Shown: in pieces, positions 1 to 64,000 of the stretch
Layout of the letters: every line of letters begins with the position of its first letter
Numbering within the stretch: the first letter of the stretch is position 1
Source: Limibacter armeniacum
GTDB lineage: Bacteria; Bacteroidota; Bacteroidia; Cytophagales; Flammeovirgaceae
Assembly (NCBI RefSeq): GCF_036880985.1
Contig: NZ_JBAJNO010000009.1
Coordinates: forward strand, 1,488,001-1,552,000
Length of the DNA stretch: 64,000 bases
Direction of reading: 5' to 3'
Translations under genes and position numbers: made by a program
Notes under the pieces: generated by a model
What the model was told of the DNA's origin: nothing
Database searches by the model: none
Seen by the model: only the letters and a program-made list of their open reading frames with translations

Positions 1-42
1 CAACATCTCATCAGCTTGTTCTTTAATTCGTTCTATATTCAT
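1..42 (-). CDS. Start of an unidentified protein (partial)
   Basis: Reading the minus strand from 42 gives ATG and 14 open codons (MNIERIKEQADEML) that run off the window edge. A hairpin terminator for the gene upstream of it (131-153) lies just before it, which fits a separate gene on the same strand. The fragment is too short to assign a family. Start choice and reality are moderate guesses. Confidence 0.4.
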   Translation of the reverse strand, partial: MNIERIKEQADEML

Positions 43-123
43 GGGAAAGTATTTAGATCTGAGATATAAGATTTAGACCTGAAACTATCAATTTAACTCT
101 ACCAATATACAAAGAGACAGTCA

Positions 124-153
124 CAAAAAAAGAGACGCTTGCAAAGCGTCTCT
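124..153 (-). terminator. Intrinsic terminator of the SIMPL gene
   Basis: A perfect 10-bp stem (131-140 with 144-153, AGAGACGCTT/AAGCGTCTCT) has a 3-nt loop. On the minus strand it is followed by a run of T (seen as the A run 125-131 on the plus strand). It lies 40 bp past the stop of the minus-strand gene ending at 194. Confidence 0.85.
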
Positions 154-193
154 CCTAATTCTAATATCACTTGTCTGACATTTACTGTCTACA

Positions 194-916
194 TTACTCA
201 ATGATCCATGCGATCGTCACACTCTTCTCCACCTCAATTTCTTTTGGTGTCAACTCCAGTTGGTCACCGCCGCCCGCTCTGCTCATTGCCATGTCTTGCT
301 TGTACATTGGGCTTAATGGAATCGGACGGATATTCGCTACATCATAATGGATAGCGTGAATCTTACCCAATTTCACTTCAGCAGCCTGAGTCAGAATCTT
401 AGCTTTGTGTTTAGCATCTGCTACCGCCATCTCAATTGCCTTCTCTCCTGCTGCTTTTTTCTGCTCTTCAGTCAAGTCAAACATTACGTTGTAACCATAA
501 GGGAAAGTATCATTCTGCATCACTTCCACTACCTTATCTAGCAGGTCTTGTGTAAACTTCTGCTCCACCAGCATATTCACGCTGCCCTTATAACCTACTT
601 TAATACGTCTACCTTGTGTGTACTCATAGTTTTCATTAATCTGGAAATGCTGAGTTTTGAGCGCCTCCTTGTCTATACCGTTTTTCTCCAAAGCCCCTCT
701 AAGCGCAGCCAATGCTTCTTTCATTTTCTTGGAGCACTGTGTATAGTCGGTATCTTCTACTGAGATTGGAATCTGAATAATCATCTTTTCAGGCAACATA
801 CTGAAAGTTGCTTTTCCTTCTACAGTTATCATGCTTTTGTCATTATCGTTCGTCTGTGCCATTGTTGTTGTAATCATACCTGTCAACAGAACCAATATCG
901 TCAATAACTTCTTCAT
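194..916 (-). CDS. Secreted SIMPL-domain (DUF541) protein
   Basis: A 240-residue protein that starts with a typical Sec signal peptide (MKKLLTILVLLTG..., cleavage near MAQ). The mature part has the SIMPL layout: an early strand motif MITVEGKATFSMLPEKM, a central NYEYTQGRR segment, a KAKILTQAAEVKLGKI helix-strand segment, and the C-terminal VEVEKSVTIAWII-like strand. SIMPL proteins are periplasmic or outer-membrane-associated and mostly of unknown function; some are linked to oxidative stress. An in-frame upstream ATG at 1018 would add 34 residues without signal-peptide character, so I chose 916. It is monocistronic with its own terminator, and divergent from murE. Confidence 0.85.
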   Translation of the reverse strand: MKKLLTILVLLTGMITTTMAQTNDNDKSMITVEGKATFSMLPEKMIIQIPISVEDTDYTQCSKKMKEALAALRGALEKNGIDKEALKTQHFQINENYEYTQGRRIKVGYKGSVNMLVEQKFTQDLLDKVVEVMQNDTFPYGYNVMFDLTEEQKKAAGEKAIEMAVADAKHKAKILTQAAEVKLGKIHAIHYDVANIRPIPLSPMYKQDMAMSRAGGGDQLELTPKEIEVEKSVTIAWIIE

Positions 917-1187
917 ATCGTATGCTAATTTTTGGTTTAAAAAATTCAATTTGTGTTTTAACATTAGAGACAATTTTTCCATCTCATCTTGGCTGAGTTC
1001 AATTAAAGGACACACCAAACTTGAAATAGGTAATCCCCAACAGTGTTAAGTTTTCATAAATTCATATTCAGGCATTTCCAACACCTTCCATATGACCGTA
1101 AGATGAAAGAGATATTAAATCACCTATCTTGTCAACACTGTGAAGAAAAAACCCTTTTGATACCTTACATTCTCAATTATTTTTTTA

Positions 1188-1195
1188 TAATCTTG
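1188..1195 (+). promoter_or_regulatory. Possible -7 box upstream of murE
   Basis: TAATCTTG matches the Bacteroidota -7 consensus TAnnTTTG at 7 of 8 positions and lies about 110 bp before the murE reading frame. No convincing -33 TTG at the usual spacing was seen. Confidence 0.25.
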
Positions 1196-1307
1196 CAAGT
1201 TTCCTATTAAGGACTACTAATAAGACAAAAAAATGGTCGTCTCTTTGCTTGGAAAGCTTTTTTCGACCTTTCGAAATCCAAATTAAGCATACAAAACAAT
1301 TACAGCC

Positions 1308-2759
1308 ATCAAGACACTTGCACATATACTGGGTGAGTACCCACATGAAATCATCAAAGGAGACAGCAACCTCCAAGTTAACAATCTGCATATTGATTCC
1401 CGTCAGGTAAAAGACGGAGACTTATTTATTGCAGTCAAAGGCAGTGAGGCTGACGGACACAATTATATTGAGGCAGCATTGCAGAATGGTGCTGTAGCTG
1501 TAGTCTGTGAAACGCTTCCGGCAACCCTGCATGAAGGAATTGTCTATATTCAAGCTGCCAATACAGCAAAAGCAGCAGGGCATTTGGCCTCCAACTTCTA
1601 TGACAACCCATCTTCAAAACTCAAACTGGTAGCCATTACAGGTACCAATGGTAAAACAACTACGGTCATGCTGATGCACCAGTTGTTTAGAAAAATGGGT
1701 TACAATGCAGGTGTACTGTCTACGATTGAAAACAAAATCAACGAAGAGGTTATCCCAACCAAACTGACAACACCTGATGCCATTACAATCAACAGGCTAA
1801 TGGCTGAAATGGTCGAACGTAAATGCACTCACTGTTTTATGGAAGCCAGCTCACATGCTATTGTACAGGAGCGTATAGCCGGTTTAGCATTTGATGTAGC
1901 TTTGTTCTCCAATATCAGCCATGACCACTTGGATTACCATGGCACATTCAAGGATTATATCAATGCCAAAAAGCAGCTTTTTGATCAGCTGTCACCTTCT
2001 GCACATGCACTAGTCAATGCAGATGACCGTAGAAGCTCAGTGATGCTTCAAAACTGCAAGGCAAAGCACCATACTTTTGCGCTGAAATCAATGGCTGACT
2101 TCAAAGGCAAACTGATTGCCAATACTTTTGAAGGATTGCTGATGGAAATTGACAGCAAAGAGGTTTGGTTCCGACTGATCGGCGACTTCAATGCTTACAA
2201 CCTATTGGGCGTATACGCTGCTGCCATCCTTTTGGGCGAGCCTTCAGATGACGTATTGACAGTACTTTCTGAAATAAAACCTGCTCCGGGAAGGTTTGAC
2301 CAAATCGTTTCTCCCAATCAGGTAAGAGGCATTGTTGACTATGCACATACGCCTGATGCCTTGGAAAATGTACTTTCCACAATCCAAGGACTGCGAGTTC
2401 CTGGTGAGCGTATTATCACGATTGTAGGCTGTGGCGGAAACAGGGACAAAACCAAAAGACCTGTGATGGCCAAAACGGCTGCCAACATGAGTGACCTTGT
2501 ATTTATCACTTCAGACAACCCAAGGTTTGAAAAGCCTGACGACATCATTGATGACATGATGGAAGGTATCAGCCCTGCTGATACCCGAAGAGTCATGAAG
2601 ATTACGGACCGCAAAGAAGCCATCAAGATGGCATGTACTATGGCACAACCCAACGACATAATCCTGATTGCAGGAAAAGGACATGAAACCTATCAGGAAG
2701 TTGAGGGCGTAAGACATCCATTTGACGACAGAGCATTACTTAAAGAATTTCTAGCATAA
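1308..2759 (+). CDS. murE: UDP-N-acetylmuramoyl-tripeptide synthetase MurE
   Basis: Adds the third stem-peptide residue to UDP-MurNAc-L-Ala-D-Glu in the cytoplasm. With the start set at 1308 the protein has 483 residues, the family length. It shows the Mur-ligase P-loop GTNGKTT (about 112-118), the SSHA and HDHLDYHGT segments, a lysine in NAKKQLF (the usual carbamoylated position), GKGHE near the C terminus, and DNPR at 403-406. DNPR is the meso-diaminopimelate-recognition motif, so meso-DAP is the likely substrate. The start is uncertain: the frame is closed by TAA at 1284-1286 and no ATG, GTG or TTG occurs until TTG at 1479. Homology requires the segment IKTLAHILGEYPHE, so initiation at ATC 1308 or ATT 1299, or a sequence error, is implied. 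First gene of the cell-wall cluster. Confidence 0.9.
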   Translation: MKTLAHILGEYPHEIIKGDSNLQVNNLHIDSRQVKDGDLFIAVKGSEADGHNYIEAALQNGAVAVVCETLPATLHEGIVYIQAANTAKAAGHLASNFYDNPSSKLKLVAITGTNGKTTTVMLMHQLFRKMGYNAGVLSTIENKINEEVIPTKLTTPDAITINRLMAEMVERKCTHCFMEASSHAIVQERIAGLAFDVALFSNISHDHLDYHGTFKDYINAKKQLFDQLSPSAHALVNADDRRSSVMLQNCKAKHHTFALKSMADFKGKLIANTFEGLLMEIDSKEVWFRLIGDFNAYNLLGVYAAAILLGEPSDDVLTVLSEIKPAPGRFDQIVSPNQVRGIVDYAHTPDALENVLSTIQGLRVPGERIITIVGCGGNRDKTKRPVMAKTAANMSDLVFITSDNPRFEKPDDIIDDMMEGISPADTRRVMKITDRKEAIKMACTMAQPNDIILIAGKGHETYQEVEGVRHPFDDRALLKEFLA

Positions 2760-2835
2760 CTGACCTGGCATAAGCGTGTGTAACAGAATGCCATTATCTT
2801 TAAACTGACAAACTAAACGAAGAACTTGTATTATC

Positions 2836-4056
2836 ATGTTGTACCATCTGTTTGACTATTTACATACCCACTTTGATCTGCCCGGAACAGGGCTTTTCCA
2901 ATACATTACCTTCAGAGCAATGCTCACAGCGGTATTCTCTGTATTGTTTGCGACCATCTTTGGTAAAAAGATTATCCAAATGTTACAGAAAATGCAAATG
3001 GGAGAAATCGTGCGTGACCTAGGGCTGGAGGGACAAATGCAAAAGCAAGGAACCCCGACAATGGGTGGCCTGATTATTATCGGGTCAATTGTATTGCCTG
3101 TTCTTCTCTTTGCCAAGCTTGACAATATCTACATCCTGTTGCTGGTGATCTCCATTCTTTGGACAGGAGCTATCGGTTTTGTGGATGATTACCTTAAAAG
3201 AATCAAGAAAAACAAAGATGGTCTTCCAGGAAGGCTTAAGATTGTAGGACAAGTTGGCTTAGGACTGATTGTCGGTCTGACGATGCTATACCATGAAGAT
3301 ATTGTGGTAAGGGAATTTTTTGCCCACGTTGACAAAAGCCTTCCACTTACAGCTCTGAAAGAAGGGATTGACTTTCAGGATGTCAAATCACTGACCACTA
3401 CTTTCCCATTCTTCAAGAACTACGAGCTAGACTATAACAGCATTGCACCACAAGGCTGGAACTTACTCACCAATATGCTATATGTTGGGTTGGTTATTTT
3501 TATCATTACAGCTATCTCTAATGGCGCCAACATCACAGATGGCTTGGATGGCTTGGCTGCGGGTACATCAGGCATTATCAGCTTTGCCTTGGCAATCTTT
3601 GCTTATGTATCAGGTAACTTGGTCTTTGCGGACTACCTCAACATTATGTATATCCCCAATTCGGGTGAAGCAGCCATTTTCTGTACAGCACTGGTCGGAG
3701 CCTGTATAGGTTTCCTTTGGTACAACTCCTACCCTGCCCAAGTATTTATGGGTGATACCGGTAGCTTATCATTGGGAGGTGTAATTGCAGTATTGGCCAT
3801 TATTCTGAGAAAAGAACTGATGCTACCAATTCTTTGCGGTATTTTCCTGATAGAAAACGTTTCTGTTATTATGCAGGTGAGTTACTTCAAGTACACTAAA
3901 AAGAAATATGGAGAAGGCCGTCGTATTTTCCGTATGGCACCACTGCATCACCATTATCAGAAAAGCAATATTCCTGAGCCTAAAATCGTTGCCCGATTCT
4001 GGATCGTGGGGCTGATTTTGGCCATCCTGACTATTGCAACCTTGAAAATCAGATAA
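2836..4056 (+). CDS. mraY: Phospho-MurNAc-pentapeptide transferase MraY
   Basis: Integral membrane enzyme that transfers phospho-MurNAc-pentapeptide to undecaprenyl phosphate to give lipid I. Family signatures are visible: FVDDYLKR with D117 and D118, the [15 protein letters not shown] loop (about 229-243), [12 protein letters not shown], and the PLHHHYQ motif near the C terminus. About ten hydrophobic segments are present. At 406 residues it is longer than the E. coli type (about 360) because of an insert near residues 160-210 (between YHEDIV and QGWNLL), an extension I recall from Bacteroidota MraY. It sits 76 bp after murE with no terminator between them, so co-transcription is likely. Confidence 0.96.
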
Positions 4057-4066
4057 TCATCAATAT

Positions 4067-4089
4067 AGAGACGTCAAATTGGCGTCTCT
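4067..4089 (+). terminator. Hairpin between mraY and murD
   Basis: An 11-bp inverted repeat (4067-4077 with 4079-4089, one G-U pair) in the 53-bp gap. No T run follows, so it is more likely an mRNA stem or attenuator than a full terminator. The outer stem AGAGACG/CGTCTCT is the same as that of the terminator at 131-153. Confidence 0.5.
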
Positions 4090-4109
4090 GTCTATTCATA
4101 GATACAAGA

Positions 4110-5426
4110 ATGAAAAAAATCGCAATTCTGGGAGCAGGTGAAAGCGGCACAGGAGCTGCATTGCTGGCTAAGGCTAAAGGTTATCAGGTATTCCTTTCTG
4201 ACAAGGGAATGATAGCGCCCAAATACAAGGAGGTACTTAACGCTCATGACATCCCATTTGAAGAAGGCCAACACACAGAAGCAGAAATTCTTTCTGCTGA
4301 TGAAGTGGTTAAAAGTCCGGGTATCCCTGATTGGGTTCCGATGATAAAAGCTATCAGGGAAAAAGGCATCCCTGTCAGTTCTGAAATTGAGTTTGCATCA
4401 CGCTACACCAACGCCAACCTAATTGCGATTACAGGAACGAATGGTAAAACAACCACATCTCTCCTGACTTACCACTTGCTGAAAGAAAATGGTTTCAACA
4501 TTGGACTTGCCGGCAATATTGGGGACAGTTTTGCGCTATCAGTATTGGAAAAAGCTTTTGACTGGTACGTACTTGAGGTCAGCAGCTTTCAGCTGGATGA
4601 TATTCATGAACATTTCTCTCCAAGCATTGCCATGGTCCTCAATATCACGCCAGACCATTTGGACCGATATGACAACAGCATGGAACTTTACGCTAAATCC
4701 AAATTCAGGATTGCGGAAAATATGGAAGAGAATGGGTTGTTTATTCTTAACAGGGAAGATGAAGTAAGTATAGAAGAGCTTTCAGAACATGAAATCAGAC
4801 CATCAGTTGCCTTCTTCTCTGCAAGTAACTACGATGGAGATAAACTGAACGTCACCTTTGAGAGCATTACATATACCTTTGACAACCTGCCACTGAAAGG
4901 TCCACATAATGGAATGAATATGAGTGCAGCTATTATGGCAGCACTGAAAGCTGGCATTTCAGCAGAAGGCATACAACAAGCGCTTACTACCTTCAAGAAT
5001 ACAGAACACCGAATGGAGGAAATCACCACCATTGATGAAGTGCTATTTGTCAATGACTCCAAAGCTACAAACGTAGATGCAGTCCGTTATGCGCTTGATA
5101 GTTTTGATCAACCGATTGTTTGGATTGCAGGTGGTGTAGACAAGGGAAATGAATACGACCAGATTGAATCCCTAGTGCAGAAAAACGTGAAAGCCATTGT
5201 TTGTCTTGGCAAAGACAATGAAAAGATAAAATCGGCTTTTAATAAAATAGTCAAGGACATTCAAGAAACGGAAGACGTACAGGAAGCTGCCAGTATTGCT
5301 TTAAGCAAAGCTAGTAAAGGCGACGTTGTACTCCTTTCTCCAGCTTGCGCAAGCTTTGACTTATTCAAGAATTATATGGATCGAGGAGATCAGTTTAGAG
5401 CGGCAGTACTTGCTTTGAGACCTTGA
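4110..5426 (+). CDS. murD: UDP-MurNAc-L-alanine:D-glutamate ligase MurD
   Basis: Cytoplasmic ATP-dependent ligase that adds D-Glu to UDP-MurNAc-L-Ala. It begins with a Rossmann-like segment (IAILGAGESGTGAALLAK), has the P-loop GTNGKTTTSLL, the catalytic-domain motifs EVSSFQLDDI and NITPDHLDRY, HRMEEI and NDSKATN at the domain 2/3 junction, GGVDKGNEYD, and the C-terminal LLSPACASFD/DRGDQF. At 438 residues it has the family length. It lies between mraY and ftsW, the common cluster order. A 126-bp spacer to ftsW has no evident terminator. Confidence 0.96.
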   Translation: MKKIAILGAGESGTGAALLAKAKGYQVFLSDKGMIAPKYKEVLNAHDIPFEEGQHTEAEILSADEVVKSPGIPDWVPMIKAIREKGIPVSSEIEFASRYTNANLIAITGTNGKTTTSLLTYHLLKENGFNIGLAGNIGDSFALSVLEKAFDWYVLEVSSFQLDDIHEHFSPSIAMVLNITPDHLDRYDNSMELYAKSKFRIAENMEENGLFILNREDEVSIEELSEHEIRPSVAFFSASNYDGDKLNVTFESITYTFDNLPLKGPHNGMNMSAAIMAALKAGISAEGIQQALTTFKNTEHRMEEITTIDEVLFVNDSKATNVDAVRYALDSFDQPIVWIAGGVDKGNEYDQIESLVQKNVKAIVCLGKDNEKIKSAFNKIVKDIQETEDVQEAASIALSKASKGDVVLLSPACASFDLFKNYMDRGDQFRAAVLALRP

Positions 5427-5552
5427 TTTTTGTTTTTTGACCCATAAAAATATACCCTAAACGGGATTGGGACTGACCAAAACTACTGAATTGATTTAAC
5501 CCCACTAGCTGCTGCAAAGTCGGGACGCTAAAGATAAAGACATTTTTTGCTG

Positions 5553-6728
5553 ATGAACGAACTACTCAAAAAACTGGAGGGAGACCGACTAATCTGGTTG
5601 GTTGTAACCATACTATCAATGCTTAGTATTCTGGTGGTGTACAGTGCTGCCGGTTCATTGGCATACAAAAACGTAGGAGGAAATACAGAGCATTACCTGA
5701 TCAGGCATGCCACATTGGTAGGCATAGCCTTGATTGCCATGTATATTTGCCATAAGGTAGACTATATTTACTACTCAAGGCTTTCAAGGTATGCATTGCT
5801 CATTTCCATTCCAATGCTGGCTTTTACATGGTTCTTCGGATCTGAGGTAAACTCTGCTTCCCGATGGATTGAAATACCATTTTTACATTACACTTTTCAG
5901 CCTTCTGACTTAGCCAAGCTAGCCCTGATCACCAATATGGCCAGTATGCTTTGGAAACGTCAGCGAAATATTCAGGAGTTCAAGAACTCTATTATTCCCT
6001 TGCTGATCTGGACAGGGGTCATCTGTGGACTTATCGGGTTGAGTGACGTTTCTACAGCCTCCTTACTTTTCCTGACCATCATGCTGTTGCTTTTCATTGG
6101 ACGTGTTCCTGTTAAGTACTTAGGTATGCTTGTTGGAATCGGAATCTTGGCAGGTCTTTTTGCCTATCATTTTGGTCAACGTGGAGACACCGCCACCAGC
6201 CGACTCAGTTCATTTATTGGCAACTCAGAAGTCCCTTATCAGGCACAACAATCATTTATTGCGATTGCCACTGGAGGCGTTACGGGTAAAGGCATTGGCC
6301 AGAGTACACAAAGGAACTTCCTACCTCACTCCTATTCAGACTTTATCTTTGCCATTATTGTAGAAGAGTATGGATTTATTGGTGGTTTTGGCATCATTAT
6401 CCTGTATCTTATCATGCTATACAGAGGCATGATGGTAGCAGCCCGAAGCAGGGAAGCTTTTGGAGGTCTACTGGCTGCTGGTCTTGTTTTTAGCTTGATA
6501 TTGCAGGCATTTGTCCATATGGCCGTTGTGGTAGGGTTAATGCCACTGACAGGTCTTCCGTTACCGCTACTAAGTATGGGTGGTACCTCTTTACTATTTA
6601 CAGGGATGGGCATTGGAATTATCCTCAGTGTGAGTCGAGGCCCTCAAAATGAAAATGCTTACCGCAAACCTGTAGCGGTAAGGTCAAAGGACAATCAGAA
6701 CAGGCCCATGAATGTCCCTTTGGGATAA
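5553..6728 (+). CDS. ftsW: SEDS-family division glycosyltransferase FtsW
   Basis: Polytopic membrane protein of the SEDS family that polymerises lipid II at the septum together with a class B PBP. Visible motifs are HYTFQPSDLAKLALI, the large periplasmic loop before the PHSYSDFIFAIIVEEYGFIG block, and PLPLLSMGGTSLLF near the C terminus. The charged tail RGPQNENAYRKP follows the last membrane span. The ATG at 5553 gives 391 residues; a TTG two codons earlier is less likely. Its position between murD and murG marks it as FtsW rather than RodA. Confidence 0.95.
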   Translation: MNELLKKLEGDRLIWLVVTILSMLSILVVYSAAGSLAYKNVGGNTEHYLIRHATLVGIALIAMYICHKVDYIYYSRLSRYALLISIPMLAFTWFFGSEVNSASRWIEIPFLHYTFQPSDLAKLALITNMASMLWKRQRNIQEFKNSIIPLLIWTGVICGLIGLSDVSTASLLFLTIMLLLFIGRVPVKYLGMLVGIGILAGLFAYHFGQRGDTATSRLSSFIGNSEVPYQAQQSFIAIATGGVTGKGIGQSTQRNFLPHSYSDFIFAIIVEEYGFIGGFGIIILYLIMLYRGMMVAARSREAFGGLLAAGLVFSLILQAFVHMAVVVGLMPLTGLPLPLLSMGGTSLLFTGMGIGIILSVSRGPQNENAYRKPVAVRSKDNQNRPMNVPLG

Positions 6729-6794
6729 AATTTAAGAATATAGTAATCAGAAACAGAGCTATTCAAAGCCCTTGTTTCTAATTCAGAAAGATAA

Positions 6795-7886
6795 ATGAGC
6801 AAAAAAGTAATTATCAGTGGCGGAGGTACCGGCGGACACGTTTACCCAGCCATTGCCATCGCAGATGCTATCAAGGAAATTGCTCCTGACACAGACATCC
6901 TATTTGTAGGTGCTGAAGGCAAGATGGAAATGGAAAAAGTGCCCGAAGCCGGTTATCCAATTGAAGGACTTTGGATCAGCGGTATCCAAAGGAAACTCAC
7001 GCTTCAAAACCTGATGTTCCCATTCAAGTTGCTTTCAAGTATGATGAAAGCCAACAAGATCGTAAAGGAGTTCAAACCGGATGTGGTCGTAGGAGTTGGC
7101 GGATATGCAAGCGGTCCTATCATGAAAGCCGCTAATGGCAAAGGTATCCCGACTGTTATACAGGAACAGAATGGCTATGCAGGCCTGACCAACAAGCTGT
7201 TGGCTGACAAAGCAAAGAAAGTTTGTGTCGCTTACCCTGATATGGAAAAATACTTCCCTAAGGATAAAATCATCTTTACGGGCAACCCAGTACGCAAGGA
7301 TATCATCAAATTGGAGCACCTTCGTGAGGAAGCCATGCAACACTTTGGATTATCTACAGAAAAGAAAACAGTACTGGTAATAGGTGGCAGCTTAGGAGCC
7401 TTGACCATCAATGAAAGTATTGCCAACAGTGTAGAGGAATTACTTGACAAGGGTTATCAGCTTATCTGGCAAACGGGTAAGTTCTATTTTGAGCGCTTTG
7501 AGACTGCATTCAAGGATGTAGATAACGCTGGTCTGAAGATCATGCCGTTTATTCGCCGAATGGATTACGCTTATGCCTGTGCAGATGTAGTGGTTTCAAG
7601 AGCTGGCGCACTTTCTATTTCAGAGCTTTGTCTAGCAGGTAAACCGTCTATTCTGGTTCCTTCTCCAAATGTGGCAGAAGACCACCAAACCAAAAATGCA
7701 TTGGCTTTGGCTAAAGAAAATGCCGCAATCATGGTGAAAGATGTGGACGCCAGAGAACAATTGAAAGAGATACTTATCAATTTGCTTGGAGACACCACAA
7801 AGCAATCGGAGCTGAATGGAGCTATCCTAAAACTTGGAAAACCTACAGCAGCCATTGACATTGCCAAAGAAGTATTGAAGTTTTAA
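6795..7886 (+). CDS. murG: Lipid II-forming GlcNAc transferase MurG
   Basis: Peripheral membrane glycosyltransferase (GT28) that converts lipid I to lipid II. The N terminus has the glycine-rich GGGTGGHVYPAIAIADAI loop. The central part carries VVGVGGYASGP and IQEQNGYAGLTNK. The C-terminal domain has IGGSLGALTINESI and the UDP-GlcNAc-binding segment VVSRAGALSISELCLAGKP followed by VAEDHQTKNA. At 363 residues it has the normal length. A 34-bp gap separates it from murC. Confidence 0.97.
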   Translation: MSKKVIISGGGTGGHVYPAIAIADAIKEIAPDTDILFVGAEGKMEMEKVPEAGYPIEGLWISGIQRKLTLQNLMFPFKLLSSMMKANKIVKEFKPDVVVGVGGYASGPIMKAANGKGIPTVIQEQNGYAGLTNKLLADKAKKVCVAYPDMEKYFPKDKIIFTGNPVRKDIIKLEHLREEAMQHFGLSTEKKTVLVIGGSLGALTINESIANSVEELLDKGYQLIWQTGKFYFERFETAFKDVDNAGLKIMPFIRRMDYAYACADVVVSRAGALSISELCLAGKPSILVPSPNVAEDHQTKNALALAKENAAIMVKDVDAREQLKEILINLLGDTTKQSELNGAILKLGKPTAAIDIAKEVLKF

Positions 7887-7920
7887 AAGATTATCAGGAA
7901 AAAAAGGCGCCAAGAATAAG

Positions 7921-9318
7921 ATGATAAGCATAAGCATTGAGCATATCAGGTATGTATACTTTGTTGGAATAGGTGGTATTGGCATGAGTGCCATAGCCCG
8001 ATGGTTCAACACAAACGGAAAGACAGTTGCAGGTTATGACCGTACACCTACTCCTTTAACCAAGGCGTTGGAAAAGGAAGGTATTGCTATTCATTTCGAA
8101 GACGATGTGAACAAGATTCCTGAGGCATTTCTTCAGACTCCACAAGAGGAAGTGCTTTGCGTTTACACACCTGCAATCCCGAAACACCATCAGGAGCTTA
8201 ACTTCCTACAAGACAAAGGGTACAACTTACTGAAAAGGTCAGAAGTATTGGGCATTATCACCAAGGCTCACTTCTGTATTGGGGTTGCTGGAACACATGG
8301 CAAGACAACGACTTCATCGCTGCTTGCACACATGTTGACACATGCAGGGAAAAATTGCACAGGGTTCTTGGGAGGTATTGCCACCAACTATAACTCAAAC
8401 CTGGTTCTGGCACCAAATCCTGAGGAACCACAACTGGTTGTTGTGGAAGCTGATGAGTTTGACCGTTCGTTCCTTCGCTTACATCCAAACATCTCGATTG
8501 TCACAAATGCAGAAGCAGACCATCTAGATATATATGGGAATGAAGATGCTGTAAAAGATTCCTTCAATGCTTATATCAGAAAACTAGATCCTGAAGAAGG
8601 GCAGTTGTTTTTCCAACATAAGGTAATGCTGGCTGCAATAGAGGAAATAAAGCAAGCATACCCGTATGGTATTGACAATGGAGCAATACAAGCTAAAAAT
8701 ATCCGCATCAGTGACCATTGTTTTGTCTTTAACTTACAGCTACCAGACCGTCAGATCAAAGATATTCCAATCATGGTTCCAGGTTTCCATAATGTAGAAA
8801 ATGCCGTAGCTGCGGCTTCAGTCTGTTGGCAACTTGGACTTACTGATGAACAGATCAGAGATGGTATAGCTTCTTATAAAGGCGTGAAAAGGCGATTTGA
8901 ATATATCGTTCAGCAAGAAGGCAAAGTTTATATTGATGACTATGCACACCACCCTACAGAGTTGGAAGCATTTATCCAATCTGCCAAGGCACTATACCCT
9001 GAGGAAAAGCTTACAGTAATTTTCCAGCCACACCTGTATTCACGAACCAGGGATTTTGCAGATGGTTTTGCCAAAAGCCTCTCCTTGGCTGACAAGGTAT
9101 TACTGATGGAAATTTACCCTGCAAGGGAACTCCCAATTGAAGGAGTATCCGCCTCCATGATCTTTGAGCAGGTAAGTACTGAAAAGGAAATGGTTACGGA
9201 AGATAACCTACTGGATAAAGTAAAAGCAGATGCTTCAGGTATTATTGCAACAGTCGGTGCAGGCAATATCGACCGATTTGTTCCACAACTGAAAGCATTA
9301 TTTGAACAGAATGCCTAA
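7921..9318 (+). CDS. murC: UDP-N-acetylmuramate:L-alanine ligase MurC
   Basis: First amino-acid ligase of the UDP-MurNAc-peptide pathway, cytoplasmic. It begins with YFVGIGGIGMSAIARWF (UDP-binding Rossmann domain), followed by the P-loop GVAGTHGKTTTSSLLAHML near residue 118, EADEFDRSFL, NAEADHLDIYG, RRFEYI and DDYAHHPTE, all MurC hallmarks. At 465 residues it has the family length. The weak N-terminal extension MISISIEHIR before the first strand leaves the exact start slightly open. It is followed 30 bp later by ftsQ. Confidence 0.96.
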   Translation: MISISIEHIRYVYFVGIGGIGMSAIARWFNTNGKTVAGYDRTPTPLTKALEKEGIAIHFEDDVNKIPEAFLQTPQEEVLCVYTPAIPKHHQELNFLQDKGYNLLKRSEVLGIITKAHFCIGVAGTHGKTTTSSLLAHMLTHAGKNCTGFLGGIATNYNSNLVLAPNPEEPQLVVVEADEFDRSFLRLHPNISIVTNAEADHLDIYGNEDAVKDSFNAYIRKLDPEEGQLFFQHKVMLAAIEEIKQAYPYGIDNGAIQAKNIRISDHCFVFNLQLPDRQIKDIPIMVPGFHNVENAVAAASVCWQLGLTDEQIRDGIASYKGVKRRFEYIVQQEGKVYIDDYAHHPTELEAFIQSAKALYPEEKLTVIFQPHLYSRTRDFADGFAKSLSLADKVLLMEIYPARELPIEGVSASMIFEQVSTEKEMVTEDNLLDKVKADASGIIATVGAGNIDRFVPQLKALFEQNA

Positions 9319-9348
9319 AACAAATGGCGTGAACAGAATAAACAAACG

Positions 9349-10116
9349 ATGAAAACAGGCTTCAAATTCAAAATCAATACTGGCATTGCCTTGCTGCTTG
9401 TCCTTTGCCTCATCGTATTGTTGGGTGCGTACTCACTGATCAGCCACAAACAAACTGATATCAGTGAATTTGTGATCAATATCAACAACAAGTACGAATC
9501 CAACTTTATCAATGATACAGAGATCCGTGACCTTATCAACAAGATTGGCGTAGAAAGAAACGGGGAAAGCGAGGAAAGCCCTTCCCTAAAAGAAATTGAG
9601 CAAAAGCTAGAAGCGGTTGATTTCATCAAGAAAGCTGAGGTCTCTAAGGATATACAAGGAAACATGATTATAGATGTATATCAAGACAGGCCTATAGCCC
9701 GAATTATTGCAGGTAACGGACAATCTGCCTACATTAATCAGGAACGGAAGTTATTGGATCTTTCTAATAAATACACGGCACGGGTATTGCTAGTTACAGG
9801 TTCAGGAGCCAGCAAATTATTCAAGAAAGGTTATTTTGATACAGAAGAGGGGCAGCATCTTTTTGATATGATCTCCTTTTTGGGACAAGATAAATTCTGG
9901 CAGGCGCAGCTCACGCAACTTGACCTTAACAGCCAAATGGAAATCACAGCCTACACACAAGTAGGTAAAGAAGTAATAGAAATGGGGACTGCTGAAGGGT
10001 TTCGAAGAAAACTTGGTAAGCTTCGTGTATTTTACAATGAAATCATTCCTAAGATGGGTTGGAATTACTACAACACCATTAAATTACAGTATAAAGACCA
10101 AATAGTTTGTAAATAA
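9349..10116 (+). CDS. ftsQ: FtsQ/DivIB-like division protein
   Basis: A 255-residue bitopic protein: a short basic cytoplasmic start, one membrane span (about residues 10-30, IALLLVLCLIVLLGAYSLI), then a periplasmic part. In it, ESNFINDTEIRDLIN and VDFIKKAEVSKDIQGNMII resemble a POTRA-like domain, and DVYQDRPIARII starts the beta domain. FtsQ links early and late division proteins in the septal complex. Sequence similarity to proteobacterial FtsQ is weak; the assignment leans on topology and on the place between murC and ftsA, normal for FtsQ. Confidence 0.88.
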   Translation: MKTGFKFKINTGIALLLVLCLIVLLGAYSLISHKQTDISEFVININNKYESNFINDTEIRDLINKIGVERNGESEESPSLKEIEQKLEAVDFIKKAEVSKDIQGNMIIDVYQDRPIARIIAGNGQSAYINQERKLLDLSNKYTARVLLVTGSGASKLFKKGYFDTEEGQHLFDMISFLGQDKFWQAQLTQLDLNSQMEITAYTQVGKEVIEMGTAEGFRRKLGKLRVFYNEIIPKMGWNYYNTIKLQYKDQIVCK

Positions 10117-10137
10117 GAAATAGATTGAATTAAATTG

Positions 10138-10145
10138 TACTTTTG
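10138..10145 (+). promoter_or_regulatory. Candidate -7 box upstream of ftsA
   Basis: TACTTTTG matches TAnnTTTG exactly and lies just after the ftsQ stop, about 230 bp before the ftsA start. No good -33 TTG at 19-21 bp spacing was seen. If used, it makes a long structured leader for ftsA. Confidence 0.35.
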
Positions 10146-10373
10146 CAGAAGCGGTACACTTTTTAGTGCCTTTTCCCGAAAAGTTTTTACATACTAACGA
10201 TCAATAGGCTGATGAACGGACGAAAGTCCATTTTAAAGCTAAAAACTGTACGCTGCCAGACATAAGAGTAAGCAAGCACCCTCAGAGGGCTAAAGCGAGA
10301 ATAATAACCTACTTGCTCTTAGGTCTTTTACACTGTAAGAGATTGAACGAAACCCCAATTAACAGATCACAAG
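10146..10373 (+). other. Structured leader region of ftsA
   Basis: A noncoding stretch between ftsQ and ftsA. It holds a small GNRA-type hairpin (GGAC-GAAA-GTCC at 10217-10228) and, around 10262-10322, a longer stem in which AGCAAG pairs with CTTGCT around an inner CCCT/AGGG hairpin. No open frame or known RNA family was recognised. Function unknown. Confidence 0.35.
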
Positions 10374-11690
10374 ATGGTTGATGATAAAATTATAGTAGGT
10401 CTGGACATCGGAACTACCAAAGTATGTGCGGTGGTAGGTAGACTGAACGCATACGGAAAACTGGAAATCCTTGGATTGGGCAGTGCTGCATCAGAAGGGG
10501 TAAAAGACGGAGTCGTAAGCAATATCAGCCGTACAACTATCGCGATCGAAGAAGCTATTAAAGACGCTGAAAAGAATTCTCAAATTGAAATAAACGTTGT
10601 CAATGTTGGTATTGCGGGAAAACATATCCGCTCTTCTGTTCAGCACGGAAGTATTACCCGACTAAGTAAAGATGATGAGATCAGTATTGAAGATGTAAAC
10701 CGCCTGTCCAATGACATGTACAGAATTGTCACGGATCCAGGTACGGAGATCATCCACGTAGTGCCTCAACATTACACGGTTGACAACGAAGAAGATATTA
10801 AAGATCCTGTTGGTATGGCAGGTATCAAGCTGGAAGCTGAGTTCAATCTGATCACAGCTAGCTCAAATGCCATCAAGAACATCAAGCGTTGTGTGGAACG
10901 TACAAGCCTTGAAATTGATGAGCTTATTTTGGAGCCTATTGCTTCAAGCCTTGCCGTACTGAGTGAAGAGGAAAAGGAAGCAGGTGTAGCCATTGTAGAC
11001 ATTGGAGGCGGTACGACAGACATTGCCATCTTCTATGACGGTATTCTGCGTCACTCCGCAGTGATTCCATTTGGTGGTGATATCATTACTTCAGATATCA
11101 AGCAGGGCTGTGCTGTAATGCAGCATCAGGCTGAACTGCTGAAAGTGAAGTTTGGTAAATCACTTCCTGATGAAGCTTCAGAGTCAGAAGTCGTTTCGAT
11201 TCCGGGCATCCGTAACAGGCCTGCCAAAGAAATTTCGATCAAGAACCTGTCATATATCATTGAAGCCCGCATGGAAGAAATCGTGGAGCTGATTATGGCT
11301 GAGATCGAACGTTCTGGTTATAGAAACAGATTGGCTGGAGGTGTCGTGCTTACAGGTGGAGGAGCTTTGCTCAAGAACCTGAAACAACTGGTTGAATACA
11401 AAACTGGTCTTGATGCACGTATTGGCTATCCAAACGAATACCTTGGCAAGTGTAAGAGTGAAGAGGTGAAAAGCCCTAAATACTCCACAGCTGTAGGATT
11501 GGTATTGGCTGGTTTCAAGCCATTGGACGGACGAGAAGACGATCGTCCTGGGCAATTGAAAGACGCCAACCTACAGGATGCTAAAATCTCTGACACTTCT
11601 GCTCACGCCGGAAACAACTTCTTCTCCAGCATGCTCCGCAAAGCGAAGGACTTGCTGATTGATGATTTTGACGATCAGGGAAGTTATTAA
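10374..11690 (+). CDS. ftsA: Cell division protein FtsA
   Basis: Actin-like ATPase that tethers FtsZ to the inner membrane. The phosphate-1 loop (GLDIGTTKVCAVVG), the SHS2-type 1C insert (INVVNVGIAGKHIRS region), the phosphate-2 segment VAIVDIGGGTTDIAIF and the adenosine motif VVLTGGGALL are visible. The C terminus has the amphipathic stretch FFSSMLRKAKDLLIDDF, which matches the membrane-targeting helix after a linker of about 40 residues. At 438 residues it has the usual length. About 400 bp separate it from ftsZ, so the two need not be on one message. Confidence 0.97.
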   Translation: MVDDKIIVGLDIGTTKVCAVVGRLNAYGKLEILGLGSAASEGVKDGVVSNISRTTIAIEEAIKDAEKNSQIEINVVNVGIAGKHIRSSVQHGSITRLSKDDEISIEDVNRLSNDMYRIVTDPGTEIIHVVPQHYTVDNEEDIKDPVGMAGIKLEAEFNLITASSNAIKNIKRCVERTSLEIDELILEPIASSLAVLSEEEKEAGVAIVDIGGGTTDIAIFYDGILRHSAVIPFGGDIITSDIKQGCAVMQHQAELLKVKFGKSLPDEASESEVVSIPGIRNRPAKEISIKNLSYIIEARMEEIVELIMAEIERSGYRNRLAGGVVLTGGGALLKNLKQLVEYKTGLDARIGYPNEYLGKCKSEEVKSPKYSTAVGLVLAGFKPLDGREDDRPGQLKDANLQDAKISDTSAHAGNNFFSSMLRKAKDLLIDDFDDQGSY

Positions 11691-11803
11691 CAGAGTAAAA
11701 CATATGTTTTAATTGGTCAGTATCAACTGTTTCCAAAAAACAAAGTGTTACAACAGCTGTTATTAAAACGTATATTTCTAGCCGTTAGCTTCTATTAAAT
11801 TTA

Positions 11804-11844
11804 ATATCATCGATCACACTGATAATCAGCGTGATCGATGATAT
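11804..11844. repeat. 41-nt palindrome between ftsA and ftsZ
   Basis: Two 20-nt arms around a single central base pair at 19 of 20 positions (left arm starts ATATCATCGATCAC, right arm ends GTGATCGATGATAT). No T run follows on either strand, so it is not a standard intrinsic terminator. It could act as an operator, an mRNA processing stem, or an ftsA 3' stem. Confidence 0.75.
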
Positions 11845-11913
11845 CCTGCAAATTTTCCGCACCTCTTCCACAAGATTTATAAGCCATTCAACGTATTTGA
11901 ACTGAAATACTAT

Positions 11914-11921
11914 TAATTTTG
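11914..11921 (+). promoter_or_regulatory. Candidate -7 box for ftsZ
   Basis: TAATTTTG fits TAnnTTTG exactly and lies 168 bp before the ftsZ ATG, downstream of the large palindrome. A TTTG at 11896-11899 is 14 bp upstream, shorter than the preferred spacing. It would give ftsZ its own transcript with a long untranslated leader. Confidence 0.35.
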
Positions 11922-12089
11922 GTATTCAATTTATTATATTGTTTCCCGATTAAAAGCAAGGAACTTTTCAGCTCAAACTACAACACCAAACTGATTAACA
12001 GTGAGGTCGATACTATGAACGGCTATACAGCTTTTGCTGATAAACTGGAATGCTTTTTTATCTGATCGAGATTCAAAACAAACGTTTAT

Positions 12090-13685
12090 ATGGATACTAA
12101 CTACGAGTTTGATATACCGACAAGCGGACCTTCTAAGATCATCAAAGTGTTTGGCGTCGGTGGTGGCGGTGGAAATGCTGTAAAGCACATGTATGAAATG
12201 GGTATACATGATGTGGACTTTTATATCTGTAACACGGACATACAAGCATTACAATCAAGCCCGATACCTAACAAGATTCAATTGGGTACAAAGCTTACCC
12301 AAGGATTAGGCGCAGGTGCCAAGCCGGAGATCGGTAAAGAGGCTGCAATCGAAAACCAGGACGAAATCAAAGCCCTGTTGGGAGACAACACCAAGATGGT
12401 GTTTATCACAGCTGGTATGGGTGGAGGTACCGGAACAGGTGCCGCTCCTGTTATTGCTGAGATTGCCAAAAGCATGGACATCCTTACAGTAGGTATTGTA
12501 ACGATGCCATTTAAGTTTGAAGGCAAGCCTAAGGAGAAGCGTGCGATTGAAGGTATCAATGAGCTGAAGAAATATTGTGACACTGTCTTGGTTATCCTCA
12601 ATGACAAATTGAGAGATGTTTACGGAAGATCTTCTATGAAGGAAGCTTTCGCACAGGCAGATAACGTCCTGACCAAAGGTGCTAAGTCTATCGCTGAGAT
12701 TATCACAGTTGATGGCTACATCAACGTGGACTTTGAGGACGTAAACACGGTAATGAAAGACTCAGGTGCTGCCGTAATGGGATCAGCAACTGAATCTGGA
12801 GAAGACAGAGCTATCAGAGCGGCTGAAGGTGCTATTACCTCACCTCTACTGAACAATACCAATATTGACAATGCCAAGTACATCCTGCTGAGTATTGTGG
12901 TAAGTGACTATGACGACTTCCAAATGGAAGAGTTGGAGCAAATCACTGCATACATCCAGCAACAGGCAGGTGAAAATGCCGAGATGATCTTTGGTGTTGC
13001 ACAAGATGAGTCATTGGGTGAAGGGCTGAATGTTACCATTATTGCGACAGGCTTCGAGCATGCCGACAACCTGAAAACCAAAGAGGTTATCGACCTAAAT
13101 ACAGGTAAACGTAAGACAAGTCCGACAGGACCTCAGTCATCCGTATACCCTACAGGCAACGATGATTTTTTTCGGGGCGGGGAGTCGAGCAGTAAAGTAA
13201 CTCAGACGAGACCATCGACTGAGGAGGAGCGTCCAGTAGTACAGCAACCACAACCTAAGGCTGAGCCTGTAGTGTCTGAGGTGAAAGTAGAAGAAAAACA
13301 GCCTGAACAGCCACAAAAGCCTGTTGAAGCTAAGAAAGAGGACAATCCAACTCCGGCTCCCCAGCAACCAGCTAAAAAGGTTTATAACCTGAATGAGGAT
13401 TACGAAATCATTGAAAACAATCAGGCTTCAGAGCAGAAAAAAGCTGAAGAACAGACGACACCGAAAGGTCGTCACCAGATCAGCAGCTATTTGAGTTCTG
13501 TTTCTGTCAATGAATGGAGTAATGAGGAACTGAAAGAAAAACAGGAGACTCCTGCCTACATTCGAAGAGGAATTAAACTGAAGGATGTACCGCACTCTTC
13601 TGAGTCGGAACAGTCCAGACTGAATGTCAATGACAAGAAAGATATCTTAGGTGACAACAAGTTTTTACATGACAATGTAGACTAG
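12090..13685 (+). CDS. ftsZ: Cell division GTPase FtsZ
   Basis: Tubulin-like GTPase that forms the Z-ring. The N-terminal GTPase domain has FGVGGGGGNAVKHM and the tubulin signature GMGGGTGTGAAP (about 110-121), then MPFKFEGKPK and the T7-loop region with TVDGYINVDFEDV. After about residue 330 comes a long, proline- and glutamine-rich disordered linker, then a conserved tail (AYIRRGIKLKDVP... DNKFLHDNVD), the form seen in Bacteroidota FtsZ. At 531 residues it is longer than the E. coli protein (383) because of the linker. A strong terminator follows, ending the cluster. Confidence 0.98.
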   Translation: MDTNYEFDIPTSGPSKIIKVFGVGGGGGNAVKHMYEMGIHDVDFYICNTDIQALQSSPIPNKIQLGTKLTQGLGAGAKPEIGKEAAIENQDEIKALLGDNTKMVFITAGMGGGTGTGAAPVIAEIAKSMDILTVGIVTMPFKFEGKPKEKRAIEGINELKKYCDTVLVILNDKLRDVYGRSSMKEAFAQADNVLTKGAKSIAEIITVDGYINVDFEDVNTVMKDSGAAVMGSATESGEDRAIRAAEGAITSPLLNNTNIDNAKYILLSIVVSDYDDFQMEELEQITAYIQQQAGENAEMIFGVAQDESLGEGLNVTIIATGFEHADNLKTKEVIDLNTGKRKTSPTGPQSSVYPTGNDDFFRGGESSSKVTQTRPSTEEERPVVQQPQPKAEPVVSEVKVEEKQPEQPQKPVEAKKEDNPTPAPQQPAKKVYNLNEDYEIIENNQASEQKKAEEQTTPKGRHQISSYLSSVSVNEWSNEELKEKQETPAYIRRGIKLKDVPHSSESEQSRLNVNDKKDILGDNKFLHDNVD

Positions 13686-13710
13686 GTATTACCCAAGAAA
13701 CTTATAAATG

Positions 13711-13746
13711 AAAACCCCTTTGAAAATTACTTTTCAAAGGGGTTTT
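13711..13746. terminator. Bidirectional terminator after ftsZ
   Basis: A perfect 16-bp stem (13711-13726 with 13731-13746, core CCCCTTTG/CAAAGGGG) with loop TTAC. A/T tracts on both sides let it serve ftsZ and the convergent minus-strand gene ending at 13794. Confidence 0.92.
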
Positions 13747-13793
13747 CTTATTTCGGAGGTTTTCTCTTTTTATCTTAATTAAGGTCTTTCCGA

Positions 13794-14615
13794 CTACCAC
13801 TTCACAACTTCCGAGTCATTCATTGGTAGCCCGTTACTTGCCAGAATCAACAATTCAATTTCTGTCAACCTATTGGAGTAATAAAATACACTTGTCTTTT
13901 TCAGATCAAGCAAGGCAGTATCATAGTCTCTATTATTAAAGCTTTCAACCGCCAAATTAAAATACTGCAACCCGGCTAACTCCTTCAAGGATACTACCTG
14001 ATGGATTGACTTTGTATAACTAAAACTACCTCCCTGTCTAAGGGCATATCCTTTCTCACGCTTACTGATTCTGTAATCACTGCTCTCAAACCCTTTGTAT
14101 GGGTCTGTCGATTCAAACAGGATTACCTTGCCTTCTTCTGTCTGCGTTTTCAAGTAAACATGGTAATTCGTTTCATATACAGCAAAGTCATAATCTAGTG
14201 CTTTCAGTATGACTGCATACAGCATAGTCCCTGTCAGGCAATCGTATTTTCCATATTGCATGGTATTGGCAAATGTGCTGACAGGTGTATAGCTTTTTAA
14301 GTATCGTTTCTGGACTTCCTTGAATACCAACTTAAGGAAGGATTCATCCTTTTTATACTTCTCATTCTTTGATTTCAAATAACCAATAAAGCTATTCAAG
14401 TCTTTCTTGATGTCTGTCAAGGTTTCTCCAGACATACCTGATTCCGTAGCTAGAAACACATACAGTTCATCTGTATTCCATGCTTCATCAGGGTTATTTA
14501 AAACAAAATACTCGAGCATGGAGGAAGTCTCGTTTTTTACAAACGACTGTGCTTGAGCTGCTTGACAGCTCAACATTACCCAAATGGATACAAACAGTAG
14601 CACAAGTTTTTTCAT
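13794..14615 (-). CDS. Secreted transglutaminase-like protein
   Basis: 273 residues with a Sec signal peptide ending near AQA-Q. The middle part looks like a transglutaminase/cysteine-protease-like core with the usual Cys-His-Asp order: Cys in YGKYDCLTGTMLYAVILKAL, His in YETNYHVYL and Asp in FESTDP. Such domains act as proteases, peptide amidases or structural modules; the substrate here is unknown. A C-terminal helical stretch follows (NLAVESFNNRDYDTALLDL, tetratricopeptide-like). It stands alone, convergent with ftsZ and sharing its terminator. The family call rests on motif order only. Confidence 0.7.
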   Translation of the reverse strand: MKKLVLLFVSIWVMLSCQAAQAQSFVKNETSSMLEYFVLNNPDEAWNTDELYVFLATESGMSGETLTDIKKDLNSFIGYLKSKNEKYKKDESFLKLVFKEVQKRYLKSYTPVSTFANTMQYGKYDCLTGTMLYAVILKALDYDFAVYETNYHVYLKTQTEEGKVILFESTDPYKGFESSDYRISKREKGYALRQGGSFSYTKSIHQVVSLKELAGLQYFNLAVESFNNRDYDTALLDLKKTSVFYYSNRLTEIELLILASNGLPMNDSEVVKW

Positions 14616-14678
14616 GACTTCCTCCTCTCTCTTCAGATTTAATTAACATTTACGTTACAATATAAACATTTATGTAAC

Positions 14679-14792
14679 ATTAAATTAACATTGAGAAAAG
14701 AAAGTGTAGCTACATTAAGTGTTTTTAGCTAAAAAAAGGTCTTTCAAGTAGAAAGACCTTTAAAAACCATTCATATTAAATTAACATTGAGA
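14679..14792. repeat. 18-bp direct repeat flanking a terminator
   Basis: ATTAAATTAACATTGAGA occurs at 14679-14696 and again at 14775-14792, on both sides of the hairpin at 14735-14761. It is AT-rich and may be chance or a small duplication. Confidence 0.6.
14731..14761 (-). terminator. Terminator of receptor pair 1
   Basis: An 11-bp perfect stem (14735-14745 with 14751-14761, AAAGGTCTTTC/GAAAGACCTTT) is followed on the minus strand by seven or more T. It lies just past the beta-helix lipoprotein gene that ends at 14795. Confidence 0.88.
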
Positions 14793-14794
14793 TA

Positions 14795-16075
14795 TTAACT
14801 ATCCCCTTCAAAAATTGTCATATTATCTGCATCGTCATTGATACTGCTCTCCACATTCAGGTCATCATCAATTACATTCAGAAGTGTTTGGTCATTGACT
14901 ATTCTGATACCTGTTTTGAAACCCTCGGTACGTAAGTTTTCGATAACACCTTTGGTTCCTACTCTCAAGAGGACCGCCTCATTTTCATCATTGTCAGCAC
15001 CTTCGTTCAAGTCTATAAGTGTCACATTGGTAATTGATGGTTCAGAGAAAGGAGTTGCTGCATTATTTTCGTTTTGGTTGTCTCCTTCGATTCCTCTATG
15101 CCCTCCATCTTCTGCCACAATTGCCAACAAGTTTGTAATGGTACCTCTCCACCCAAATGTCCAGTCTACCTGATCATCACCAGAACCAATGACCACAATG
15201 TCACTCATCTCAACTGTGCCACCAAAAAACTCTATACCATCGTCTCTTCCCTGAAATATCTGGATATGGTCTATTTTTGTTCCATTCCCCACTCCGTTCA
15301 AGGTTAATCCGTTATGTTCTGTCTCAGGGTCAATTTGGTTTCCTGAGTACTCGATACGGATATATTGTAGTGTTCCCGAGTTATCAGCGTCATCACTGCC
15401 ACCGTAAGCCTCATCTACATCCACCTCTGCAGCTGCTTCACCATTTGAATCACCATTATTGATACTAGCCCTACCGTTGAGCAAGAGTCCACCGAAATCA
15501 CCCCTAGTCGGAGCTTCATAAGTTCCGTCATTATTTTCATCATCAACCGCAGTAAAAACAATTACCTCTTCAGCTGTTCCAATTGCATTGATTACTCCAC
15601 CTTGTCTCACCAATAAATAGTCGATTGTTCCATCAGAAATTGCGACGACTTTGGTACCTGCTTCAATCGTCAATGTAACGTTTTCGTCTACAAAGACAGC
15701 TCCATCCAAAATCACAACCCCTGACCAAGTCTCATCTGCCGTAATGGCTCCACTCTTGACGTTGCCTCCATCTTTGGCTTCCTCAATTTCTTCAGCTGTA
15801 AGTTCACCTTCAGCAAACAATCCCTGATAAGAAGTACCTACTGCCCAACTATTTCCTTCGGAAAAGTCTTCATTGAACAGGTCTTCTAAGGAAGTAGCTC
15901 CTGTAGAAGAAGAATCACTTGTCACAATGTTACCGCTTGCTTCAGCCTGCTCTGCAAGCGTACCGTTACCTCCTCCACCTCCATTATTATCTCCGCCATC
16001 GTCATCGTCACAACTTGTAAAGGAAATAGCTGTGACTAAAAGTGCTATCGGAAAGAATTTTCTTAGCATTTCCAT
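14795..16075 (-). CDS. Beta-helix-like surface lipoprotein, partner of TonB receptor 1
   Basis: 426 residues. The signal peptide ends in lipobox SFTSC (Cys22), followed by an acidic, Gly/Asn-rich linker typical of exported Bacteroidota lipoproteins. The body is a repetitive strand pattern of right-handed beta-helix type with the conserved blocks LTIEAGTKV, FGGLLLNGRASIN, YGGSDDADNSGTLQYIRIEY, RDDGIEFFGG (277-286) and GSGDDQVDWTFGW (297-309). Two paralogues sit at 34276 and 38957, each also directly downstream of a TonB receptor. The 40-bp gap to the receptor implies one transcript. Inferred role: surface binding of a ligand passed to the receptor, as SusD does, though the fold is unrelated. 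The ATG at 16069 is an equally good start. Confidence 0.8.
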   Translation of the reverse strand: MEMLRKFFPIALLVTAISFTSCDDDDGGDNNGGGGGNGTLAEQAEASGNIVTSDSSSTGATSLEDLFNEDFSEGNSWAVGTSYQGLFAEGELTAEEIEEAKDGGNVKSGAITADETWSGVVILDGAVFVDENVTLTIEAGTKVVAISDGTIDYLLVRQGGVINAIGTAEEVIVFTAVDDENNDGTYEAPTRGDFGGLLLNGRASINNGDSNGEAAAEVDVDEAYGGSDDADNSGTLQYIRIEYSGNQIDPETEHNGLTLNGVGNGTKIDHIQIFQGRDDGIEFFGGTVEMSDIVVIGSGDDQVDWTFGWRGTITNLLAIVAEDGGHRGIEGDNQNENNAATPFSEPSITNVTLIDLNEGADNDENEAVLLRVGTKGVIENLRTEGFKTGIRIVNDQTLLNVIDDDLNVESSINDDADNMTIFEGDS

Positions 16076-16115
16076 GGATTAAAACTGTTTTAGATTTGGT
16101 TGAATTGTTATGGTC

Positions 16116-19016
16116 TTATTTAAAACTATATGAAAGGGCTATTGAGATATTAATACCTCTTTTGAAGGACTCCACAGTACGTGTAAACTCTCCTACCTTG
16201 TCAGTAGCAACTACACCTATGGCTTGCTGGTCGGGCCAATCAGCTGGGTCAGTACCGAAAGTGAACGGAATACGATCATCCACACCAATCACGTTGCCAT
16301 CTGCATCATAGCGGATGTACTCACCAAATTCCTGCTCTCTTCTAATTGTCGGATTTGTGAGGTTCTTAACGGAAATTTTCACTCCGAAACGTTCCCTGAT
16401 GGTATTTTGCCAAATCAGGTCTAATGTTCCATATGACCTCTCCACAATATCACTTGTTCCCCGCTGCCCTGTTGCAAAGATGCGGTCACCAAATACATTA
16501 TATGCTATGGTAAAAATGGTATTGAGGTCTCCTCCCAAATAATCGCTCTCGTACCCTAAGTCAGCATTAATCAAGTATGGGGAAGCGCCTTGCAGCTTTC
16601 TTTCTTTTTCTGTGTTTTGAGTGTCGGTATCCCGCAAGTCAGTACGGGTATAAAGTGCTGTAGCATTAAAGCCCAAAATAAAATGACTCAGCAGTTCAGA
16701 TTTTTTACTGAATAAGTTGTTCAACCTTTTATTCAGCTCCACTTCCACTCCTGCAACAGATGCCTGCCTAATATTGGCAAAAGAGTAGCGTGTCTCTGTT
16801 GCGGAGATGGCTATTTTCTCTATTGGATCATCCAGTCTTTTTCCAAAAACAGCTATAGAAAGCAATTCATCTCGGTTCGGAAAAACCTCATACTTCAAAT
16901 CTACATTATAGTTGGAACCATTGATCAAATCTGGATTACCCGTCACGAATGCACCACCAGGAATTTCCTGATAAAGAAACGGTGTAATCTCTCTCAGACC
17001 TGGACGGGTAATGGTTCTGCTTGCTGCAAAGCGAATATTAGCCTCATTTTTCAAAGTGTATTTGGCGTTGACTGCAGGCAACAGCTCGGTTTCATCATAA
17101 ACCACTTCCCGAAATGGGTCTTCCAACCTGTCTGTCCGACCTTTGAATGTGACCTTCTGCTCACTCACTTCTACTCTAGCTCCTGCCCCTATAGTCAATT
17201 TCGATGGAATGACATCTATAGTTGCCATGCCGTACCCGCTGTTAATATCTAGTTTGGCTGTAAACTCCGTATCCTGCCCTGAATATGGTTGGTATTGCCA
17301 ATCTCCTGAAGCCAGAAAATCATTAATGGTGGGGGTTGGGTTATCAATATCTATCAGATCCGCACTGCCTGAACCAGTCAGCTTGTTGAGGTTCATTTGG
17401 TACCAATCAAACTCCCGATCCTTGAATTTACCTTGATAACCCGCTTCAATCGTCCAGCGATAGCGGTCTGCTGTAGCATCAAAGGCTCCCAAACCATATT
17501 TCACTCCTAGCTTTGTTGCTATTTCATCTTCATTCAGGTCGCTGTAAAAGCGGTTATTCTCTCCCGGTATCCTTGACAGCGTTGAAGTATTCCCTGCAAG
17601 GTTAAAGATATTCTGCTTCCTGTCTGGTTCATCGCCTTGGGCATTGGCATAAGAAACTCCCCAATCCACACCAAAACGGTCATATTCCCCGAACAGGTGT
17701 CTCCCCAACAGTTGACCTACATAAAGCTGATTTTGGACATAGGTATTTCGTCGAGAAAATACAGTACGGTTCTCATTGTCCCTACCTTGATATTCTCCCA
17801 CTTCATTGGAAGCCTCATTGACATACAGGTTATTAAAGCTGATGGAATGGCGAAGGTTAAACCTATAAAAGACATTCAGCATTGCCGCCGTATTGGCATC
17901 ATACTCCCACTCAACCCCATCGTAAGCAATACGTTGTCCACCTTGAGCATTGTGAGGCGCTCCATAAAACCCGTCTCTACGTTCGTAGCTGTTCTCAAAA
18001 TCCAATAGGGCTATAAACCCTAGACCTCCCTCTGCTCCTATATCATAATAGTTACCCCCCATCACGCCAACTCCAAGGGAAGGAGGTGCGGTAATAGTCT
18101 CCGGTGTCCATGAATTAGAAAAGAAATCAGGTGCTACATCTGATGGAGGAACAAAGTGCCGATTCAACATATCATCAGGAATCTGCCTCCCGTCTCCTGT
18201 AAAACCTAAGTACTCTAGGTCACCGTTTTTATAGGTTCTGAAATCCTTGAAGCTTGCCTGTGTGTTAAACCCTCCTTTTATAGATACATTCAGAAAAGGC
18301 TCATCAGGATATTCCTTTATGTTGATATCCGTCAGAGCTCCTGCATAATCCCCATAAAAATTGGGTGTATAGGTTTTGGAAATCTCAAGGTTCTGCACAA
18401 TATCTGAAGGGAAAATGGTCAAAGGAATCACCTTCATATTTGGGTCAGTAGATGGAACGGGCATTCCATTCATAATGGCAAGGTTGTACCTGTCACCCAA
18501 CCCTCGTACAAATATTCCTTTACTGCCTACTTTTGACACTCCTGATACCTTGGTCAAGGCTGTTTCCACATCCGACACACCTTTGACAGACATCTCGCTC
18601 GCCCCAATACTCTGAATCATGACATCCGCTTTCTTGCGCTCTACCATCAAGGCTTCAGTGCTGGTCTTGTCTATTTTCCCTACAATTTGAACCTCTTCCA
18701 ATTCCTCTGCTGAGACCTTTAAGACTATATCATACTTGGTTGACTCACCACTTACCACAGAGGCTGGCTTACTTGTCTTTTCATAGCCAATAAAAGTACA
18801 TATCAGGGTGTACTCTCCTGCAGGTGCTGCAAATTGGTAATTACCATCAATATCAGTAGAGGCACCATGTGTAGTGCCTTCCAGTACAACGCTGGCACCA
18901 ATCACAGGTTCGCCAGTTTCACCATCGGTGACTGTACCGTTCAATGTTCCATTTTGGGCTTTGGTAGAACTGGTGAGAAGGGACAAGAAAGTCACCAGCA
19001 AGAGCAGTAGTTTCAT
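16116..19016 (-). CDS. TonB-dependent outer-membrane receptor 1
   Basis: 966 residues. A signal peptide (1-20) precedes a carboxypeptidase-regulatory-like domain (about 22-110, GTVTDGETGEPVIGASVVL), then a plug domain (about 125-240, with VRGLGDRYNLAIMNGMPVP), then a 22-strand-type barrel ending in the aromatic-terminated strand ISIALSYSFK. The family imports ligands across the outer membrane using TonB energy. The substrate is unknown. It differs from SusC in lacking a SusD partner; a beta-helix lipoprotein follows instead. The plug and the TRPGLREITPF and NPDLINGSNYNVDLKYE blocks are shared with the receptors at 35600 and 40295. Its upstream region does not carry the promoter block those two share. 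Confidence 0.93.
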   Translation of the reverse strand: MKLLLLLVTFLSLLTSSTKAQNGTLNGTVTDGETGEPVIGASVVLEGTTHGASTDIDGNYQFAAPAGEYTLICTFIGYEKTSKPASVVSGESTKYDIVLKVSAEELEEVQIVGKIDKTSTEALMVERKKADVMIQSIGASEMSVKGVSDVETALTKVSGVSKVGSKGIFVRGLGDRYNLAIMNGMPVPSTDPNMKVIPLTIFPSDIVQNLEISKTYTPNFYGDYAGALTDINIKEYPDEPFLNVSIKGGFNTQASFKDFRTYKNGDLEYLGFTGDGRQIPDDMLNRHFVPPSDVAPDFFSNSWTPETITAPPSLGVGVMGGNYYDIGAEGGLGFIALLDFENSYERRDGFYGAPHNAQGGQRIAYDGVEWEYDANTAAMLNVFYRFNLRHSISFNNLYVNEASNEVGEYQGRDNENRTVFSRRNTYVQNQLYVGQLLGRHLFGEYDRFGVDWGVSYANAQGDEPDRKQNIFNLAGNTSTLSRIPGENNRFYSDLNEDEIATKLGVKYGLGAFDATADRYRWTIEAGYQGKFKDREFDWYQMNLNKLTGSGSADLIDIDNPTPTINDFLASGDWQYQPYSGQDTEFTAKLDINSGYGMATIDVIPSKLTIGAGARVEVSEQKVTFKGRTDRLEDPFREVVYDETELLPAVNAKYTLKNEANIRFAASRTITRPGLREITPFLYQEIPGGAFVTGNPDLINGSNYNVDLKYEVFPNRDELLSIAVFGKRLDDPIEKIAISATETRYSFANIRQASVAGVEVELNKRLNNLFSKKSELLSHFILGFNATALYTRTDLRDTDTQNTEKERKLQGASPYLINADLGYESDYLGGDLNTIFTIAYNVFGDRIFATGQRGTSDIVERSYGTLDLIWQNTIRERFGVKISVKNLTNPTIRREQEFGEYIRYDADGNVIGVDDRIPFTFGTDPADWPDQQAIGVVATDKVGEFTRTVESFKRGINISIALSYSFK

Positions 19017-19129
19017 AGTAGCATGTGTGATTATATAACTATACCTCAGTCTTTTAATCCAATCACATACTGAATTTACCTTTTCCTATACTAGAAAAAC
19101 CTACATCAATCATGAACGTTTTTTTAAGA

Positions 19130-19179
19130 AAAAGGCAACAGCCCGTAACATTCATCCATGATGATAATTACGGGCTGTT
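19130..19179 (-). terminator. Terminator of the DUF2157/DUF4401/GDYXXLXY operon
   Basis: A 12-bp stem, AACAGCCCGTAA (19137-19148) with TTACGGGCTGTT (19168-19179), has a 19-nt loop that can fold further. On the minus strand it is followed by GCCTTTTTCTT, a U-rich tail. Confidence 0.85.
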
Positions 19180-19207
19180 ACTTGTTATAAATATCAGGAA
19201 ATTAGTC

Positions 19208-19699
19208 CTATTCTATCTTTTTCAACTGTTTATCATACAACCCTGTCAAGACACTATTCCCTTTCTTGTCGACCCTCAATCCTCCGTATTTTGCCTGATC
19301 GTATTTTGAAGCCTCACCTTCCTGAAAAAAGAAAGAGGATGCTCCTATGTTGATACGGTTACGCCATTCTCCCTCTGTATACTTAATCAGGTACTCCCCC
19401 TCCCCAACAGGTTCAACAGACTCCTGTAACCTGACTCTTTCAGCCACACCATTTTGATCTAGCTTAACAACACAATAGCCTCTTTTTAGCAGCTCATCCT
19501 CTCCCAAATCATTGGACATCTTATAATTCAGGCGCATATAATCTCCCTGCATGAGGGAACGTGGGTCTACGGGTGCCAACTCCAGTAATATCAGTTCTCC
19601 ATCCTCCAGAATGTTCTCTTTTTCTACAATAGAATAATTGAAGAACAGTATCAATACCACAAGGTTCAGCAGTATAACCGCCTCTTTATATTTTCTCAT
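19208..19699 (-). CDS. GDYXXLXY-domain membrane-anchored protein
   Basis: 163 residues with one N-terminal membrane span (about 7-23, AVILLNLVVLILFFNYS) and a periplasmic part that carries the defining motif GDYMRLNY at 52-59. The family name comes from this motif; the function is unknown. It is the last gene of a three-gene unit with DUF4401 and DUF2157 proteins (a 1-bp gap upstream), a combination found in many bacteria. The three probably form one membrane complex. Confidence 0.85.
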   Translation of the reverse strand: MRKYKEAVILLNLVVLILFFNYSIVEKENILEDGELILLELAPVDPRSLMQGDYMRLNYKMSNDLGEDELLKRGYCVVKLDQNGVAERVRLQESVEPVGEGEYLIKYTEGEWRNRINIGASSFFFQEGEASKYDQAKYGGLRVDKKGNSVLTGLYDKQLKKIE

Positions 19700-19700
19700 G

Positions 19701-20762
19701 TTACTTCAATTTTTTGTAGGTGAATAAATAAGTCAAAAGAAATAGTACACCAACACAGAACAGGATAATAGACTTTGTCAACAAAGTGGCATATAAGTCA
19801 TAATAGAACTGTCCTATAAAACCTACCAATGACAGGATTCCCAGACCAATCCCCGCACGGTAATTAACCAAGAAGCATAAAAACAATACAACAAGGGCAC
19901 CCGAAATAGATGGTGAAAAGAGTGTTGTAGGTAACAATACCAATATCACCAATACAAATACCATGATGTAGCTAGCCTTTCTTTGCACATTCAATAACCG
20001 TAGAATCCTTGGCAGGATAAAAAGCACTACCGGTACATTTGCAGCTGATGCCATCCAGATATTATTTATGGGCAAATCCAATGCGTCAGAGAAGCTCATT
20101 AAGGTGAGTAAGCCAATAAAAGACCCCAACATTCCTGCCCTAACAGGTGTGTAAAGTCTTGCGATCATGGATGTATAAGTAATCAACTTGGCTTCATTCA
20201 ACAACCAGAAAGTAAAAAACAGGCAGTTAAAGGCGACATATACACTCAACAAGTTGAATGCTTCATTTTCAAACATCAGGATTACAATCCCTCCATTCAA
20301 CAGCAATATGGATATAAAAGAAATGGTAAACCTCTGGGTAATAAACAAAGAAATCAGTGCGACGAAAACCACCAATAAGACAATCAGGTTTTCGTCTACA
20401 TTCATGATTCCCAATCCAATCACGGACAAGAGTATCCCAACCAAGTAAGCTGTCACACTAATAGAGTCAAGCTTAAAATCCCCTGCTTTCACCTTATTCA
20501 AGGATATTCCAATTACCAAGGATATGCCCCCAAAGGTCAACAGCCCAAACGAAGACTCATAAATCCCTGCAACAAATAGGAACACCATAAAAGCAACTAC
20601 TCCTATCAGTACGCCCAAAACTGTAAACACTTTGATCACAAGGCTGCTGTTTTCAGAAATAGCCTCGTACTCCTCAACAATGGCCTGTTCATCACAGACA
20701 AAGCTATCTCCTTCCGAATGTTTTACCTGATTGATCAGTGCATTTATATTTTCTCCTTCCAT
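19701..20762 (-). CDS. DUF4401-type polytopic membrane protein
   Basis: 353 residues: a soluble N-terminal 40 residues (MEGENINALINQVKHSEG) and then about ten to twelve hydrophobic segments up to a basic end (YLFTYKKLK). Assigned to the DUF4401 type by its topology and by its place between a DUF2157 protein and a GDYXXLXY protein, the usual neighbours. Its start overlaps the DUF2157 stop by one base (TAATG), which suggests translational coupling. Function unknown. Confidence 0.78.
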   Translation of the reverse strand: MEGENINALINQVKHSEGDSFVCDEQAIVEEYEAISENSSLVIKVFTVLGVLIGVVAFMVFLFVAGIYESSFGLLTFGGISLVIGISLNKVKAGDFKLDSISVTAYLVGILLSVIGLGIMNVDENLIVLLVVFVALISLFITQRFTISFISILLLNGGIVILMFENEAFNLLSVYVAFNCLFFTFWLLNEAKLITYTSMIARLYTPVRAGMLGSFIGLLTLMSFSDALDLPINNIWMASAANVPVVLFILPRILRLLNVQRKASYIMVFVLVILVLLPTTLFSPSISGALVVLFLCFLVNYRAGIGLGILSLVGFIGQFYYDLYATLLTKSIILFCVGVLFLLTYLFTYKKLK

Positions 20763-21706
20763 TATTTTGCAGTTTTTTGAAATTCAATCAGTTTCATAAT
20801 TACAATCGGCACACTGATCGTCACAAAAACAGTCACAGTCAAAAAGCCTCCTACCTCTCCATCTGCCTTGATGATCAACGCAGATATGATAACAATAAGG
20901 CTGAGCGCCAGCAACCCCAACAGAAAAATGTTTCGCTGCCTAAAGGCATATACTGCACCTCCAATATATATTGCGACTGTGAGTAGCAAGGATACCATAA
21001 ACTGCCACTCTACCTTATTAAACATTCCGCCCACAATACATACAGTAGCTATACTGACAGCAACCATAGCAATAATGTAAGTAAACCAGCGTGGTGCTTT
21101 TACTTTTCCCTTGGCAGAGAGCCAAGTAAAGGCTATAAAAGAAACACTATTGAAAACGACTAAGGCGTCCATTACAAGCAATGGATGCCAACCAAAAGCA
21201 ACCTGCTCTGAATAGAGAATAAAAGTGGTATTACATAAAGTCAGGAAAAGTAACCACAATGGCGGAAAGTTCGCGACCAACACCCACAGCGCTATAAAAG
21301 CAGTCCAGCCCAAAAAGAAATCATAGGCATTGGCCCCTGTCTGGTAAATCTGTCCAAAGACGGCAAACATCACTCCTACCAATACAGCCGCACCTGTCAA
21401 CACAATGTTCCGAAGCTCCTGATTTAACTTTGCCACAAAAAATAAAAGTACCGTGATCAAGACGCCTACCTCTACCATTCCCAACTTGGCAAACTTAGGC
21501 AGCTCCGTCCAGTTATAAGCAAAGAAAAATACGGTACCCGCTACTGTAAACCCCACTCCAAGGCTTACCAAGAGCAGTTTCAAAAACTTTTTCCACGAAT
21601 TGGCTCCATTATAAACTTCTTCTTTCAAAGCTTTTTCTACTCCTGTAGCAGACCAATTACTGTTTCTGCTGATGATATGGATTTCATCTCTTTTGGTTCT
21701 TGGCAT
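20762..21706 (-). CDS. DUF2157-type membrane protein
   Basis: 314 residues. A short cytoplasmic N terminus contains a helix rich in Lys/Glu (SNWSATGVEKALKEEVY), followed by eight or nine membrane spans. The first-span pair with VAGTVFFFAYNWTELPKFAKLG and AVFGQIYQTGANAYDFFLGW matches the DUF2157 family pattern. First gene of the trio. The role is unknown; the conserved gene set suggests a membrane complex of the cell envelope. Confidence 0.85.
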   Translation of the reverse strand: MPRTKRDEIHIISRNSNWSATGVEKALKEEVYNGANSWKKFLKLLLVSLGVGFTVAGTVFFFAYNWTELPKFAKLGMVEVGVLITVLLFFVAKLNQELRNIVLTGAAVLVGVMFAVFGQIYQTGANAYDFFLGWTAFIALWVLVANFPPLWLLFLTLCNTTFILYSEQVAFGWHPLLVMDALVVFNSVSFIAFTWLSAKGKVKAPRWFTYIIAMVAVSIATVCIVGGMFNKVEWQFMVSLLLTVAIYIGGAVYAFRQRNIFLLGLLALSLIVIISALIIKADGEVGGFLTVTVFVTISVPIVIMKLIEFQKTAK

Positions 21707-21780
21707 ATAAAGGATCAGTTAGTTTAAAAATTGTCAGCAAGTCAATACCAACAGTTAAAGAATTGCCTAAATGTAAAACA

Positions 21781-21811
21781 AAAAAGCAAAACCCTAATAG
21801 AGTTTTGCTTT
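21781..21811 (-). terminator. Terminator after the two small lipoproteins
   Basis: A 10-bp stem AAAGCAAAAC (21783-21792) with GTTTTGCTTT (21802-21811). On the minus strand it runs into TTTTTTGTTTT. It lies 39 bp after the stop of the lipoprotein gene at 21850. Confidence 0.85.
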
Positions 21812-21849
21812 AACACCTAAGATTCACCTTTGATACACAATTATACTAA

Positions 21850-22212
21850 CTACTTTTGATTGATGTACAACACTTTTTCTCCAAATGTATATTTTAAGCT
21901 ATTTGTACCTCTTTTTGGGTACTGCCTGACCTTACCTTTAAATTCATAAGTAAAGTCTCCTTTTGCTTCAATTCTTCTAGAATCAGCATAATAAATTAAG
22001 GTATCAGCACCTGATAGGTTTAAAAATGACGACTCTACGCCCGCCTCTCCATAAAGGATTAATAAATTAGGTCCAGTTCTCAAAATGGAGCTTTTCCCTA
22101 ATAGACTCACGCCATCAGGGATAGTACAACAACCATTACTTTGTTGGACAGTAGCTGTATGAGCACAGCCCATCAGACAAAAAAATACCGAAATTTTAAA
22201 AATCGATTTCAT
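21850..22212 (-). CDS. Small lipoprotein B (unknown family)
   Basis: 120 residues with a lipobox FCLMGC. The ATG at 22212 (MKSIFKISVFF) is chosen as the signal-peptide start; an ATG at 22227 adds five residues. The body has one compact region: GVSLLGKSS..., then SGADTLIYYADSRRIEAKG and LKYTFGEKVLYI. These match blocks in the neighbour at 22301 (DADSLIYNPETGEIKA, LTYQLGDSIAYV), so the two are tandem paralogues. The A-D-x-x-x-Y-x-x-x-x-x-x-I-x-A pattern recalls OstA/LptA-like repeats, but this is only a resemblance. Function unknown. Confidence 0.65.
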   Translation of the reverse strand: MKSIFKISVFFCLMGCAHTATVQQSNGCCTIPDGVSLLGKSSILRTGPNLLILYGEAGVESSFLNLSGADTLIYYADSRRIEAKGDFTYEFKGKVRQYPKRGTNSLKYTFGEKVLYINQK

Positions 22213-22300
22213 AAAAAGTATCCTCATTTTTGATTGGATTTTAAATGGAACTGTATTTCTTACTCCTTCACATCAGGAATACACACACACTATCAAGGAA

Positions 22301-22663
22301 TCAATAGACATAAGCGATTGAATCACCAAGTTGGTAAGTCAATGTTTCCTCTGTTACACATTGTGCCACCTGAAGCAATCCTGTAAAGGTCATTCCTTTA
22401 TACCTGATGGCTTTGATCTCTCCTGTCTCCGGATTATAGATTAATGAGTCTGCATCTTGAATCTCCAGAACACCTGCCTTGAAATTAGCATTTCCAATAA
22501 GTGTGATCCCCTTATCAGGATCTACCTCTGACCTTTCTGCTGAATATTCAACACTGTTGTCCTCGGAAGGTTGTATTGATACTTCTTTCTTGTTGGATGA
22601 AGGTTCATGCTTACAACTTGAAAGGCTAAAAAATACAAACAGACTAAAAAATAGTAACCTCAT
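22301..22663 (-). CDS. Small lipoprotein A (unknown family)
   Basis: 120 residues; signal peptide with lipobox SLSSC (Cys17), then a charged linker. The folded part includes GITLIGNANFKAGVLEI, DADSLIYNPETGEIKA and LTYQLGDSIAYVY. It is a paralogue of the gene 73 bp downstream and likely co-transcribed with it, the pair ending at the terminator at 21781. The repeat-like strand pattern could be a small beta-sheet or OstA-like fold (inference). Not recognised further. Confidence 0.68.
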   Translation of the reverse strand: MRLLFFSLFVFFSLSSCKHEPSSNKKEVSIQPSEDNSVEYSAERSEVDPDKGITLIGNANFKAGVLEIQDADSLIYNPETGEIKAIRYKGMTFTGLLQVAQCVTEETLTYQLGDSIAYVY

Positions 22664-23163
22664 AGTTTTTTGGCTTTGATGTAATAATTGGATGAATTAT
22701 TAATGATTGATAGGATAAAGGTAAGTGTAAATTTAAGTCAAAAAACCTCCTTAACTTGATTTAAGAAAACTCAAAAACCACATCTAAAAAAATAAAATTC
22801 AACTACTTAACTAATCAAACAAAATCACATAACACCGTATGATTTAACATTTTTAGGAACCCATAATTCAATTTATGATAAAATTAACTTATTCATTTTT
22901 CCATGGAACCTATACTCATTTAAATCACCTGTAGAAACGCTAAAATGCTGTTTTGATAATATATATAGCTGATATGTTAACCCCTTACTAAGCTCTCAAA
23001 CATTAAGTGTAGATTAGAAACATATTTTCTAATTAGACGCCCCTATTGCTGTAATTTCAAAAAAAGCAGCATAAACAAAATACCAAAATTGAACACTAAA
23101 AAGACATGCTTACCCAATGGAAAAAGCAGTTTTTTTAATCCTTAATACACTTTTTTTAAAACT
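22664..23163. other. 500-bp AT-rich divergent intergenic region
   Basis: It separates the minus-strand lipoproteins from the GH5 gene and must hold both promoters. It has no open frame of note and no clear hairpin. ATTAAGTGTA at 23002-23011 is also the arm of an inverted repeat upstream of TonB receptor 2 (38496-38519). Otherwise nothing specific was seen. Confidence 0.5.
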
Positions 23164-24858
23164 ATGGAAATGACTAAAACAAAACTCTTCTTTTACACAG
23201 TAGCTGTACTACTGGGGATTACTTTTAATGCATGCTCCAAAGATGAAAATGAAGTAGACCCCGAATTACTTGTTTCAATTGACCAGCTGGATATTACAAA
23301 AGAAGGCACTGAAAAGACCTTTATTCTAAGCAGTAATGTTGAATGGAGCATTGAAGGAGGTCAGGAGTGGTGCACTGTATCTCCTACTTCAGGAACATCA
23401 GGAGACACTCCTGTAAAGATCTCTGTTTCTGCTAATAATTCGACTGATCAACGTATTGCAACATTGTTGATCAAAGCAGCTGACTTAAGCGAGGAAATTT
23501 CGATTATGCAAGCTGCCAATCACCAGTTAACACTCTCCAAAAATGAAATTGAACTAGATGATCAAGCACAGGAGTTTTCTGTAGCTTATGAAGCTTCAGG
23601 CTCAGTAGAAGTCGAGATTATCGGTGATTGGATTTCACAGAAAAGCAATTCTAGTGACGCTCCCATTTTCGAAATTGAAAACAACTACACATTGTTTGCT
23701 CGTGACGGCAGTATCACTTTTACTTTAGGCGACCTATCTGAAACAGTTTCCATTACCCAAATAGGGAAAGCTGCGACCATACCTTCTGACATGACCGGTG
23801 TAGAAAGCAATGCCTCAACACTGGCCTCTAAAATGGTTGCAGGATGGAATATTGGTAATACCATGGAAGTACCCAAAAATAATGGCGGCGAAACTGGATG
23901 GGGTAATCCTATGGTCAGAAAAACGCTAATCGATGCTGTAAAAGCTGCTGGCTTTAATGCAGTTAGGATTCCTTGTGCATGGGATAGCTATATAGTTGAC
24001 CAAACCACTTACCGTATATCCGATACATGGTTTACCAGAGTAAAGGAAGTCGTTGACTACTGTTACAATAATGATATGTACGTTATCCTAAATATACACT
24101 GGGATGGCGGATGGCTTGAGGATAACCCAACCTACGATAAACAAGAGGAAATCAACAAAAAGCAAGAGGCGCTTTGGCAACAAATCGCGGTATACTTCAG
24201 AGACTATAATGAAAAACTGCTTTTTGCGGGTACCAATGAAGTACATTCAGACTACAATACACCTTCAACAGAAAACCTAAAAGTGCAACAGTCCTTTAAC
24301 CAAACTTTTGTGGATGCTGTACGTGCTACTGGAGGTAAAAACGCCAACCGTAACCTGATTGTACAGACCTATAATACCAATATTGCACATGGTGTCAATT
24401 ACCATAATATGCCAAATGATGTTGTGGACAACAGGTTGATGCTGGAAGTCCATTATTATGACCCTTGGGATTTTTGTGGACAAACAGATAGTGGGTATAA
24501 GTCCCAATGGGGGGAAGGCTATACAGACGTCTCATCATGGGGACAGGAAGACTACCTGAATGATCAATTTGGCTCAGTCAAAACAAACTTTGTAGATCAC
24601 GGGATTCCTGTAATCCTAGGAGAGTACGGCGCCTTGATTCGCAGCAGCCTAACAGGTGAGGCACTCGAAAAGCATATTGCCTCCCATAGCTACTATCTAA
24701 AAACAGTTACTAAAGTAGCCAAGGAAAACGGCATGGTTCCTTTTATCTGGGACAATGGCTATACGGGCAACAATGGCTTCGGATTATTTGACAGAAACAA
24801 TGGCAGCATTGTACATGAAGATGCAGTCAATGCCATTATTTCGGGAGCTATAGAATAA
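23164..24858 (+). CDS. BACON-GH5 glycanase lipoprotein
   Basis: 564 residues. Signal peptide with lipobox FNACS (Cys20), two BACON-like immunoglobulin domains (about 35-120 and 122-205, with the motifs VEWSIEGGQEWCTVSP and GDWISQKS), then a glycoside hydrolase family 5 catalytic domain from about 220. Catalytic residues: acid/base Glu359 in AGTNEVHSD and nucleophile Glu487 in ILGEYGAL; also RIPCAWDSY and NIHWDGGWL. The usual NEP after the acid/base is NEV here. GH5 enzymes cut beta-glucans, mannans or xyloglucan; the GWNIGNTME start suggests the GH5_4-like endoglucanase group (inference). It is single, with its own terminator, and surface-anchored. Confidence 0.92.
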   Translation: MEMTKTKLFFYTVAVLLGITFNACSKDENEVDPELLVSIDQLDITKEGTEKTFILSSNVEWSIEGGQEWCTVSPTSGTSGDTPVKISVSANNSTDQRIATLLIKAADLSEEISIMQAANHQLTLSKNEIELDDQAQEFSVAYEASGSVEVEIIGDWISQKSNSSDAPIFEIENNYTLFARDGSITFTLGDLSETVSITQIGKAATIPSDMTGVESNASTLASKMVAGWNIGNTMEVPKNNGGETGWGNPMVRKTLIDAVKAAGFNAVRIPCAWDSYIVDQTTYRISDTWFTRVKEVVDYCYNNDMYVILNIHWDGGWLEDNPTYDKQEEINKKQEALWQQIAVYFRDYNEKLLFAGTNEVHSDYNTPSTENLKVQQSFNQTFVDAVRATGGKNANRNLIVQTYNTNIAHGVNYHNMPNDVVDNRLMLEVHYYDPWDFCGQTDSGYKSQWGEGYTDVSSWGQEDYLNDQFGSVKTNFVDHGIPVILGEYGALIRSSLTGEALEKHIASHSYYLKTVTKVAKENGMVPFIWDNGYTGNNGFGLFDRNNGSIVHEDAVNAIISGAIE

Positions 24859-24883
24859 AAAAGTATTCTCCTCTTATAAAAAG

Positions 24884-24922
24884 CAAGGCAACTTCATTGA
24901 AAAGAGGTTGCCTTGTTTTTTT
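24884..24922 (+). terminator. Terminator of the GH5 gene
   Basis: Stem CAAGGCAAC (24884-24892) with GTTGCCTTG (24907-24915), followed by seven T. A clear intrinsic terminator 25 bp after the stop. Confidence 0.9.
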
Positions 24923-25027
24923 ATTCTGAACCCTGATCTTAAAGATTGAAAGGATCAAAAGATTTTTATTCTACCAGCCGTTTACTCCTGTAATCGCTCG
25001 TAGTGGCTCACTTCAGTCAGCAGAACG

Positions 25028-25240
25028 CTCACAACCTGACAGGACAAAACATCTGTAACGTCCTGTTGAAGTAATTGCTTTGGTATTCTAATTCAGGATC
25101 AGCTCAACCTTGTCAAGCTTTTCACGGATTTCACTTACCTCCTCAGGTGATAGTGATGTATCAATCAGGTAAACTTGCTCCAGTTTTTTCAACTCTCGGA
25201 TTTCATCCGGAAAGCTATGAACCTTTGTCCCATTCAATGC
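25028..25240 (-). repeat. Copy 1 of a shared 3' tract of two LRR genes
   Basis: From 25028 to about 25240 the sequence is about 90% identical to 27312-27524 at constant offset (2284 bp). It covers the last 50 codons and 60 bp of downstream DNA with a conserved hairpin (25039-25045 with 25060-25066). The noncoding part differs at about one base. Confidence 0.85.
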
Positions 25241-26737
25241 CAATACCTTCAGGTTTTTCATATTTGCTATTTCAACAGGTATTTCTGCAATCGTATTGTT
25301 ACTTAAGTCTAGCACTTCAAGCTTTGTCAATTGAGTTAAGGTGATAGGAAACTGAGAAAACTTATTTTCTGCCAATCCGATTACTCTTAATGACCTTAAC
25401 CTTCCAAAATCATTTGGCAAACTTTCCAATTGATTAAATGGCAGATATATTTCTTCCAGTTTTGTCAGTTCACAGATTTCATTTGGAAGCTCACTAAGCT
25501 TATTCTTCTCCAGATCTAAGAATTTCAATTGTTTCAGTTGAGCTATACGTGGAGATAAAGTTTCTAATTCTCTATCATTTAATATTAGTCTTTGACAATT
25601 CACATCTTTTATAACTACCTCTTCTACAGAATTATACACTCTAGAGGTAGTTTTCAAATAACTCAATGGTTTTGAAGAAGGAGCACGACCTTGTGTACCT
25701 AATGCTGTAATGTAAACTCCATTTAGCATATTCCCTTCAGGCACATGCTCCAACTTTTCATCTTTTGGACAGTCTTCTATGCAAAAAGTAATAGGTAAAA
25801 CACAACGACCAACCAATTCAAGTTCTTTAATTAGATAAGGAGGAATAGTCCCAATAACACGAATAACTTCTTTTTCGAACACCCCTTTTATATCATTTAT
25901 AACCTGAATATTCGAAATGCTATATTGATCTTCACTAATATCAAAAACTGCATAAAGCATTCCCTCAATTTCCGTTCTTAATGCTATTTGGGGATACTTG
26001 ATATTCTTTCCGACATAACGATAAAATTCTTTTGGCTTTTCAGTATGCGCTTGATCATTTTGGGTAATGGTCATTATTTCCAATCTGAAGACTTGTGAGG
26101 TAGGCATGTTATTTTGAGATGCCGGTTGCCAATCTTTCAGTGACAATAAAGAAGGCTTTACTATCTGCTCCCCTAATATTGCCTTTTGCAAACGATTCTC
26201 AGGTAATATGATATCCTCAATATTTCCTTCAGAATTTGCCGTAAAAAAGACAGACATACTGAACGGGGTTTGCACATCCTTATATGCTTCAGCATTCACA
26301 ATAAGGTTTCCCAATTCCTTATAAAAAGATTGCCAATTGTCTTTATAAAGTGCTGAATTCTCGATGACATTCACATTATCAGGTACCGACACTACCGAAT
26401 CCTGTGGAACTGGAAAGCGACTTAAATCCAAAAACCCAAGGTTTACATACTTTCTATCTAACAATATAGTAAAGCTATTTTGTGGTGGTATTTGCAGTTC
26501 ACTGGTCAAATATCCTATATGAGAAATCTTCAACTTTTCAAGTTCATTTACATCAAGCTGAAAATACCCCTTATAATTGCTGTACACCACACTGTTCATA
26601 CCTTCTGCAGTAATCGCCGCATTGCTGACAGATGCTTTGGTTTGGCTATCTAAAACCTTAACTGTAATCAGCCTTGATTGAGCACTTGAAAAAAATGGCA
26701 GCAGTAATAGAAAAAATAAAATGATTCTAGTCTTCAT
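25088..26737 (-). CDS. Secreted leucine-rich-repeat protein with TonB-C-like domains (paralogue 1)
   Basis: 549 residues. Signal peptide (1-19), carboxypeptidase-regulatory-like domain (about 22-93, LDSQTKASVSNAAITAEG...YFQLDV, HIGYLTSEL), then two segments that look like TonB C-terminal domains: about 135-230 (VFFTANSEGNIEDI, WQPASQNNMPTSQVF) and about 240-320 (YVGKNIKYPQIALRTEIEG, EKEVIRVIGTIPPYL). After a linker comes a run of about six leucine-rich repeats (about 385-549; LKFLDLEKNKLSELPNEI, LEVLDLSNNTIAEIPVEI). Likely periplasmic and protein-binding. A paralogue lies at 27372 with an almost identical C terminus. A TAnnTTTG box lies at 26807-26814. Confidence 0.85.
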   Translation of the reverse strand: MKTRIILFFLLLLPFFSSAQSRLITVKVLDSQTKASVSNAAITAEGMNSVVYSNYKGYFQLDVNELEKLKISHIGYLTSELQIPPQNSFTILLDRKYVNLGFLDLSRFPVPQDSVVSVPDNVNVIENSALYKDNWQSFYKELGNLIVNAEAYKDVQTPFSMSVFFTANSEGNIEDIILPENRLQKAILGEQIVKPSLLSLKDWQPASQNNMPTSQVFRLEIMTITQNDQAHTEKPKEFYRYVGKNIKYPQIALRTEIEGMLYAVFDISEDQYSISNIQVINDIKGVFEKEVIRVIGTIPPYLIKELELVGRCVLPITFCIEDCPKDEKLEHVPEGNMLNGVYITALGTQGRAPSSKPLSYLKTTSRVYNSVEEVVIKDVNCQRLILNDRELETLSPRIAQLKQLKFLDLEKNKLSELPNEICELTKLEEIYLPFNQLESLPNDFGRLRSLRVIGLAENKFSQFPITLTQLTKLEVLDLSNNTIAEIPVEIANMKNLKVLALNGTKVHSFPDEIRELKKLEQVYLIDTSLSPEEVSEIREKLDKVELILN

Positions 26738-26806
26738 CTTAAAAATGGAGTTAATTGAATTAGTGCCTTCACTTTAAAAAACCTTATTCGATCAAAAAAG
26801 CAGAGA

Positions 26807-26814
26807 CAAAAATA
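26807..26814 (-). promoter_or_regulatory. Candidate -7 box of LRR gene 1
   Basis: TATTTTTG on the minus strand (CAAAAATA on plus), an exact TAnnTTTG, 70 bp before the start. The identical octamer lies before the paralogue (29130-29137). Confidence 0.45.
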
Positions 26815-26931
26815 ACAACATTTAGAATGTTATCTTAAAAAATTTCGAGTCCTTCGGTTCTTCGAAGGTTATAGTATTAACAGCAGTTTTACAATTTGAG
26901 ATTATCTTGAAAACACAATATAGATTTAAAT

Positions 26932-27267
26932 ATGCGGTCGAACTTTTTAATTGATCATATTGATTTCAAGGGAGGTATACTATCAAATAATAAGATTATG
27001 CTTAGTCTTGAAAAAGATTTACATAGTCAGTTATTTGAATTAACAGAAGATATATTGCAAGTATATTACAACTCTGATAATCAAGATTATTGTATTGATA
27101 TAGGATGGTATCCAGAAAATTTTGAGATAACTGATAATAGTTATTTTAGAGTTCGGATCATTAGAAATGAAGATTGGGAGAAGTTAATTTATGATGAATA
27201 CGCAAAAAGTATTTCAGGATTAAAAGACCTTATTCAAGATGCTATAAAAATCTGCACCAACAGTTAG
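26932..27267 (+). CDS. AT-rich orphan protein between the LRR paralogues
   Basis: 111 residues, no signal peptide, no membrane span, acidic (MRSNFLIDHIDFKGGIL...YCIDIGWYPENFEI...AISGLKDLIQDAIK-like end). I do not recognise the family. Codons are markedly A/T-rich (many ATA, AGA, TTA, AAT) compared with neighbours, which suggests recent transfer. It stands alone, opposite to the two LRR genes and inside the repeated unit. Its small, acidic, cytoplasmic character would suit an immunity or antitoxin-like protein, but no toxin partner is seen; this is speculation. Confidence 0.6.
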   Translation: MRSNFLIDHIDFKGGILSNNKIMLSLEKDLHSQLFELTEDILQVYYNSDNQDYCIDIGWYPENFEITDNSYFRVRIIRNEDWEKLIYDEYAKSISGLKDLIQDAIKICTNS

Positions 27268-27311
27268 CTTTTTCTAGTACACAGTATTGTACGCTTCACA
27301 TCAGTAAGTAT

Positions 27312-27524
27312 CTCACAACCTGACAGGACGAAACATCTGTAACGTCCTGTTGAAGTAATTGCTTTGGTATTCTAATTCAGGATCAGTTCAACCTTATCAA
27401 GTTTTTCACGAATTTCACTTACCTCCTCAGGGGATAATGCTGTATCAATCAAGTAAACTTGCTCCAGTTTTTTCAACTCTCGGATTTCATCCGGGAAGCT
27501 CCGAACCTTTGTACCATTCAATGC
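27312..27524 (-). repeat. Copy 2 of the shared 3' tract of two LRR genes
   Basis: Counterpart of 25028-25240, including the hairpin ACAGGACG (27323-27330) with CGTCCTGT (27343-27350). No T run follows on the minus strand, so whether it terminates transcription is unclear. Confidence 0.85.
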
Positions 27525-29039
27525 CAATATTTTAAGGTTTTTCATCTCGGAAATAGTGGTCGGAATAATAGAAATCGGATTATTACTCAAGTCCATAACC
27601 TCTAATTTTTTTAGCTGTGTAAGAACCATTGGAAATTCTGAGAACTTGTTATCAGCAAGTCCAAGTACCTTTAAGGATTTGAGCTGATCAAAATCATGAG
27701 GTAATTCCCTTACCTGATTGAATGGTACGTACAATTCTACCAATTCTTTTAACTGGGTAATTTCATTGGGAAGTTCAATCAGTTTATTTTTTTCCAAATC
27801 CAAGAACTGTAACTCTGTCAACTCTGCAATTTTTGGAGATAAGGATGATAAATTTTTATTGATCAGCGAAAGCTTTTGTACATTTTGATCCGTGATTGCT
27901 TCCTCTAAGGAATAGTAAGTTTTTTGCCGAACCGGCATCACAGGGGAGGAACTAATTGGAGCAGATGAAACACCCATTGCCCTCACTACTAATTCCTGAA
28001 ATTCTTGTTTCTGGGAATTCTTAGGACTGCTGCTTCTCAAAGTTCCGTTGTTGTTTCCTATCTCAAACCCTATTGGGATCAAATATCGTCCTCCTTGTTC
28101 TAGTGATTCGATCACATTTTTTGGTACTGAGTTAAGTAGCCTTCTTGCTTCACCTTCAAAGCTACCCCCATTCCCAAAAGCTTTAAGCGGTTCAATATTT
28201 GAAATTGAAGTTAGGTCATCACTCACATCAAAAGCTACATATATTTTACCTCCTTGTCTTAACCTTCTTGCCGATGAAGGGTATCTTAGATTTTTGCCTA
28301 TATAATTTATAAAATCGTGACTTGTCACACTTAAATACGACGAGGTACTAAAGGCATTTGAAATTTTTAATCTGAAAACCTGTGTTGTAGGTATCTTGTT
28401 CTGCTCAGCTGGCTTCCATTGTCCCAATCCTCTCAAAGAAGTTACGACTAGTTTTTCAAAATTAACTACTTCTTCTGCCTTGATCAAGTGCTGTACCTCC
28501 CCATCAACTACCGTAATGTCTTCAGGCAATCCCTCTGCATTAATCGTAAAGAGCACTGTCAACTCAAAAAGTTTTTGCATTTCTTGATACTCCGGCTTGC
28601 TTACTAAATAACTCCCAAGGTCTCGATAAAACGTGGGCCAATCATCTTTATAGAGAGCTGAGTTTTCAGGAATATACAAGCTGTCAGGCAAAATTGTGGA
28701 AATATCTGCCGTTAGTGGAAATTGATTCAAATCTAGCACACCTAAGTCTGTAAACTTTTGCTCCAATAAGACGGTAAAGTTATTTTGCTCTGGTACTCCA
28801 AACTCGCTGGTCAAGTAGCCTAAATGAGAAATAGTCAATATTTCCGTTCCTTTTACACTCACCTGAAAATAACCCTTATAATTACTGAACAACTGTTGTT
28901 CCGTATCCGCTAAAGTGACAGATGCGTTTCTGACTGGCTCTTTGGTTTGACGATCCAGTAAGCGTACCGTGATTGTTCTTAATTGAGCATTTACAAGTAG
29001 GGGTAATAAAATAAACAGTACACTAATAACTTTTTTCAT
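27372..29039 (-). CDS. Secreted leucine-rich-repeat protein with TonB-C-like domains (paralogue 2)
   Basis: 555 residues with the same order as the gene at 25088: signal peptide (1-18), carboxypeptidase-regulatory-like domain (LLDRQTKEPVRNASVTL), two TonB-C-like segments (LFTINAEGLPEDITV, WKPAEQNKIPTTQVF; YIGKNLRYPSSARRLRQGG, FEGEARRLLNSVPKNVI), a variable linker and leucine-rich repeats (LQFLDLEKNKLIELPNEI, LEVMDLSNNPISIIPTTI). The last 50 residues differ from paralogue 1 at only a few positions, although the remainder is much more diverged. A TATTTTTG box lies 91 bp upstream. Likely a periplasmic binding protein of unknown partner. Confidence 0.85.
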   Translation of the reverse strand: MKKVISVLFILLPLLVNAQLRTITVRLLDRQTKEPVRNASVTLADTEQQLFSNYKGYFQVSVKGTEILTISHLGYLTSEFGVPEQNNFTVLLEQKFTDLGVLDLNQFPLTADISTILPDSLYIPENSALYKDDWPTFYRDLGSYLVSKPEYQEMQKLFELTVLFTINAEGLPEDITVVDGEVQHLIKAEEVVNFEKLVVTSLRGLGQWKPAEQNKIPTTQVFRLKISNAFSTSSYLSVTSHDFINYIGKNLRYPSSARRLRQGGKIYVAFDVSDDLTSISNIEPLKAFGNGGSFEGEARRLLNSVPKNVIESLEQGGRYLIPIGFEIGNNNGTLRSSSPKNSQKQEFQELVVRAMGVSSAPISSSPVMPVRQKTYYSLEEAITDQNVQKLSLINKNLSSLSPKIAELTELQFLDLEKNKLIELPNEITQLKELVELYVPFNQVRELPHDFDQLKSLKVLGLADNKFSEFPMVLTQLKKLEVMDLSNNPISIIPTTISEMKNLKILALNGTKVRSFPDEIRELKKLEQVYLIDTALSPEEVSEIREKLDKVELILN

Positions 29040-29129
29040 TCTAATTAATAAGTTGAAATAATTGAATTGATAACCCGATCTGACACTAAGAATTTCTAAT
29101 CATTGAAAGTGATAATTTAAATGTCCCTG

Positions 29130-29137
29130 CAAAAATA
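29130..29137 (-). promoter_or_regulatory. Candidate -7 box of LRR gene 2
   Basis: TATTTTTG on the minus strand, exact TAnnTTTG, 91 bp before the start; the same octamer precedes paralogue 1. Confidence 0.45.
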
Positions 29138-29180
29138 GCAACTCACTTAAAATAAAAAACCATCTACTTTATATAACATT

Positions 29181-29654
29181 CTAGCTCATTAAACTAAACT
29201 CCATCAGAGGCAAATATCTCCCACTAATAGAGCTTGCTAATTTCCCTACTGTTTTAAAACCACAATGGATATAAAAGGACTCAGCATGCGGGTCTGCATC
29301 AAGGGTCAATACATTAAAACCCTGCTCTTTTACTCTACAGATACAGTCTTCCAATAATACTTTTCCATACCCCTTCCCCATATACTCAGGCAATACAAAC
29401 AGGTTATCCAACTTAATCTTATCAGTATTTTCAGCTTTAAGCAATGCATAATACCCAACCAGCTTATTGTCTATCATAAGTTTATACACCTGATTGGCGA
29501 CAATATAGGACATCGTAATGGTCAGTTCCTCTTCCCATTTCTCCATCTGCTCTGGACTATATCCCCAAAAAGCTTTAGACCTTTTAGTAACTTCTGTCAA
29601 GATTTTATGATCAGAAGGTAGCGCTACCATCAGTTGCTCGTTGAGTGATTCCAT
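29181..29654 (-). CDS. GNAT-family N-acetyltransferase
   Basis: 157 residues, cytoplasmic. The acetyl-CoA-binding motif A is visible: LDNLFVLPEYMGKGYGKVLL followed by a helix (with the Q/R-x-x-G-x-G/A pattern as MGKGYG), preceded by LVGYYALLK (strand 4) and followed by LDADPHAESFYIHCGFKTVG (strand 6 and the F-Y-x-x-x-G-F motif). Substrate unknown. It lies 21 bp after the Nramp-like gene on the same strand, so the two may be co-transcribed. Confidence 0.88.
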   Translation of the reverse strand: MESLNEQLMVALPSDHKILTEVTKRSKAFWGYSPEQMEKWEEELTITMSYIVANQVYKLMIDNKLVGYYALLKAENTDKIKLDNLFVLPEYMGKGYGKVLLEDCICRVKEQGFNVLTLDADPHAESFYIHCGFKTVGKLASSISGRYLPLMEFSLMS

Positions 29655-29675
29655 GGGATATCTATATGAATTAAC

Positions 29676-30881
29676 TTATCCTATTACCATCCAAATACTT
29701 TTAGCTCCTAATGCAGCAATCAGTAATACCATCACAGCGCTTATCAGTGTCATCACAGGTTTGTTTTTGTACTTACCTAACACAGTATCTTTACTGCATA
29801 ACCACACTAACACACAACCAATCACTGGCAACAACATCCCATTAGCCACTTGTGCAAAACGAATAACATCAATTGGTTTAAACCCTACTGAGGCAAATAC
29901 AACACCCAATACCAAAATCACCACCCAAGTACCCCTGAACTTCCATGATGACATACTGGAATCCCAGCCAAAACATCCTGTGGTTACATAAGCCGCCGCT
30001 AAAGGAGCTGTTATGGCTGAGGTTATACCTGCAGCAAACAGTCCTATTGAGATCATATACTTGGCAAATACTCCATATACAGGCGCTAATCCTTTTCCTA
30101 AATCTACCGCGTTTGCAAGTGTGGTTCCTTGCAATGACGAAGCTGAGATAACAATAGCCAATGATACCAAGCCCCCCAATGCTATGGATAAGCTAGTATC
30201 CCACTTAGCTTCCTTTAAGTCACTTGGTTTACTCCATTTTGACTTAGACAATGAGGTATGTAAGAACAGGTTATAAGGTACGATGGTAGTCCCGATTACT
30301 CCTAATACGATGATCAACCCATTTTCGGGAATGGTAGGAAGAAACATACCCTTCAACAGCTCAGAAATGTTTGGTCGGGTCAATATGGCTGTCAGTATAA
30401 AGGAAAGACTCATCAATCCTACAAGGGCTACCAGACTCCTTTCCAGCACTTTGTATTTACCTAACCACAAAACACTAAAAGCTAAAGTTCCTATGACTAC
30501 AGGCGTAAAGTTAAAACTCCCAGACTGCAAGCTAAAAAAGGTGTCTAACCCCAGTGCTCCTCCAGCAATATTTCCAGCCTCATAAGCCCCATTACCGATC
30601 ACAATAGAACATAAAACGATTAGCAGTGTAAACAACCTGACAATAGGGTGCTGGATCTCTCTTTTAATCAGTGCAGTAAGGTCAAGACGGGTAATAATTC
30701 CTAAACGGGATGCCATCTCTTGAAAAAGGATTGTAACAACTGTAGATAAAATAACAGCCCACAATAACTGAAACCCATAACCTGCACCAGCCAACGTACA
30801 CACAGTTACTGTTCCTGGTCCAATAAAGGCAGCAGCAACCAATACTCCCGGTCCTCCCAGTCTAAAAGATCGTTTGTTCAT
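29676..30881 (-). CDS. Nramp-related transporter lacking canonical metal ligands
   Basis: 401 residues, about eleven membrane spans. The overall Nramp (SLC11) pattern is clear: a start GGPGVLVAAAFIGPGTVTVCTLAGAGYGFQLLW-like in span 1, EMASRLGIITRLDL after span 2, and GTTIVPYNLFLHTS in span 6. Canonical Nramp proteins bind Mn/Fe with D-P-G-N in span 1 and M-P-H in span 6. Here these are G-P-G-T (21-24) and V-P-Y (201-203), so the Asp, Asn and Met ligands are absent. The substrate is therefore unlikely to be Mn or Fe by the standard site. This is a divergent clade; function unknown. Probably first gene of a two-gene unit with the acetyltransferase. Confidence 0.85.
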   Translation of the reverse strand: MNKRSFRLGGPGVLVAAAFIGPGTVTVCTLAGAGYGFQLLWAVILSTVVTILFQEMASRLGIITRLDLTALIKREIQHPIVRLFTLLIVLCSIVIGNGAYEAGNIAGGALGLDTFFSLQSGSFNFTPVVIGTLAFSVLWLGKYKVLERSLVALVGLMSLSFILTAILTRPNISELLKGMFLPTIPENGLIIVLGVIGTTIVPYNLFLHTSLSKSKWSKPSDLKEAKWDTSLSIALGGLVSLAIVISASSLQGTTLANAVDLGKGLAPVYGVFAKYMISIGLFAAGITSAITAPLAAAYVTTGCFGWDSSMSSWKFRGTWVVILVLGVVFASVGFKPIDVIRFAQVANGMLLPVIGCVLVWLCSKDTVLGKYKNKPVMTLISAVMVLLIAALGAKSIWMVIG

Positions 30882-31113
30882 AGTTAGTAGAATAGTTTAT
30901 ATAAAAGCAGCAATTAAAATGCAGTATATGAAAAATAAATATTAGTAACACTTCACCAAAAACGATTATTTCGATCATACAAAAAACAACTTCACTTTCA
31001 TAAGTTACTCGTTGATTGAAATTTCCACTTTGTGTTGAAAAATAAAATCATAATATTGTGAATTAGAATTTCACCTTTTTTGATAAAGATTTTTTATACC
31101 AACTCCACACAAA

Positions 31114-31848
31114 ATGATAATTTTTGGACATAATAATTTTCTCATTAAAGCTTTTACACCCGAAGAAGTTAGACTACCTGTACAAGAAGGAGACCAGCAG
31201 GTTTCTTTTGAAGTTCGACAACGTTATGCACATATCTTCTGGATTCCATTTTTCCCAATCGGTAAGCTGTGGTGTATCAGAGTTCCAGGCAGCAAAGACC
31301 TCTATCAGATGCCTGAAGAGGTAAAAGCAGCTATCCTGCAAAACTATCAGGGTGAGATCAAAACACCTTGGTACTCTTATTCCCTTATTTTGATCGCCAT
31401 GGCAGTTGGCCTATTCATGTACCTTGGTGAATTACAAAAAAAGCAAGAGCGGGAAGATGCATTCTATAACAGAGTAGAAGAAAAGAAAATGTTGATCGAC
31501 TATCCAACTACAGGGGATTACTATGTATTTCAACGCTATGAAGACCCTGATAGATGGGAAAGTGATAAGTTTGTACTAAAAGTGAATCAGTACGATGAAA
31601 GTACTACTTCTTTTATCTCACTCTACCCTTACCTATATCAGAAAATGTCTTCCAACGACAGCTATGATTTTTATAAAGCATTTGATGCTGTCGAGACACA
31701 AGCTTTCAATGAAATGAACATCAGCAGAGACGCCATAAAAGCTGCAATAGAACAAGAGTATAGAGAGACATTCAAACCCGTAAAGATTCCTCCGTTAGAA
31801 GGGTATTATAAATTGGAATTGATCAAAAGGCGAGAACTTGACAAATAG
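31114..31848 (+). CDS. Membrane protein with a degenerate zinc-ribbon-like N terminus
   Basis: 244 residues. Residues 1-60 (MIIFGHNNFLIK... RYAHIFWIPFFPIGKLWCI) match the pattern of zinc-ribbon family 15 proteins, in which HIFWIPLFPIGK-like follows a CxxC knuckle, but no CxxC pair is present. One membrane span lies at about 87-103 (YSLILIAMAVGLFMYLG), followed by a coil (KKQEREDAFYNRVEEKK) and an extracytoplasmic or cytoplasmic tail of unknown fold. It is alone, bounded by a strong terminator. Function unknown; the homology to zinc-ribbon 15 is by memory of the pattern. Confidence 0.65.
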   Translation: MIIFGHNNFLIKAFTPEEVRLPVQEGDQQVSFEVRQRYAHIFWIPFFPIGKLWCIRVPGSKDLYQMPEEVKAAILQNYQGEIKTPWYSYSLILIAMAVGLFMYLGELQKKQEREDAFYNRVEEKKMLIDYPTTGDYYVFQRYEDPDRWESDKFVLKVNQYDESTTSFISLYPYLYQKMSSNDSYDFYKAFDAVETQAFNEMNISRDAIKAAIEQEYRETFKPVKIPPLEGYYKLELIKRRELDK

Positions 31849-31854
31849 TATACA

Positions 31855-31896
31855 AAAAACGCTTCTGAAGATTAAAATTACTTCAGAAGCGTTTTT
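31855..31896. terminator. Bidirectional terminator between convergent genes
   Basis: A perfect 16-bp stem (31855-31870 with 31881-31896; core CGCTTCTGAAG/CTTCAGAAGCG) with a 10-nt loop and A/T tracts at both ends. It serves the plus gene ending at 31848 and the minus gene ending at 31914. Confidence 0.92.
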
Positions 31897-31913
31897 CGGT
31901 TAAGATCAACAAC

Positions 31914-32726
31914 CTAGATTCCTATTTTCGGGACAGTCAGATTGTTTGAAAAAACAAAATGTTTTCGGCAGGTTTCCAGAATCCCTTCTTTAATATTATG
32001 CTTAAAGTCTGATTCCAGTACCCTCCCAATAGAACGGTTACCAAAAGACGAATGTGTTTGAATCTCATCACTGCTAGTAGCAGTCACTACAAATCTCAAC
32101 AAAGCCTTTTCTTCTTCCATATCATAAAAGGTCACCATGCCAGCAAATGTACCACCATTGAACTGACTGCTACCTGTTACTGAAGGTTTTTCCAAATACA
32201 TCAAGTCAATTACGAAGGCATATTGTACCTCCATAAGTTCACTTAGCTTTTCCTCTTTAACAGACAGGCAATCCATATCCAATACACTATCATAACAACT
32301 ACGCAGGTCTTTTGCAGGATCAAAAACCAATTTGCTGATATACTCGTCTTTTGATCTGATTATAAAAACCGCCTTGGCTTTCGGCAAGTCCTTTAAATGA
32401 TCATCCTTGTCATTTTTTCCATATATGGATATTTTATGACCAAGATTGAGAGGCTCTAGCAGGATATCACTTTTATAGTAGTTTGAATCTATAGCTACAG
32501 CTCCAAAATCTGTGTTTTCATCCTCTAAATAATTTAGTTTTTGGATAAGTCTCGTCAGTTTAGCTTTATGTTCTGTATAAAACAACTGCTTACTTTGTGA
32601 TACTTCCGCTTTCAGAGTTTCGTACTCCTGTTGCTGTTTCTTAAAATCTTCAGCTTTGTATTCTTTTCTATTGGAACAAGCAGAAAGCACTAATAGTAGT
32701 AGTAAAAAAGTAGAGATATTCTTCAT
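31914..32726 (-). CDS. Lipoprotein of unknown family
   Basis: 270 residues from ATG 32726 (two codons after a TTG). Signal peptide MKNISTFLLLLLVLSAC gives a lipid-anchored protein. It is followed by a charged coiled-coil stretch (YKAEDFKKQQQEYETLKAEVSQSKQ), then a globular part with FIIRSKDEYISKLVFDP, a Cys pair region (RSCYDSVLDMDC), FNGGTFAGMVTFYDM and VVTATSSDEI. Not recognised. It lies 78 bp after another unknown lipoprotein (32805) on the same strand; both could act in the periplasm together. Confidence 0.75.
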   Translation of the reverse strand: MKNISTFLLLLLVLSACSNRKEYKAEDFKKQQQEYETLKAEVSQSKQLFYTEHKAKLTRLIQKLNYLEDENTDFGAVAIDSNYYKSDILLEPLNLGHKISIYGKNDKDDHLKDLPKAKAVFIIRSKDEYISKLVFDPAKDLRSCYDSVLDMDCLSVKEEKLSELMEVQYAFVIDLMYLEKPSVTGSSQFNGGTFAGMVTFYDMEEEKALLRFVVTATSSDEIQTHSSFGNRSIGRVLESDFKHNIKEGILETCRKHFVFSNNLTVPKIGI

Positions 32727-32804
32727 TGTCAATTGATTAATAGATAAAAAATTTTATTTCAATATAGTAATATCTCTACGTATAACAAGAGCTTTGTTCC
32801 AAGC

Positions 32805-33851
32805 TTACAAGGTATTGATAAGGTTAGTCAATTCGTCTTTTGACATAAGCTTCAGTTTCATTTTTTCATTATGTCCCTTTTCCACCTCCAATTTTTTATG
32901 ATAGGCATACCCTCTCGAAGTATAAGCTATTAAATGCACTTTCTCCCCAACAGGGATTCCCGAAAATATGTCCGCTCTCTTTCCACCTTTTCCTAGATAT
33001 AAATACCTCATCACTGAATTTATATTTTCAAAAAATAAAACAAACATCACATGCTGTCTCTCTGTCATATCAAAGCTTACACTAATATTTGTTTTCGGTC
33101 TAGTATCCTCATAAAATCTGTCACAATTGATCCAACCAAACTTTGATAGGTCTAAATAATAATATCCATTTATCCCGTCAGTAACTCTATATGCATCAGT
33201 TTCTATAACCTGTTCAGAAAGTGTATCGGGATCCAATACATTCACTTCTGCCTTCAATGCATAGTATAAAGGATTATCTTTGGTTATCCTTTCAAAAATC
33301 GCCTTATCAGGTGTTACACTATCACTTTCTATCTGCATATCAATTGCATGAACCCAATTGACTTGTCCACTTATTGCTGTATCCCCAAAGAACAAATCCA
33401 TTGATTCTTTTGCTTTGGATGGAATATTGACCAATAAAGAATTTCCTTCCTTAACTTTTAGCTGTTTTCCATCAGACAGCATATTGATCAGGTAAGCACC
33501 ATCAGACACCAACAGTCTGCCTTCTGAAACAGTAGGAGCATTTTCATAAAACATATCCTGCTTGGTAAGCAGCTCCTTAATTTGAACTTCAATTGTTTCT
33601 CCCAATGGCGAACCATCCACTGTTTCAAGCTTCTCTGGCTCCACTTTTATTTTCAATCCCATTTTACCAATTACAACAGAGGGTTGAGTTACCGGCACTG
33701 TATATTCCTGAAGAAGCACCCTGTTTACTTCTTGTAGACTGTCTACATATGGGGTAAGATTTTCAACATTGACAGTAGTATCTTTCACTTCGCTTACACC
33801 ACAAGCAACCATTAAAAACAAAAGGAATGTGATTATGAATCTCATTTTCAT
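32805..33851 (-). CDS. Lipoprotein of unknown family
   Basis: 348 residues. Signal peptide with lipobox MVACG (Cys17). The N-terminal half contains GLKIKVEPEKLETVDGSPLG, ENAPTVSEGRLLVSDGAYLI and KQLKVKEGNSLLVNIPSK, a strand-rich pattern found in several secreted Bacteroidota proteins, similar to a ZU5-like sandwich (inference). The C-terminal half has YLDLSKFGWINCDRFYED and ends in a lysine-rich tail. Function unknown. Possibly co-transcribed with the lipoprotein at 31914. Confidence 0.75.
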   Translation of the reverse strand: MKMRFIITFLLFLMVACGVSEVKDTTVNVENLTPYVDSLQEVNRVLLQEYTVPVTQPSVVIGKMGLKIKVEPEKLETVDGSPLGETIEVQIKELLTKQDMFYENAPTVSEGRLLVSDGAYLINMLSDGKQLKVKEGNSLLVNIPSKAKESMDLFFGDTAISGQVNWVHAIDMQIESDSVTPDKAIFERITKDNPLYYALKAEVNVLDPDTLSEQVIETDAYRVTDGINGYYYLDLSKFGWINCDRFYEDTRPKTNISVSFDMTERQHVMFVLFFENINSVMRYLYLGKGGKRADIFSGIPVGEKVHLIAYTSRGYAYHKKLEVEKGHNEKMKLKLMSKDELTNLINTL

Positions 33852-33970
33852 ATAACTTTATATTTAAAAAATATGACACTTATTATGAGTATAACAAGTA
33901 GTTCTCTACACGTTACAGGTTCCCATTTATAAAAGGCAAATTCAATTAATAAAAGAAGCACACCTATCCG

Positions 33971-34057
33971 TAAAAAATAAAAAGCCCGATCTCCCAAAGG
34001 GAAACCGGGCTAGGGTACTTATGGATTAGGACTCAGGTAATGAGTTGCACAAATATA
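33971..34057 (-). ncRNA. Possible small RNA: promoter box, conserved segment and terminator (copy A)
   Basis: On the minus strand there is an exact -7 box TATATTTG (34050-34057). After about 13 bases comes CCTGAGTCCTAATCCATA (34037-34020), then a GC-rich terminator hairpin (GCCCG/CGGGC with inner TCCC/GGGA, 34010-33984) and a T-rich tail to about 33971. This could encode an RNA of about 70 nt. The same conserved segment plus a terminator of different sequence lies at 34171-34240. No ORF fits. The family is unknown to me. Confidence 0.45.
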
Positions 34058-34170
34058 ACACGTTACCCACGAAATAGCTTTAATTTGATCATTAACAATG
34101 ATTGAAGCTTAAGCGCTTGCATTTAATAATTCCTTAACTTTAAAAGCATACTTCCGCAGCACTCTATTCT

Positions 34171-34251
34171 TTAAAAATAAAAGCCCGCAGCTTCCAATGG
34201 AAGTGCGGGCTTGGGGTACATATATGGATTAGGACTCAGGTATATATGTAA
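34171..34251 (-). terminator. Terminator of receptor pair 2 with conserved segment (copy B)
   Basis: On the minus strand, 36 bp past the beta-helix lipoprotein 2 stop, lies CCTGAGTCCTAATCCATA (34240-34223) flanked by a TACATATA/TATATGTA inverted repeat. Then follows the terminator stem GCCCGCA/TGCGGGC (34210-34204 with 34189-34183) and a T/A-rich tail. It ends the lipoprotein message. Its resemblance to copy A (33971-34057) goes beyond what a terminator needs. Confidence 0.75.
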
Positions 34252-34275
34252 CTATTTGGATTTTAATCCTATATC

Positions 34276-35514
34276 TTATTCGTCTCCTTTAAATTTGAAA
34301 ACTGTAGATGCACTTACTGCTTTGAATGTATCAATAGTCAGGTCACCATCAATCACGTTTTCAAGTGTTACGTCATGTTGTACGTCTAGTGCAGTTTCAA
34401 AATTCATCACGTAAAGGTTCTTCACGTTTGCTTTTGTACCTTCTCTGAATTTTACACCTGACTTACCTTCTGCATTTCTACCGATCAGCGTGATGTTTTC
34501 CAATGTAGGGTTAGAGAATGGCTCAAGAGCATTGTTGTTGCTGTTGTTGTCAGCCTCGATTCCTCTATCACCAGCGTCAGCAGACTGTACACCAATCCAG
34601 TTTGTACCTTTTCCAGACCAACCGTAAGTCCAGTCGAAAGAGTCATCACCAGAACCAGTTGAAATCATGTAGTTTGCTTCTACCATACCTCCGAAGAACT
34701 CAAATCCATCATCCGCTCCTTTGAATGCTTGTACATATTCAACTACAGTTCCGTTACCAACACCGTTGAATGTGATACCGTTATGCTCTTTTTCAGATGA
34801 AATGATGTTACCCGTAAACTCTACTCTTACATATTTCAATGTACCAGAGTTGTCTGCAACATTGCTACCACCATATGTAGTACCTGAAACCTCAGCTTGT
34901 GCTGTTTCACCTACGTTGATTGGAGCTCTACCATTCAGGATCAGACCACCCCAAGCACCAGTTTCCTGCTTAGTGGAAGTGAATACGATTGGGTTTGCAG
35001 CAGTACCTTCTGCCATGATCTTAGCATCTTGCTCAAACAGGATATAACCTACTGCCTGTTGTGCTGCTTCAGTATTCTCTGAATCTGGATCTCTTTCATC
35101 TACGATGATAGCTCCCTCTCCAATTGTCAAGGTAGTACCAGCTTTGAAGTGTACAGCACCTTCAAGTACCCAAACTTCACCTGCGTTGATAGTTACACTT
35201 TCTGAGTAAGTGCCATTCAATACACGATTGTTATCCTTTGCATCCTGAATGTCCGCTGCATCTACAGTAGTCCCTGCATAGCTTTCAGCGACAGCCCAGC
35301 CTTCTGCCCAAGCAGGAAGGTTATCACCATTCAGTTCACCAACACCTGTAGCGTTATCTTCACCTGTAAGGCCAGCCCATTTCACTCCTGCCTCTTCTAC
35401 CAGATTTGACTCAACGTCTGGTGTTACTGTTCTATCATCTTCTCTGTCACTACATGAAGTGAATGAAGTTGCTGCGATAGCTGCTACGATTGCTAATTTG
35501 AATGTCTTTTTCAT
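34276..35514 (-). CDS. Beta-helix-like surface lipoprotein, partner of TonB receptor 2
   Basis: 412 residues; lipobox SFTSC (Cys21), then an N-terminal module with LPAWAEGWAVAESYAG (about 66-81), then the beta-helix-like body. Conserved blocks: LTIGEGAIIV, AWGGLILNGRAPIN, YGGSNVADNSGTLKYVRVEF, EKEHNGITFNGVGNGT, ADDGFEFFGG (267-276), GSGDDSFDWTYGW and DAGDRGIEADNNSNN. Paralogue of 14795 and 38957; closest in pattern to 38957. It follows receptor 2 after 85 bp that contain a GC-rich stem-loop. Asp-rich turns could bind calcium (inference). Expected role: ligand capture for the receptor. Confidence 0.82.
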   Translation of the reverse strand: MKKTFKLAIVAAIAATSFTSCSDREDDRTVTPDVESNLVEEAGVKWAGLTGEDNATGVGELNGDNLPAWAEGWAVAESYAGTTVDAADIQDAKDNNRVLNGTYSESVTINAGEVWVLEGAVHFKAGTTLTIGEGAIIVDERDPDSENTEAAQQAVGYILFEQDAKIMAEGTAANPIVFTSTKQETGAWGGLILNGRAPINVGETAQAEVSGTTYGGSNVADNSGTLKYVRVEFTGNIISSEKEHNGITFNGVGNGTVVEYVQAFKGADDGFEFFGGMVEANYMISTGSGDDSFDWTYGWSGKGTNWIGVQSADAGDRGIEADNNSNNNALEPFSNPTLENITLIGRNAEGKSGVKFREGTKANVKNLYVMNFETALDVQHDVTLENVIDGDLTIDTFKAVSASTVFKFKGDE

Positions 35515-35559
35515 GATGTCTGTTTGATTTTCTTGATTGAAAGTTCAGTTCTTTTAGGT

Positions 35560-35581
35560 GGGGGAGCTAAGCCACTCCCCC
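35560..35581 (-). terminator. Stem-loop between receptor 2 and its lipoprotein gene
   Basis: A 7-bp all-GC/A stem GGGGGAG (35560-35566) with CTCCCCC (35575-35581). On the minus strand no T run follows, so it probably is an mRNA-stabilising or attenuating stem that sets different levels for receptor and lipoprotein. Confidence 0.55.
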
Positions 35582-35599
35582 TTTTGGTATTTTTTATTC

Positions 35600-38371
35600 T
35601 TAGAAAGTGTAAGAGATTGATACACCTCCATTGATTCCGTATTGGTAAGCATTCACTACTTTCACTTCTCCATCCGTAAACTCTTGCTCACGTGTCACTT
35701 CAGGATTCAGGATATTTTTCACTGAGAAGTCTACGCTTAATCTATCCTTGATCTTGTTTTTCCAGATAAAGTTCAGCGTGCCATATGAACGCTCGTAGAT
35801 ATCGCCAGCACCTTGCACACCTGCTGCAAAGATTCTGTCACCGAAGATGCTATAGGTCAATGCGAAGTTTGAGAATACATTGCCATCCATCAGATCAGCT
35901 TCATAACCAAGGTCAGCATTGATTAGGAATGGTGAAGCACCTTGCATTTCCCTTGTTGTATTGGTCATGGTAGTAGTTGTACCACTCAAGTCAATTTCTG
36001 AGTACATATAAGTTGCGTTGATACCCACTTTTGTTCTTGTCAATACCTCACGGTTACTTTGGAACAGGTTACTTAACCTCTTGTTGAATTCTACTTCCAC
36101 CCCAGCTACAGTTGCACTACCTACGTTTTCGAATGTGTACAGCTGTGATGAAGATGCGATTGCAATTCTCTCAATCGGGTCCTGAATCTGCTTACCGAAT
36201 ACCCCTACTGAGATCAGCTCTCCACGGTTCGGGAAGATTTCGTATTTCAGGTCCACATTGTAGTTCTCACTGTTGATCAGCGCTGGGTTACCGATTACCG
36301 ATGCACCACCTGCTGCTTCTTGGTATTCGAATGGGCTAAGCTCTCTCATTCCTGGACGAGTGATTGTCTTACTTGCTGCAAAACGTACATTTGAAGCATC
36401 GTTGATTGAGTATTTAGCACTTAGTGAAGGCAAGATCTCAGTTGAGTTATAAGTCTCATTTCTGTATGGATCATTCAAGCCATCCTCACGTGTTCTATAG
36501 TTTACGCTCTGCTCACCGATTTCTGCACGAACACCTGCATTCACTTTCAGTTTGCTTGGGATTACTTCGTAACCGTATCCTACAAATGCTGCATGTACAT
36601 CCTGTCTTGCATCAAAGTAAGTATCTGCAATGTTGTATGGCTCGTAAACAAGGCTTCCTGCTGATAGGTAGCTATTAAGGTCTTCATTTGGCTGCAGTAC
36701 GTTAATACCATCTGCGTTACCACTTGCCCTTCTGATGTTGATTTGGTCATAGTTGAACTCACGCTCTTTGATATTACCTTGGTAACCTAGTTTCAGCGTG
36801 CTTCTATATGACTCAGTATCACCATTGTATTCTCCTAAGCCCAATTCCGCTTCAAGGTTTGCCGCATATGCATTCTCATCCATTTCACTCCAGAATCTGT
36901 GGTTGTCTGCAACCGACTCATCTGTGTAAAGGCGACCGTCACCCCAGTTGATCTCATTATATGACTTACCTTGTCCCATATCAAAGATCAATTGCTTTCT
37001 GTCTGGCTCAAGTGCTGTTGTTCTTGCGTAAGAAACACCCCAGTTTACTTTCAGCTTGTCATTTTCCATAAAGCTGTGGTCACCTAACAATTGGTGCACT
37101 TGAAGCTTGTTCTGAGTATAAGTATTTCTGAATGAGTAAAGGTTTTCATACTCAGCGTTGTTACCGAAGTATTCGTCCAATCTGTTCTGAGACTCATTCA
37201 CATAGATATTGTTGAAGTTGAATGAGTGTCTGTTGTTGATCTTGTAATAGAAGTTCAACAAACCTGATGTTGTCGTATTGTATCTGAATGACGTTGCGTC
37301 GTAGTTAACTCTTGCACGACCTTGCGCCTGATAGTTTCTATAAACACCGTCTCTGTATTCGTAGTCGTTGTCATATGCTACCGAAGCGATAAAGCCAAAT
37401 CCACCTTCTTCTCCTACATCAAAGTAGTTACCACCAGATACATTGAAATTTTGGTTCAGTGGTGCATTCTTAGTCTTCGAATCCCATGAAGTCGACATTA
37501 CATCCTGTCCTTCTGTATTCGCCTTCACTACTGTAGACTGCTTTCTGCCATATCCCGAGAACCCTGCATACTCATTATCTCCGTCAGAGTAATGTCTGAA
37601 GTAAAGTCCTGTTGCCAATGAATTCATACCAGCACCTACTCCAATCTTAAAGAAAGGCTCTTCAGAATAATCTTTTGTCATAATGTTCACTGTCGCACCA
37701 GCAAAATCACCGTAAAGATTTGGTGAGAATGTCTTATTTACATTCAGGTTTTTCACCAAGTCTGAAGGGAAAATTGAAAGGTCAATCATCTTCTTATCCG
37801 GGTTGGTTGCCGGCACTGGAAGACCATTCAACAGTGCATTGTTATATCTATCTCCTAGACCTCTAACAAAGAGTCCTTTTGATCCTACTTTTGAAATACC
37901 AGTTACTTTCGTCATCGCACCTTCCACATTTGAAATACCTTTTGCTGACATTTCCTGTGCTCCAATGCTCTGAATCATTACATCTGCATTCTGACGTTCT
38001 ACCATCAGGGCTTCTGCAGCTTCTTTGTTGGCTTTACCAACAACTTCCACTTCCATTAGCTCCTGTGCGTCTATTGACAAAAGCACTTGTATGTTTGTGG
38101 TTTGTCCTTCAGTAACTGTAATTGATTTTGCAAATTTCTGATAACCAACATAGCTACTTACTAACTCATAAGTTCCTGGTGTTGCACTAAACTCAAATTC
38201 GCCAAACACATTTGTGTTAGCTCCAGTAGTGGTTCCACCCAGCATTACGCTGGCACCAATAATTTCCTCACCTGTTTCTGCATCCTTAACAGTACCTTTT
38301 ACGATACCCTTCTGCGCCATCGCAGTAAGAGAAAATAATAAGCTTGTAACTAATAGTAATACCCGTGTCAT
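35600..38371 (-). CDS. TonB-dependent outer-membrane receptor 2
   Basis: 923 residues: signal peptide (1-19), carboxypeptidase-regulatory-like domain (about 22-110, GTVKDAETGEEIIGASVML), plug (VRGLGDRYNNALLNGLPVP, FPSDLVKNLNVNKTFSPNLYGDFAG) and a barrel ending in GGVSISYTF with a C-terminal aromatic residue. Very like receptor 3 (same length, same blocks TITRPGMRELSPFEYQE, NPALINSENYNVDLKYEIFP), so a recent duplication is likely. The partner lipoprotein follows. The promoter block at 38406-38428 is shared with receptor 3. Substrate unknown; not a SusC with SusD. Confidence 0.95.
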   Translation of the reverse strand: MTRVLLLVTSLLFSLTAMAQKGIVKGTVKDAETGEEIIGASVMLGGTTTGANTNVFGEFEFSATPGTYELVSSYVGYQKFAKSITVTEGQTTNIQVLLSIDAQELMEVEVVGKANKEAAEALMVERQNADVMIQSIGAQEMSAKGISNVEGAMTKVTGISKVGSKGLFVRGLGDRYNNALLNGLPVPATNPDKKMIDLSIFPSDLVKNLNVNKTFSPNLYGDFAGATVNIMTKDYSEEPFFKIGVGAGMNSLATGLYFRHYSDGDNEYAGFSGYGRKQSTVVKANTEGQDVMSTSWDSKTKNAPLNQNFNVSGGNYFDVGEEGGFGFIASVAYDNDYEYRDGVYRNYQAQGRARVNYDATSFRYNTTTSGLLNFYYKINNRHSFNFNNIYVNESQNRLDEYFGNNAEYENLYSFRNTYTQNKLQVHQLLGDHSFMENDKLKVNWGVSYARTTALEPDRKQLIFDMGQGKSYNEINWGDGRLYTDESVADNHRFWSEMDENAYAANLEAELGLGEYNGDTESYRSTLKLGYQGNIKEREFNYDQINIRRASGNADGINVLQPNEDLNSYLSAGSLVYEPYNIADTYFDARQDVHAAFVGYGYEVIPSKLKVNAGVRAEIGEQSVNYRTREDGLNDPYRNETYNSTEILPSLSAKYSINDASNVRFAASKTITRPGMRELSPFEYQEAAGGASVIGNPALINSENYNVDLKYEIFPNRGELISVGVFGKQIQDPIERIAIASSSQLYTFENVGSATVAGVEVEFNKRLSNLFQSNREVLTRTKVGINATYMYSEIDLSGTTTTMTNTTREMQGASPFLINADLGYEADLMDGNVFSNFALTYSIFGDRIFAAGVQGAGDIYERSYGTLNFIWKNKIKDRLSVDFSVKNILNPEVTREQEFTDGEVKVVNAYQYGINGGVSISYTF

Positions 38372-38405
38372 GTTTTTTTGTTCCTAGTCCTAATTGTTGA
38401 TGTCA

Positions 38406-38428
38406 CAAAAGTATAAGGCTAATATGAC
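38406..38428 (-). promoter_or_regulatory. Conserved promoter block of receptor 2
   Basis: On the minus strand GTCATAT, 7 bases, GTA-rich core and the -7 box TACTTTTG end 34 bp before the start codon. The 23-bp block matches 43091-43113 upstream of receptor 3 at 19 positions. GTCATAT takes the place where the -33 element or an activator site would be. Confidence 0.6.
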
Positions 38429-38495
38429 TAGGAATTGTCCAATCAATTAATGAATAATGAACATAATCACGATGTTGTTAATAACATGTTGACGC

Positions 38496-38519
38496 ATTAA
38501 GTGTACAAATACACTTAAT
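38496..38519. repeat. 10-bp inverted repeat upstream of receptor 2
   Basis: ATTAAGTGTA (38496-38505), CAAA, TACACTTAAT (38510-38519): a perfect operator-like palindrome about 125 bp before the receptor 2 start. One half occurs before the GH5 gene (23002-23011). Confidence 0.55.
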
Positions 38520-38800
38520 AATTACTTTAGTATAATCACTATGTCATAAATAAGAATATTATATGGTTATTATGTATTTTCACAATACAAATGAACTATT
38601 GTTGATGTAACATTTGATTAACATATGTAACTTTAAATAAAGCTTAAGGAAACATTAGAGAGGCTTTTTTAACCTTAAAATGACAGAAAATAAGCAATAG
38701 AATGACTGAAAAGACGAGAGAAAGCAGAGGAATAAGTCTTGGATTAAAACAAATCCACAGAATGTAACAGGTACAAGTGACTGAAATCTATTCACAACAA

Positions 38801-38842
38801 AAAATGGGCAAGTGAAAGGTAGCCTTTCTACTTGCCCATTTT
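38801..38842. terminator. Long hairpin upstream of receptor pair 3 terminator
   Basis: AAAATGGGCAAGTGAAAGG (38801-38819) pairs with CCTTTC and ACTTGCCCATTTT (38823-38842) with one bulged T. A/T tracts on both sides make it a bidirectional terminator type. It may be a second terminator for the minus-strand lipoprotein 3 message. Confidence 0.7.
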
Positions 38843-38888
38843 ACAATTAAACATAAATCAGTGGTGATGCTAACTTACACTCAGCAGA

Positions 38889-38924
38889 TAAAAAAAACGG
38901 ACTGATACATTATGTACCAGTCCG
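38889..38924 (-). terminator. Terminator of receptor pair 3
   Basis: Stem CGGACTGATACAT (38898-38910) with ATGTACCAGTCCG (38912-38924), one mismatch, followed on the minus strand by nine T. It lies 33 bp past the stop of lipoprotein 3. Confidence 0.85.
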
Positions 38925-38956
38925 CCATATATTAAAGACTATATAGTCTGTAATAA

Positions 38957-40156
38957 TTATCTAGTCCAACCAGCAGCCCATTCGAATGATGAAAGGCTTG
39001 TTGACAAAGTAACATTTGCGTCTACAGAAATTTTAGCAGCATTGTCAGCAGCTTTAGTTTCGTATGGCTCTGCATCCAATTTAGACTGCTCTACTTCTTC
39101 AGCTGAGTAACCATCTTCTTCGCTAAGGATTGTACCTTTGTACTTCAAATCATTAGTTTGACCTTCAGCTTTAATGTTCGTCAGGATGATCTCACCGTTA
39201 GCAAGGTTATCAAGTGTTTCGTTGTGCTCGATTTCGATAGCATCTTTGAAGTTCTTGATATAAACATTGTTGATGTTTGCTTTAGTACCTTCTCTCAGTT
39301 TCATACCGTCAGACTCAGAACCTTCGTTTGCAATCAGAACGATGTTCTCAAGAGTTGGGTTAGAGTATGGAGAAGCAGCTCTGTCTTTGCTGTTGTTATC
39401 AGCCTCGATGCCTCTATCACCAGCACCTTCCATTTGCTGAGCAAACCAGTTTGAACCTTTACCAGCCCAACCGTAAGTCCAGTCGAAGCAGTCGTCACCA
39501 GAACCGATAGATACAAGGTAGTTAGCCTCTACAGTACCACCGAAGAACTCGAATCCATCATCAGAACCCATGTAAGACTCCAAGTGGTGAACTTCAGTAC
39601 CTCTACCTACACCGTTAAAAGTGAAGCCATTGTGCTCTTTCTCATCGTTGATTTGGTTACCACCAAACTCAACTCTTACATATTTAATAACACCTGAGTT
39701 ATCATCAGCATCAGAACCACCGTACATTACGTCACCTACTTCTGCAGTAGCCTCAGTACCTCTGTTGATTGGCGCATAACCATTAATGATAATACCACCC
39801 CAAGAACCTCTTTCTTCTTTATCAGAAGTAAATACGATTGGTGCATCAGCAGTACCTTCTGCCATAATTTTAGCACCTCTTTCGATCAAAAGGTAAGCTA
39901 CAGATTCGTCTAGGTCATTTTTAACTACTACACCTGGCTCGATAGTCAGAGTAGCACCAGCTTTTACGTGTACACCACCAGCGATAATGATTTCGTCGCC
40001 AGCTTTCAATGTCATATCCTCTGAAATAGATCCATTCAGAACTACGCTTTGTGGCTGTGGTGTTACATCACCGTCTTCGTCTTCGTTATCACAAGATGAG
40101 AATGAAACAGCAGCCAACATTGCTGCAGCAGTCATGAATCTGTTAAAGTTTTTCAT
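38957..40156 (-). CDS. Beta-helix-like surface lipoprotein, partner of TonB receptor 3
   Basis: 399 residues; lipobox SFSSC (Cys22), then directly the beta-helix-like body: LTIEPGVVV, SWGGIIINGYAPIN, YGGSDADDNSGVIKYVRVEF, EKEHNGFTFNGVGRGT, SDDGFEFFGG, GSGDDCFDWTYGW and AGDRGIEADNNSKD. It lacks the N-terminal W-rich module of the two paralogues. Instead it has a C-terminal extension that ends LSSFEWAAGWTR, which resembles that module. It follows receptor 3 after 138 bp with a TAAGTGGTT/AACCACTTA stem (40220-40283). Role inferred as ligand capture for the receptor. Confidence 0.82.
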   Translation of the reverse strand: MKNFNRFMTAAAMLAAVSFSSCDNEDEDGDVTPQPQSVVLNGSISEDMTLKAGDEIIIAGGVHVKAGATLTIEPGVVVKNDLDESVAYLLIERGAKIMAEGTADAPIVFTSDKEERGSWGGIIINGYAPINRGTEATAEVGDVMYGGSDADDNSGVIKYVRVEFGGNQINDEKEHNGFTFNGVGRGTEVHHLESYMGSDDGFEFFGGTVEANYLVSIGSGDDCFDWTYGWAGKGSNWFAQQMEGAGDRGIEADNNSKDRAASPYSNPTLENIVLIANEGSESDGMKLREGTKANINNVYIKNFKDAIEIEHNETLDNLANGEIILTNIKAEGQTNDLKYKGTILSEEDGYSAEEVEQSKLDAEPYETKAADNAAKISVDANVTLSTSLSSFEWAAGWTR

Positions 40157-40219
40157 GTCAGTTTTTGATTTGATTTTAGATAGAGAATTGTATTTCCTTA
40201 AGATTTGAATGCAATTTAG

Positions 40220-40283
40220 TAAGTGGTTAGCACAATCAAGTTAAGCTAATGTTATGCAATATTTAATTATCACCAACCACTTA
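40220..40283 (-). repeat. Inverted repeat between receptor 3 and its lipoprotein gene
   Basis: TAAGTGGTT (40220-40228) pairs with AACCACTTA (40275-40283) around a 46-nt AT-rich loop. It occupies the same position as the stem-loop in pair 2. No U tract. It could tune expression of the lipoprotein. Confidence 0.45.
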
Positions 40284-40294
40284 TTCATATTGAT

Positions 40295-43066
40295 TTAGAA
40301 GGTATAATTCAGCGAGAAACTAGCATTTGTTCCCATTGAATATGAGTTCACAAGTTTGGTGTCTGCTCCGTTGGCAAACTCCTCCTGTTCTCTGATTACT
40401 TCTGGATTCAGAATGTTTGACACCTTGAAATCAACACTTAATTTCTCTGCAATTCTGTTCTTCCAAATGAAGTCCAGTGTGCTATATGAACGCTCATAGA
40501 TATCACCTGCCCCTTGTGCACCCGCAGAGTAAATACGATCACCAAACACATTGTAAGTAACCGTAAATGTGGAAACTACAGAAGCACCAAACTCTGCCTC
40601 ATATGTCAGGTCAGCATTAATAATGTATGGTGAAGCTCCTTGTAGTGCTCTTTCCTTGTTTGTTAGAATTGAGTTAGGATTGTCAATAATGATTTGTGTG
40701 TACATATACGAAGCATTCAGTCCTGCCACGAATCTTGAAAGGAACTCCGAGCCGTTATTAAAAACGTTGTTTAGTCGTTTGCTCAGCTCCATTTCCACAC
40801 CATAAATCTGCGCCTTGTCTCCGTTCTGGAAAGTGAAGAGTGTTCCTGATTCTGGAATTTGTACTTTTTCAATAGGACTCTCGATGTACTTACCGAAAAC
40901 TCCCATCGAGAATAGCTCTCCGTGATTAGGGAAAATTTCGTATTTCAAATCAGCATTATAGTTATCACTATTCTGCAGGTTGGCATTACCTTGAATCAGT
41001 GCACCACCGTACATTTCCTGATACTGAAATGGAATTACTTCTTTAAAGTTCGGGCGTGTTACTGTTTTACTTACAGCGAATCTCAAGTTTGACTCTTCAT
41101 CCAACGCATATTTCAGGTTAAGTGAAGGTAAGATTGACAATGTATCGTATGTTGACACACGAAGTGGCGACGAATAAAGGTCACTCAGTTTCTTATACTT
41201 AACTGTTTGGTTTGCCAACTCTGTTCTTACACCTGCGACTACTTTCAATTTTTCAGGCACAAGGTCAAAGTCATAAGCAGCGTATCCTGCGTGTACATTC
41301 AGGCTCGCCTCAAACTCTCTAGATGGGTCATTTTGATCCTTGTAGTAGATATTGCCAGCCTGAAGCTGATCTTCGATAAAGCTTCCTGGATTATCAAAGT
41401 CAAAAGTTGACATTGTACTGTTATCAGCTTCCACAATATTAAGCTGTCTCCAGTTAAAGTCTCTTGATTTAAGTCTTCCTTGGTAGCCTAGTATCAGTGA
41501 ACTTGCAAAACCCTCAGCTCCTTGCTCACCAAAGCCAATCTTTCCTTCCACCTTAGCAGCATACTCATTTTCATTCAAGAAACTGAAGAAACGGTGGTTG
41601 TTAGGGGCATTCAGTGTAAAAAGTGTCGCCTCATCTCTAGGTCCCGTCACAGAAAGCTGCTTTCTATCTGGCTCCTGCCCTTTAGCAATTGAATAAGAAA
41701 TTCCCCAGTTAAGTTGGATACGCTCATCTTTAATGTTGTGCTCACCAAGCAATTGGTTTACAAGCAACATGTTTTGTCTATAAGTACCTCTTCTTGTAGA
41801 CAAGTCCACTTCAGTACCTAAATCATTAGAAAAACCTGCGTACTCACTAAGTTCGTTAGACGACTCATTCACATACAACACATTCAGGTTCACCTTGTGA
41901 TCAGAATTGATTCTATAATAGAAGTTGGCTAGTCCAGAAGTACTGGTTGTATATTCATATGTATCGAAGTTGTAACTAATCAACGGAGCCGCTTGCGCGT
42001 TAAGGTTCCTAGTTACACCATTGCGGTAAGTATAATTATTATCATAAGCTGCTGACACCATAAAACCAAACTGACTCTCTCCTGCCAAATCGTAAAGGTT
42101 ACCACCAGTCAACTTAAAGCTGTTTGCAATCGGAGCATTTGCCACTTGATGTGCATAATTAGAAGTAAAAAGGTTGGATGCATTCTCACCCTTTGCCTCA
42201 AATACATTGACGCTTTCAATTTGAGAAGGCATTACACGTCCTTTTCCTGTCATTCCGAAAAACTCCATGTCACCGTCCTTAAATGACTTAAAGCTTTTTC
42301 CTGTAGTTTGAGAATTGTAAGAACCTCCAATACCGATCGTAAATGCACCTTCTTCAGGGAAATCTTTTGTTGTGATATCCACTGTGGCACCGGCAAAATC
42401 TCCATACATTCTTGAAGAGAATGTTTTCGCCATATCAATATTTTTCACTACATCAGATGGGAAAATTGAAAGTGGGATTACTTTCAAATCAGGATCTGTA
42501 GAAGGCACTGGCAATCCATTCAGCAATGCATTGTTATATCTATCTCCTAGACCTCTAACAAATACACCTTTACCACTTACCTTGGATACACCCGAAATTT
42601 TAGTAGCAGCATCCTCCACATTGGAAACCCCTTTTACAGACATTTCTTCTGCCCCGATACTCTGTATCATCACGTTGGCATTCTTACGCTCTACCATCAG
42701 CGCTTCAGCACTCTCCTTATTGGCTTTACCTACTACTTCTACTTCCACCAGCTCAGTAGCATCCAATGCCAAGTTCATATCTACACTAACCACTTGTCCT
42801 GCGGTTACGGTCACCTGCTGTACGAATTTCTTATAACCAATATAACTACCCACTACGTTATAAGTGCCAGGATTGGCCTTAAACTCAAATTGACCAAACA
42901 CGTTAGTGTTAGCCCCTGTGGTAGTACCTTCAAGCATTACGTTTGCGCCGATAATCTCTTCACCTGATTCAGCGTCCTTTACCTGTCCTTTTATTGTACC
43001 CTTCTGTGCAAAAGCACTAAAAGTGAATACAATAGCAGAAATTGTTAAAATAAATACCCTAGTCAT
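40295..43066 (-). CDS. TonB-dependent outer-membrane receptor 3
   Basis: 923 residues with signal peptide (1-20), carboxypeptidase-regulatory-like domain (about 22-110, GQVKDAESGEEIIGANVML), plug (VRGLGDRYNNALLNGLPVP, DVVKNIDMAKTFSSRMYGDFAG), and barrel ending ASFSLNYTF. Shared blocks with receptors 1 and 2 include TVTRPNFKEVIPFQYQE, NSDNYNADLKYEIFPNHGE and RALQGASPYIINADLTYE. It is the upstream member of adjacent pairs 3 and 2. Its promoter block (43091-43113) is like that of receptor 2. Substrate unknown. Confidence 0.95.
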   Translation of the reverse strand: MTRVFILTISAIVFTFSAFAQKGTIKGQVKDAESGEEIIGANVMLEGTTTGANTNVFGQFEFKANPGTYNVVGSYIGYKKFVQQVTVTAGQVVSVDMNLALDATELVEVEVVGKANKESAEALMVERKNANVMIQSIGAEEMSVKGVSNVEDAATKISGVSKVSGKGVFVRGLGDRYNNALLNGLPVPSTDPDLKVIPLSIFPSDVVKNIDMAKTFSSRMYGDFAGATVDITTKDFPEEGAFTIGIGGSYNSQTTGKSFKSFKDGDMEFFGMTGKGRVMPSQIESVNVFEAKGENASNLFTSNYAHQVANAPIANSFKLTGGNLYDLAGESQFGFMVSAAYDNNYTYRNGVTRNLNAQAAPLISYNFDTYEYTTSTSGLANFYYRINSDHKVNLNVLYVNESSNELSEYAGFSNDLGTEVDLSTRRGTYRQNMLLVNQLLGEHNIKDERIQLNWGISYSIAKGQEPDRKQLSVTGPRDEATLFTLNAPNNHRFFSFLNENEYAAKVEGKIGFGEQGAEGFASSLILGYQGRLKSRDFNWRQLNIVEADNSTMSTFDFDNPGSFIEDQLQAGNIYYKDQNDPSREFEASLNVHAGYAAYDFDLVPEKLKVVAGVRTELANQTVKYKKLSDLYSSPLRVSTYDTLSILPSLNLKYALDEESNLRFAVSKTVTRPNFKEVIPFQYQEMYGGALIQGNANLQNSDNYNADLKYEIFPNHGELFSMGVFGKYIESPIEKVQIPESGTLFTFQNGDKAQIYGVEMELSKRLNNVFNNGSEFLSRFVAGLNASYMYTQIIIDNPNSILTNKERALQGASPYIINADLTYEAEFGASVVSTFTVTYNVFGDRIYSAGAQGAGDIYERSYSTLDFIWKNRIAEKLSVDFKVSNILNPEVIREQEEFANGADTKLVNSYSMGTNASFSLNYTF

Positions 43067-43090
43067 ACAATTTTAATATTAATTTCGCTG

Positions 43091-43113
43091 CAAATGTATA
43101 GGGCATATATGAC
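43091..43113 (-). promoter_or_regulatory. Conserved promoter block of receptor 3
   Basis: Minus strand: GTCATATATGCCC then TATACATTTG, whose last eight bases are an exact TAnnTTTG box, 24 bp before the start codon. It is 19/23 identical to the block of receptor 2. Confidence 0.6.
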
Positions 43114-43334
43114 CTCGGAGTCTACTCGGCTTTAACAGTACTTAAAGGTTCTCTTCTCAACATTGAACACTGTGTGAAGTAAAGGAAGGGTAGCGCTGCA
43201 TTTTATTAACATTAACAAAACAATAGCTATTTAAACTACCGCTATCCCCTCTTTTTAGAAGAAACTATTTATTTCATACAATTGGGTCGTCCACATTATA
43301 TTGGAAGCAAAAAGATAAAATACAAAAAGCTAAC

Positions 43335-44138
43335 ATGTTACAGACTATCAAATCAGCCATCTTCTTATTACTACTTAGTTCAGTAATCGCTGGATGTGAC
43401 AGCACTCCAAAGAAAGAAAAATCGGAGCCCGAGCAGAAAGCTCCTCAAGTGAAAGTAGCTGAAAAGAAACCTGTCAGAAAAATTCAGAAACTGAATGATG
43501 AGAACGCGGCTTCGGAACTGGCTTGGTATGGCAGTGAAAACCCTGAAACAGAGGTACTGCTCAAAACCCGCTTGGGTAATATCAAAATCAGGCTTTATGA
43601 AGAAACTCCTTTACATCGCGCCAATTTTGTGATGCTTACCAAACGGGGCTATTACGATAATTCACAGTTTTATAGGGTCATGAAAGACTTTGTGGTTCAG
43701 GGTGGTGACTCAGATGAATACAAGTTTGGAAAAAAGAAAAAGAACTTTGGCAAGTACACCGTTCCTGCTGAGTTACAACCATCCAAGTTTTTTCATAAAA
43801 GAGGTGCTGTAGCCATGGCTCGTGAGATCAAGCAGAACCCAGAAAAACGCTCATCAAGCTACGATTTCTACATTATTCTAGGCACCAAGCAAACCGAGGA
43901 TGACCTGCTTGGTTTTGAAGTGTCTGACCTCACCAAATCCTACCCTCAACATGTCAGAAAAGTCTACAAGTCAATTGGAGGTGTCCCGGGGCTTGATGGA
44001 GACTTCACTGTATTCGGCGAAGTGGTTGAAGGAATGGATGTTGTAGAAAAAATAGAGAAAGTAGAAGTCAGCGAAGGTGACCATTGGCCAATGAAAGATA
44101 TTCTTATTGATGCAGAAGTATTGCCAAGTGCACAATAA
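43335..44138 (+). CDS. Cyclophilin-type peptidyl-prolyl isomerase, lipoprotein
   Basis: 267 residues. Signal peptide with lipobox VIAGC (Cys20), a Lys/Glu/Pro-rich linker to about residue 60, then the cyclophilin fold: LLKTRLGNIKIRLYEETPLHRANFV, the catalytic-region motif SQFYRVMKDFVVQGGD (Phe/Arg of the active site), RGAVAMAR, FYIILG and FGEVVEGMDVVEKI. It has inserts compared with E. coli PpiA. Assists protein folding in the periplasm or at the outer membrane. It is divergent from receptor 3; about 100 bp separate it from the next gene. Confidence 0.95.
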   Translation: MLQTIKSAIFLLLLSSVIAGCDSTPKKEKSEPEQKAPQVKVAEKKPVRKIQKLNDENAASELAWYGSENPETEVLLKTRLGNIKIRLYEETPLHRANFVMLTKRGYYDNSQFYRVMKDFVVQGGDSDEYKFGKKKKNFGKYTVPAELQPSKFFHKRGAVAMAREIKQNPEKRSSSYDFYIILGTKQTEDDLLGFEVSDLTKSYPQHVRKVYKSIGGVPGLDGDFTVFGEVVEGMDVVEKIEKVEVSEGDHWPMKDILIDAEVLPSAQ

Positions 44139-44242
44139 ATAAGAGATTTAAACTTTCTAATATCATATTATTAATAAAATATTGTTATTTTTCGAGAGCG
44201 ACTGACTGAACTTTATAAGCTAAAGACTTTCAAACAATAGAT

Positions 44243-47200
44243 ATGAGGATTACACACAGGCCTTGGCTGGTGGGACTTTTGATTCTGACAAGTACTTTTT
44301 TCATTTCCCAACAGCTGATTGCACAAACCGAAGTAGAAACCCTGCAAAAGCAGGTTGAGCAAACGCAGGACAAGCACCAACAGGTTGACAAGTACAACCT
44401 ATTGGCCAGCAATGCTATTGAGTACAACCAATTCAAGGATGCGATTGATTATTCTCAGAAGGCATTGGATCTGGCAGAGGAACTTGACTACTACAAGGGT
44501 AGTGCCACAGCTCTTCTGAATTTTGCGAATGTCTACCGTTTGAAGAGACAGTTCAAACAAGCATTGAACTATGCTTTACAGGGGGTAAACATTTACAAGG
44601 AAAAGGATGACCTTCCTGCACTGTACCAAGCCTACACAGAAGTAGCTTATCTCTATCAGGACTGGAACGTATTTGACAATGCCATTGACTATGAGAAAAA
44701 GGCACTCGCAGTAGCTAATCAATTGAAAGATCCTGAGAAGGGATTCGATGTTGTTCAGCTTTTGGCTTTCTCTTATATGAAAATGGGACAGGATGACCAG
44801 GCATTGAAATACCTGATCCAATGTCGAGACTACCACAAGCAGTCAGGAGATAACGTTCAGTATGTGTCCATGCTTAGCCGTATTGCCTCTATTCAATCCA
44901 AGAAGGGAGACTTTCAGGCTGCCATGCTTACCAACCTCGAAATCATCCGTATCAAGCGTCAGACAAATGATACGAAAGGTCTTGCAACTTACCTTAACGA
45001 CGTAGGTTATAGCTACCAGCGACTTGGCAACACCAAGATGGCACTCCGCTATCTGGAAGAAGCCGTGGAGCACAACCGTAAAGAAGGTCTACCAGAAAAA
45101 GCTAACACTACACTCCTTACGAACATGGGGGTAATCAACATGAACTCCGGAAATGTTCGTAAAGGTCTAGAAAACTATTTACAGGTACTGGAAATCCAAC
45201 AGAAGCACGGTACCAGTCGAGAAATTTCAAATGCCCATATCTATGTTGCGTCAGCCTACGAAAGTTTAAGGTTATACTCTGAAGCCCGTAAGCACGCTGA
45301 TGCTGCCATTGAACTAGCAAGACAAGGACAGCACTTTGATGTACTAACCAGTGCCTACACACGTAAGCTGGCTGTATATGAAGGCTCAGGAAACTATAAG
45401 AAAGCCCTGCAAACCATGAAATCCTTCCTGGCTCTGAAAGACTCCCTCCTAAACATGGAGAGAACCTCACTAACAGAGCAACAGAAACAATGGAAGGAAG
45501 CTCAGAAGAAGGAGAAAGAACTTGAAAAAGTTCTGATGGAGAAGAAGATGAGTGAGCAGGAGATCGACAAGCTTCGTATTGATGCCGAGCTGAGTAAGAA
45601 ACAGCTGGAACTGCTAGAACGAGAGCGTGCACTGAAAAACAGTAAACTTCGTCAGGAAGAGTTGGAAGGCATGCAGACGCAACAGCAGCTACTGATGGCC
45701 CAAGAGCAGCTTAACTTGGAAAAGCGTCAGCAGGAAATCTACGAACTCCAGAAAGAAAAGAAACTGAACGAACTACTCCTGAGACAAAAGGATGTAGAGG
45801 AAAGGGAAAGACAGAAAGCATTTGAGCTTCTGGAACGTGAAAACGAACTGAGAAGGCTTAAACTGAAAGAGGAAGAGGAAAAAAGAAAGTACTTCATTGC
45901 CTCAATGGCGCTACTTTGTGTGGTACTTGCCTTGATCTTGATTGGTTACTTCCAGAACCGAATGAAGAATAAGCGTCTGGCTGCCAAAAACGATGAGATT
46001 CTACAGCAGAAACAAGAAATTGAGCAGCAGCGTGACCAGATTTCAGTAGCCAAGCAGGAAGTTGAAAAAGTAAACGATGACTTCCAGGTACTTTCAGAGT
46101 TTGGTCAGAAAATTACTTCAACACTGGACTTTGGGCCAATTAACTGGACAGCTTTTGCCTATGTAAACTCACTGATGGATGCCGGAGTATTTGGCATCGG
46201 TATCTACGATGAGACTTACGACAGCATTAACTATATCAACCTGTTGGACAATGGCGTTTCGGTTCCACACTTTGGCTTTAAGCTTTCGGATACAAACAGC
46301 CTTTCGGTGCTTTGCTTCAAGAGTCAGGAAGAAATCCTGATCAGTGAACTGGACTTACAAATCTCTCAATACCTGAAAAGCCAGCCTGTATTCCAAACAG
46401 GGGAGAGACCTGAATCACTGGTTTACATGCCATTGACAGCTGACCAGAAGCCTCTTGGTGTACTGACAGTTCAAAGCTTTGAGAAAAATGCCTACACAAG
46501 AAAGGATGTCAATATCCTTCGTTCAATGGCATCTTACATCTCAATTGCCTTGACCAACGCCAATGCTTACAAAGAGATCAACACGAAGAACAAACATATT
46601 ACGGACAGTATGCGCTATGCGCAAACGATCCAGAAGGCGATCCTCCCTACTCCTGCCAAACTGAAGCGGGACTTGCTGGACTCCTTTATTATGTTCCGTC
46701 CAAAAGACATTGTATCTGGTGACTATTATTGGTATTCAAAAATTGAAGGGGATGATTTGGTAAGAGGTAACCTGAGAAACCCATTCACAGAAAGCTTGAT
46801 ATTCCTTGTAGTTGCTGACTGTACAGGACACGGTGTACCGGGTGGTTTCATGTCCATGATTGGTAACACACTTCTGAATGAGATCATCAACCAGAAGCAC
46901 ATTTACGATCCTGCTGAAATCCTGCACAGATTGGACGAAGGTATTATCCGCGCCCTTCATCAGGAGAACAAGTCAAATGACGACGGTATGGACGTATCGC
47001 TTTGTGTTATTGAGAAAAGTGGTACTGAAACTGACAAAATCATATTTGCCGGAGCAAAACGTCCGATGTGGTACATTGAGAATGGCAACAACACATTGGT
47101 GGAGCTTAAAGGTACTAACAAATCTATCGGTGGACTGCGCTTCAAGAAATCATCAAGAGAGTTTGAAGAGCATACAGTACAGCTTGGCAGAGGTAGCTTG

Positions 47201-47404
47201 ATTTACCTATCTTCTGACGGTATGGCTGACCAGAACAATGGTGAAGGCAAGAAGTATGGTAAAGTCAAACTGATTGAGCTGTTGGAGCAAAATGCTGAGA
47301 AAACCATGCTTGACCAACTTGAGGCTCTTGAGCTATCACTGGAAGAGCATCAGGGTAAAGTTGCACAGCGAGATGACATCACCATTGTTGGTGTAAGACT
47401 ATAA
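44243..47404 (+). CDS. TPR-coiled coil-TM-GAF-PP2C (SpoIIE-type) signalling phosphatase
   Basis: 1053 residues. Signal peptide (1-28), periplasmic tetratricopeptide repeats (about 40-405), a long coiled coil rich in Glu/Lys/Gln (about 405-548), one membrane span (about 550-572, FIASMALLCVVLALILIGYF), a cytoplasmic coil, a GAF-like domain (about 612-775) and a C-terminal PPM/SpoIIE phosphatase domain (about 785-1053). Phosphatase motifs: DIVSGDYYWY, VADCTGHGVPGGFMSMIGN, SSDGMADQ and RDDITIVGVRL. Such proteins dephosphorylate serine/threonine on partner-switching regulators. The N-terminal repeats likely sense an envelope signal. No anti-sigma partner is nearby. Monocistronic with its own terminator. 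Confidence 0.92.
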   Translation: MRITHRPWLVGLLILTSTFFISQQLIAQTEVETLQKQVEQTQDKHQQVDKYNLLASNAIEYNQFKDAIDYSQKALDLAEELDYYKGSATALLNFANVYRLKRQFKQALNYALQGVNIYKEKDDLPALYQAYTEVAYLYQDWNVFDNAIDYEKKALAVANQLKDPEKGFDVVQLLAFSYMKMGQDDQALKYLIQCRDYHKQSGDNVQYVSMLSRIASIQSKKGDFQAAMLTNLEIIRIKRQTNDTKGLATYLNDVGYSYQRLGNTKMALRYLEEAVEHNRKEGLPEKANTTLLTNMGVINMNSGNVRKGLENYLQVLEIQQKHGTSREISNAHIYVASAYESLRLYSEARKHADAAIELARQGQHFDVLTSAYTRKLAVYEGSGNYKKALQTMKSFLALKDSLLNMERTSLTEQQKQWKEAQKKEKELEKVLMEKKMSEQEIDKLRIDAELSKKQLELLERERALKNSKLRQEELEGMQTQQQLLMAQEQLNLEKRQQEIYELQKEKKLNELLLRQKDVEERERQKAFELLERENELRRLKLKEEEEKRKYFIASMALLCVVLALILIGYFQNRMKNKRLAAKNDEILQQKQEIEQQRDQISVAKQEVEKVNDDFQVLSEFGQKITSTLDFGPINWTAFAYVNSLMDAGVFGIGIYDETYDSINYINLLDNGVSVPHFGFKLSDTNSLSVLCFKSQEEILISELDLQISQYLKSQPVFQTGERPESLVYMPLTADQKPLGVLTVQSFEKNAYTRKDVNILRSMASYISIALTNANAYKEINTKNKHITDSMRYAQTIQKAILPTPAKLKRDLLDSFIMFRPKDIVSGDYYWYSKIEGDDLVRGNLRNPFTESLIFLVVADCTGHGVPGGFMSMIGNTLLNEIINQKHIYDPAEILHRLDEGIIRALHQENKSNDDGMDVSLCVIEKSGTETDKIIFAGAKRPMWYIENGNNTLVELKGTNKSIGGLRFKKSSREFEEHTVQLGRGSLIYLSSDGMADQNNGEGKKYGKVKLIELLEQNAEKTMLDQLEALELSLEEHQGKVAQRDDITIVGVRL

Positions 47405-47424
47405 AATAACTTAGCGTATATATC

Positions 47425-47456
47425 AAAAGGCTGCTTCTGAAAAGAGGCAGCCTTTT
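47425..47456 (+). terminator. Terminator of the phosphatase gene
   Basis: Stem AAAAGGCTGCTTCT (47425-47438) with AGAGGCAGCCTTTT (47443-47456), one G-T pair, loop GAAA, then ATTTTTTTC. A clear intrinsic terminator. Confidence 0.9.
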
Positions 47457-47705
47457 ATTTTTTCAAATAATTGCAATCCACTTACCTAAAAGACTTCGTA
47501 GGTACAGGTGAAATGTAAAATCAAAACGCCTATGGAAAATAGAAAGAAGATTGAGTTAGTACTAACACCTACATTTCCACCCCTTATCACCTGATAGACC
47601 TCTATCAACCACTCCTTATTCCCACCTAACTATTCACTCCATTATTTATTGATTCCAAAAGCAGGATTACCTGCTTGTATGTTAAATCATTAAATAAAAC
47701 AGCTG
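47457..47705. other. Intergenic region upstream of the propeller lipoprotein
   Basis: About 250 bp with no reading frame. No clear -7 box or hairpin. It presumably holds the promoter of the next gene. Confidence 0.4.
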
Positions 47706-49643
47706 ATGAAAAATTTTAAATCATGGTTGCTAGCAACCACCTGCGTTTGCATGTTCTCTTGTGCAGACAATGCTAATGATGATAGTAATGACTTGCTGCG
47801 CACCCAGACTGTAGCTCCAGAACGCTTGGCAGAAAGACGTGCTCAACTTTATGTCACCAACAATGCAGATGGAAATATTACGATCTATGACCTCACCAAT
47901 GAAACATCAAAATCCATAGCTACCTCCTCCACAGCAGCAGAAGGCATCCACTACGATGCAGCTTTAGACCTTGTCACACAAGCGTCACGCTCCAACCTAC
48001 AGCTAGCGTCTTATGCGAATGTAAGCAGTCTGATGGATGGTGATAGCCCTGCCCCAGCCCTTACAAGTTCAGCAGACCTCGAGAGTCCCAGAGAATTGGC
48101 TGTACTTGAAGATAAGTATGTCGTTTCAGACAATGGCTCCAACAAGTTCTTTGTCTATACCAAAAGTGGAGACAATTATAGCTTGACCAATACTTTTGAC
48201 ATTCCTTTCAATGTATGGGGAATTACGTTCAAAGGTACAGACCTATATGCCGTAGTCGACAATTCAAGTGACCTTGCTGTCTTTTATGACTTCTTCTCCA
48301 ATACTACTGACGGACTACTGAGACCATCCAAAAGAGTAACCATCGAAGGTATCATCAGAACACACGGACTGACATACAGTGGCTCCGATGATGTAATGAT
48401 CATGACAGACATCGGAGATGCTGCCAATGCCACTGATGATGGAGGTTTTCACGTTATTCCGAACTTCTCTGAAAAGTTTGATGCTCTTTCTGATGGAGAA
48501 GCACTTTCAGTACTAGACCAGACGCGTGTTGCAGGACCCGCTACCATGCTAGGAAACCCAATTGACGTAGCTTATGATGCCGTTACTGATGCCATCTACA
48601 TATCTGAAATTGGCAACGGCAAAGTAGTTGGCTTCACCAATATTGGGGATGGAGGAAACCTTACCCCAACCTTTATAGCAGACCTTCCTGCTGCTTCCTC
48701 TATACAGTTCTCTAGTGAGGAAACAGATGGTGACATTGGCGAAAGTTCTACCGACTTCCGCTCCGAAATGTTTGTAACAGTCACCTTCAACTCCGATGTC
48801 ACCTACTATGACTTTGTCAACAACCTTTCAAAAAGTATCACAACAGCATCTGCTGCTTCTGAAGGTATCTACTATTCAGGCAGTACTGACGGGATTATTC
48901 AAGCTTCAAGGGCTAATAATCGACTTGAGTTCTATTCACCATTTACCACTGTCAGTGATAGCTCTACAGTCGCACCAAACTTTGTAAGCAATCCTGACTT
49001 GCCAAGTCCTAGAGAGATTGCGGTCTTTGGCAATAAGGTCGTTGTGGCTGATAATGGAAATAACCAATTCTTTGTCTACTCCTATGATGGCACTTCCTTC
49101 AGCTTGACCAACACTTTTGATATTCCTTTCAATGTATGGGGCATCACATTTATGGGAAATGATTTACTTGCCGTAGTGGACAATACCAGCGACTTGGCGG
49201 TATTCCAAAACTTCTTTGCCAATACCATGTCAGGAGCAATCATGCCAGATAAGCAAATCACCATTGAAGGGATTGTCCGTACGCACGGCATTACGTTCAG
49301 TGCTTCTGATGATATCCTGATCATGACAGATATAGGAGCTGCATCCAATACAACCGATGACGGGGGTTTCCACGTAATCTACGATTTCACTTCCAAACTG
49401 GCAGCACTTGAAACAGGTGCTACACTGCCAATGACAGACCAAGTAAGGGTAGCAGGTCCGAAAACAAAATTGGGTAACCCAATTGATGTAGCTTACGACA
49501 ACCGTTCAAAACGTATTTACATCTCTGAAGTTGGGAATGGTAAAGTTCTTGGTTTCAGTGATTATGAAATGGGTGGAGACTTACATCCAAGGTTCACAGA
49601 TACCCAAAAAGCAGCATCTTCGATTTATTTCTATAGTAACTAA
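47706..49643 (+). CDS. Lipoprotein with duplicated beta-propeller-like halves
   Basis: 645 residues. Lipobox MFSCA (Cys19), then two homologous halves (about 45-340 and 352-645). Matching blocks: SLTNTFDIPFNVWGITFKG / SLTNTFDIPFNVWGITFMG, AVVDNSSDLAVFYDFFSNT / AVVDNTSDLAVFQNFFANT, IEGIIRTHGLTYSGSDDVMI / IEGIVRTHGITFSASDDILI, and GNPIDVAYDAVTDAIYISEI / GNPIDVAYDNRSKRIYISEV. The strand-turn pattern with repeated D-x-x-x-D-x-YISEVGNGKV is that of NHL- or lactonase-like propellers. Function unknown; surface or periplasmic. Its own terminator follows. Confidence 0.85.
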   Translation: MKNFKSWLLATTCVCMFSCADNANDDSNDLLRTQTVAPERLAERRAQLYVTNNADGNITIYDLTNETSKSIATSSTAAEGIHYDAALDLVTQASRSNLQLASYANVSSLMDGDSPAPALTSSADLESPRELAVLEDKYVVSDNGSNKFFVYTKSGDNYSLTNTFDIPFNVWGITFKGTDLYAVVDNSSDLAVFYDFFSNTTDGLLRPSKRVTIEGIIRTHGLTYSGSDDVMIMTDIGDAANATDDGGFHVIPNFSEKFDALSDGEALSVLDQTRVAGPATMLGNPIDVAYDAVTDAIYISEIGNGKVVGFTNIGDGGNLTPTFIADLPAASSIQFSSEETDGDIGESSTDFRSEMFVTVTFNSDVTYYDFVNNLSKSITTASAASEGIYYSGSTDGIIQASRANNRLEFYSPFTTVSDSSTVAPNFVSNPDLPSPREIAVFGNKVVVADNGNNQFFVYSYDGTSFSLTNTFDIPFNVWGITFMGNDLLAVVDNTSDLAVFQNFFANTMSGAIMPDKQITIEGIVRTHGITFSASDDILIMTDIGAASNTTDDGGFHVIYDFTSKLAALETGATLPMTDQVRVAGPKTKLGNPIDVAYDNRSKRIYISEVGNGKVLGFSDYEMGGDLHPRFTDTQKAASSIYFYSN

Positions 49644-49672
49644 GCTGTATTATTTTTTGAGCTGACATGCAC

Positions 49673-49719
49673 CACCCTGCAGGAGTGTCACACTACTGGG
49701 TGTGCCTGCAGGGTGTTTT
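49673..49719 (+). terminator. Terminator of the propeller gene
   Basis: Stem CACCCTGCAGG (49673-49683) with CCTGCAGGGTG (49705-49715) followed by TTTT. Confidence 0.85.
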
Positions 49720-49727
49720 ACTGCTCA

Positions 49728-49760
49728 ACAAAAAAGCCTGCTCCAAAAGAAGCAGGCTTT
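49728..49760 (-). terminator. Terminator of the starch-locus minus-strand genes
   Basis: AAAGCCTGCT (49733-49742) pairs with AGCAGGCTTT (49751-49760). On the minus strand it is followed by a T run. It lies 24 bp after the stop of the lipoprotein gene at 49784. Confidence 0.88.
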
Positions 49761-49783
49761 CTAAATTCACTTTTAAAATCACA

Positions 49784-50800
49784 CTATAATGACGGCGGTG
49801 TGTATTTGAATAATAATGGGACCGGATATGCCGGTAAACGATCAAGGGTTTGCAGTCCCTGACCTCCTAATGCAATTTTTTCTGGAAGTGATGGAGAATG
49901 TACTGCTGTCTTGACGGTAAGTCGCTGAGACTTTCTTATTACTAGATTTTGCTCCCGAACACTCCAATGACAGACAGTTGGATTCCCCTCAATATATAAT
50001 GTCAAGCTGTCAGGTATAAGTACATAATCCAAAGTACTATGATTGACCCAACGTGCTGTGATATATAAGCTATCCTGATGATGGTAAACTGCGGCTTTCA
50101 AAAGCAACCCATTGGCTATCAGTTCACATTCTGCCTGACGGACAAAAGGCTTTCTTTGATCATCATACAACTTTTCAAGGTGGTGTATGATCCTTGTCTC
50201 TTTGGCGGTATCCAACTCAGCAAACTGATAGACTGATGGAACTCCCATTGCGTTCCACTCATCTTTGTATGCTGTAAACATTTCCTCATCTGCGTTTGCC
50301 CAAAACTGATAGTCTAAAGGTTGGGCATCCCCTTGTTGCAAGGCAAACTCTAACTGGTAGATGGGTTGTAATGAACCATGAAGCTGGACCTGCTGATAGA
50401 GTTTTAAATCATTAATGGGATTAAAAGTCACCGAAATAACAGAATCGGACTTGGCAGGTAATATAAACCCTGTAAAAGCATGTTCAAGTGATGGTGACCT
50501 CACTCCTTGTCTGGTTATCAGGGATAGCTCTTTCAGCGTAATTACTTTTGCCTCTTCTGTAAGATTTTGCAGCAACAAGTTCAGACTCAAATAACCTGTC
50601 TCTGGGTCAGCCACCATTCTTGGAACTACCCCTACTTCAGAAGTATTATGCTTTTGAGCCTCCAACTGATACGCAATATGAGCTGAAGTTTCCTGAGGAT
50701 CACCTGTATTAGCCTTCTGAAAAGATCCCTGAGACTGACAAGCCACCACCCCTAAACTACATATCAACAACAACTTATAAAGTAGTGTAAATCTATTCAT
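49784..50800 (-). CDS. Lipoprotein of unknown family next to the amylase
   Basis: 338 residues from ATG 50800, which begins the signal peptide MNRFTLLYKLLLICSLGVVAC (lipobox VVAC); an upstream ATG at 50854 would place 18 non-hydrophobic residues first. The body is strand-rich with repeated immunoglobulin-like patterns (VADPETGYLSLNLLLQNLTEEAKVI; ITARWVNHSTLDYVLI; LVIRKSQRLTVKTAVHS). I do not recognise the family. It lies 76 bp after the amylase on the same strand, so it may be part of starch handling, for example as a surface binding protein. Confidence 0.72.
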   Translation of the reverse strand: MNRFTLLYKLLLICSLGVVACQSQGSFQKANTGDPQETSAHIAYQLEAQKHNTSEVGVVPRMVADPETGYLSLNLLLQNLTEEAKVITLKELSLITRQGVRSPSLEHAFTGFILPAKSDSVISVTFNPINDLKLYQQVQLHGSLQPIYQLEFALQQGDAQPLDYQFWANADEEMFTAYKDEWNAMGVPSVYQFAELDTAKETRIIHHLEKLYDDQRKPFVRQAECELIANGLLLKAAVYHHQDSLYITARWVNHSTLDYVLIPDSLTLYIEGNPTVCHWSVREQNLVIRKSQRLTVKTAVHSPSLPEKIALGGQGLQTLDRLPAYPVPLLFKYTPPSL

Positions 50801-50876
50801 ATCATTGTATAAAAAGGCTGCGGGTATATTCACCCACAGCCTCGAAAAACTCAACCGATTAACTATGTATAAATAA

Positions 50877-52310
50877 TTAGTTTACAGGAGACCACACGGT
50901 ATAACCTCTCGGTGGTGCCTGAATTTTCACCCACTGATCACCTTGTGTAGTAGGATACCAACCCGAACTTCCTGTATAATCCTTGATCTGTGTGCTACTC
51001 CAGTTGGTTTGAATCCAACGCTCCTGCCATTGGTCAGAATTGTTGATATACACTACCAAACCAGGATTTCCATTATACCCGTTACGTCTTGCGATGTACT
51101 CATCGTTGTCCACATGCAGGATAGAAGTATTTCCTGTTGCCCTGTTATTATGAATCCAAATCAGGTTGTTAAGCTTACTCTTATCCAACCACTCCTCATA
51201 ATCACGGTAGAATATACACGGATAGCCTTCATGTGTCAGAATGTAGGCATACGAAAGCATCTTGCTCCAGATTTGGTCCGTATCATGGTTAGACACAAAC
51301 GTCACTGTCTTGTATGGGTTGCGCTTCCACATCATATCATCAGCCAAACGGTTCAGGTTATTTCCATCAAATGCCTCATCCATTTTATAGTAACAAGCAA
51401 AGTCAAAAACACTACTATTGGCTTCATTTGCCCACCAGTTCAGGTAGTCCACATTGCTATCCCATAGTTCTCCTACCGAGAAACCTCCTACACTATTGTT
51501 CCACTCCTTTACAACCCAAGGACCAAATCCTTTGACATAGTCGAAGCGCCAGCCATCAAAGCCCATCGTATTTTTATAATACTTTGCCACACCATCACTT
51601 CGGTTCCATAGCCAGTCCTGTACATATGGTACACTGTGAGAAAGGTCAGGAAACCCTCCAAATACACCTTCGTCATTGTTTTGTACCCAGTTAGGGTGGA
51701 AATCATGCTGTGTTCTATTGAACTTCCCAGAGGCTACATTAAACAGGGTCCATGTTTGGGTTCCTGTATACTGGTTATTTTCCAGCTGCCCACCACTGTT
51801 ATGGTTCAATACGATATCCGCATATACTTCCATATTTTCAGTATGTGCTTTACTGATCAGGGAAGTCAATTCTGTTTTGGAACCAAAACGGGTTTCTGTT
51901 GTACCATTCTGGTTATAGTCACCAAAGTCAAAATAATCCGTTGGATCATAACCCATTGAGAAAGGACCATTTTGAGCCTTAGACGCAGGTGGCAGCCATA
52001 GGGCACCAATTCCTGCATTGCCCCAATCAGTTACTTTCCCTTTCACTGTATTCCACCATGTACCTCCTGCTGGCACATCCCAATAGAATGCCTGCATCAT
52101 GACACCACCGCCTGGTCCGGCTGCATATCTTGCATTGGCGTTACTGTTGGTGATAAATGGAGCTCCATCGTGTGTAGTTACTTGTACGACTGCCTGTTTG
52201 TCAGCTTTGTCTGGCACAAAAGTTTCTTCTGTCTCGGTTTGGCAACCAATAAGCGAAAGTCCCATGACAGCGGCTGTCAGTGCTTTCAGCAAGTTTGAGG
52301 ATATTGTCAT
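50877..52310 (-). CDS. Secreted GH13 alpha-amylase lipoprotein
   Basis: 477 residues. Signal peptide with lipobox LIGC (Cys23), a linker, then a GH13 barrel from about residue 68 (GVMMQAFYWDVPAGG, with the GIGALWLPPASKA and GYDPTDYFDFGDYNQ blocks). Catalytic residues: nucleophile Asp257 in GWRFDYVKG, acid/base Glu281 in GELWD and Asp343 in SNHDTDQ. The C-terminal domain ends in APPRGYTVWSPVN. The short-domain pattern is that of plant/archaeal-like alpha-amylases (inference on subfamily). Hydrolyses alpha-1,4-glucan at the cell surface or in the periplasm. Likely controlled by the regulator at 52553, with direct repeats at 52440 and 52508. Confidence 0.94.
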   Translation of the reverse strand: MTISSNLLKALTAAVMGLSLIGCQTETEETFVPDKADKQAVVQVTTHDGAPFITNSNANARYAAGPGGGVMMQAFYWDVPAGGTWWNTVKGKVTDWGNAGIGALWLPPASKAQNGPFSMGYDPTDYFDFGDYNQNGTTETRFGSKTELTSLISKAHTENMEVYADIVLNHNSGGQLENNQYTGTQTWTLFNVASGKFNRTQHDFHPNWVQNNDEGVFGGFPDLSHSVPYVQDWLWNRSDGVAKYYKNTMGFDGWRFDYVKGFGPWVVKEWNNSVGGFSVGELWDSNVDYLNWWANEANSSVFDFACYYKMDEAFDGNNLNRLADDMMWKRNPYKTVTFVSNHDTDQIWSKMLSYAYILTHEGYPCIFYRDYEEWLDKSKLNNLIWIHNNRATGNTSILHVDNDEYIARRNGYNGNPGLVVYINNSDQWQERWIQTNWSSTQIKDYTGSSGWYPTTQGDQWVKIQAPPRGYTVWSPVN

Positions 52311-52439
52311 TGTTGGTTGTTGGTTAGGTAAATGATAAACAAGTCAAGTATTGACACCTCAAACATCACGTAAAAACTACACCTATTCGCCTTATTATGA
52401 TAAAAATAGGTTTCAATTCAATTCACCAAGATACACATC

Positions 52440-52527
52440 TCATAAAATGACACTCATAAGTAATTAAATTTCAACTAGTTAAGTCGAAAGAAATGAAAGC
52501 TCAAAAATCATAAAATGACACCCATAA
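52440..52527. promoter_or_regulatory. Direct repeats in the amylase upstream region
   Basis: TCATAAAATGACACTCATAA (52440-52459) and the same with one change (52508-52527), 68 bp from start to start. They lie 130-218 bp before the amylase start and next to the end of the regulator gene. AraC-type proteins often bind direct repeats, so these are operator candidates. A partial match, CTCATAAGTCATTTT, lies at 54503-54517 before the regulator gene. Confidence 0.5.
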
Positions 52528-52552
52528 AACGTAGATAAAACACTAATATCCT

Positions 52553-54334
52553 CTAAGAGAAATCTTCTACAGTAGAAAAATAGGCAGATGGTGTTTGTCC
52601 TGTCACTTTTTTAAATGACCTGTTGAACGTACTCTTTGACTTAAAACCTACTTCCAATGCCAAAGCCAATAATGTCTTATGCTCCGCTTCTCCTGCATCT
52701 ACTTTTTGGATAAAGGCTTTCACTCTAAATTCATTCACAAAATCTGGGAAGCTCTTACTAAAACCCTGATTAATTACCTTGGACATTTTATGGGTTGACA
52801 TGTCCAATGCCTCCGCCAGATCTGCCAAGCAAAAAGATGGATTGTCATACAAGTTATTTGCCTCCATCAAAGTCATCACTTGTGCAGTAATGGCTTCATA
52901 TTCCAGTTCCATAGTTTCAACTACTTCCTCTTCTAAAACGGAATTAACCTTATGCTGTAAAGACAGGTTCTCACCCTGCCCAGTTGTTCCATTTCTAGTC
53001 GTATAAAGTACAAAAGCTATATACAGTGTATAGAGAGAAATCAAAACCCAATACAAGTCATCAAACCACTCTACCCAAAACATTCCCAACCCTCGAAATA
53101 CAAGCTCTAACAACAAAATGACTGTACAGCACCCAAGCAGTACTCCAGTACCTTTCAGTACCTTTTGCATACCTTGGGTTTTAGGCACCTTTCCAATAAC
53201 CATCCATGTAAAAGTTACGGCTACACACCTGCCCCCCAATATCAGCCAACCAACCCGCTGGTTTACATATTCAGCTTTTATAGCTTCAGCATTGTAATAA
53301 AAAATGAAAAGCACAGGAATTAGCATTCCGACGAATGTCAAGCCCTGCCTATATTTTCGGTTGGATACTAACGGAAAAGAATACCCGACAAAGGAAAGTA
53401 TTAAACCTCCTTGAAGAATCAGGCTATATTCAGCCAATAGGTTACCCCACGGAAACAGGTGAAACACATGCTTGTTCATAAAGATCGCTTTCAGCAACAA
53501 AGTACCTCCATACCAAGCCAGCAAACTCACCATGCCTTTCTCATAGCGTTCGCTTCCATCTAGCATGACAAACAGTACCATAACCAATGCATGTACTCCT
53601 ACAAAAAGCAGGAGAAGCAATAAAGGAGAGATACCATACCCATTGAAATCCTCCCAAGAAGCAATTTGAATTGCTATAGTCTCAGGCATTTTTGAACTTT
53701 TGGCATAGTAACGGTTCGCACGACTGATCCCAAAGACCTGTCCTTCAACCGTCTCCCAACTCCCTCTTGTGAACTTGTAATAAAAAGTATCTGCATCAGC
53801 AGGCAATGTAACGCTATAGGTTCCATTCTCATCCAAGCGCATCTGATACAGGCTATCAGCAGGATTCCAATCATTGAATGATCCTGATATAAAAACCTTG
53901 GCAGGCTCAGGCGTATAAGCAGGCAAATGCTTAAGCTTGAAAGTTACCTGCGCAGCCAAATCCTCCCAGCTCTGAACTGATGCTACAATTACTGTATCCG
54001 TTACTGAGGAGGGTAGAATACAGGTCCTATTAGCCAAAGGCTTTCCATCCCAAGTCCCTTCTACATACTCCCAATTCCCTCGTGTAAACTTGAATTCAAA
54101 AGCTTTCAAGCTATCAGGCATCGTCACCTCTAAAATGCCTTCCTTATTTGGTTTTAATGCATAATTCGGATCATTAGCTAACCAATCATTAAAACTTCCA
54201 GAGATAAAAACAGTATCTGTAATTGGGGTATGTTGCGGCAATCTGATTACTTGAATCGTTGTTTGACCTGATACATAAAATGACCAGCATGTAAACAACA
54301 GAACAGCTATTGATCTCAATATATTAGCTATCAT
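52553..54334 (-). CDS. Membrane-bound AraC-type regulator with two starch-binding-like domains
   Basis: 593 residues. Signal peptide (1-23); two homologous carbohydrate-binding E-set/CBM20- or CBM48-like domains (about 25-115 and 125-225), each with VFISGSFNDW and FTRGxWExVEG; seven or so membrane spans (about 232-455); a cytoplasmic linker; and a C-terminal AraC HTH domain (about 485-593; LADLAEALDMSTHKMSKVIN, LALEVGFKSKSTFNRSFKKVTGQTPSAYF). This would let one protein bind extracytoplasmic starch fragments and control transcription. It lies just upstream of the amylase on the same strand, with 242 bp between them. Each domain is well seen; the function is inference. Confidence 0.9.
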   Translation of the reverse strand: MIANILRSIAVLLFTCWSFYVSGQTTIQVIRLPQHTPITDTVFISGSFNDWLANDPNYALKPNKEGILEVTMPDSLKAFEFKFTRGNWEYVEGTWDGKPLANRTCILPSSVTDTVIVASVQSWEDLAAQVTFKLKHLPAYTPEPAKVFISGSFNDWNPADSLYQMRLDENGTYSVTLPADADTFYYKFTRGSWETVEGQVFGISRANRYYAKSSKMPETIAIQIASWEDFNGYGISPLLLLLLFVGVHALVMVLFVMLDGSERYEKGMVSLLAWYGGTLLLKAIFMNKHVFHLFPWGNLLAEYSLILQGGLILSFVGYSFPLVSNRKYRQGLTFVGMLIPVLFIFYYNAEAIKAEYVNQRVGWLILGGRCVAVTFTWMVIGKVPKTQGMQKVLKGTGVLLGCCTVILLLELVFRGLGMFWVEWFDDLYWVLISLYTLYIAFVLYTTRNGTTGQGENLSLQHKVNSVLEEEVVETMELEYEAITAQVMTLMEANNLYDNPSFCLADLAEALDMSTHKMSKVINQGFSKSFPDFVNEFRVKAFIQKVDAGEAEHKTLLALALEVGFKSKSTFNRSFKKVTGQTPSAYFSTVEDFS

Positions 54335-54679
54335 AGTCGATTAGAGACAACAAGTTGACTTGTATGTGTTAGTGTGTTGTATGATGAATAAATTACATCA
54401 ATTATTAAATATGTACAATTTACACTAAAAATAGATTCAAGCCAATACCTCAAGCATTACGTCTTTATACTCAGAAGCTTATTGAACGCTAAAATTCATT
54501 ATCTCATAAGTCATTTTAATAGAAAAGCATAACGGTATCATCATACTTACACGCTGTTATAAGTACTTTTAAATCGGTTGCATAAACCCAGCTTCATATA
54601 AATCGACAAATACCTAGAGGTTATATTTCAGTGACAAGAAACCTTGTTTCGTCATACTTTTTCCCTAAAAAAATTCTAT

Positions 54680-54687
54680 TAACTTTG
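54680..54687 (+). promoter_or_regulatory. -7 box of the thiamin operon
   Basis: TAACTTTG matches TAnnTTTG exactly and lies about 10 bp before the riboswitch, the expected place for transcription to begin just upstream of the aptamer. A T-rich stretch at 54657-54662 lies at the -33 position. Confidence 0.6.
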
Positions 54688-54695
54688 CGATATAT

Positions 54696-54775
54696 GCTTT
54701 AGGGGTGTTCCGTTTAAGGAACTGAGAAATACCCTTTGAACCTGATACAGCTGGCACTGTCGTAGGGAAAAGCTA
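54696..54775 (+). promoter_or_regulatory. TPP riboswitch (THI element)
   Basis: The aptamer core is complete: GGGGTGTTC, CTGAGAAATACCC, the thi-box core GAACCTGATACAG, a variable hairpin, and CGTAGGGAAAAGC. P1 pairs GCTTT (54696-54700) with AAAGC (54769-54773). It binds thiamin pyrophosphate and controls the thiM-thiE-thiD-tenA operon 92 bp downstream. A 14-nt segment (54698-54711) that spans P1 and the following strand can also pair with 54807-54820, an alternative helix for the expression platform. Confidence 0.96.
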
Positions 54776-54866
54776 GGCATCTCTCTCCTATTTCAATTAT
54801 AGCAGCGGAGTACCCCTGAAGTATACCTTGACAAGATTCATTCACCATGCAATTTGATAAAAGGAT

Positions 54867-55670
54867 ATGCTACAACAACTCTGGGAAACTGTAAAGGCTG
54901 TAAAGGAACAAGCTCCTCTCGTACATAATATCACCAACTATGTAGTCATGAATAACTCTGCCAATGCACTGCTAGCACTTGGAGCATCCCCTGTTATGGC
55001 TCATGCACTGGAAGAAGTTGAAGATATGGCTGGCATTGCAGGAAGTCTTGTCATCAATATCGGCACATTAGAGCCTCAATGGGTAGAAGCCATGAAAAAG
55101 GCAATGATTACAGCCAAAAGGAAAGGGACTCCTATCGTCATTGACCCAGTTGGACTAGGCGCTACCCCTTACCGCAACGAAGCATTTGCCTCACTTATAG
55201 ATACTGTTAAGCCTACTGTCATCCGTGGAAATGGGAGTGAGATCATGGCTGCCCTAAGTACTGCCTCAGCTACCAAGGGAGTTGACAGTACCATATCGGC
55301 ACAAGCTGCTACTGATGCTGCAACGGAACTGGCAGGTATAACCAATGGGACTGTTTGTATCTCAGGGGAAGAGGATTGGATCATCACTTCCACTACTAAG
55401 GCAAAAGTGCTAAACAACATTCCGCTTTATACCAAAGTTACAGGAATGGGCTGTACCGCTACAGCACTAACTGGAGCTTGTTTGGCGGTTACTTCAGACC
55501 CATTCATGGCTACATTAGCAGCAATGGCGACAATGGGAGTAGTTGGTGAGGTTGCCATGCAAAAGGCACAAGGTCCGGGTACACTACAACTGTACTTTTT
55601 AGATGCGCTTTATAATCTCAATGAAGATACCTTTATGGATAAAGCTAAAATTGAAGTCATTCATGAATAA
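54867..55670 (+). CDS. thiM: Hydroxyethylthiazole kinase ThiM
   Basis: Phosphorylates the salvaged thiazole moiety of thiamin (ribokinase-like fold, cytoplasmic). Hallmarks are VHNITNYVVMNNSANALLALGASP at the start (HNITN-N type active site), PIVIDPVGLGATPYRN, IRGNGSEI, and the anion-hole motif VTGMGCTATALTGA with the catalytic Cys region. At 267 residues it has the family length. It is the first gene after the TPP riboswitch, and its stop overlaps thiE. Confidence 0.97.
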   Translation: MLQQLWETVKAVKEQAPLVHNITNYVVMNNSANALLALGASPVMAHALEEVEDMAGIAGSLVINIGTLEPQWVEAMKKAMITAKRKGTPIVIDPVGLGATPYRNEAFASLIDTVKPTVIRGNGSEIMAALSTASATKGVDSTISAQAATDAATELAGITNGTVCISGEEDWIITSTTKAKVLNNIPLYTKVTGMGCTATALTGACLAVTSDPFMATLAAMATMGVVGEVAMQKAQGPGTLQLYFLDALYNLNEDTFMDKAKIEVIHE

Positions 55671-56289
55671 GTTATATCTGGTCACAAGTGAGTCTGATTG
55701 CCGACACCATTCTCTAGCATCCGTCATTCAAATGGCTGCTGAAGGAGGGGTTGGAATGGTTCAGCTCAGAGAAAAAAATGCCAGTACACGTGAGTTTATA
55801 CAAAAAGGCTTACTACTGAAAACACTACTGAAGCCCTTTAACATTCCATTGATTATCAATGATAGAGTAGATGTAGCCTTAGCAGTTGAAGCAGAAGGCG
55901 TACACCTTGGACAAAGTGACATGCCGGTAGAAAGTGCACGAAGACTCCTACCTCCAAATAGTATTGTCGGCTTATCTGTTGAGTCACTGGAGGAAGTAAA
56001 GGAAGCAGAGAATTTACCTGTAGACTATCTGGGTGTAAGTCCAGTATTTGGCACACAAACCAAAACAGACACAAAAATAGAATGGGGACTGGATGGATTA
56101 CAACACATCCGACAAATCTCCAAGCATAGACTCGTTGCCATCGGGGGGATTAGTATTACCAATGCGGAAGAAGTTCTGAAAGCAGGTGCAGATGATCTCG
56201 CTTTGGTTTCTGCAATATGTGGTGTTCCAGATCCTAAACTGGCAACTGCCGAATTCATTAAAATCATTAAAGAATATGCAATATCATAA
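55663..56289 (+). CDS. thiE: Thiamin phosphate synthase ThiE
   Basis: Joins HMP-pyrophosphate and thiazole phosphate to thiamin phosphate (TIM barrel). Start at ATG 55663, overlapping the thiM stop by 8 bp; an earlier in-frame ATG lies inside thiM. Motifs: MVQLREKNAS, LIINDRVDVALAVEAEGVHL, GQSDMP, GLSVES, YLGVSPVFGTQTKTD, and AIGGIS for phosphate binding. It has 208 residues, normal length. Translational coupling to thiM and thiD is implied by the overlaps. Confidence 0.96.
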   Translation: MNKLYLVTSESDCRHHSLASVIQMAAEGGVGMVQLREKNASTREFIQKGLLLKTLLKPFNIPLIINDRVDVALAVEAEGVHLGQSDMPVESARRLLPPNSIVGLSVESLEEVKEAENLPVDYLGVSPVFGTQTKTDTKIEWGLDGLQHIRQISKHRLVAIGGISITNAEEVLKAGADDLALVSAICGVPDPKLATAEFIKIIKEYAIS

Positions 56290-57082
56290 AGCACTTACCA
56301 TAGCCGGTTCTGATAGCGGTGGTGGGGCTGGCATTCAAGCAGACTTAAAGACATTTGCAGCATTAGGCTGCCATGGCAGTTCTGCTATTACAGCCGTCAC
56401 GGCTCAAAACACTTTAGGAGTAACTGCCATACACCCTATTCCGACTGACATTGTAGAGGCACAAATCGCTGCTGTATTTGAAGACATGGGTGCTAAAGCA
56501 GTCAAAATTGGCATGCTTCACTCACCTGAAATTATCGAATCTGTCGCAAGACAACTCCGTAAATATCAGCCTGAGTTTATTGTGGTGGATCCAGTAATGG
56601 TAGCTACAAGTGGAGACAGGCTAATTCAGGAAGAGGCGGTGGATGCCCTAAAGGAATATCTTTTCCCTTTGGCTACAGTGATTACGCCAAACCTGCCCGA
56701 AGCTTCTTTACTTCTGGGACATCAGGTGGATGAGGGACACATGCTCAAAGAGGCTCAGGAGTTACTCCAGTGGGGTAGTGATTCTGTACTCTTAAAGGGT
56801 GGTCATATGTCGGGAATGATTCGTGACACATGGGTTGCTCGTGGGTATACACCTTTGGTTATCTCTCACGAAAAAGTCGACACCCCAAACACACACGGTA
56901 CCGGATGTACACTCAGCAGTGCCATTACAGCTTTACTAGCTCGGGGAATTGTATTGGAAAATGCGATCGAGAAAGCAATTGACTATGTAAAGATGACAAT
57001 CATGGCAGGCAGCAATCTGCACTTAGGTAAAGGAAGCGGTCCTGTTCATCACTTTTTTCACTACTGGAAAAACAAAAAATGA
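56276..57082 (+). CDS. thiD: Hydroxymethylpyrimidine kinase/phosphomethylpyrimidine kinase ThiD
   Basis: Carries out the two phosphorylations of HMP. Start at ATG 56276, which overlaps the thiE end by 14 bp. Motifs: ALTIAGSDSGGGAGIQADLK, ALGCHGSSAITAVTAQNT, the loop MVATSGDRLI, ITPNLPEASLLLG, VLLKGGH and the anion-hole motif NTHGTGCTLSSAI with the catalytic Cys. It has 268 residues. Together with ThiM, ThiE and TenA it forms a salvage route, while no thiC or thiG is seen here. Confidence 0.96.
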   Translation: MQYHKALTIAGSDSGGGAGIQADLKTFAALGCHGSSAITAVTAQNTLGVTAIHPIPTDIVEAQIAAVFEDMGAKAVKIGMLHSPEIIESVARQLRKYQPEFIVVDPVMVATSGDRLIQEEAVDALKEYLFPLATVITPNLPEASLLLGHQVDEGHMLKEAQELLQWGSDSVLLKGGHMSGMIRDTWVARGYTPLVISHEKVDTPNTHGTGCTLSSAITALLARGIVLENAIEKAIDYVKMTIMAGSNLHLGKGSGPVHHFFHYWKNKK

Positions 57083-57729
57083 AATTCACACAAACACTTT
57101 GGGAAGAAAATACTGCGACCTATGAACAGATTGTCGCGCTTCCATTCAATCAGGAGTTAACCAATGGTACATTGGATACCAATAAATTCAAGTTTTATGT
57201 CAACCAGGACGCTCACTACTTAGCAGAATACGGTCGAGCACTTTCTATAATGGCAGCCAAATCTCCTGACACGAAACTGGTATTGGATTTTATCAAGTTT
57301 GCTGAAGGAGCTATTGTTACAGAACAGCTATTGCATGGCAGCTACTTTGAGCAATTTGATTTTGAACTTTCAGGGAGTAAATCCCCTACTTGTCTGAATT
57401 ACACCAATTTTCTGTTAGCAACCTGCTCTCTGAAGAGTCTAGAAGAAGGCATGGCTGCTTTACTTCCTTGCTTCTGGATTTACAGAGAAGTTGGTCTCCA
57501 TATTTTAGGAAATACAGCAAAAGACAATCCGTTTCAAGCTTGGATTGACACCTACTCAGGTGAAGAATTTGCGGATGCTGTTGAAAAAGCCATTGCCATA
57601 ACCGACAAACTGGCAGAAGAAGCTTCTCCAACTTTAAGAGCCAAAATGAAAGAAGCCTTTACCATGTCTTGCAAAATGGAGTACCTCTTCTGGGAAAGTG
57701 CATACAGACAAGAAGCTTGGGTTATATAA
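57079..57729 (+). CDS. tenA: Thiaminase II (aminopyrimidine aminohydrolase) TenA
   Basis: Cleaves thiamin degradation products such as formylaminopyrimidine to give HMP for salvage. An all-helical protein of 216 residues; its start overlaps the thiD stop (ATGA). The nucleophile is Cys131 in ALLPCFWIYREVG. The tyrosines and acid of the active site are in KFKFYVNQDAHYLAEYGRAL and SCKMEYLFWESAY, the latter with the catalytic Glu region. Last gene of the TPP-riboswitch operon. Confidence 0.95.
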   Translation: MKFTQTLWEENTATYEQIVALPFNQELTNGTLDTNKFKFYVNQDAHYLAEYGRALSIMAAKSPDTKLVLDFIKFAEGAIVTEQLLHGSYFEQFDFELSGSKSPTCLNYTNFLLATCSLKSLEEGMAALLPCFWIYREVGLHILGNTAKDNPFQAWIDTYSGEEFADAVEKAIAITDKLAEEASPTLRAKMKEAFTMSCKMEYLFWESAYRQEAWVI

Positions 57730-57742
57730 GAAGACTCATTTG

Positions 57743-57770
57743 GATGGGGCTTCAAGTCCCATCTGATTTT
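57743..57770 (+). terminator. Terminator of the thiamin operon
   Basis: Stem GATGGG(G)CTT with AAG(T)CCCATC (57743-57763) followed by GATTTTT. It lies 14 bp past tenA. Confidence 0.75.
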
Positions 57771-57944
57771 TCACCTTATACGTCCACCTCCATACATTCC
57801 AATATTCATATTAGGACGAACAGTGGGTCCATATGGCCCTGACTGAATACTCAAACCATAACTGGCTCCCATATGCATATTGGCACATCCTGTATGCAAC
57901 ATCATTAATAACCCTGCTATTAGTATTATTCTGAAATATCTCAT
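57771..57944 (-). CDS. Small glycine/proline-rich lipoprotein
   Basis: 57 residues from ATG 57944 (a TTG lies four codons upstream). Signal peptide MRYFRIILIAGLLMMLHTGC, then a short tail with SIQSGPYGPTVRPNMNIGMYG. Short lipoproteins with such Gly/Pro/Tyr tails are common in Bacteroidota and have no known function. It lies 21 bp downstream of the VOC gene on the same strand, likely co-transcribed. Confidence 0.65.
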   Translation of the reverse strand: MRYFRIILIAGLLMMLHTGCANMHMGASYGLSIQSGPYGPTVRPNMNIGMYGGGRIR

Positions 57945-57965
57945 CTTTTTATTCAATTCTTAAGT

Positions 57966-58820
57966 TTATTCCCATTCCTGAATAGCTAAAGGAGCCCCTC
58001 CCGGATCTATAATCACAGCTACTTTCCCACTCCTAACCTCTTGTGTAGGTTCCATCAAAATTGTCCCACCTGATTTCTTAGCAGTCTCAACAATTGCCTT
58101 TACATCCATCACTTTTACATAAGACACCCAATGAGAACGTGCTCCATCCACTGGGTTTTGTATAATGGCTCCACATTTATACTGGCCCTTACTCAGAAGC
58201 CAATAGTCTTTCCCGTCTGACGATAGCTTTTCCACCTCGTATTGCAGCAGCTTTTTGTAATCATCGATACTGGCATTGGTATCATTGGACCAAAGCTCCG
58301 TCCACAACCAGTTATTGGCTACAGGCTCCTCTACTTTGGGATCACCGCTTGCCGAATGAACTAACCCTACAACCGCTCCCTGAGCATCTCGCATAACAGC
58401 CGAAGTGCCCCGACCACCTACATCAATTGTTTTCAATACCACTTGAGCACCCTGCATTCCTATTTCATTAACGGTCGCTTTCACATCAGGAACCGAAATG
58501 GACACAACCCACTCCCCTGTTGCATTATTTGCCATATTATCGGGCATCTGAAATATTCCTCCAATCGGAATATTGTTGTGATGAATTACGGTATAGGTGC
58601 TTTTCCCATTCGGTACTTCAGTATAGGTCCAACCGAATAGATTTTGGTAAAACTTTCTTGCAGCCTCCGCATCAGGCGTCACCAAGTCTCGCCACACTAT
58701 TCTACCTGTCTGATAGGTTGCTGTAGGTGGTGAACTGATTCCTGGAAACTCCGTTGTTGACTGGCAAGCTGACTGAAAGAATAGTATCAGCAGTAGGATG
58801 GTTATTTGGTTGATTTTCAT
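57966..58820 (-). CDS. VOC-superfamily (glyoxalase-like) lipoprotein
   Basis: 284 residues from ATG 58820. Signal peptide with lipobox FQSAC (Cys20). Two glyoxalase/dioxygenase-like modules follow: about 40-150 (GRIVWRDLVTPDAEAARKFYQNLFGW, GGIFQMPDNM) and about 165-284 (WLWTELWSNDTNASIDDYKKLL, WVSYVKVMDVKAIVETAKKSGG, KVAVIIDPGGAPLAIQEW). VOC proteins use paired beta-alpha-beta-beta-beta units, often with a metal. Most such proteins are cytoplasmic; a lipid-anchored one is unusual. Substrate unknown. Confidence 0.9.
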   Translation of the reverse strand: MKINQITILLLILFFQSACQSTTEFPGISSPPTATYQTGRIVWRDLVTPDAEAARKFYQNLFGWTYTEVPNGKSTYTVIHHNNIPIGGIFQMPDNMANNATGEWVVSISVPDVKATVNEIGMQGAQVVLKTIDVGGRGTSAVMRDAQGAVVGLVHSASGDPKVEEPVANNWLWTELWSNDTNASIDDYKKLLQYEVEKLSSDGKDYWLLSKGQYKCGAIIQNPVDGARSHWVSYVKVMDVKAIVETAKKSGGTILMEPTQEVRSGKVAVIIDPGGAPLAIQEWE

Positions 58821-58954
58821 CAATGAGAGGTGTTTAAGTACAGTATTATAATTTAGACATCCCTTTCACCATGAAAAATAGCTTTAGTCATATATTAACA
58901 ACTGTTCACCTGCATTAGAACACTATCTTACTTCATTATTCACAATTCATTGGA

Positions 58955-58962
58955 TAGATTTG
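58955..58962 (+). promoter_or_regulatory. Candidate -7 box of hemB
   Basis: TAGATTTG, an exact TAnnTTTG, 38 bp before the hemB ATG. No clear -33 TTG at the usual spacing. Confidence 0.5.
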
Positions 58963-59000
58963 CATCAGCAACATAAACAAGCACCCTAAACAGCTGAGCA

Positions 59001-59981
59001 ATGATACTAAACAACAGAAGACCGAGACGCAACCGTAAATCTGAAGTAATCAGAGCAATGGTAGCCGAGACAACACTATCTGCAAATGACTTCATCTACC
59101 CTCTTTTCATCATTGAAGGAGAAAACAAGAAGGAAGAAATCGTTTCAATGCCTGGCATATACCGCTATTCTCTAGATACCCTGCTGGTAGAGGTTGGAGA
59201 AAGCATGGACTTAGGCATTAGAACTTTCTGCTTGTTCCCAAGCATCCCTGAAGCTAAAAAAGACAAAATGGCTTCAGAAAGCTGGAACCATGAAGGTGTT
59301 TACCTCAAAGCAATCAGGGAAATCAAAGCTAAATACCCAGAAGCTTGTGTCATGACTGATGTCGCAATGGACCCATACAGTTCTGATGGCCACGACGGTA
59401 TTGTTGAAAATGGAGAAATCCTGAACGATGAAACTTTGGAAGTGTTGGGTAAAATGTCTTTAGCTCAAGCTCAGGCTGGTGCTGACATCATAGGCCCTTC
59501 TGATATGATGGATGGTCGTGTTGGATATATCCGTGACTTACTGGATGAAAATGGCTTTACTGGAGTATCGATCATGTCGTATACTGCCAAATATGCAAGT
59601 GCTTTCTATGGTCCATTCCGTGATGCTTTGGATTCTGCTCCTAAGTTTGGAGACAAGAAAACCTATCAGATGAACCCTGCCAATGTAAAAGAAGCCCTGA
59701 TTGAAGCAGAATTGGATTATATGGAAGGTGCTGACTTTATGATGGTAAAACCGGCTCTGGCTTACCTAGATATCATCAGGGTTTTAAAAGATACTTATGC
59801 TATTCCAATTACAGCTTACAACGTTAGTGGCGAGTATGCCATGATTAAAGCTGCAGCTGAAAAGGGATGGCTTGAAGGCGACAAAGCTATGATGGAAATG
59901 CTACTGAGCATCAAACGCGCAGGAGCAGATGCCATTCTGACTTACTTTGCCAAAGAAGCTGCCAAGCTATTACAGAAGTAA
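59001..59981 (+). CDS. hemB: Porphobilinogen synthase (ALA dehydratase) HemB
   Basis: Condenses two 5-aminolevulinate molecules in the heme pathway, cytoplasmic. Schiff-base lysines are Lys250 in MMVKPALAYLD and Lys197 in SYTAKYASAFYGPFRDA. The metal-site loop is DVAMDPYSSDGHDG (from Asp120): aspartates replace the zinc-binding cysteines, so it belongs to the Mg-dependent type, not the Cys-rich zinc type (family knowledge). At 326 residues it has the normal length. Monocistronic: -7 box upstream and strong terminator downstream. Confidence 0.97.
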   Translation: MILNNRRPRRNRKSEVIRAMVAETTLSANDFIYPLFIIEGENKKEEIVSMPGIYRYSLDTLLVEVGESMDLGIRTFCLFPSIPEAKKDKMASESWNHEGVYLKAIREIKAKYPEACVMTDVAMDPYSSDGHDGIVENGEILNDETLEVLGKMSLAQAQAGADIIGPSDMMDGRVGYIRDLLDENGFTGVSIMSYTAKYASAFYGPFRDALDSAPKFGDKKTYQMNPANVKEALIEAELDYMEGADFMMVKPALAYLDIIRVLKDTYAIPITAYNVSGEYAMIKAAAEKGWLEGDKAMMEMLLSIKRAGADAILTYFAKEAAKLLQK

Positions 59982-60009
59982 TCATATATTAAGCTGGTCT
60001 TAAATAATC

Positions 60010-60060
60010 CCCTCCTTTATTCCATCAAAAGCCGGAATAAAGGAGGGTTTTCTATTTTTT
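60010..60060 (+). terminator. Terminator of hemB
   Basis: A perfect 14-bp stem (60010-60023 with 60034-60047; core CCCTCC/GGAGGG), then TTTTCTATTTTTTT. Confidence 0.93.
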
Positions 60061-60322
60061 TTCAGTAAAATTCTACCTCCTATGTAACTTTTGTGTAAGG
60101 TTTTCGTAAATATTAAGTCCCCCCTATACCTAACTCATTGACTTTTAACAATCATGAAATATCAGGGAGGGCGAAAATAATACAACTGCAAGCTATCAGT
60201 CACAGACCGTTTACTTTGGTTGATTACTTTTCGGAATAGCACCAATTGCCCAACTTTGATCTCATCTCATAGGTGGGTGGAGGTGATTTTGACAATCAAA
60301 TAGAACCTAAAACCTGCATGCT
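60061..60322. other. Intergenic region before the small protein gene
   Basis: No reading frame above a nine-codon ATG frame at 60155. A GT-rich stretch (GGTGGGTGGAGGTG at 60272-60285) lies about 40 bp before the next start. No clear promoter match was seen. Confidence 0.35.
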
Positions 60323-60529
60323 ATGAAATTGACTGAAGAACTGAAAAAGCAGGCTGCGGAACATTTCAGGGTTTTGAAACATGAAGACACCCTTTACGTC
60401 ACTCCGCAAGGTCAGTTTTTTCTATTGCCGACTGAAGAAGAGGCTTACAAGAAACTTAACAGAGACAAAATCCTGACTATTTCTAGAAAGGATGCTGCTG
60501 ATTACCTCGGAGACGAACTGTACTTGTAA
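60323..60529 (+). CDS. Small conserved cytoplasmic protein (unknown)
   Basis: 68 residues: MKLTEELKKQAAEHFRVLKH, then DTLYVTPQGQFFLLPTEEEA and a helix ending in ADYLGDELYL. No signal peptide or membrane span. The normal codon use, a good ATG and an intrinsic terminator just after it support a real gene. Family not recognised. Confidence 0.7.
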   Translation: MKLTEELKKQAAEHFRVLKHEDTLYVTPQGQFFLLPTEEEAYKKLNRDKILTISRKDAADYLGDELYL

Positions 60530-60550
60530 GTCCATGTTACAAAAGGTCTT

Positions 60551-60589
60551 ATCCTCGCCTTTAATCATTGTGTGGCGAGGATTTTTATT
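60551..60589 (+). terminator. Terminator of the small protein gene
   Basis: ATCCTCGCC (60551-60559) pairs with GGCGAGGAT (60574-60582), then TTTTATTG. Confidence 0.88.
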
Positions 60590-60912
60590 GTCTACACATA
60601 TTTCCTTTCTTCTTTTTTCTCCTAAGTTTCCTAAAGGAAGTTGTCCTGCCACTTTCACCGGATTGCAATTTTCTTATATTTGTATAAGACTATAACTGTG
60701 ATATACCTATCTTTTAGTGGAGCCTAAAAGATATTAACCAACATAGTCAGAAAATCAGGTATTTATTCCTCAGTCTGTTGATTGAACCTGTCTGCAACAT
60801 TAAAGTGATATATTTTTGCCTTATAGGCTTTGCCTTTGGCTGACAATCTGTCATAAGTACTGCTTTCAGCATATATTTTGAGTGACTCTGGAAACTAAAC
60901 CATATCCATACT
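60590..60912. other. Upstream region of clpP
   Basis: About 320 bp without a gene. It carries an exact TAnnTTTG box (TATATTTG at 60675-60682), so the clpP message may have a leader of about 220 nt. No trigger factor gene (tig), the common neighbour in other phyla, is present here. Confidence 0.5.
60675..60682 (+). promoter_or_regulatory. Candidate -7 box of clpP
   Basis: TATATTTG, an exact TAnnTTTG, 230 bp before the ATG. Spacing to an upstream TTG (60641) is longer than usual. Confidence 0.4.
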
Positions 60913-61584
60913 ATGATATTTAAAGATGAATTCCGCAAGTACGCCGTAAAGGGACATGGTCTAAGCAGCATGGCTGTTGACTCTTACATCGGCAACATGG
61001 AGAATATGACAAGAACTGTGATCGAGGAAAGAGACCGTAGATTTGCTGAAATCGACGTATTTTCTAGACTGATCGCTGACAGAATCATCTTCCTGGGCAC
61101 TCAGGTTGATGACTATATCTCCAACATCATTGTAGCGCAAATGCTGTTTCTGGAATCATTGGATTCCAAAAAAGACATCCTGATGTACATCAACAGCCCA
61201 GGTGGCTCAGTATATGCGGGGTTAGGCATTTATGACACAATGCAATATGTAAGACCAGATGTAGCAACTATCTGTACAGGTCTTGCTGCCTCTATGGGTG
61301 CTGTATTGCTTTGTGCTGGTGCTGACGGCAAACGCTCTGCACTGCCACACGCAAGGGTAATGATCCACCAACCTCTTGGTGGTGCTCAGGGACAAGCTTC
61401 AGATATTGAAATCACTGCACGTGAGATCGTAAAAATGAAGAAAGAACTGTACGAGATCATTGCAAGTCATACTAAACAGGATTACGACAAGATCTACCAA
61501 GACTCTGATCGTGATTACTGGATGCGAGCTGATGAAGCAAAAGAATACGGACTGATCGATGAAATTCTGAGCAGAAGACCGTAA
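60913..61584 (+). CDS. clpP: ATP-dependent Clp protease proteolytic subunit ClpP
   Basis: Serine peptidase that forms the barrel of ClpXP, cytoplasmic. Catalytic triad by position: Ser127 in [11 protein letters not shown], His152 in VMIHQPLGG and Asp201 in SDRDYWM; the Ser-His (25) and His-Asp (49) spacings equal those of E. coli. The N-terminal stretch [21 protein letters not shown] precedes the core, longer than in the E. coli mature form. At 223 residues it is slightly longer than usual. clpX follows after 474 bp with a terminator-like structure between them. Confidence 0.97.
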
Positions 61585-62058
61585 TTCATATCTTTTTAGC
61601 CAAGTAAAATGGAAGAAAAGCCCAAAGGTCTTATCTTGCGTCCATTTGACGGCAGATTGGACCTCAGGGCTTTTTTTGCAATACTTTTGAGTACCAAGAC
61701 TATCACTAGCTTCTGCAAAGAATACTTTTCTAGTCGTCATCAGCAAACAAAGATATTCATGTACAGTTGTATTTCTGAAGAAGCATTGTGCATGTCAAAT
61801 GAGGCTTATTAACATGAGCCGTTGAACTATACATGTTAGAATATTGTATTTTAACGTGTTGAGGAAGGAAACTAAAATGGGTAGCACTGATCGTTTCACC
61901 TAACAACAAACCCTTACCCAAAACACCTCCCTCTTGAAAAGAAAAGAACTTGACCTGTGATACAAGGCAGATGGCTTGACAGGTTTGATTTCAAATTGAA
62001 GACATTATATATTACATAAGAGCAGTCCTAACTGTTTTTTTGACCAAGTAAATACTAG
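61585..62058. other. Region between clpP and clpX
   Basis: It holds a terminator-like hairpin (61616-61677). After it, about 380 bp without a clear frame or known RNA. An ACCTGT/ACAGGT inverted repeat (about 61952-61984) lies before clpX. The region likely contains a separate clpX promoter, though no exact TAnnTTTG box was seen. Confidence 0.45.
61616..61677 (+). terminator. Terminator-like structure after clpP
   Basis: AAAAGCCC with GGGCTTTTTTT and an inner AGGTC/GACCT pairing form a long hairpin with a large, partly folded loop (CGTC/GACG). It ends in seven T. It suggests that clpP can terminate before clpX. Confidence 0.7.
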
Positions 62059-63285
62059 ATGAGGAATACATGTTCATTTTGCGGGGCCCCAAAAGAAGCT
62101 GTTGAACTAATGGTTTCAGGCCAAAATGCACAGATCTGTAATAACTGTATCGATCAGGTACACCAGATCTTGCTGGAGGAAAGAAAGCCAAAACGTGATG
62201 GAAAATCAAAGATCAAACTGATCCCGCCTTCAGAACTGAAAGCTCACCTTGACCAATATGTTATCGGGCAAGATAAAGCTAAACGCGTACTTTCTGTAGC
62301 AGTATACAACCACTACAAACGACTGATGCAAAAAGCATCTGATGACGAAGTGAGTATCGAAAAGTCCAACATCATGATGGTCGGACATACTGGTACAGGT
62401 AAGACGTTATTGGCTAAGACACTTGCCAAAGCACTTGATGTTCCTTTCTGTATTGCCGATGCAACAGTAATTACGGAAGCAGGTTATGTCGGGGAAGATG
62501 TTGAGACAATCCTTACACGTCTTTTGCAAGCTGCAGACTACAATGTTGAAGCAGCAGAAAGAGGCATTGTATATATTGATGAGTTGGACAAAATTGCCCG
62601 TAAATCTGACAACCCATCCATCACAAGGGATGTTAGTGGTGAAGGCGTTCAACAAGCTTTACTTAAGTTATTGGAAGGTTCTATTGTCAATGTTCCTCCT
62701 CAAGGAGGTAGAAAGCACCCTGAGCAAAAGATGATTGCAGTTAATACTGAAAACATCCTGTTCATTTGTGGTGGTGCATTTGATGGTATTGCTGACATTA
62801 TTGCCAACCGTCTGAATACACGTCCTATCGGCTTCAGTGGTGTAGACCATTCGGCTACTATTGAGGATAAAGCAGAACTGTTGGAATACGTTACAGCACA
62901 TGACATCCGTAAGTTTGGACTAATTCCTGAGCTGATCGGTCGTCTACCTGTTGTGACTTACCTAAGACCTCTTTCTAAAGAAGCGCTAAGAAACATCCTT
63001 ACAGAGCCTAAAAATGCATTAACAAAGCAGTATCAAAAGCTGTTTGAAATGGAAGGCATTAAGCTGAAGTTTGATGAAAAGGCACTGGATTATATTGTTG
63101 ACAAAGCAATGGATTACAACCTTGGAGCTAGAGGCCTAAGAAGTATCTGTGAAGGCATTATGTTGGATCCTATGTACGAGCTTCCTTCAATGTCTGAGGA
63201 AATAGAGGAATTCGCAATCACAGAAGAATTTGCAAGAGAGAAATTTGAAAGCTCAGCAGAGGCTAAGCGCCTTCATGTTGCGTAA
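62059..63285 (+). CDS. clpX: ATP-dependent unfoldase ClpX
   Basis: AAA+ unfoldase that feeds substrates to ClpP. N-terminal zinc finger with Cys5, Cys8, Cys27 and Cys30. Then Walker A GHTGTGKT, pore loop [11 protein letters not shown], Walker [12 protein letters not shown], and the ClpP-binding IGF loop in [10 protein letters not shown]. The sensor-2 domain includes [11 protein letters not shown]. At 408 residues it has the usual length. Confidence 0.97.
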
Positions 63286-63300
63286 ATAATCAACCACTAC

Positions 63301-63350
63301 TATACAGTCTGCAAAGTGAGTCGGATTCCGATTACTTTGCAGACTATACC
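63301..63350 (+). terminator. Long hairpin after clpX
   Basis: AGTCTGCAAAGT (63306-63317) pairs perfectly with ACTTTGCAGACT (63334-63345), with an inner TCGG/CCGA stem. No T run follows, so termination is not certain; it may be an mRNA 3' stem. ybaB begins 51 bp later. Confidence 0.6.
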
Positions 63351-63395
63351 ATATTGAATACACTCACAATCATACCCACTTAAATAACTATTGTT

Positions 63396-63719
63396 ATGAA
63401 TATGATGGAAATGCTTGGAAAGCTCAAAGAGATGCAATCCAAGATTAAAGAAGCTCAGGATAACCTTGTTCACATCACTGCTGAAGCTGAGTCAGGTGGA
63501 GGAATGGTAAAAGCAATTGTCAATGGCAAAAAGCAAGTGATTAAGATCGAAGTAGATCAAACATTATGTAAGCCTGATGACAAAGAAATGATGCAGGACC
63601 TTATTATTGCAGCCATCAACAAGGCAATGGAAGAGGTAGAGGGCAAAGCACAGGAAGAAATGCAAAAGCATACACAAGGAATGCTTCCTAATATTCCTGG
63701 CATGGACTTCGGTTTCTAA
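63396..63719 (+). CDS. YbaB/EbfC-family nucleoid-associated protein
   Basis: 107 residues. Typical small dimeric DNA-binding protein: an N-terminal helix (MMEMLGKLKEMQSKIKEAQDNL), a central strand pair with VHITAEAESGGGMVKAIVNGKKQVIKI, and a C-terminal helix with AAINKAMEEVEGKAQEEM. The family binds DNA without strong specificity, often near recR/dnaX in other phyla; here it follows clpX. The end MLPNIPGMDFGF is normal for the family. Confidence 0.93.
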   Translation: MNMMEMLGKLKEMQSKIKEAQDNLVHITAEAESGGGMVKAIVNGKKQVIKIEVDQTLCKPDDKEMMQDLIIAAINKAMEEVEGKAQEEMQKHTQGMLPNIPGMDFGF

Positions 63720-63858
63720 TCCAATTAAGGAAGTCAATACATTGCTGAGCTTCTGGAAGTACCCAACCGGTACGCCGGAAGCCTTTTTTATGTACTTTTG
63801 TATCAAGACCCGTTCTACTGAACAGACTTCGACATAAACTACACCCTATTTGGAAAGA

Positions 63859-64000
63859 ATGAACTACGAAAATGTGGCTGTTGTAATCCTGAATTACAAC
63901 GGAAAAAAATACCTCGAGCAATTTCTACCTTCAGTCACCAGCTTTAGCCAAGGTGCTCGCATAATTGTCGCAGACAATTCTTCCAGTGATGACTCCATTT
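63859..64000 (+). CDS. Family 2 glycosyltransferase (partial, 3' end outside)
   Basis: ATG at 63859 opens a frame to the window end, starting MNYENVAVVILNYNGKKYLE and containing VADNSSSDDS. This is the N-terminal nucleotide-binding signature of inverting GT2 glycosyltransferases (VVILNYNG...VVDNxSxD). Likely acts on cell-surface polysaccharide or lipid-linked sugars; the rest cannot be seen. Confidence 0.85.
   Translation, partial: MNYENVAVVILNYNGKKYLEQFLPSVTSFSQGARIIVADNSSSDDSI

Follow-up and report, generated by a model that had tools for sequence, protein, structure and literature searches.

The locus examined here, in a window of 64,000 nucleotides from the Limibacter armeniacum genome, raises the question of how a GH13 alpha-amylase gene could be controlled by the membrane protein encoded beside it. 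We consider it likely that this protein alone, embedded in the membrane, senses periplasmic alpha-glucan oligosaccharides and activates the transcription of genes for starch use, as a one-component system.

The regulator gene (52553..54334, minus strand) encodes a 593-aa protein composed of a signal-like segment, two modules, seven hydrophobic segments and an AraC HTH. The signal-like N-terminal segment covers residues 1-25 (54260..54334, minus strand), with hydropathy peaks at 5-23 and 7-25. Module 1 (residues ~28-126; 53957..54253, minus strand) is a repeat of module 2 (residues ~128-230; 53645..53953, minus strand). The seven hydrophobic segments occupy residues 239-444 (53003..53620, minus strand); like the signal-like segment, placed at 5-25, they emerge from hydropathy averaged over the family. 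A linker separates the seventh segment from the AraC-type HTH_18 domain at residues 506-586 (52577..52819, minus strand), which scores 48.4 bits in Pfam against a cut-off of 33.6 and is thus assigned to the AraC family. Having membrane segments and a DNA-binding domain in a single chain, the protein has the layout of a transmembrane transcriptional regulator; a Pfam search up to E 0.1 found no histidine kinase or receiver domain in it. Because a signal segment is combined with an odd number of membrane segments, a periplasmic location is predicted for the modules and a cytoplasmic one for the HTH. The order of modules, membrane domain and AraC HTH proposed by the sequence-only reading is borne out by translation, Pfam and hydropathy, as are, by translation of the ORF, its two copies of VFISGSFNDW, one in each repeat together with a K.TRG.W..VE...NR stretch. 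The gene start that it placed at 52440 proved wrong, as this position lies outside the ORF and belongs to the first copy, in coordinate order, of a 20-bp direct repeat.

Module 2 alone matches Pfam families, and does so below threshold (AMPK1_CBM, 24.4 bits, cut-off 26.8; CBM_48, 21.0 bits, cut-off 22.4); module 1, which is 42% identical to module 2 in an alignment, has no Pfam match of its own. Since these scores are under the curated cut-offs, we refer to the modules as CBM20/48-like. A relative consisting of modules only (L074) exceeds the Pfam cut-off, with 41.8 for AMPK1_CBM. The structure model of both modules together had a mean pLDDT of 54, and a model of module 2 alone (pLDDT 88.9) was used instead. 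This model has the beta-sandwich fold of solved starch-binding domains, an assignment that applies to module 2 only. Its top solved matches are the CBM20 of STBD1 with maltotetraose, the starch-binding domains of CGTase and beta-amylase, and the CBM48 of AMPK beta; a pollen allergen and the CBM48 of feruloyl esterases were matched too. Foldseek gave an E-value of 6.9e-4 for the STBD1 CBM20, and only two matches had E <= 0.001. The VIA comparison reached a Z of 9.2 (2.8 A over 88 residues), which is above, although not far above, the 7-8 typical of models without a clear match.

Residues W156, K187, W193 and N207 of module 2, which by correspondence to AMPK beta we take to be the sugar-site residues, are conserved in 62, 62, 61 and 62 of 62 relatives, respectively, and W51 of module 1 is present in 48/48 of the relatives that possess this module. 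The earlier suggestion of starch-binding-like N-terminal repeats thus gains support from the fold search and the conserved site residues, with Pfam scores staying below the cut-offs; a match to non-carbohydrate domains had been named as the finding that would speak against it, and the best solved matches of module 2 are starch-binding domains. From sequence and model we infer that the modules bind alpha-1,4-glucan oligosaccharides.

Modules of the same type also precede putative esterases with T9SS tails (L080, L081, L082), so the module is common to enzymes and regulators. Two further proteins are encoded in the window's genome. One, of 346 aa, contains several CBM20/48-like modules but gave no HTH match (L085, 8278-9318; G000:C8:1996304); in the other, of 1622 aa, a region resembling the regulator's module occurs together with leucine-rich repeats, a CUB stretch and a T9SS tail (L086, 6468-11336; G000:C9:1007741).

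To describe the distribution of the architecture, a profile built from 18 relatives was searched in 390 genomes of the window's order. The span from module(s) to HTH was found in at least 62 proteins from at least 54 genomes, a lower bound given that three candidates were scored per genome from a best-first list. Twenty of these proteins belong to the window's family and 42 are found elsewhere in the order, 14 of the latter with one module. The survey of other genomes that had been proposed earlier therefore shows an architecture that recurs more than by chance. Among the matches listed for 395 genomes sampled from the phylum, the module-to-HTH span occurs only in members of the window's order, and the other matches covering the HTH are without modules and mostly 7TM-AraC proteins. 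The family tree carries a warning, as it contains long branches that meet, the window's branch among them.

In the window, the regulator is followed by the presumed target, a GH13 alpha-amylase gene with a lipoprotein-like signal (50877..52310, minus strand; NCBIfam PRK09441.1-3, 622 bits, cut-off 516), and by the third gene of the conserved cluster, which encodes a 356-aa lipoprotein (49784..50854, minus strand). The sequence-only reading had described the adjoining enzyme as a secreted GH13 amylase; the GH13 assignment holds, but its N-terminus, read by eye, carries the lipoprotein signal LIGC, so 'lipoprotein' is the better term. Family-model searches gave no family above cut-off for the 356-aa lipoprotein, which may be the starch cluster's component at the cell surface. 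The plus strand at 47706-49643 encodes a 645-aa protein with a lipoprotein-like start and two halves that look duplicated when read by eye.

The same GH13 alpha-amylase lies directly downstream of the regulator in 8/8 loci of clade A (the window and seven orthologous loci), and a homologue of the 356-aa lipoprotein comes after the amylase, again in 8/8. In clade B, the second group in the window's family (10 loci), a GH13 protein of ~2000 aa is encoded directly upstream of the regulator in 6/10; the one checked by Pfam also contains CBM26 and a T9SS tail. Two further relatives have arrangements of their own: in G004 the regulator precedes a 1078-aa GH13 protein, and in G001 it is divergent from a susC-susD-susE operon behind which there is a GH13 gene, located just beyond the fetched stretch and left out of the 40 counted below. 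The usual order outside the window's family is regulator, susC, susD, susE and often GH13.

As controls we used 39 module-less 7TM-AraC proteins, the top of the same best-first match list that gave the 62. A GH13 gene is adjacent to 30/62 regulators and lies within the fetched stretch of 40/62, versus 0/39 controls in both cases, and SusC is at most three genes away from 31/62 regulators versus 0/39 controls (SusC is four or five genes away in 3/39). The stretches were at most 20 kb long in the window's family and at most 17 kb at all other loci, controls included, with some cut short by contig ends, and GH13, SusC, GH53 and SusE were called with local HMMs seeded from the loci, with a Pfam check on samples. 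Five of the 62 regulators (L188, L205, L206, L207, L208) have a GH53 galactanase and SusC beside them, hence starch is probably not the ligand of every member. GH13, SusC and GH53 are all absent from the fetched stretch in 7/62 (L068, L069, L070, L072, L201, L216, L218), and two of these seven stretches are short; the first four belong to clade-B regulators whose GH13 partner is elsewhere in the genome (L261-L264). Judged by the neighbour-gene pattern of the 62 loci, these proteins seem to regulate glycan loci, in most cases those for starch.

The comparison with the controls bears on a different account of the protein, in which the modules bind a glycan other than starch fragments or only anchor the protein, and what the seven-segment domain reads is a small molecule or the state of the membrane. 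Such an account would suit the module-less 7TM-AraC proteins, which are common in the phylum sample and in which the seven-segment domain must read the signal, and it would accommodate both the CBM48 feruloyl esterases among the fold matches of module 2 and the existence of GH53-linked members. However, the modules have been retained with nearly invariant site residues and the GH13 tie is missing in 39/39 module-less controls; the modules thus go with the target, and we regard this account as unlikely.

The reading of the protein as a starch-responsive activator of its neighbours was further considered at the DNA level. Between the regulator and the amylase lies a 20-bp direct repeat, a candidate operator whose copies (no strand assigned) are located at 52508..52527 (copy 1, regulator-proximal) and 52440..52459 (copy 2, amylase-proximal), 68 bp apart. 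Within 2 mismatches, it is found nowhere else in the 8.04 Mb genome. A GTNYCA pair at exactly 68 bp is present in 8/8 orthologous clade-A intergenic regions, compared with 0 or 1 of 500 shuffles of each region. When the window is compared with the other genus, the hexamers of this pair agree at 10-12 of 12 bases and the rest of the frame at 28-36 of 76. A site upstream of the non-orthologous GH13 gene of G004 (L061) matches the window's at 18/20 positions (0/1000 shuffles) and is without the 68-bp pair. The 20-mer was rejected as an operator of the whole family, its best match upstream of clade-A regulators having 7-9 mismatches and its best match in the clade-B, G001 and G029 regions being a 4-mismatch site in L064. 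No convincing operator site was found near the G001 regulator. Matches with 3 mismatches in the window's genome are as many as in the reversed control, so no wider regulon is claimed there, and the sigma-70 and terminator scans gave no more matches than shuffles.

Outside the window's family, the motif A(C/G)TGGNRCG is present in 23/28 regulator-to-target intergenic regions (shuffle mean 0.14, maximum 2), most of which belong to one family with common descent. It is missing from the other five of the 28 regions and from all module-less controls (0/39). Because the motifs were picked after the sequences had been seen, the shuffles overstate the surprise. In the intergenic regions of the window's family AGTGGNRCG is found in 0/9, the window's own motif being of another type, and behind the GH53-linked regulators it is found in 3/5. 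In the 14 regions with both AGTGGNRCG and TAnnTTTG, the latter presumably the Bacteroidota -7 box, the site starts 29-30 bp before this box. The composite operator-promoter pattern has exactly one match, just behind the regulator, in each of 12/12 chosen genomes, and the reversed pattern has two matches in all over the same genomes; as these were chosen for the composite at that exact spacing, its presence is by construction and only the missing further matches count.

A paired operator, GTRCCRN10TGGNACGT, characterizes clade B, where it occurs in the promoters of 9/10 GH13 genes. It is kept in 4/4 of the GH13 genes located away from their regulator. In a more even-handed test, scanning 12 whole genomes of the window's family with this pattern yielded 12 matches in 10 genomes, of which 9 are at these same GH13 promoters, 1 is inside an ORF of G004, and 2 lie upstream of a further GH13 gene, at ~146 and 149 bp, although the pattern had been derived without it; this whole-genome scan gave no match in the window's genome or in G001.

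It could be argued that the conserved intergenic repeats serve a different regulator of starch genes, not linked to them, and that the protein encoded at 52553-54334 acts elsewhere: the protein-DNA contact is a predicted one, and linkage is not needed, since the clade-B operator persists at four GH13 genes that are remote from the regulator. This is very improbable in view of the sole composite match directly behind the regulator in 12/12 chosen genomes and of the repeated sites, which suit an AraC HTH. The tie of the regulator to the amylase claimed by the earlier reading is thus upheld by the gene neighbourhood, as compared with the controls, and by operator conservation.

On the other side of the regulator, and divergent from it, is a thiM-thiE-thiD-tenA cluster (54691-57729, plus strand) preceded by a TPP riboswitch (Rfam RF00059, 72.8 bits). 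That the amylase is an incidental neighbour and the regulator serves these divergent genes, thiM being the nearest, or something else is hardly credible, and a thiamine role was rejected, because the thiamine operon has its own riboswitch and the divergent neighbour varies in relatives while GH13 stays.

Starting from the observed sequence, module fold, conserved residues, linkage, and sites with their spacing, we propose how the ligand, its signal and the DNA may be connected in a one-component activator. The modules behind the signal segment would bind alpha-1,4-glucan oligosaccharides arriving in the periplasm, with maltooligosaccharides held by the W/K/W/N sites. Ligand binding may rearrange the seven-segment domain, for instance by altering how it dimerises, and this transfer through the membrane would bring the cytoplasmic AraC domains onto the repeated sites between the regulator and the target gene, which would be the two sites 68 bp apart in the window and A(C/G)TGGNRCG at 29-30 bp before the TAnnTTTG box in other families. 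Contact with these sites would turn on the operon of amylase and lipoprotein, or the susC-susD-susE-GH13 locus where other genera are concerned. It can further be speculated, with even chances in our estimation, that one-protein receptors with a seven-helix core and an AraC domain are phylum-wide, and that one order added starch-binding modules to such a receptor, which became a starch-locus switch operating via CBMs and not via a kinase relay or SusR, with an operator that in many cases occurs once per genome, and on one or more occasions shifted to galactan.

The regulator is probably a direct switch for starch use, and a candidate not previously described: in the literature, judged mainly by titles and abstract openings, we found no description of the architecture, its tie to starch loci across the order, or the operator. 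If the proposal is true, a transcription factor uses carbohydrate-binding modules of the enzyme type as its sensor, and another kind of glycan-locus regulator is added for starch throughout an order. It would also give a starting point for finding the input of the numerous 7TM-AraC proteins that have no modules, and it supplies exact operator-promoter predictions.

Among the systems available for comparison, these module-less 7TM-AraC proteins of the phylum share the membrane and AraC halves of the regulator, which align over ~370 model positions, but they are without extracytoplasmic modules and have a GH13 gene in the stretch of 0/39. TfoS of Vibrio cholerae has an AraC-type domain. TfoS and ChiS of this species are anchored in the membrane, make direct contact with DNA and respond to oligosaccharides derived from the polysaccharide chitin; activation of ChiS runs via a binding protein, and direct chitin sensing by TfoS is unclear (PMC11856585). 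Membrane anchoring, direct DNA binding and an oligosaccharide response are predicted for our regulator as well, whereas the Vibrio proteins respond to chitin (PMC11856585).

The glycan-locus regulators named for Bacteroides are SusR-like proteins, hybrid two-component systems (HTCS) and ECF sigma/anti-sigma pairs (PMC3878776). The HTCS resemble the regulator in combining a periplasmic carbohydrate sensor with an AraC-type output in one chain; they differ in that the regulator is without a kinase or receiver domain and in site spacing, 68 bp versus an HTCS average of 21 bp (PMC3878776).

SusR (BT3705) is described in the same source as a single protein of the membrane whose sensor is periplasmic and whose DNA-binding domain is cytoplasmic (PMC3878776), a layout that is predicted for our regulator too, as is the control of starch genes. 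One-protein membrane regulators of glycan responses are therefore already known, from SusR (PMC3878776) as from ChiS and TfoS (PMC11856585), and sensing starch with a single protein is not a new concept. Of the earlier claim that the protein bypasses both hybrid two-component and SusR-type sensors, the difference in architecture and the lack of kinase and receiver domains stand, and being a single protein does not distinguish it from SusR. The DNA-binding domain of SusR reportedly does not show significant similarity to that of any other known factor, whereas that of the regulator is a clear AraC HTH_18, and the regulator is set apart, as far as the accessible description goes, by predicted starch-binding modules and seven membrane segments that are not mentioned for SusR (PMC3878776). 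For SusR-like regulators, tandem sites with a spacing of 67 or 77 bp are predicted (PMC3878776); the long-spaced tandem sites of clade A, at 68 bp in 8/8 regions and with other families differing, are a suggestive analogy and may indicate a parallel in the way of working.
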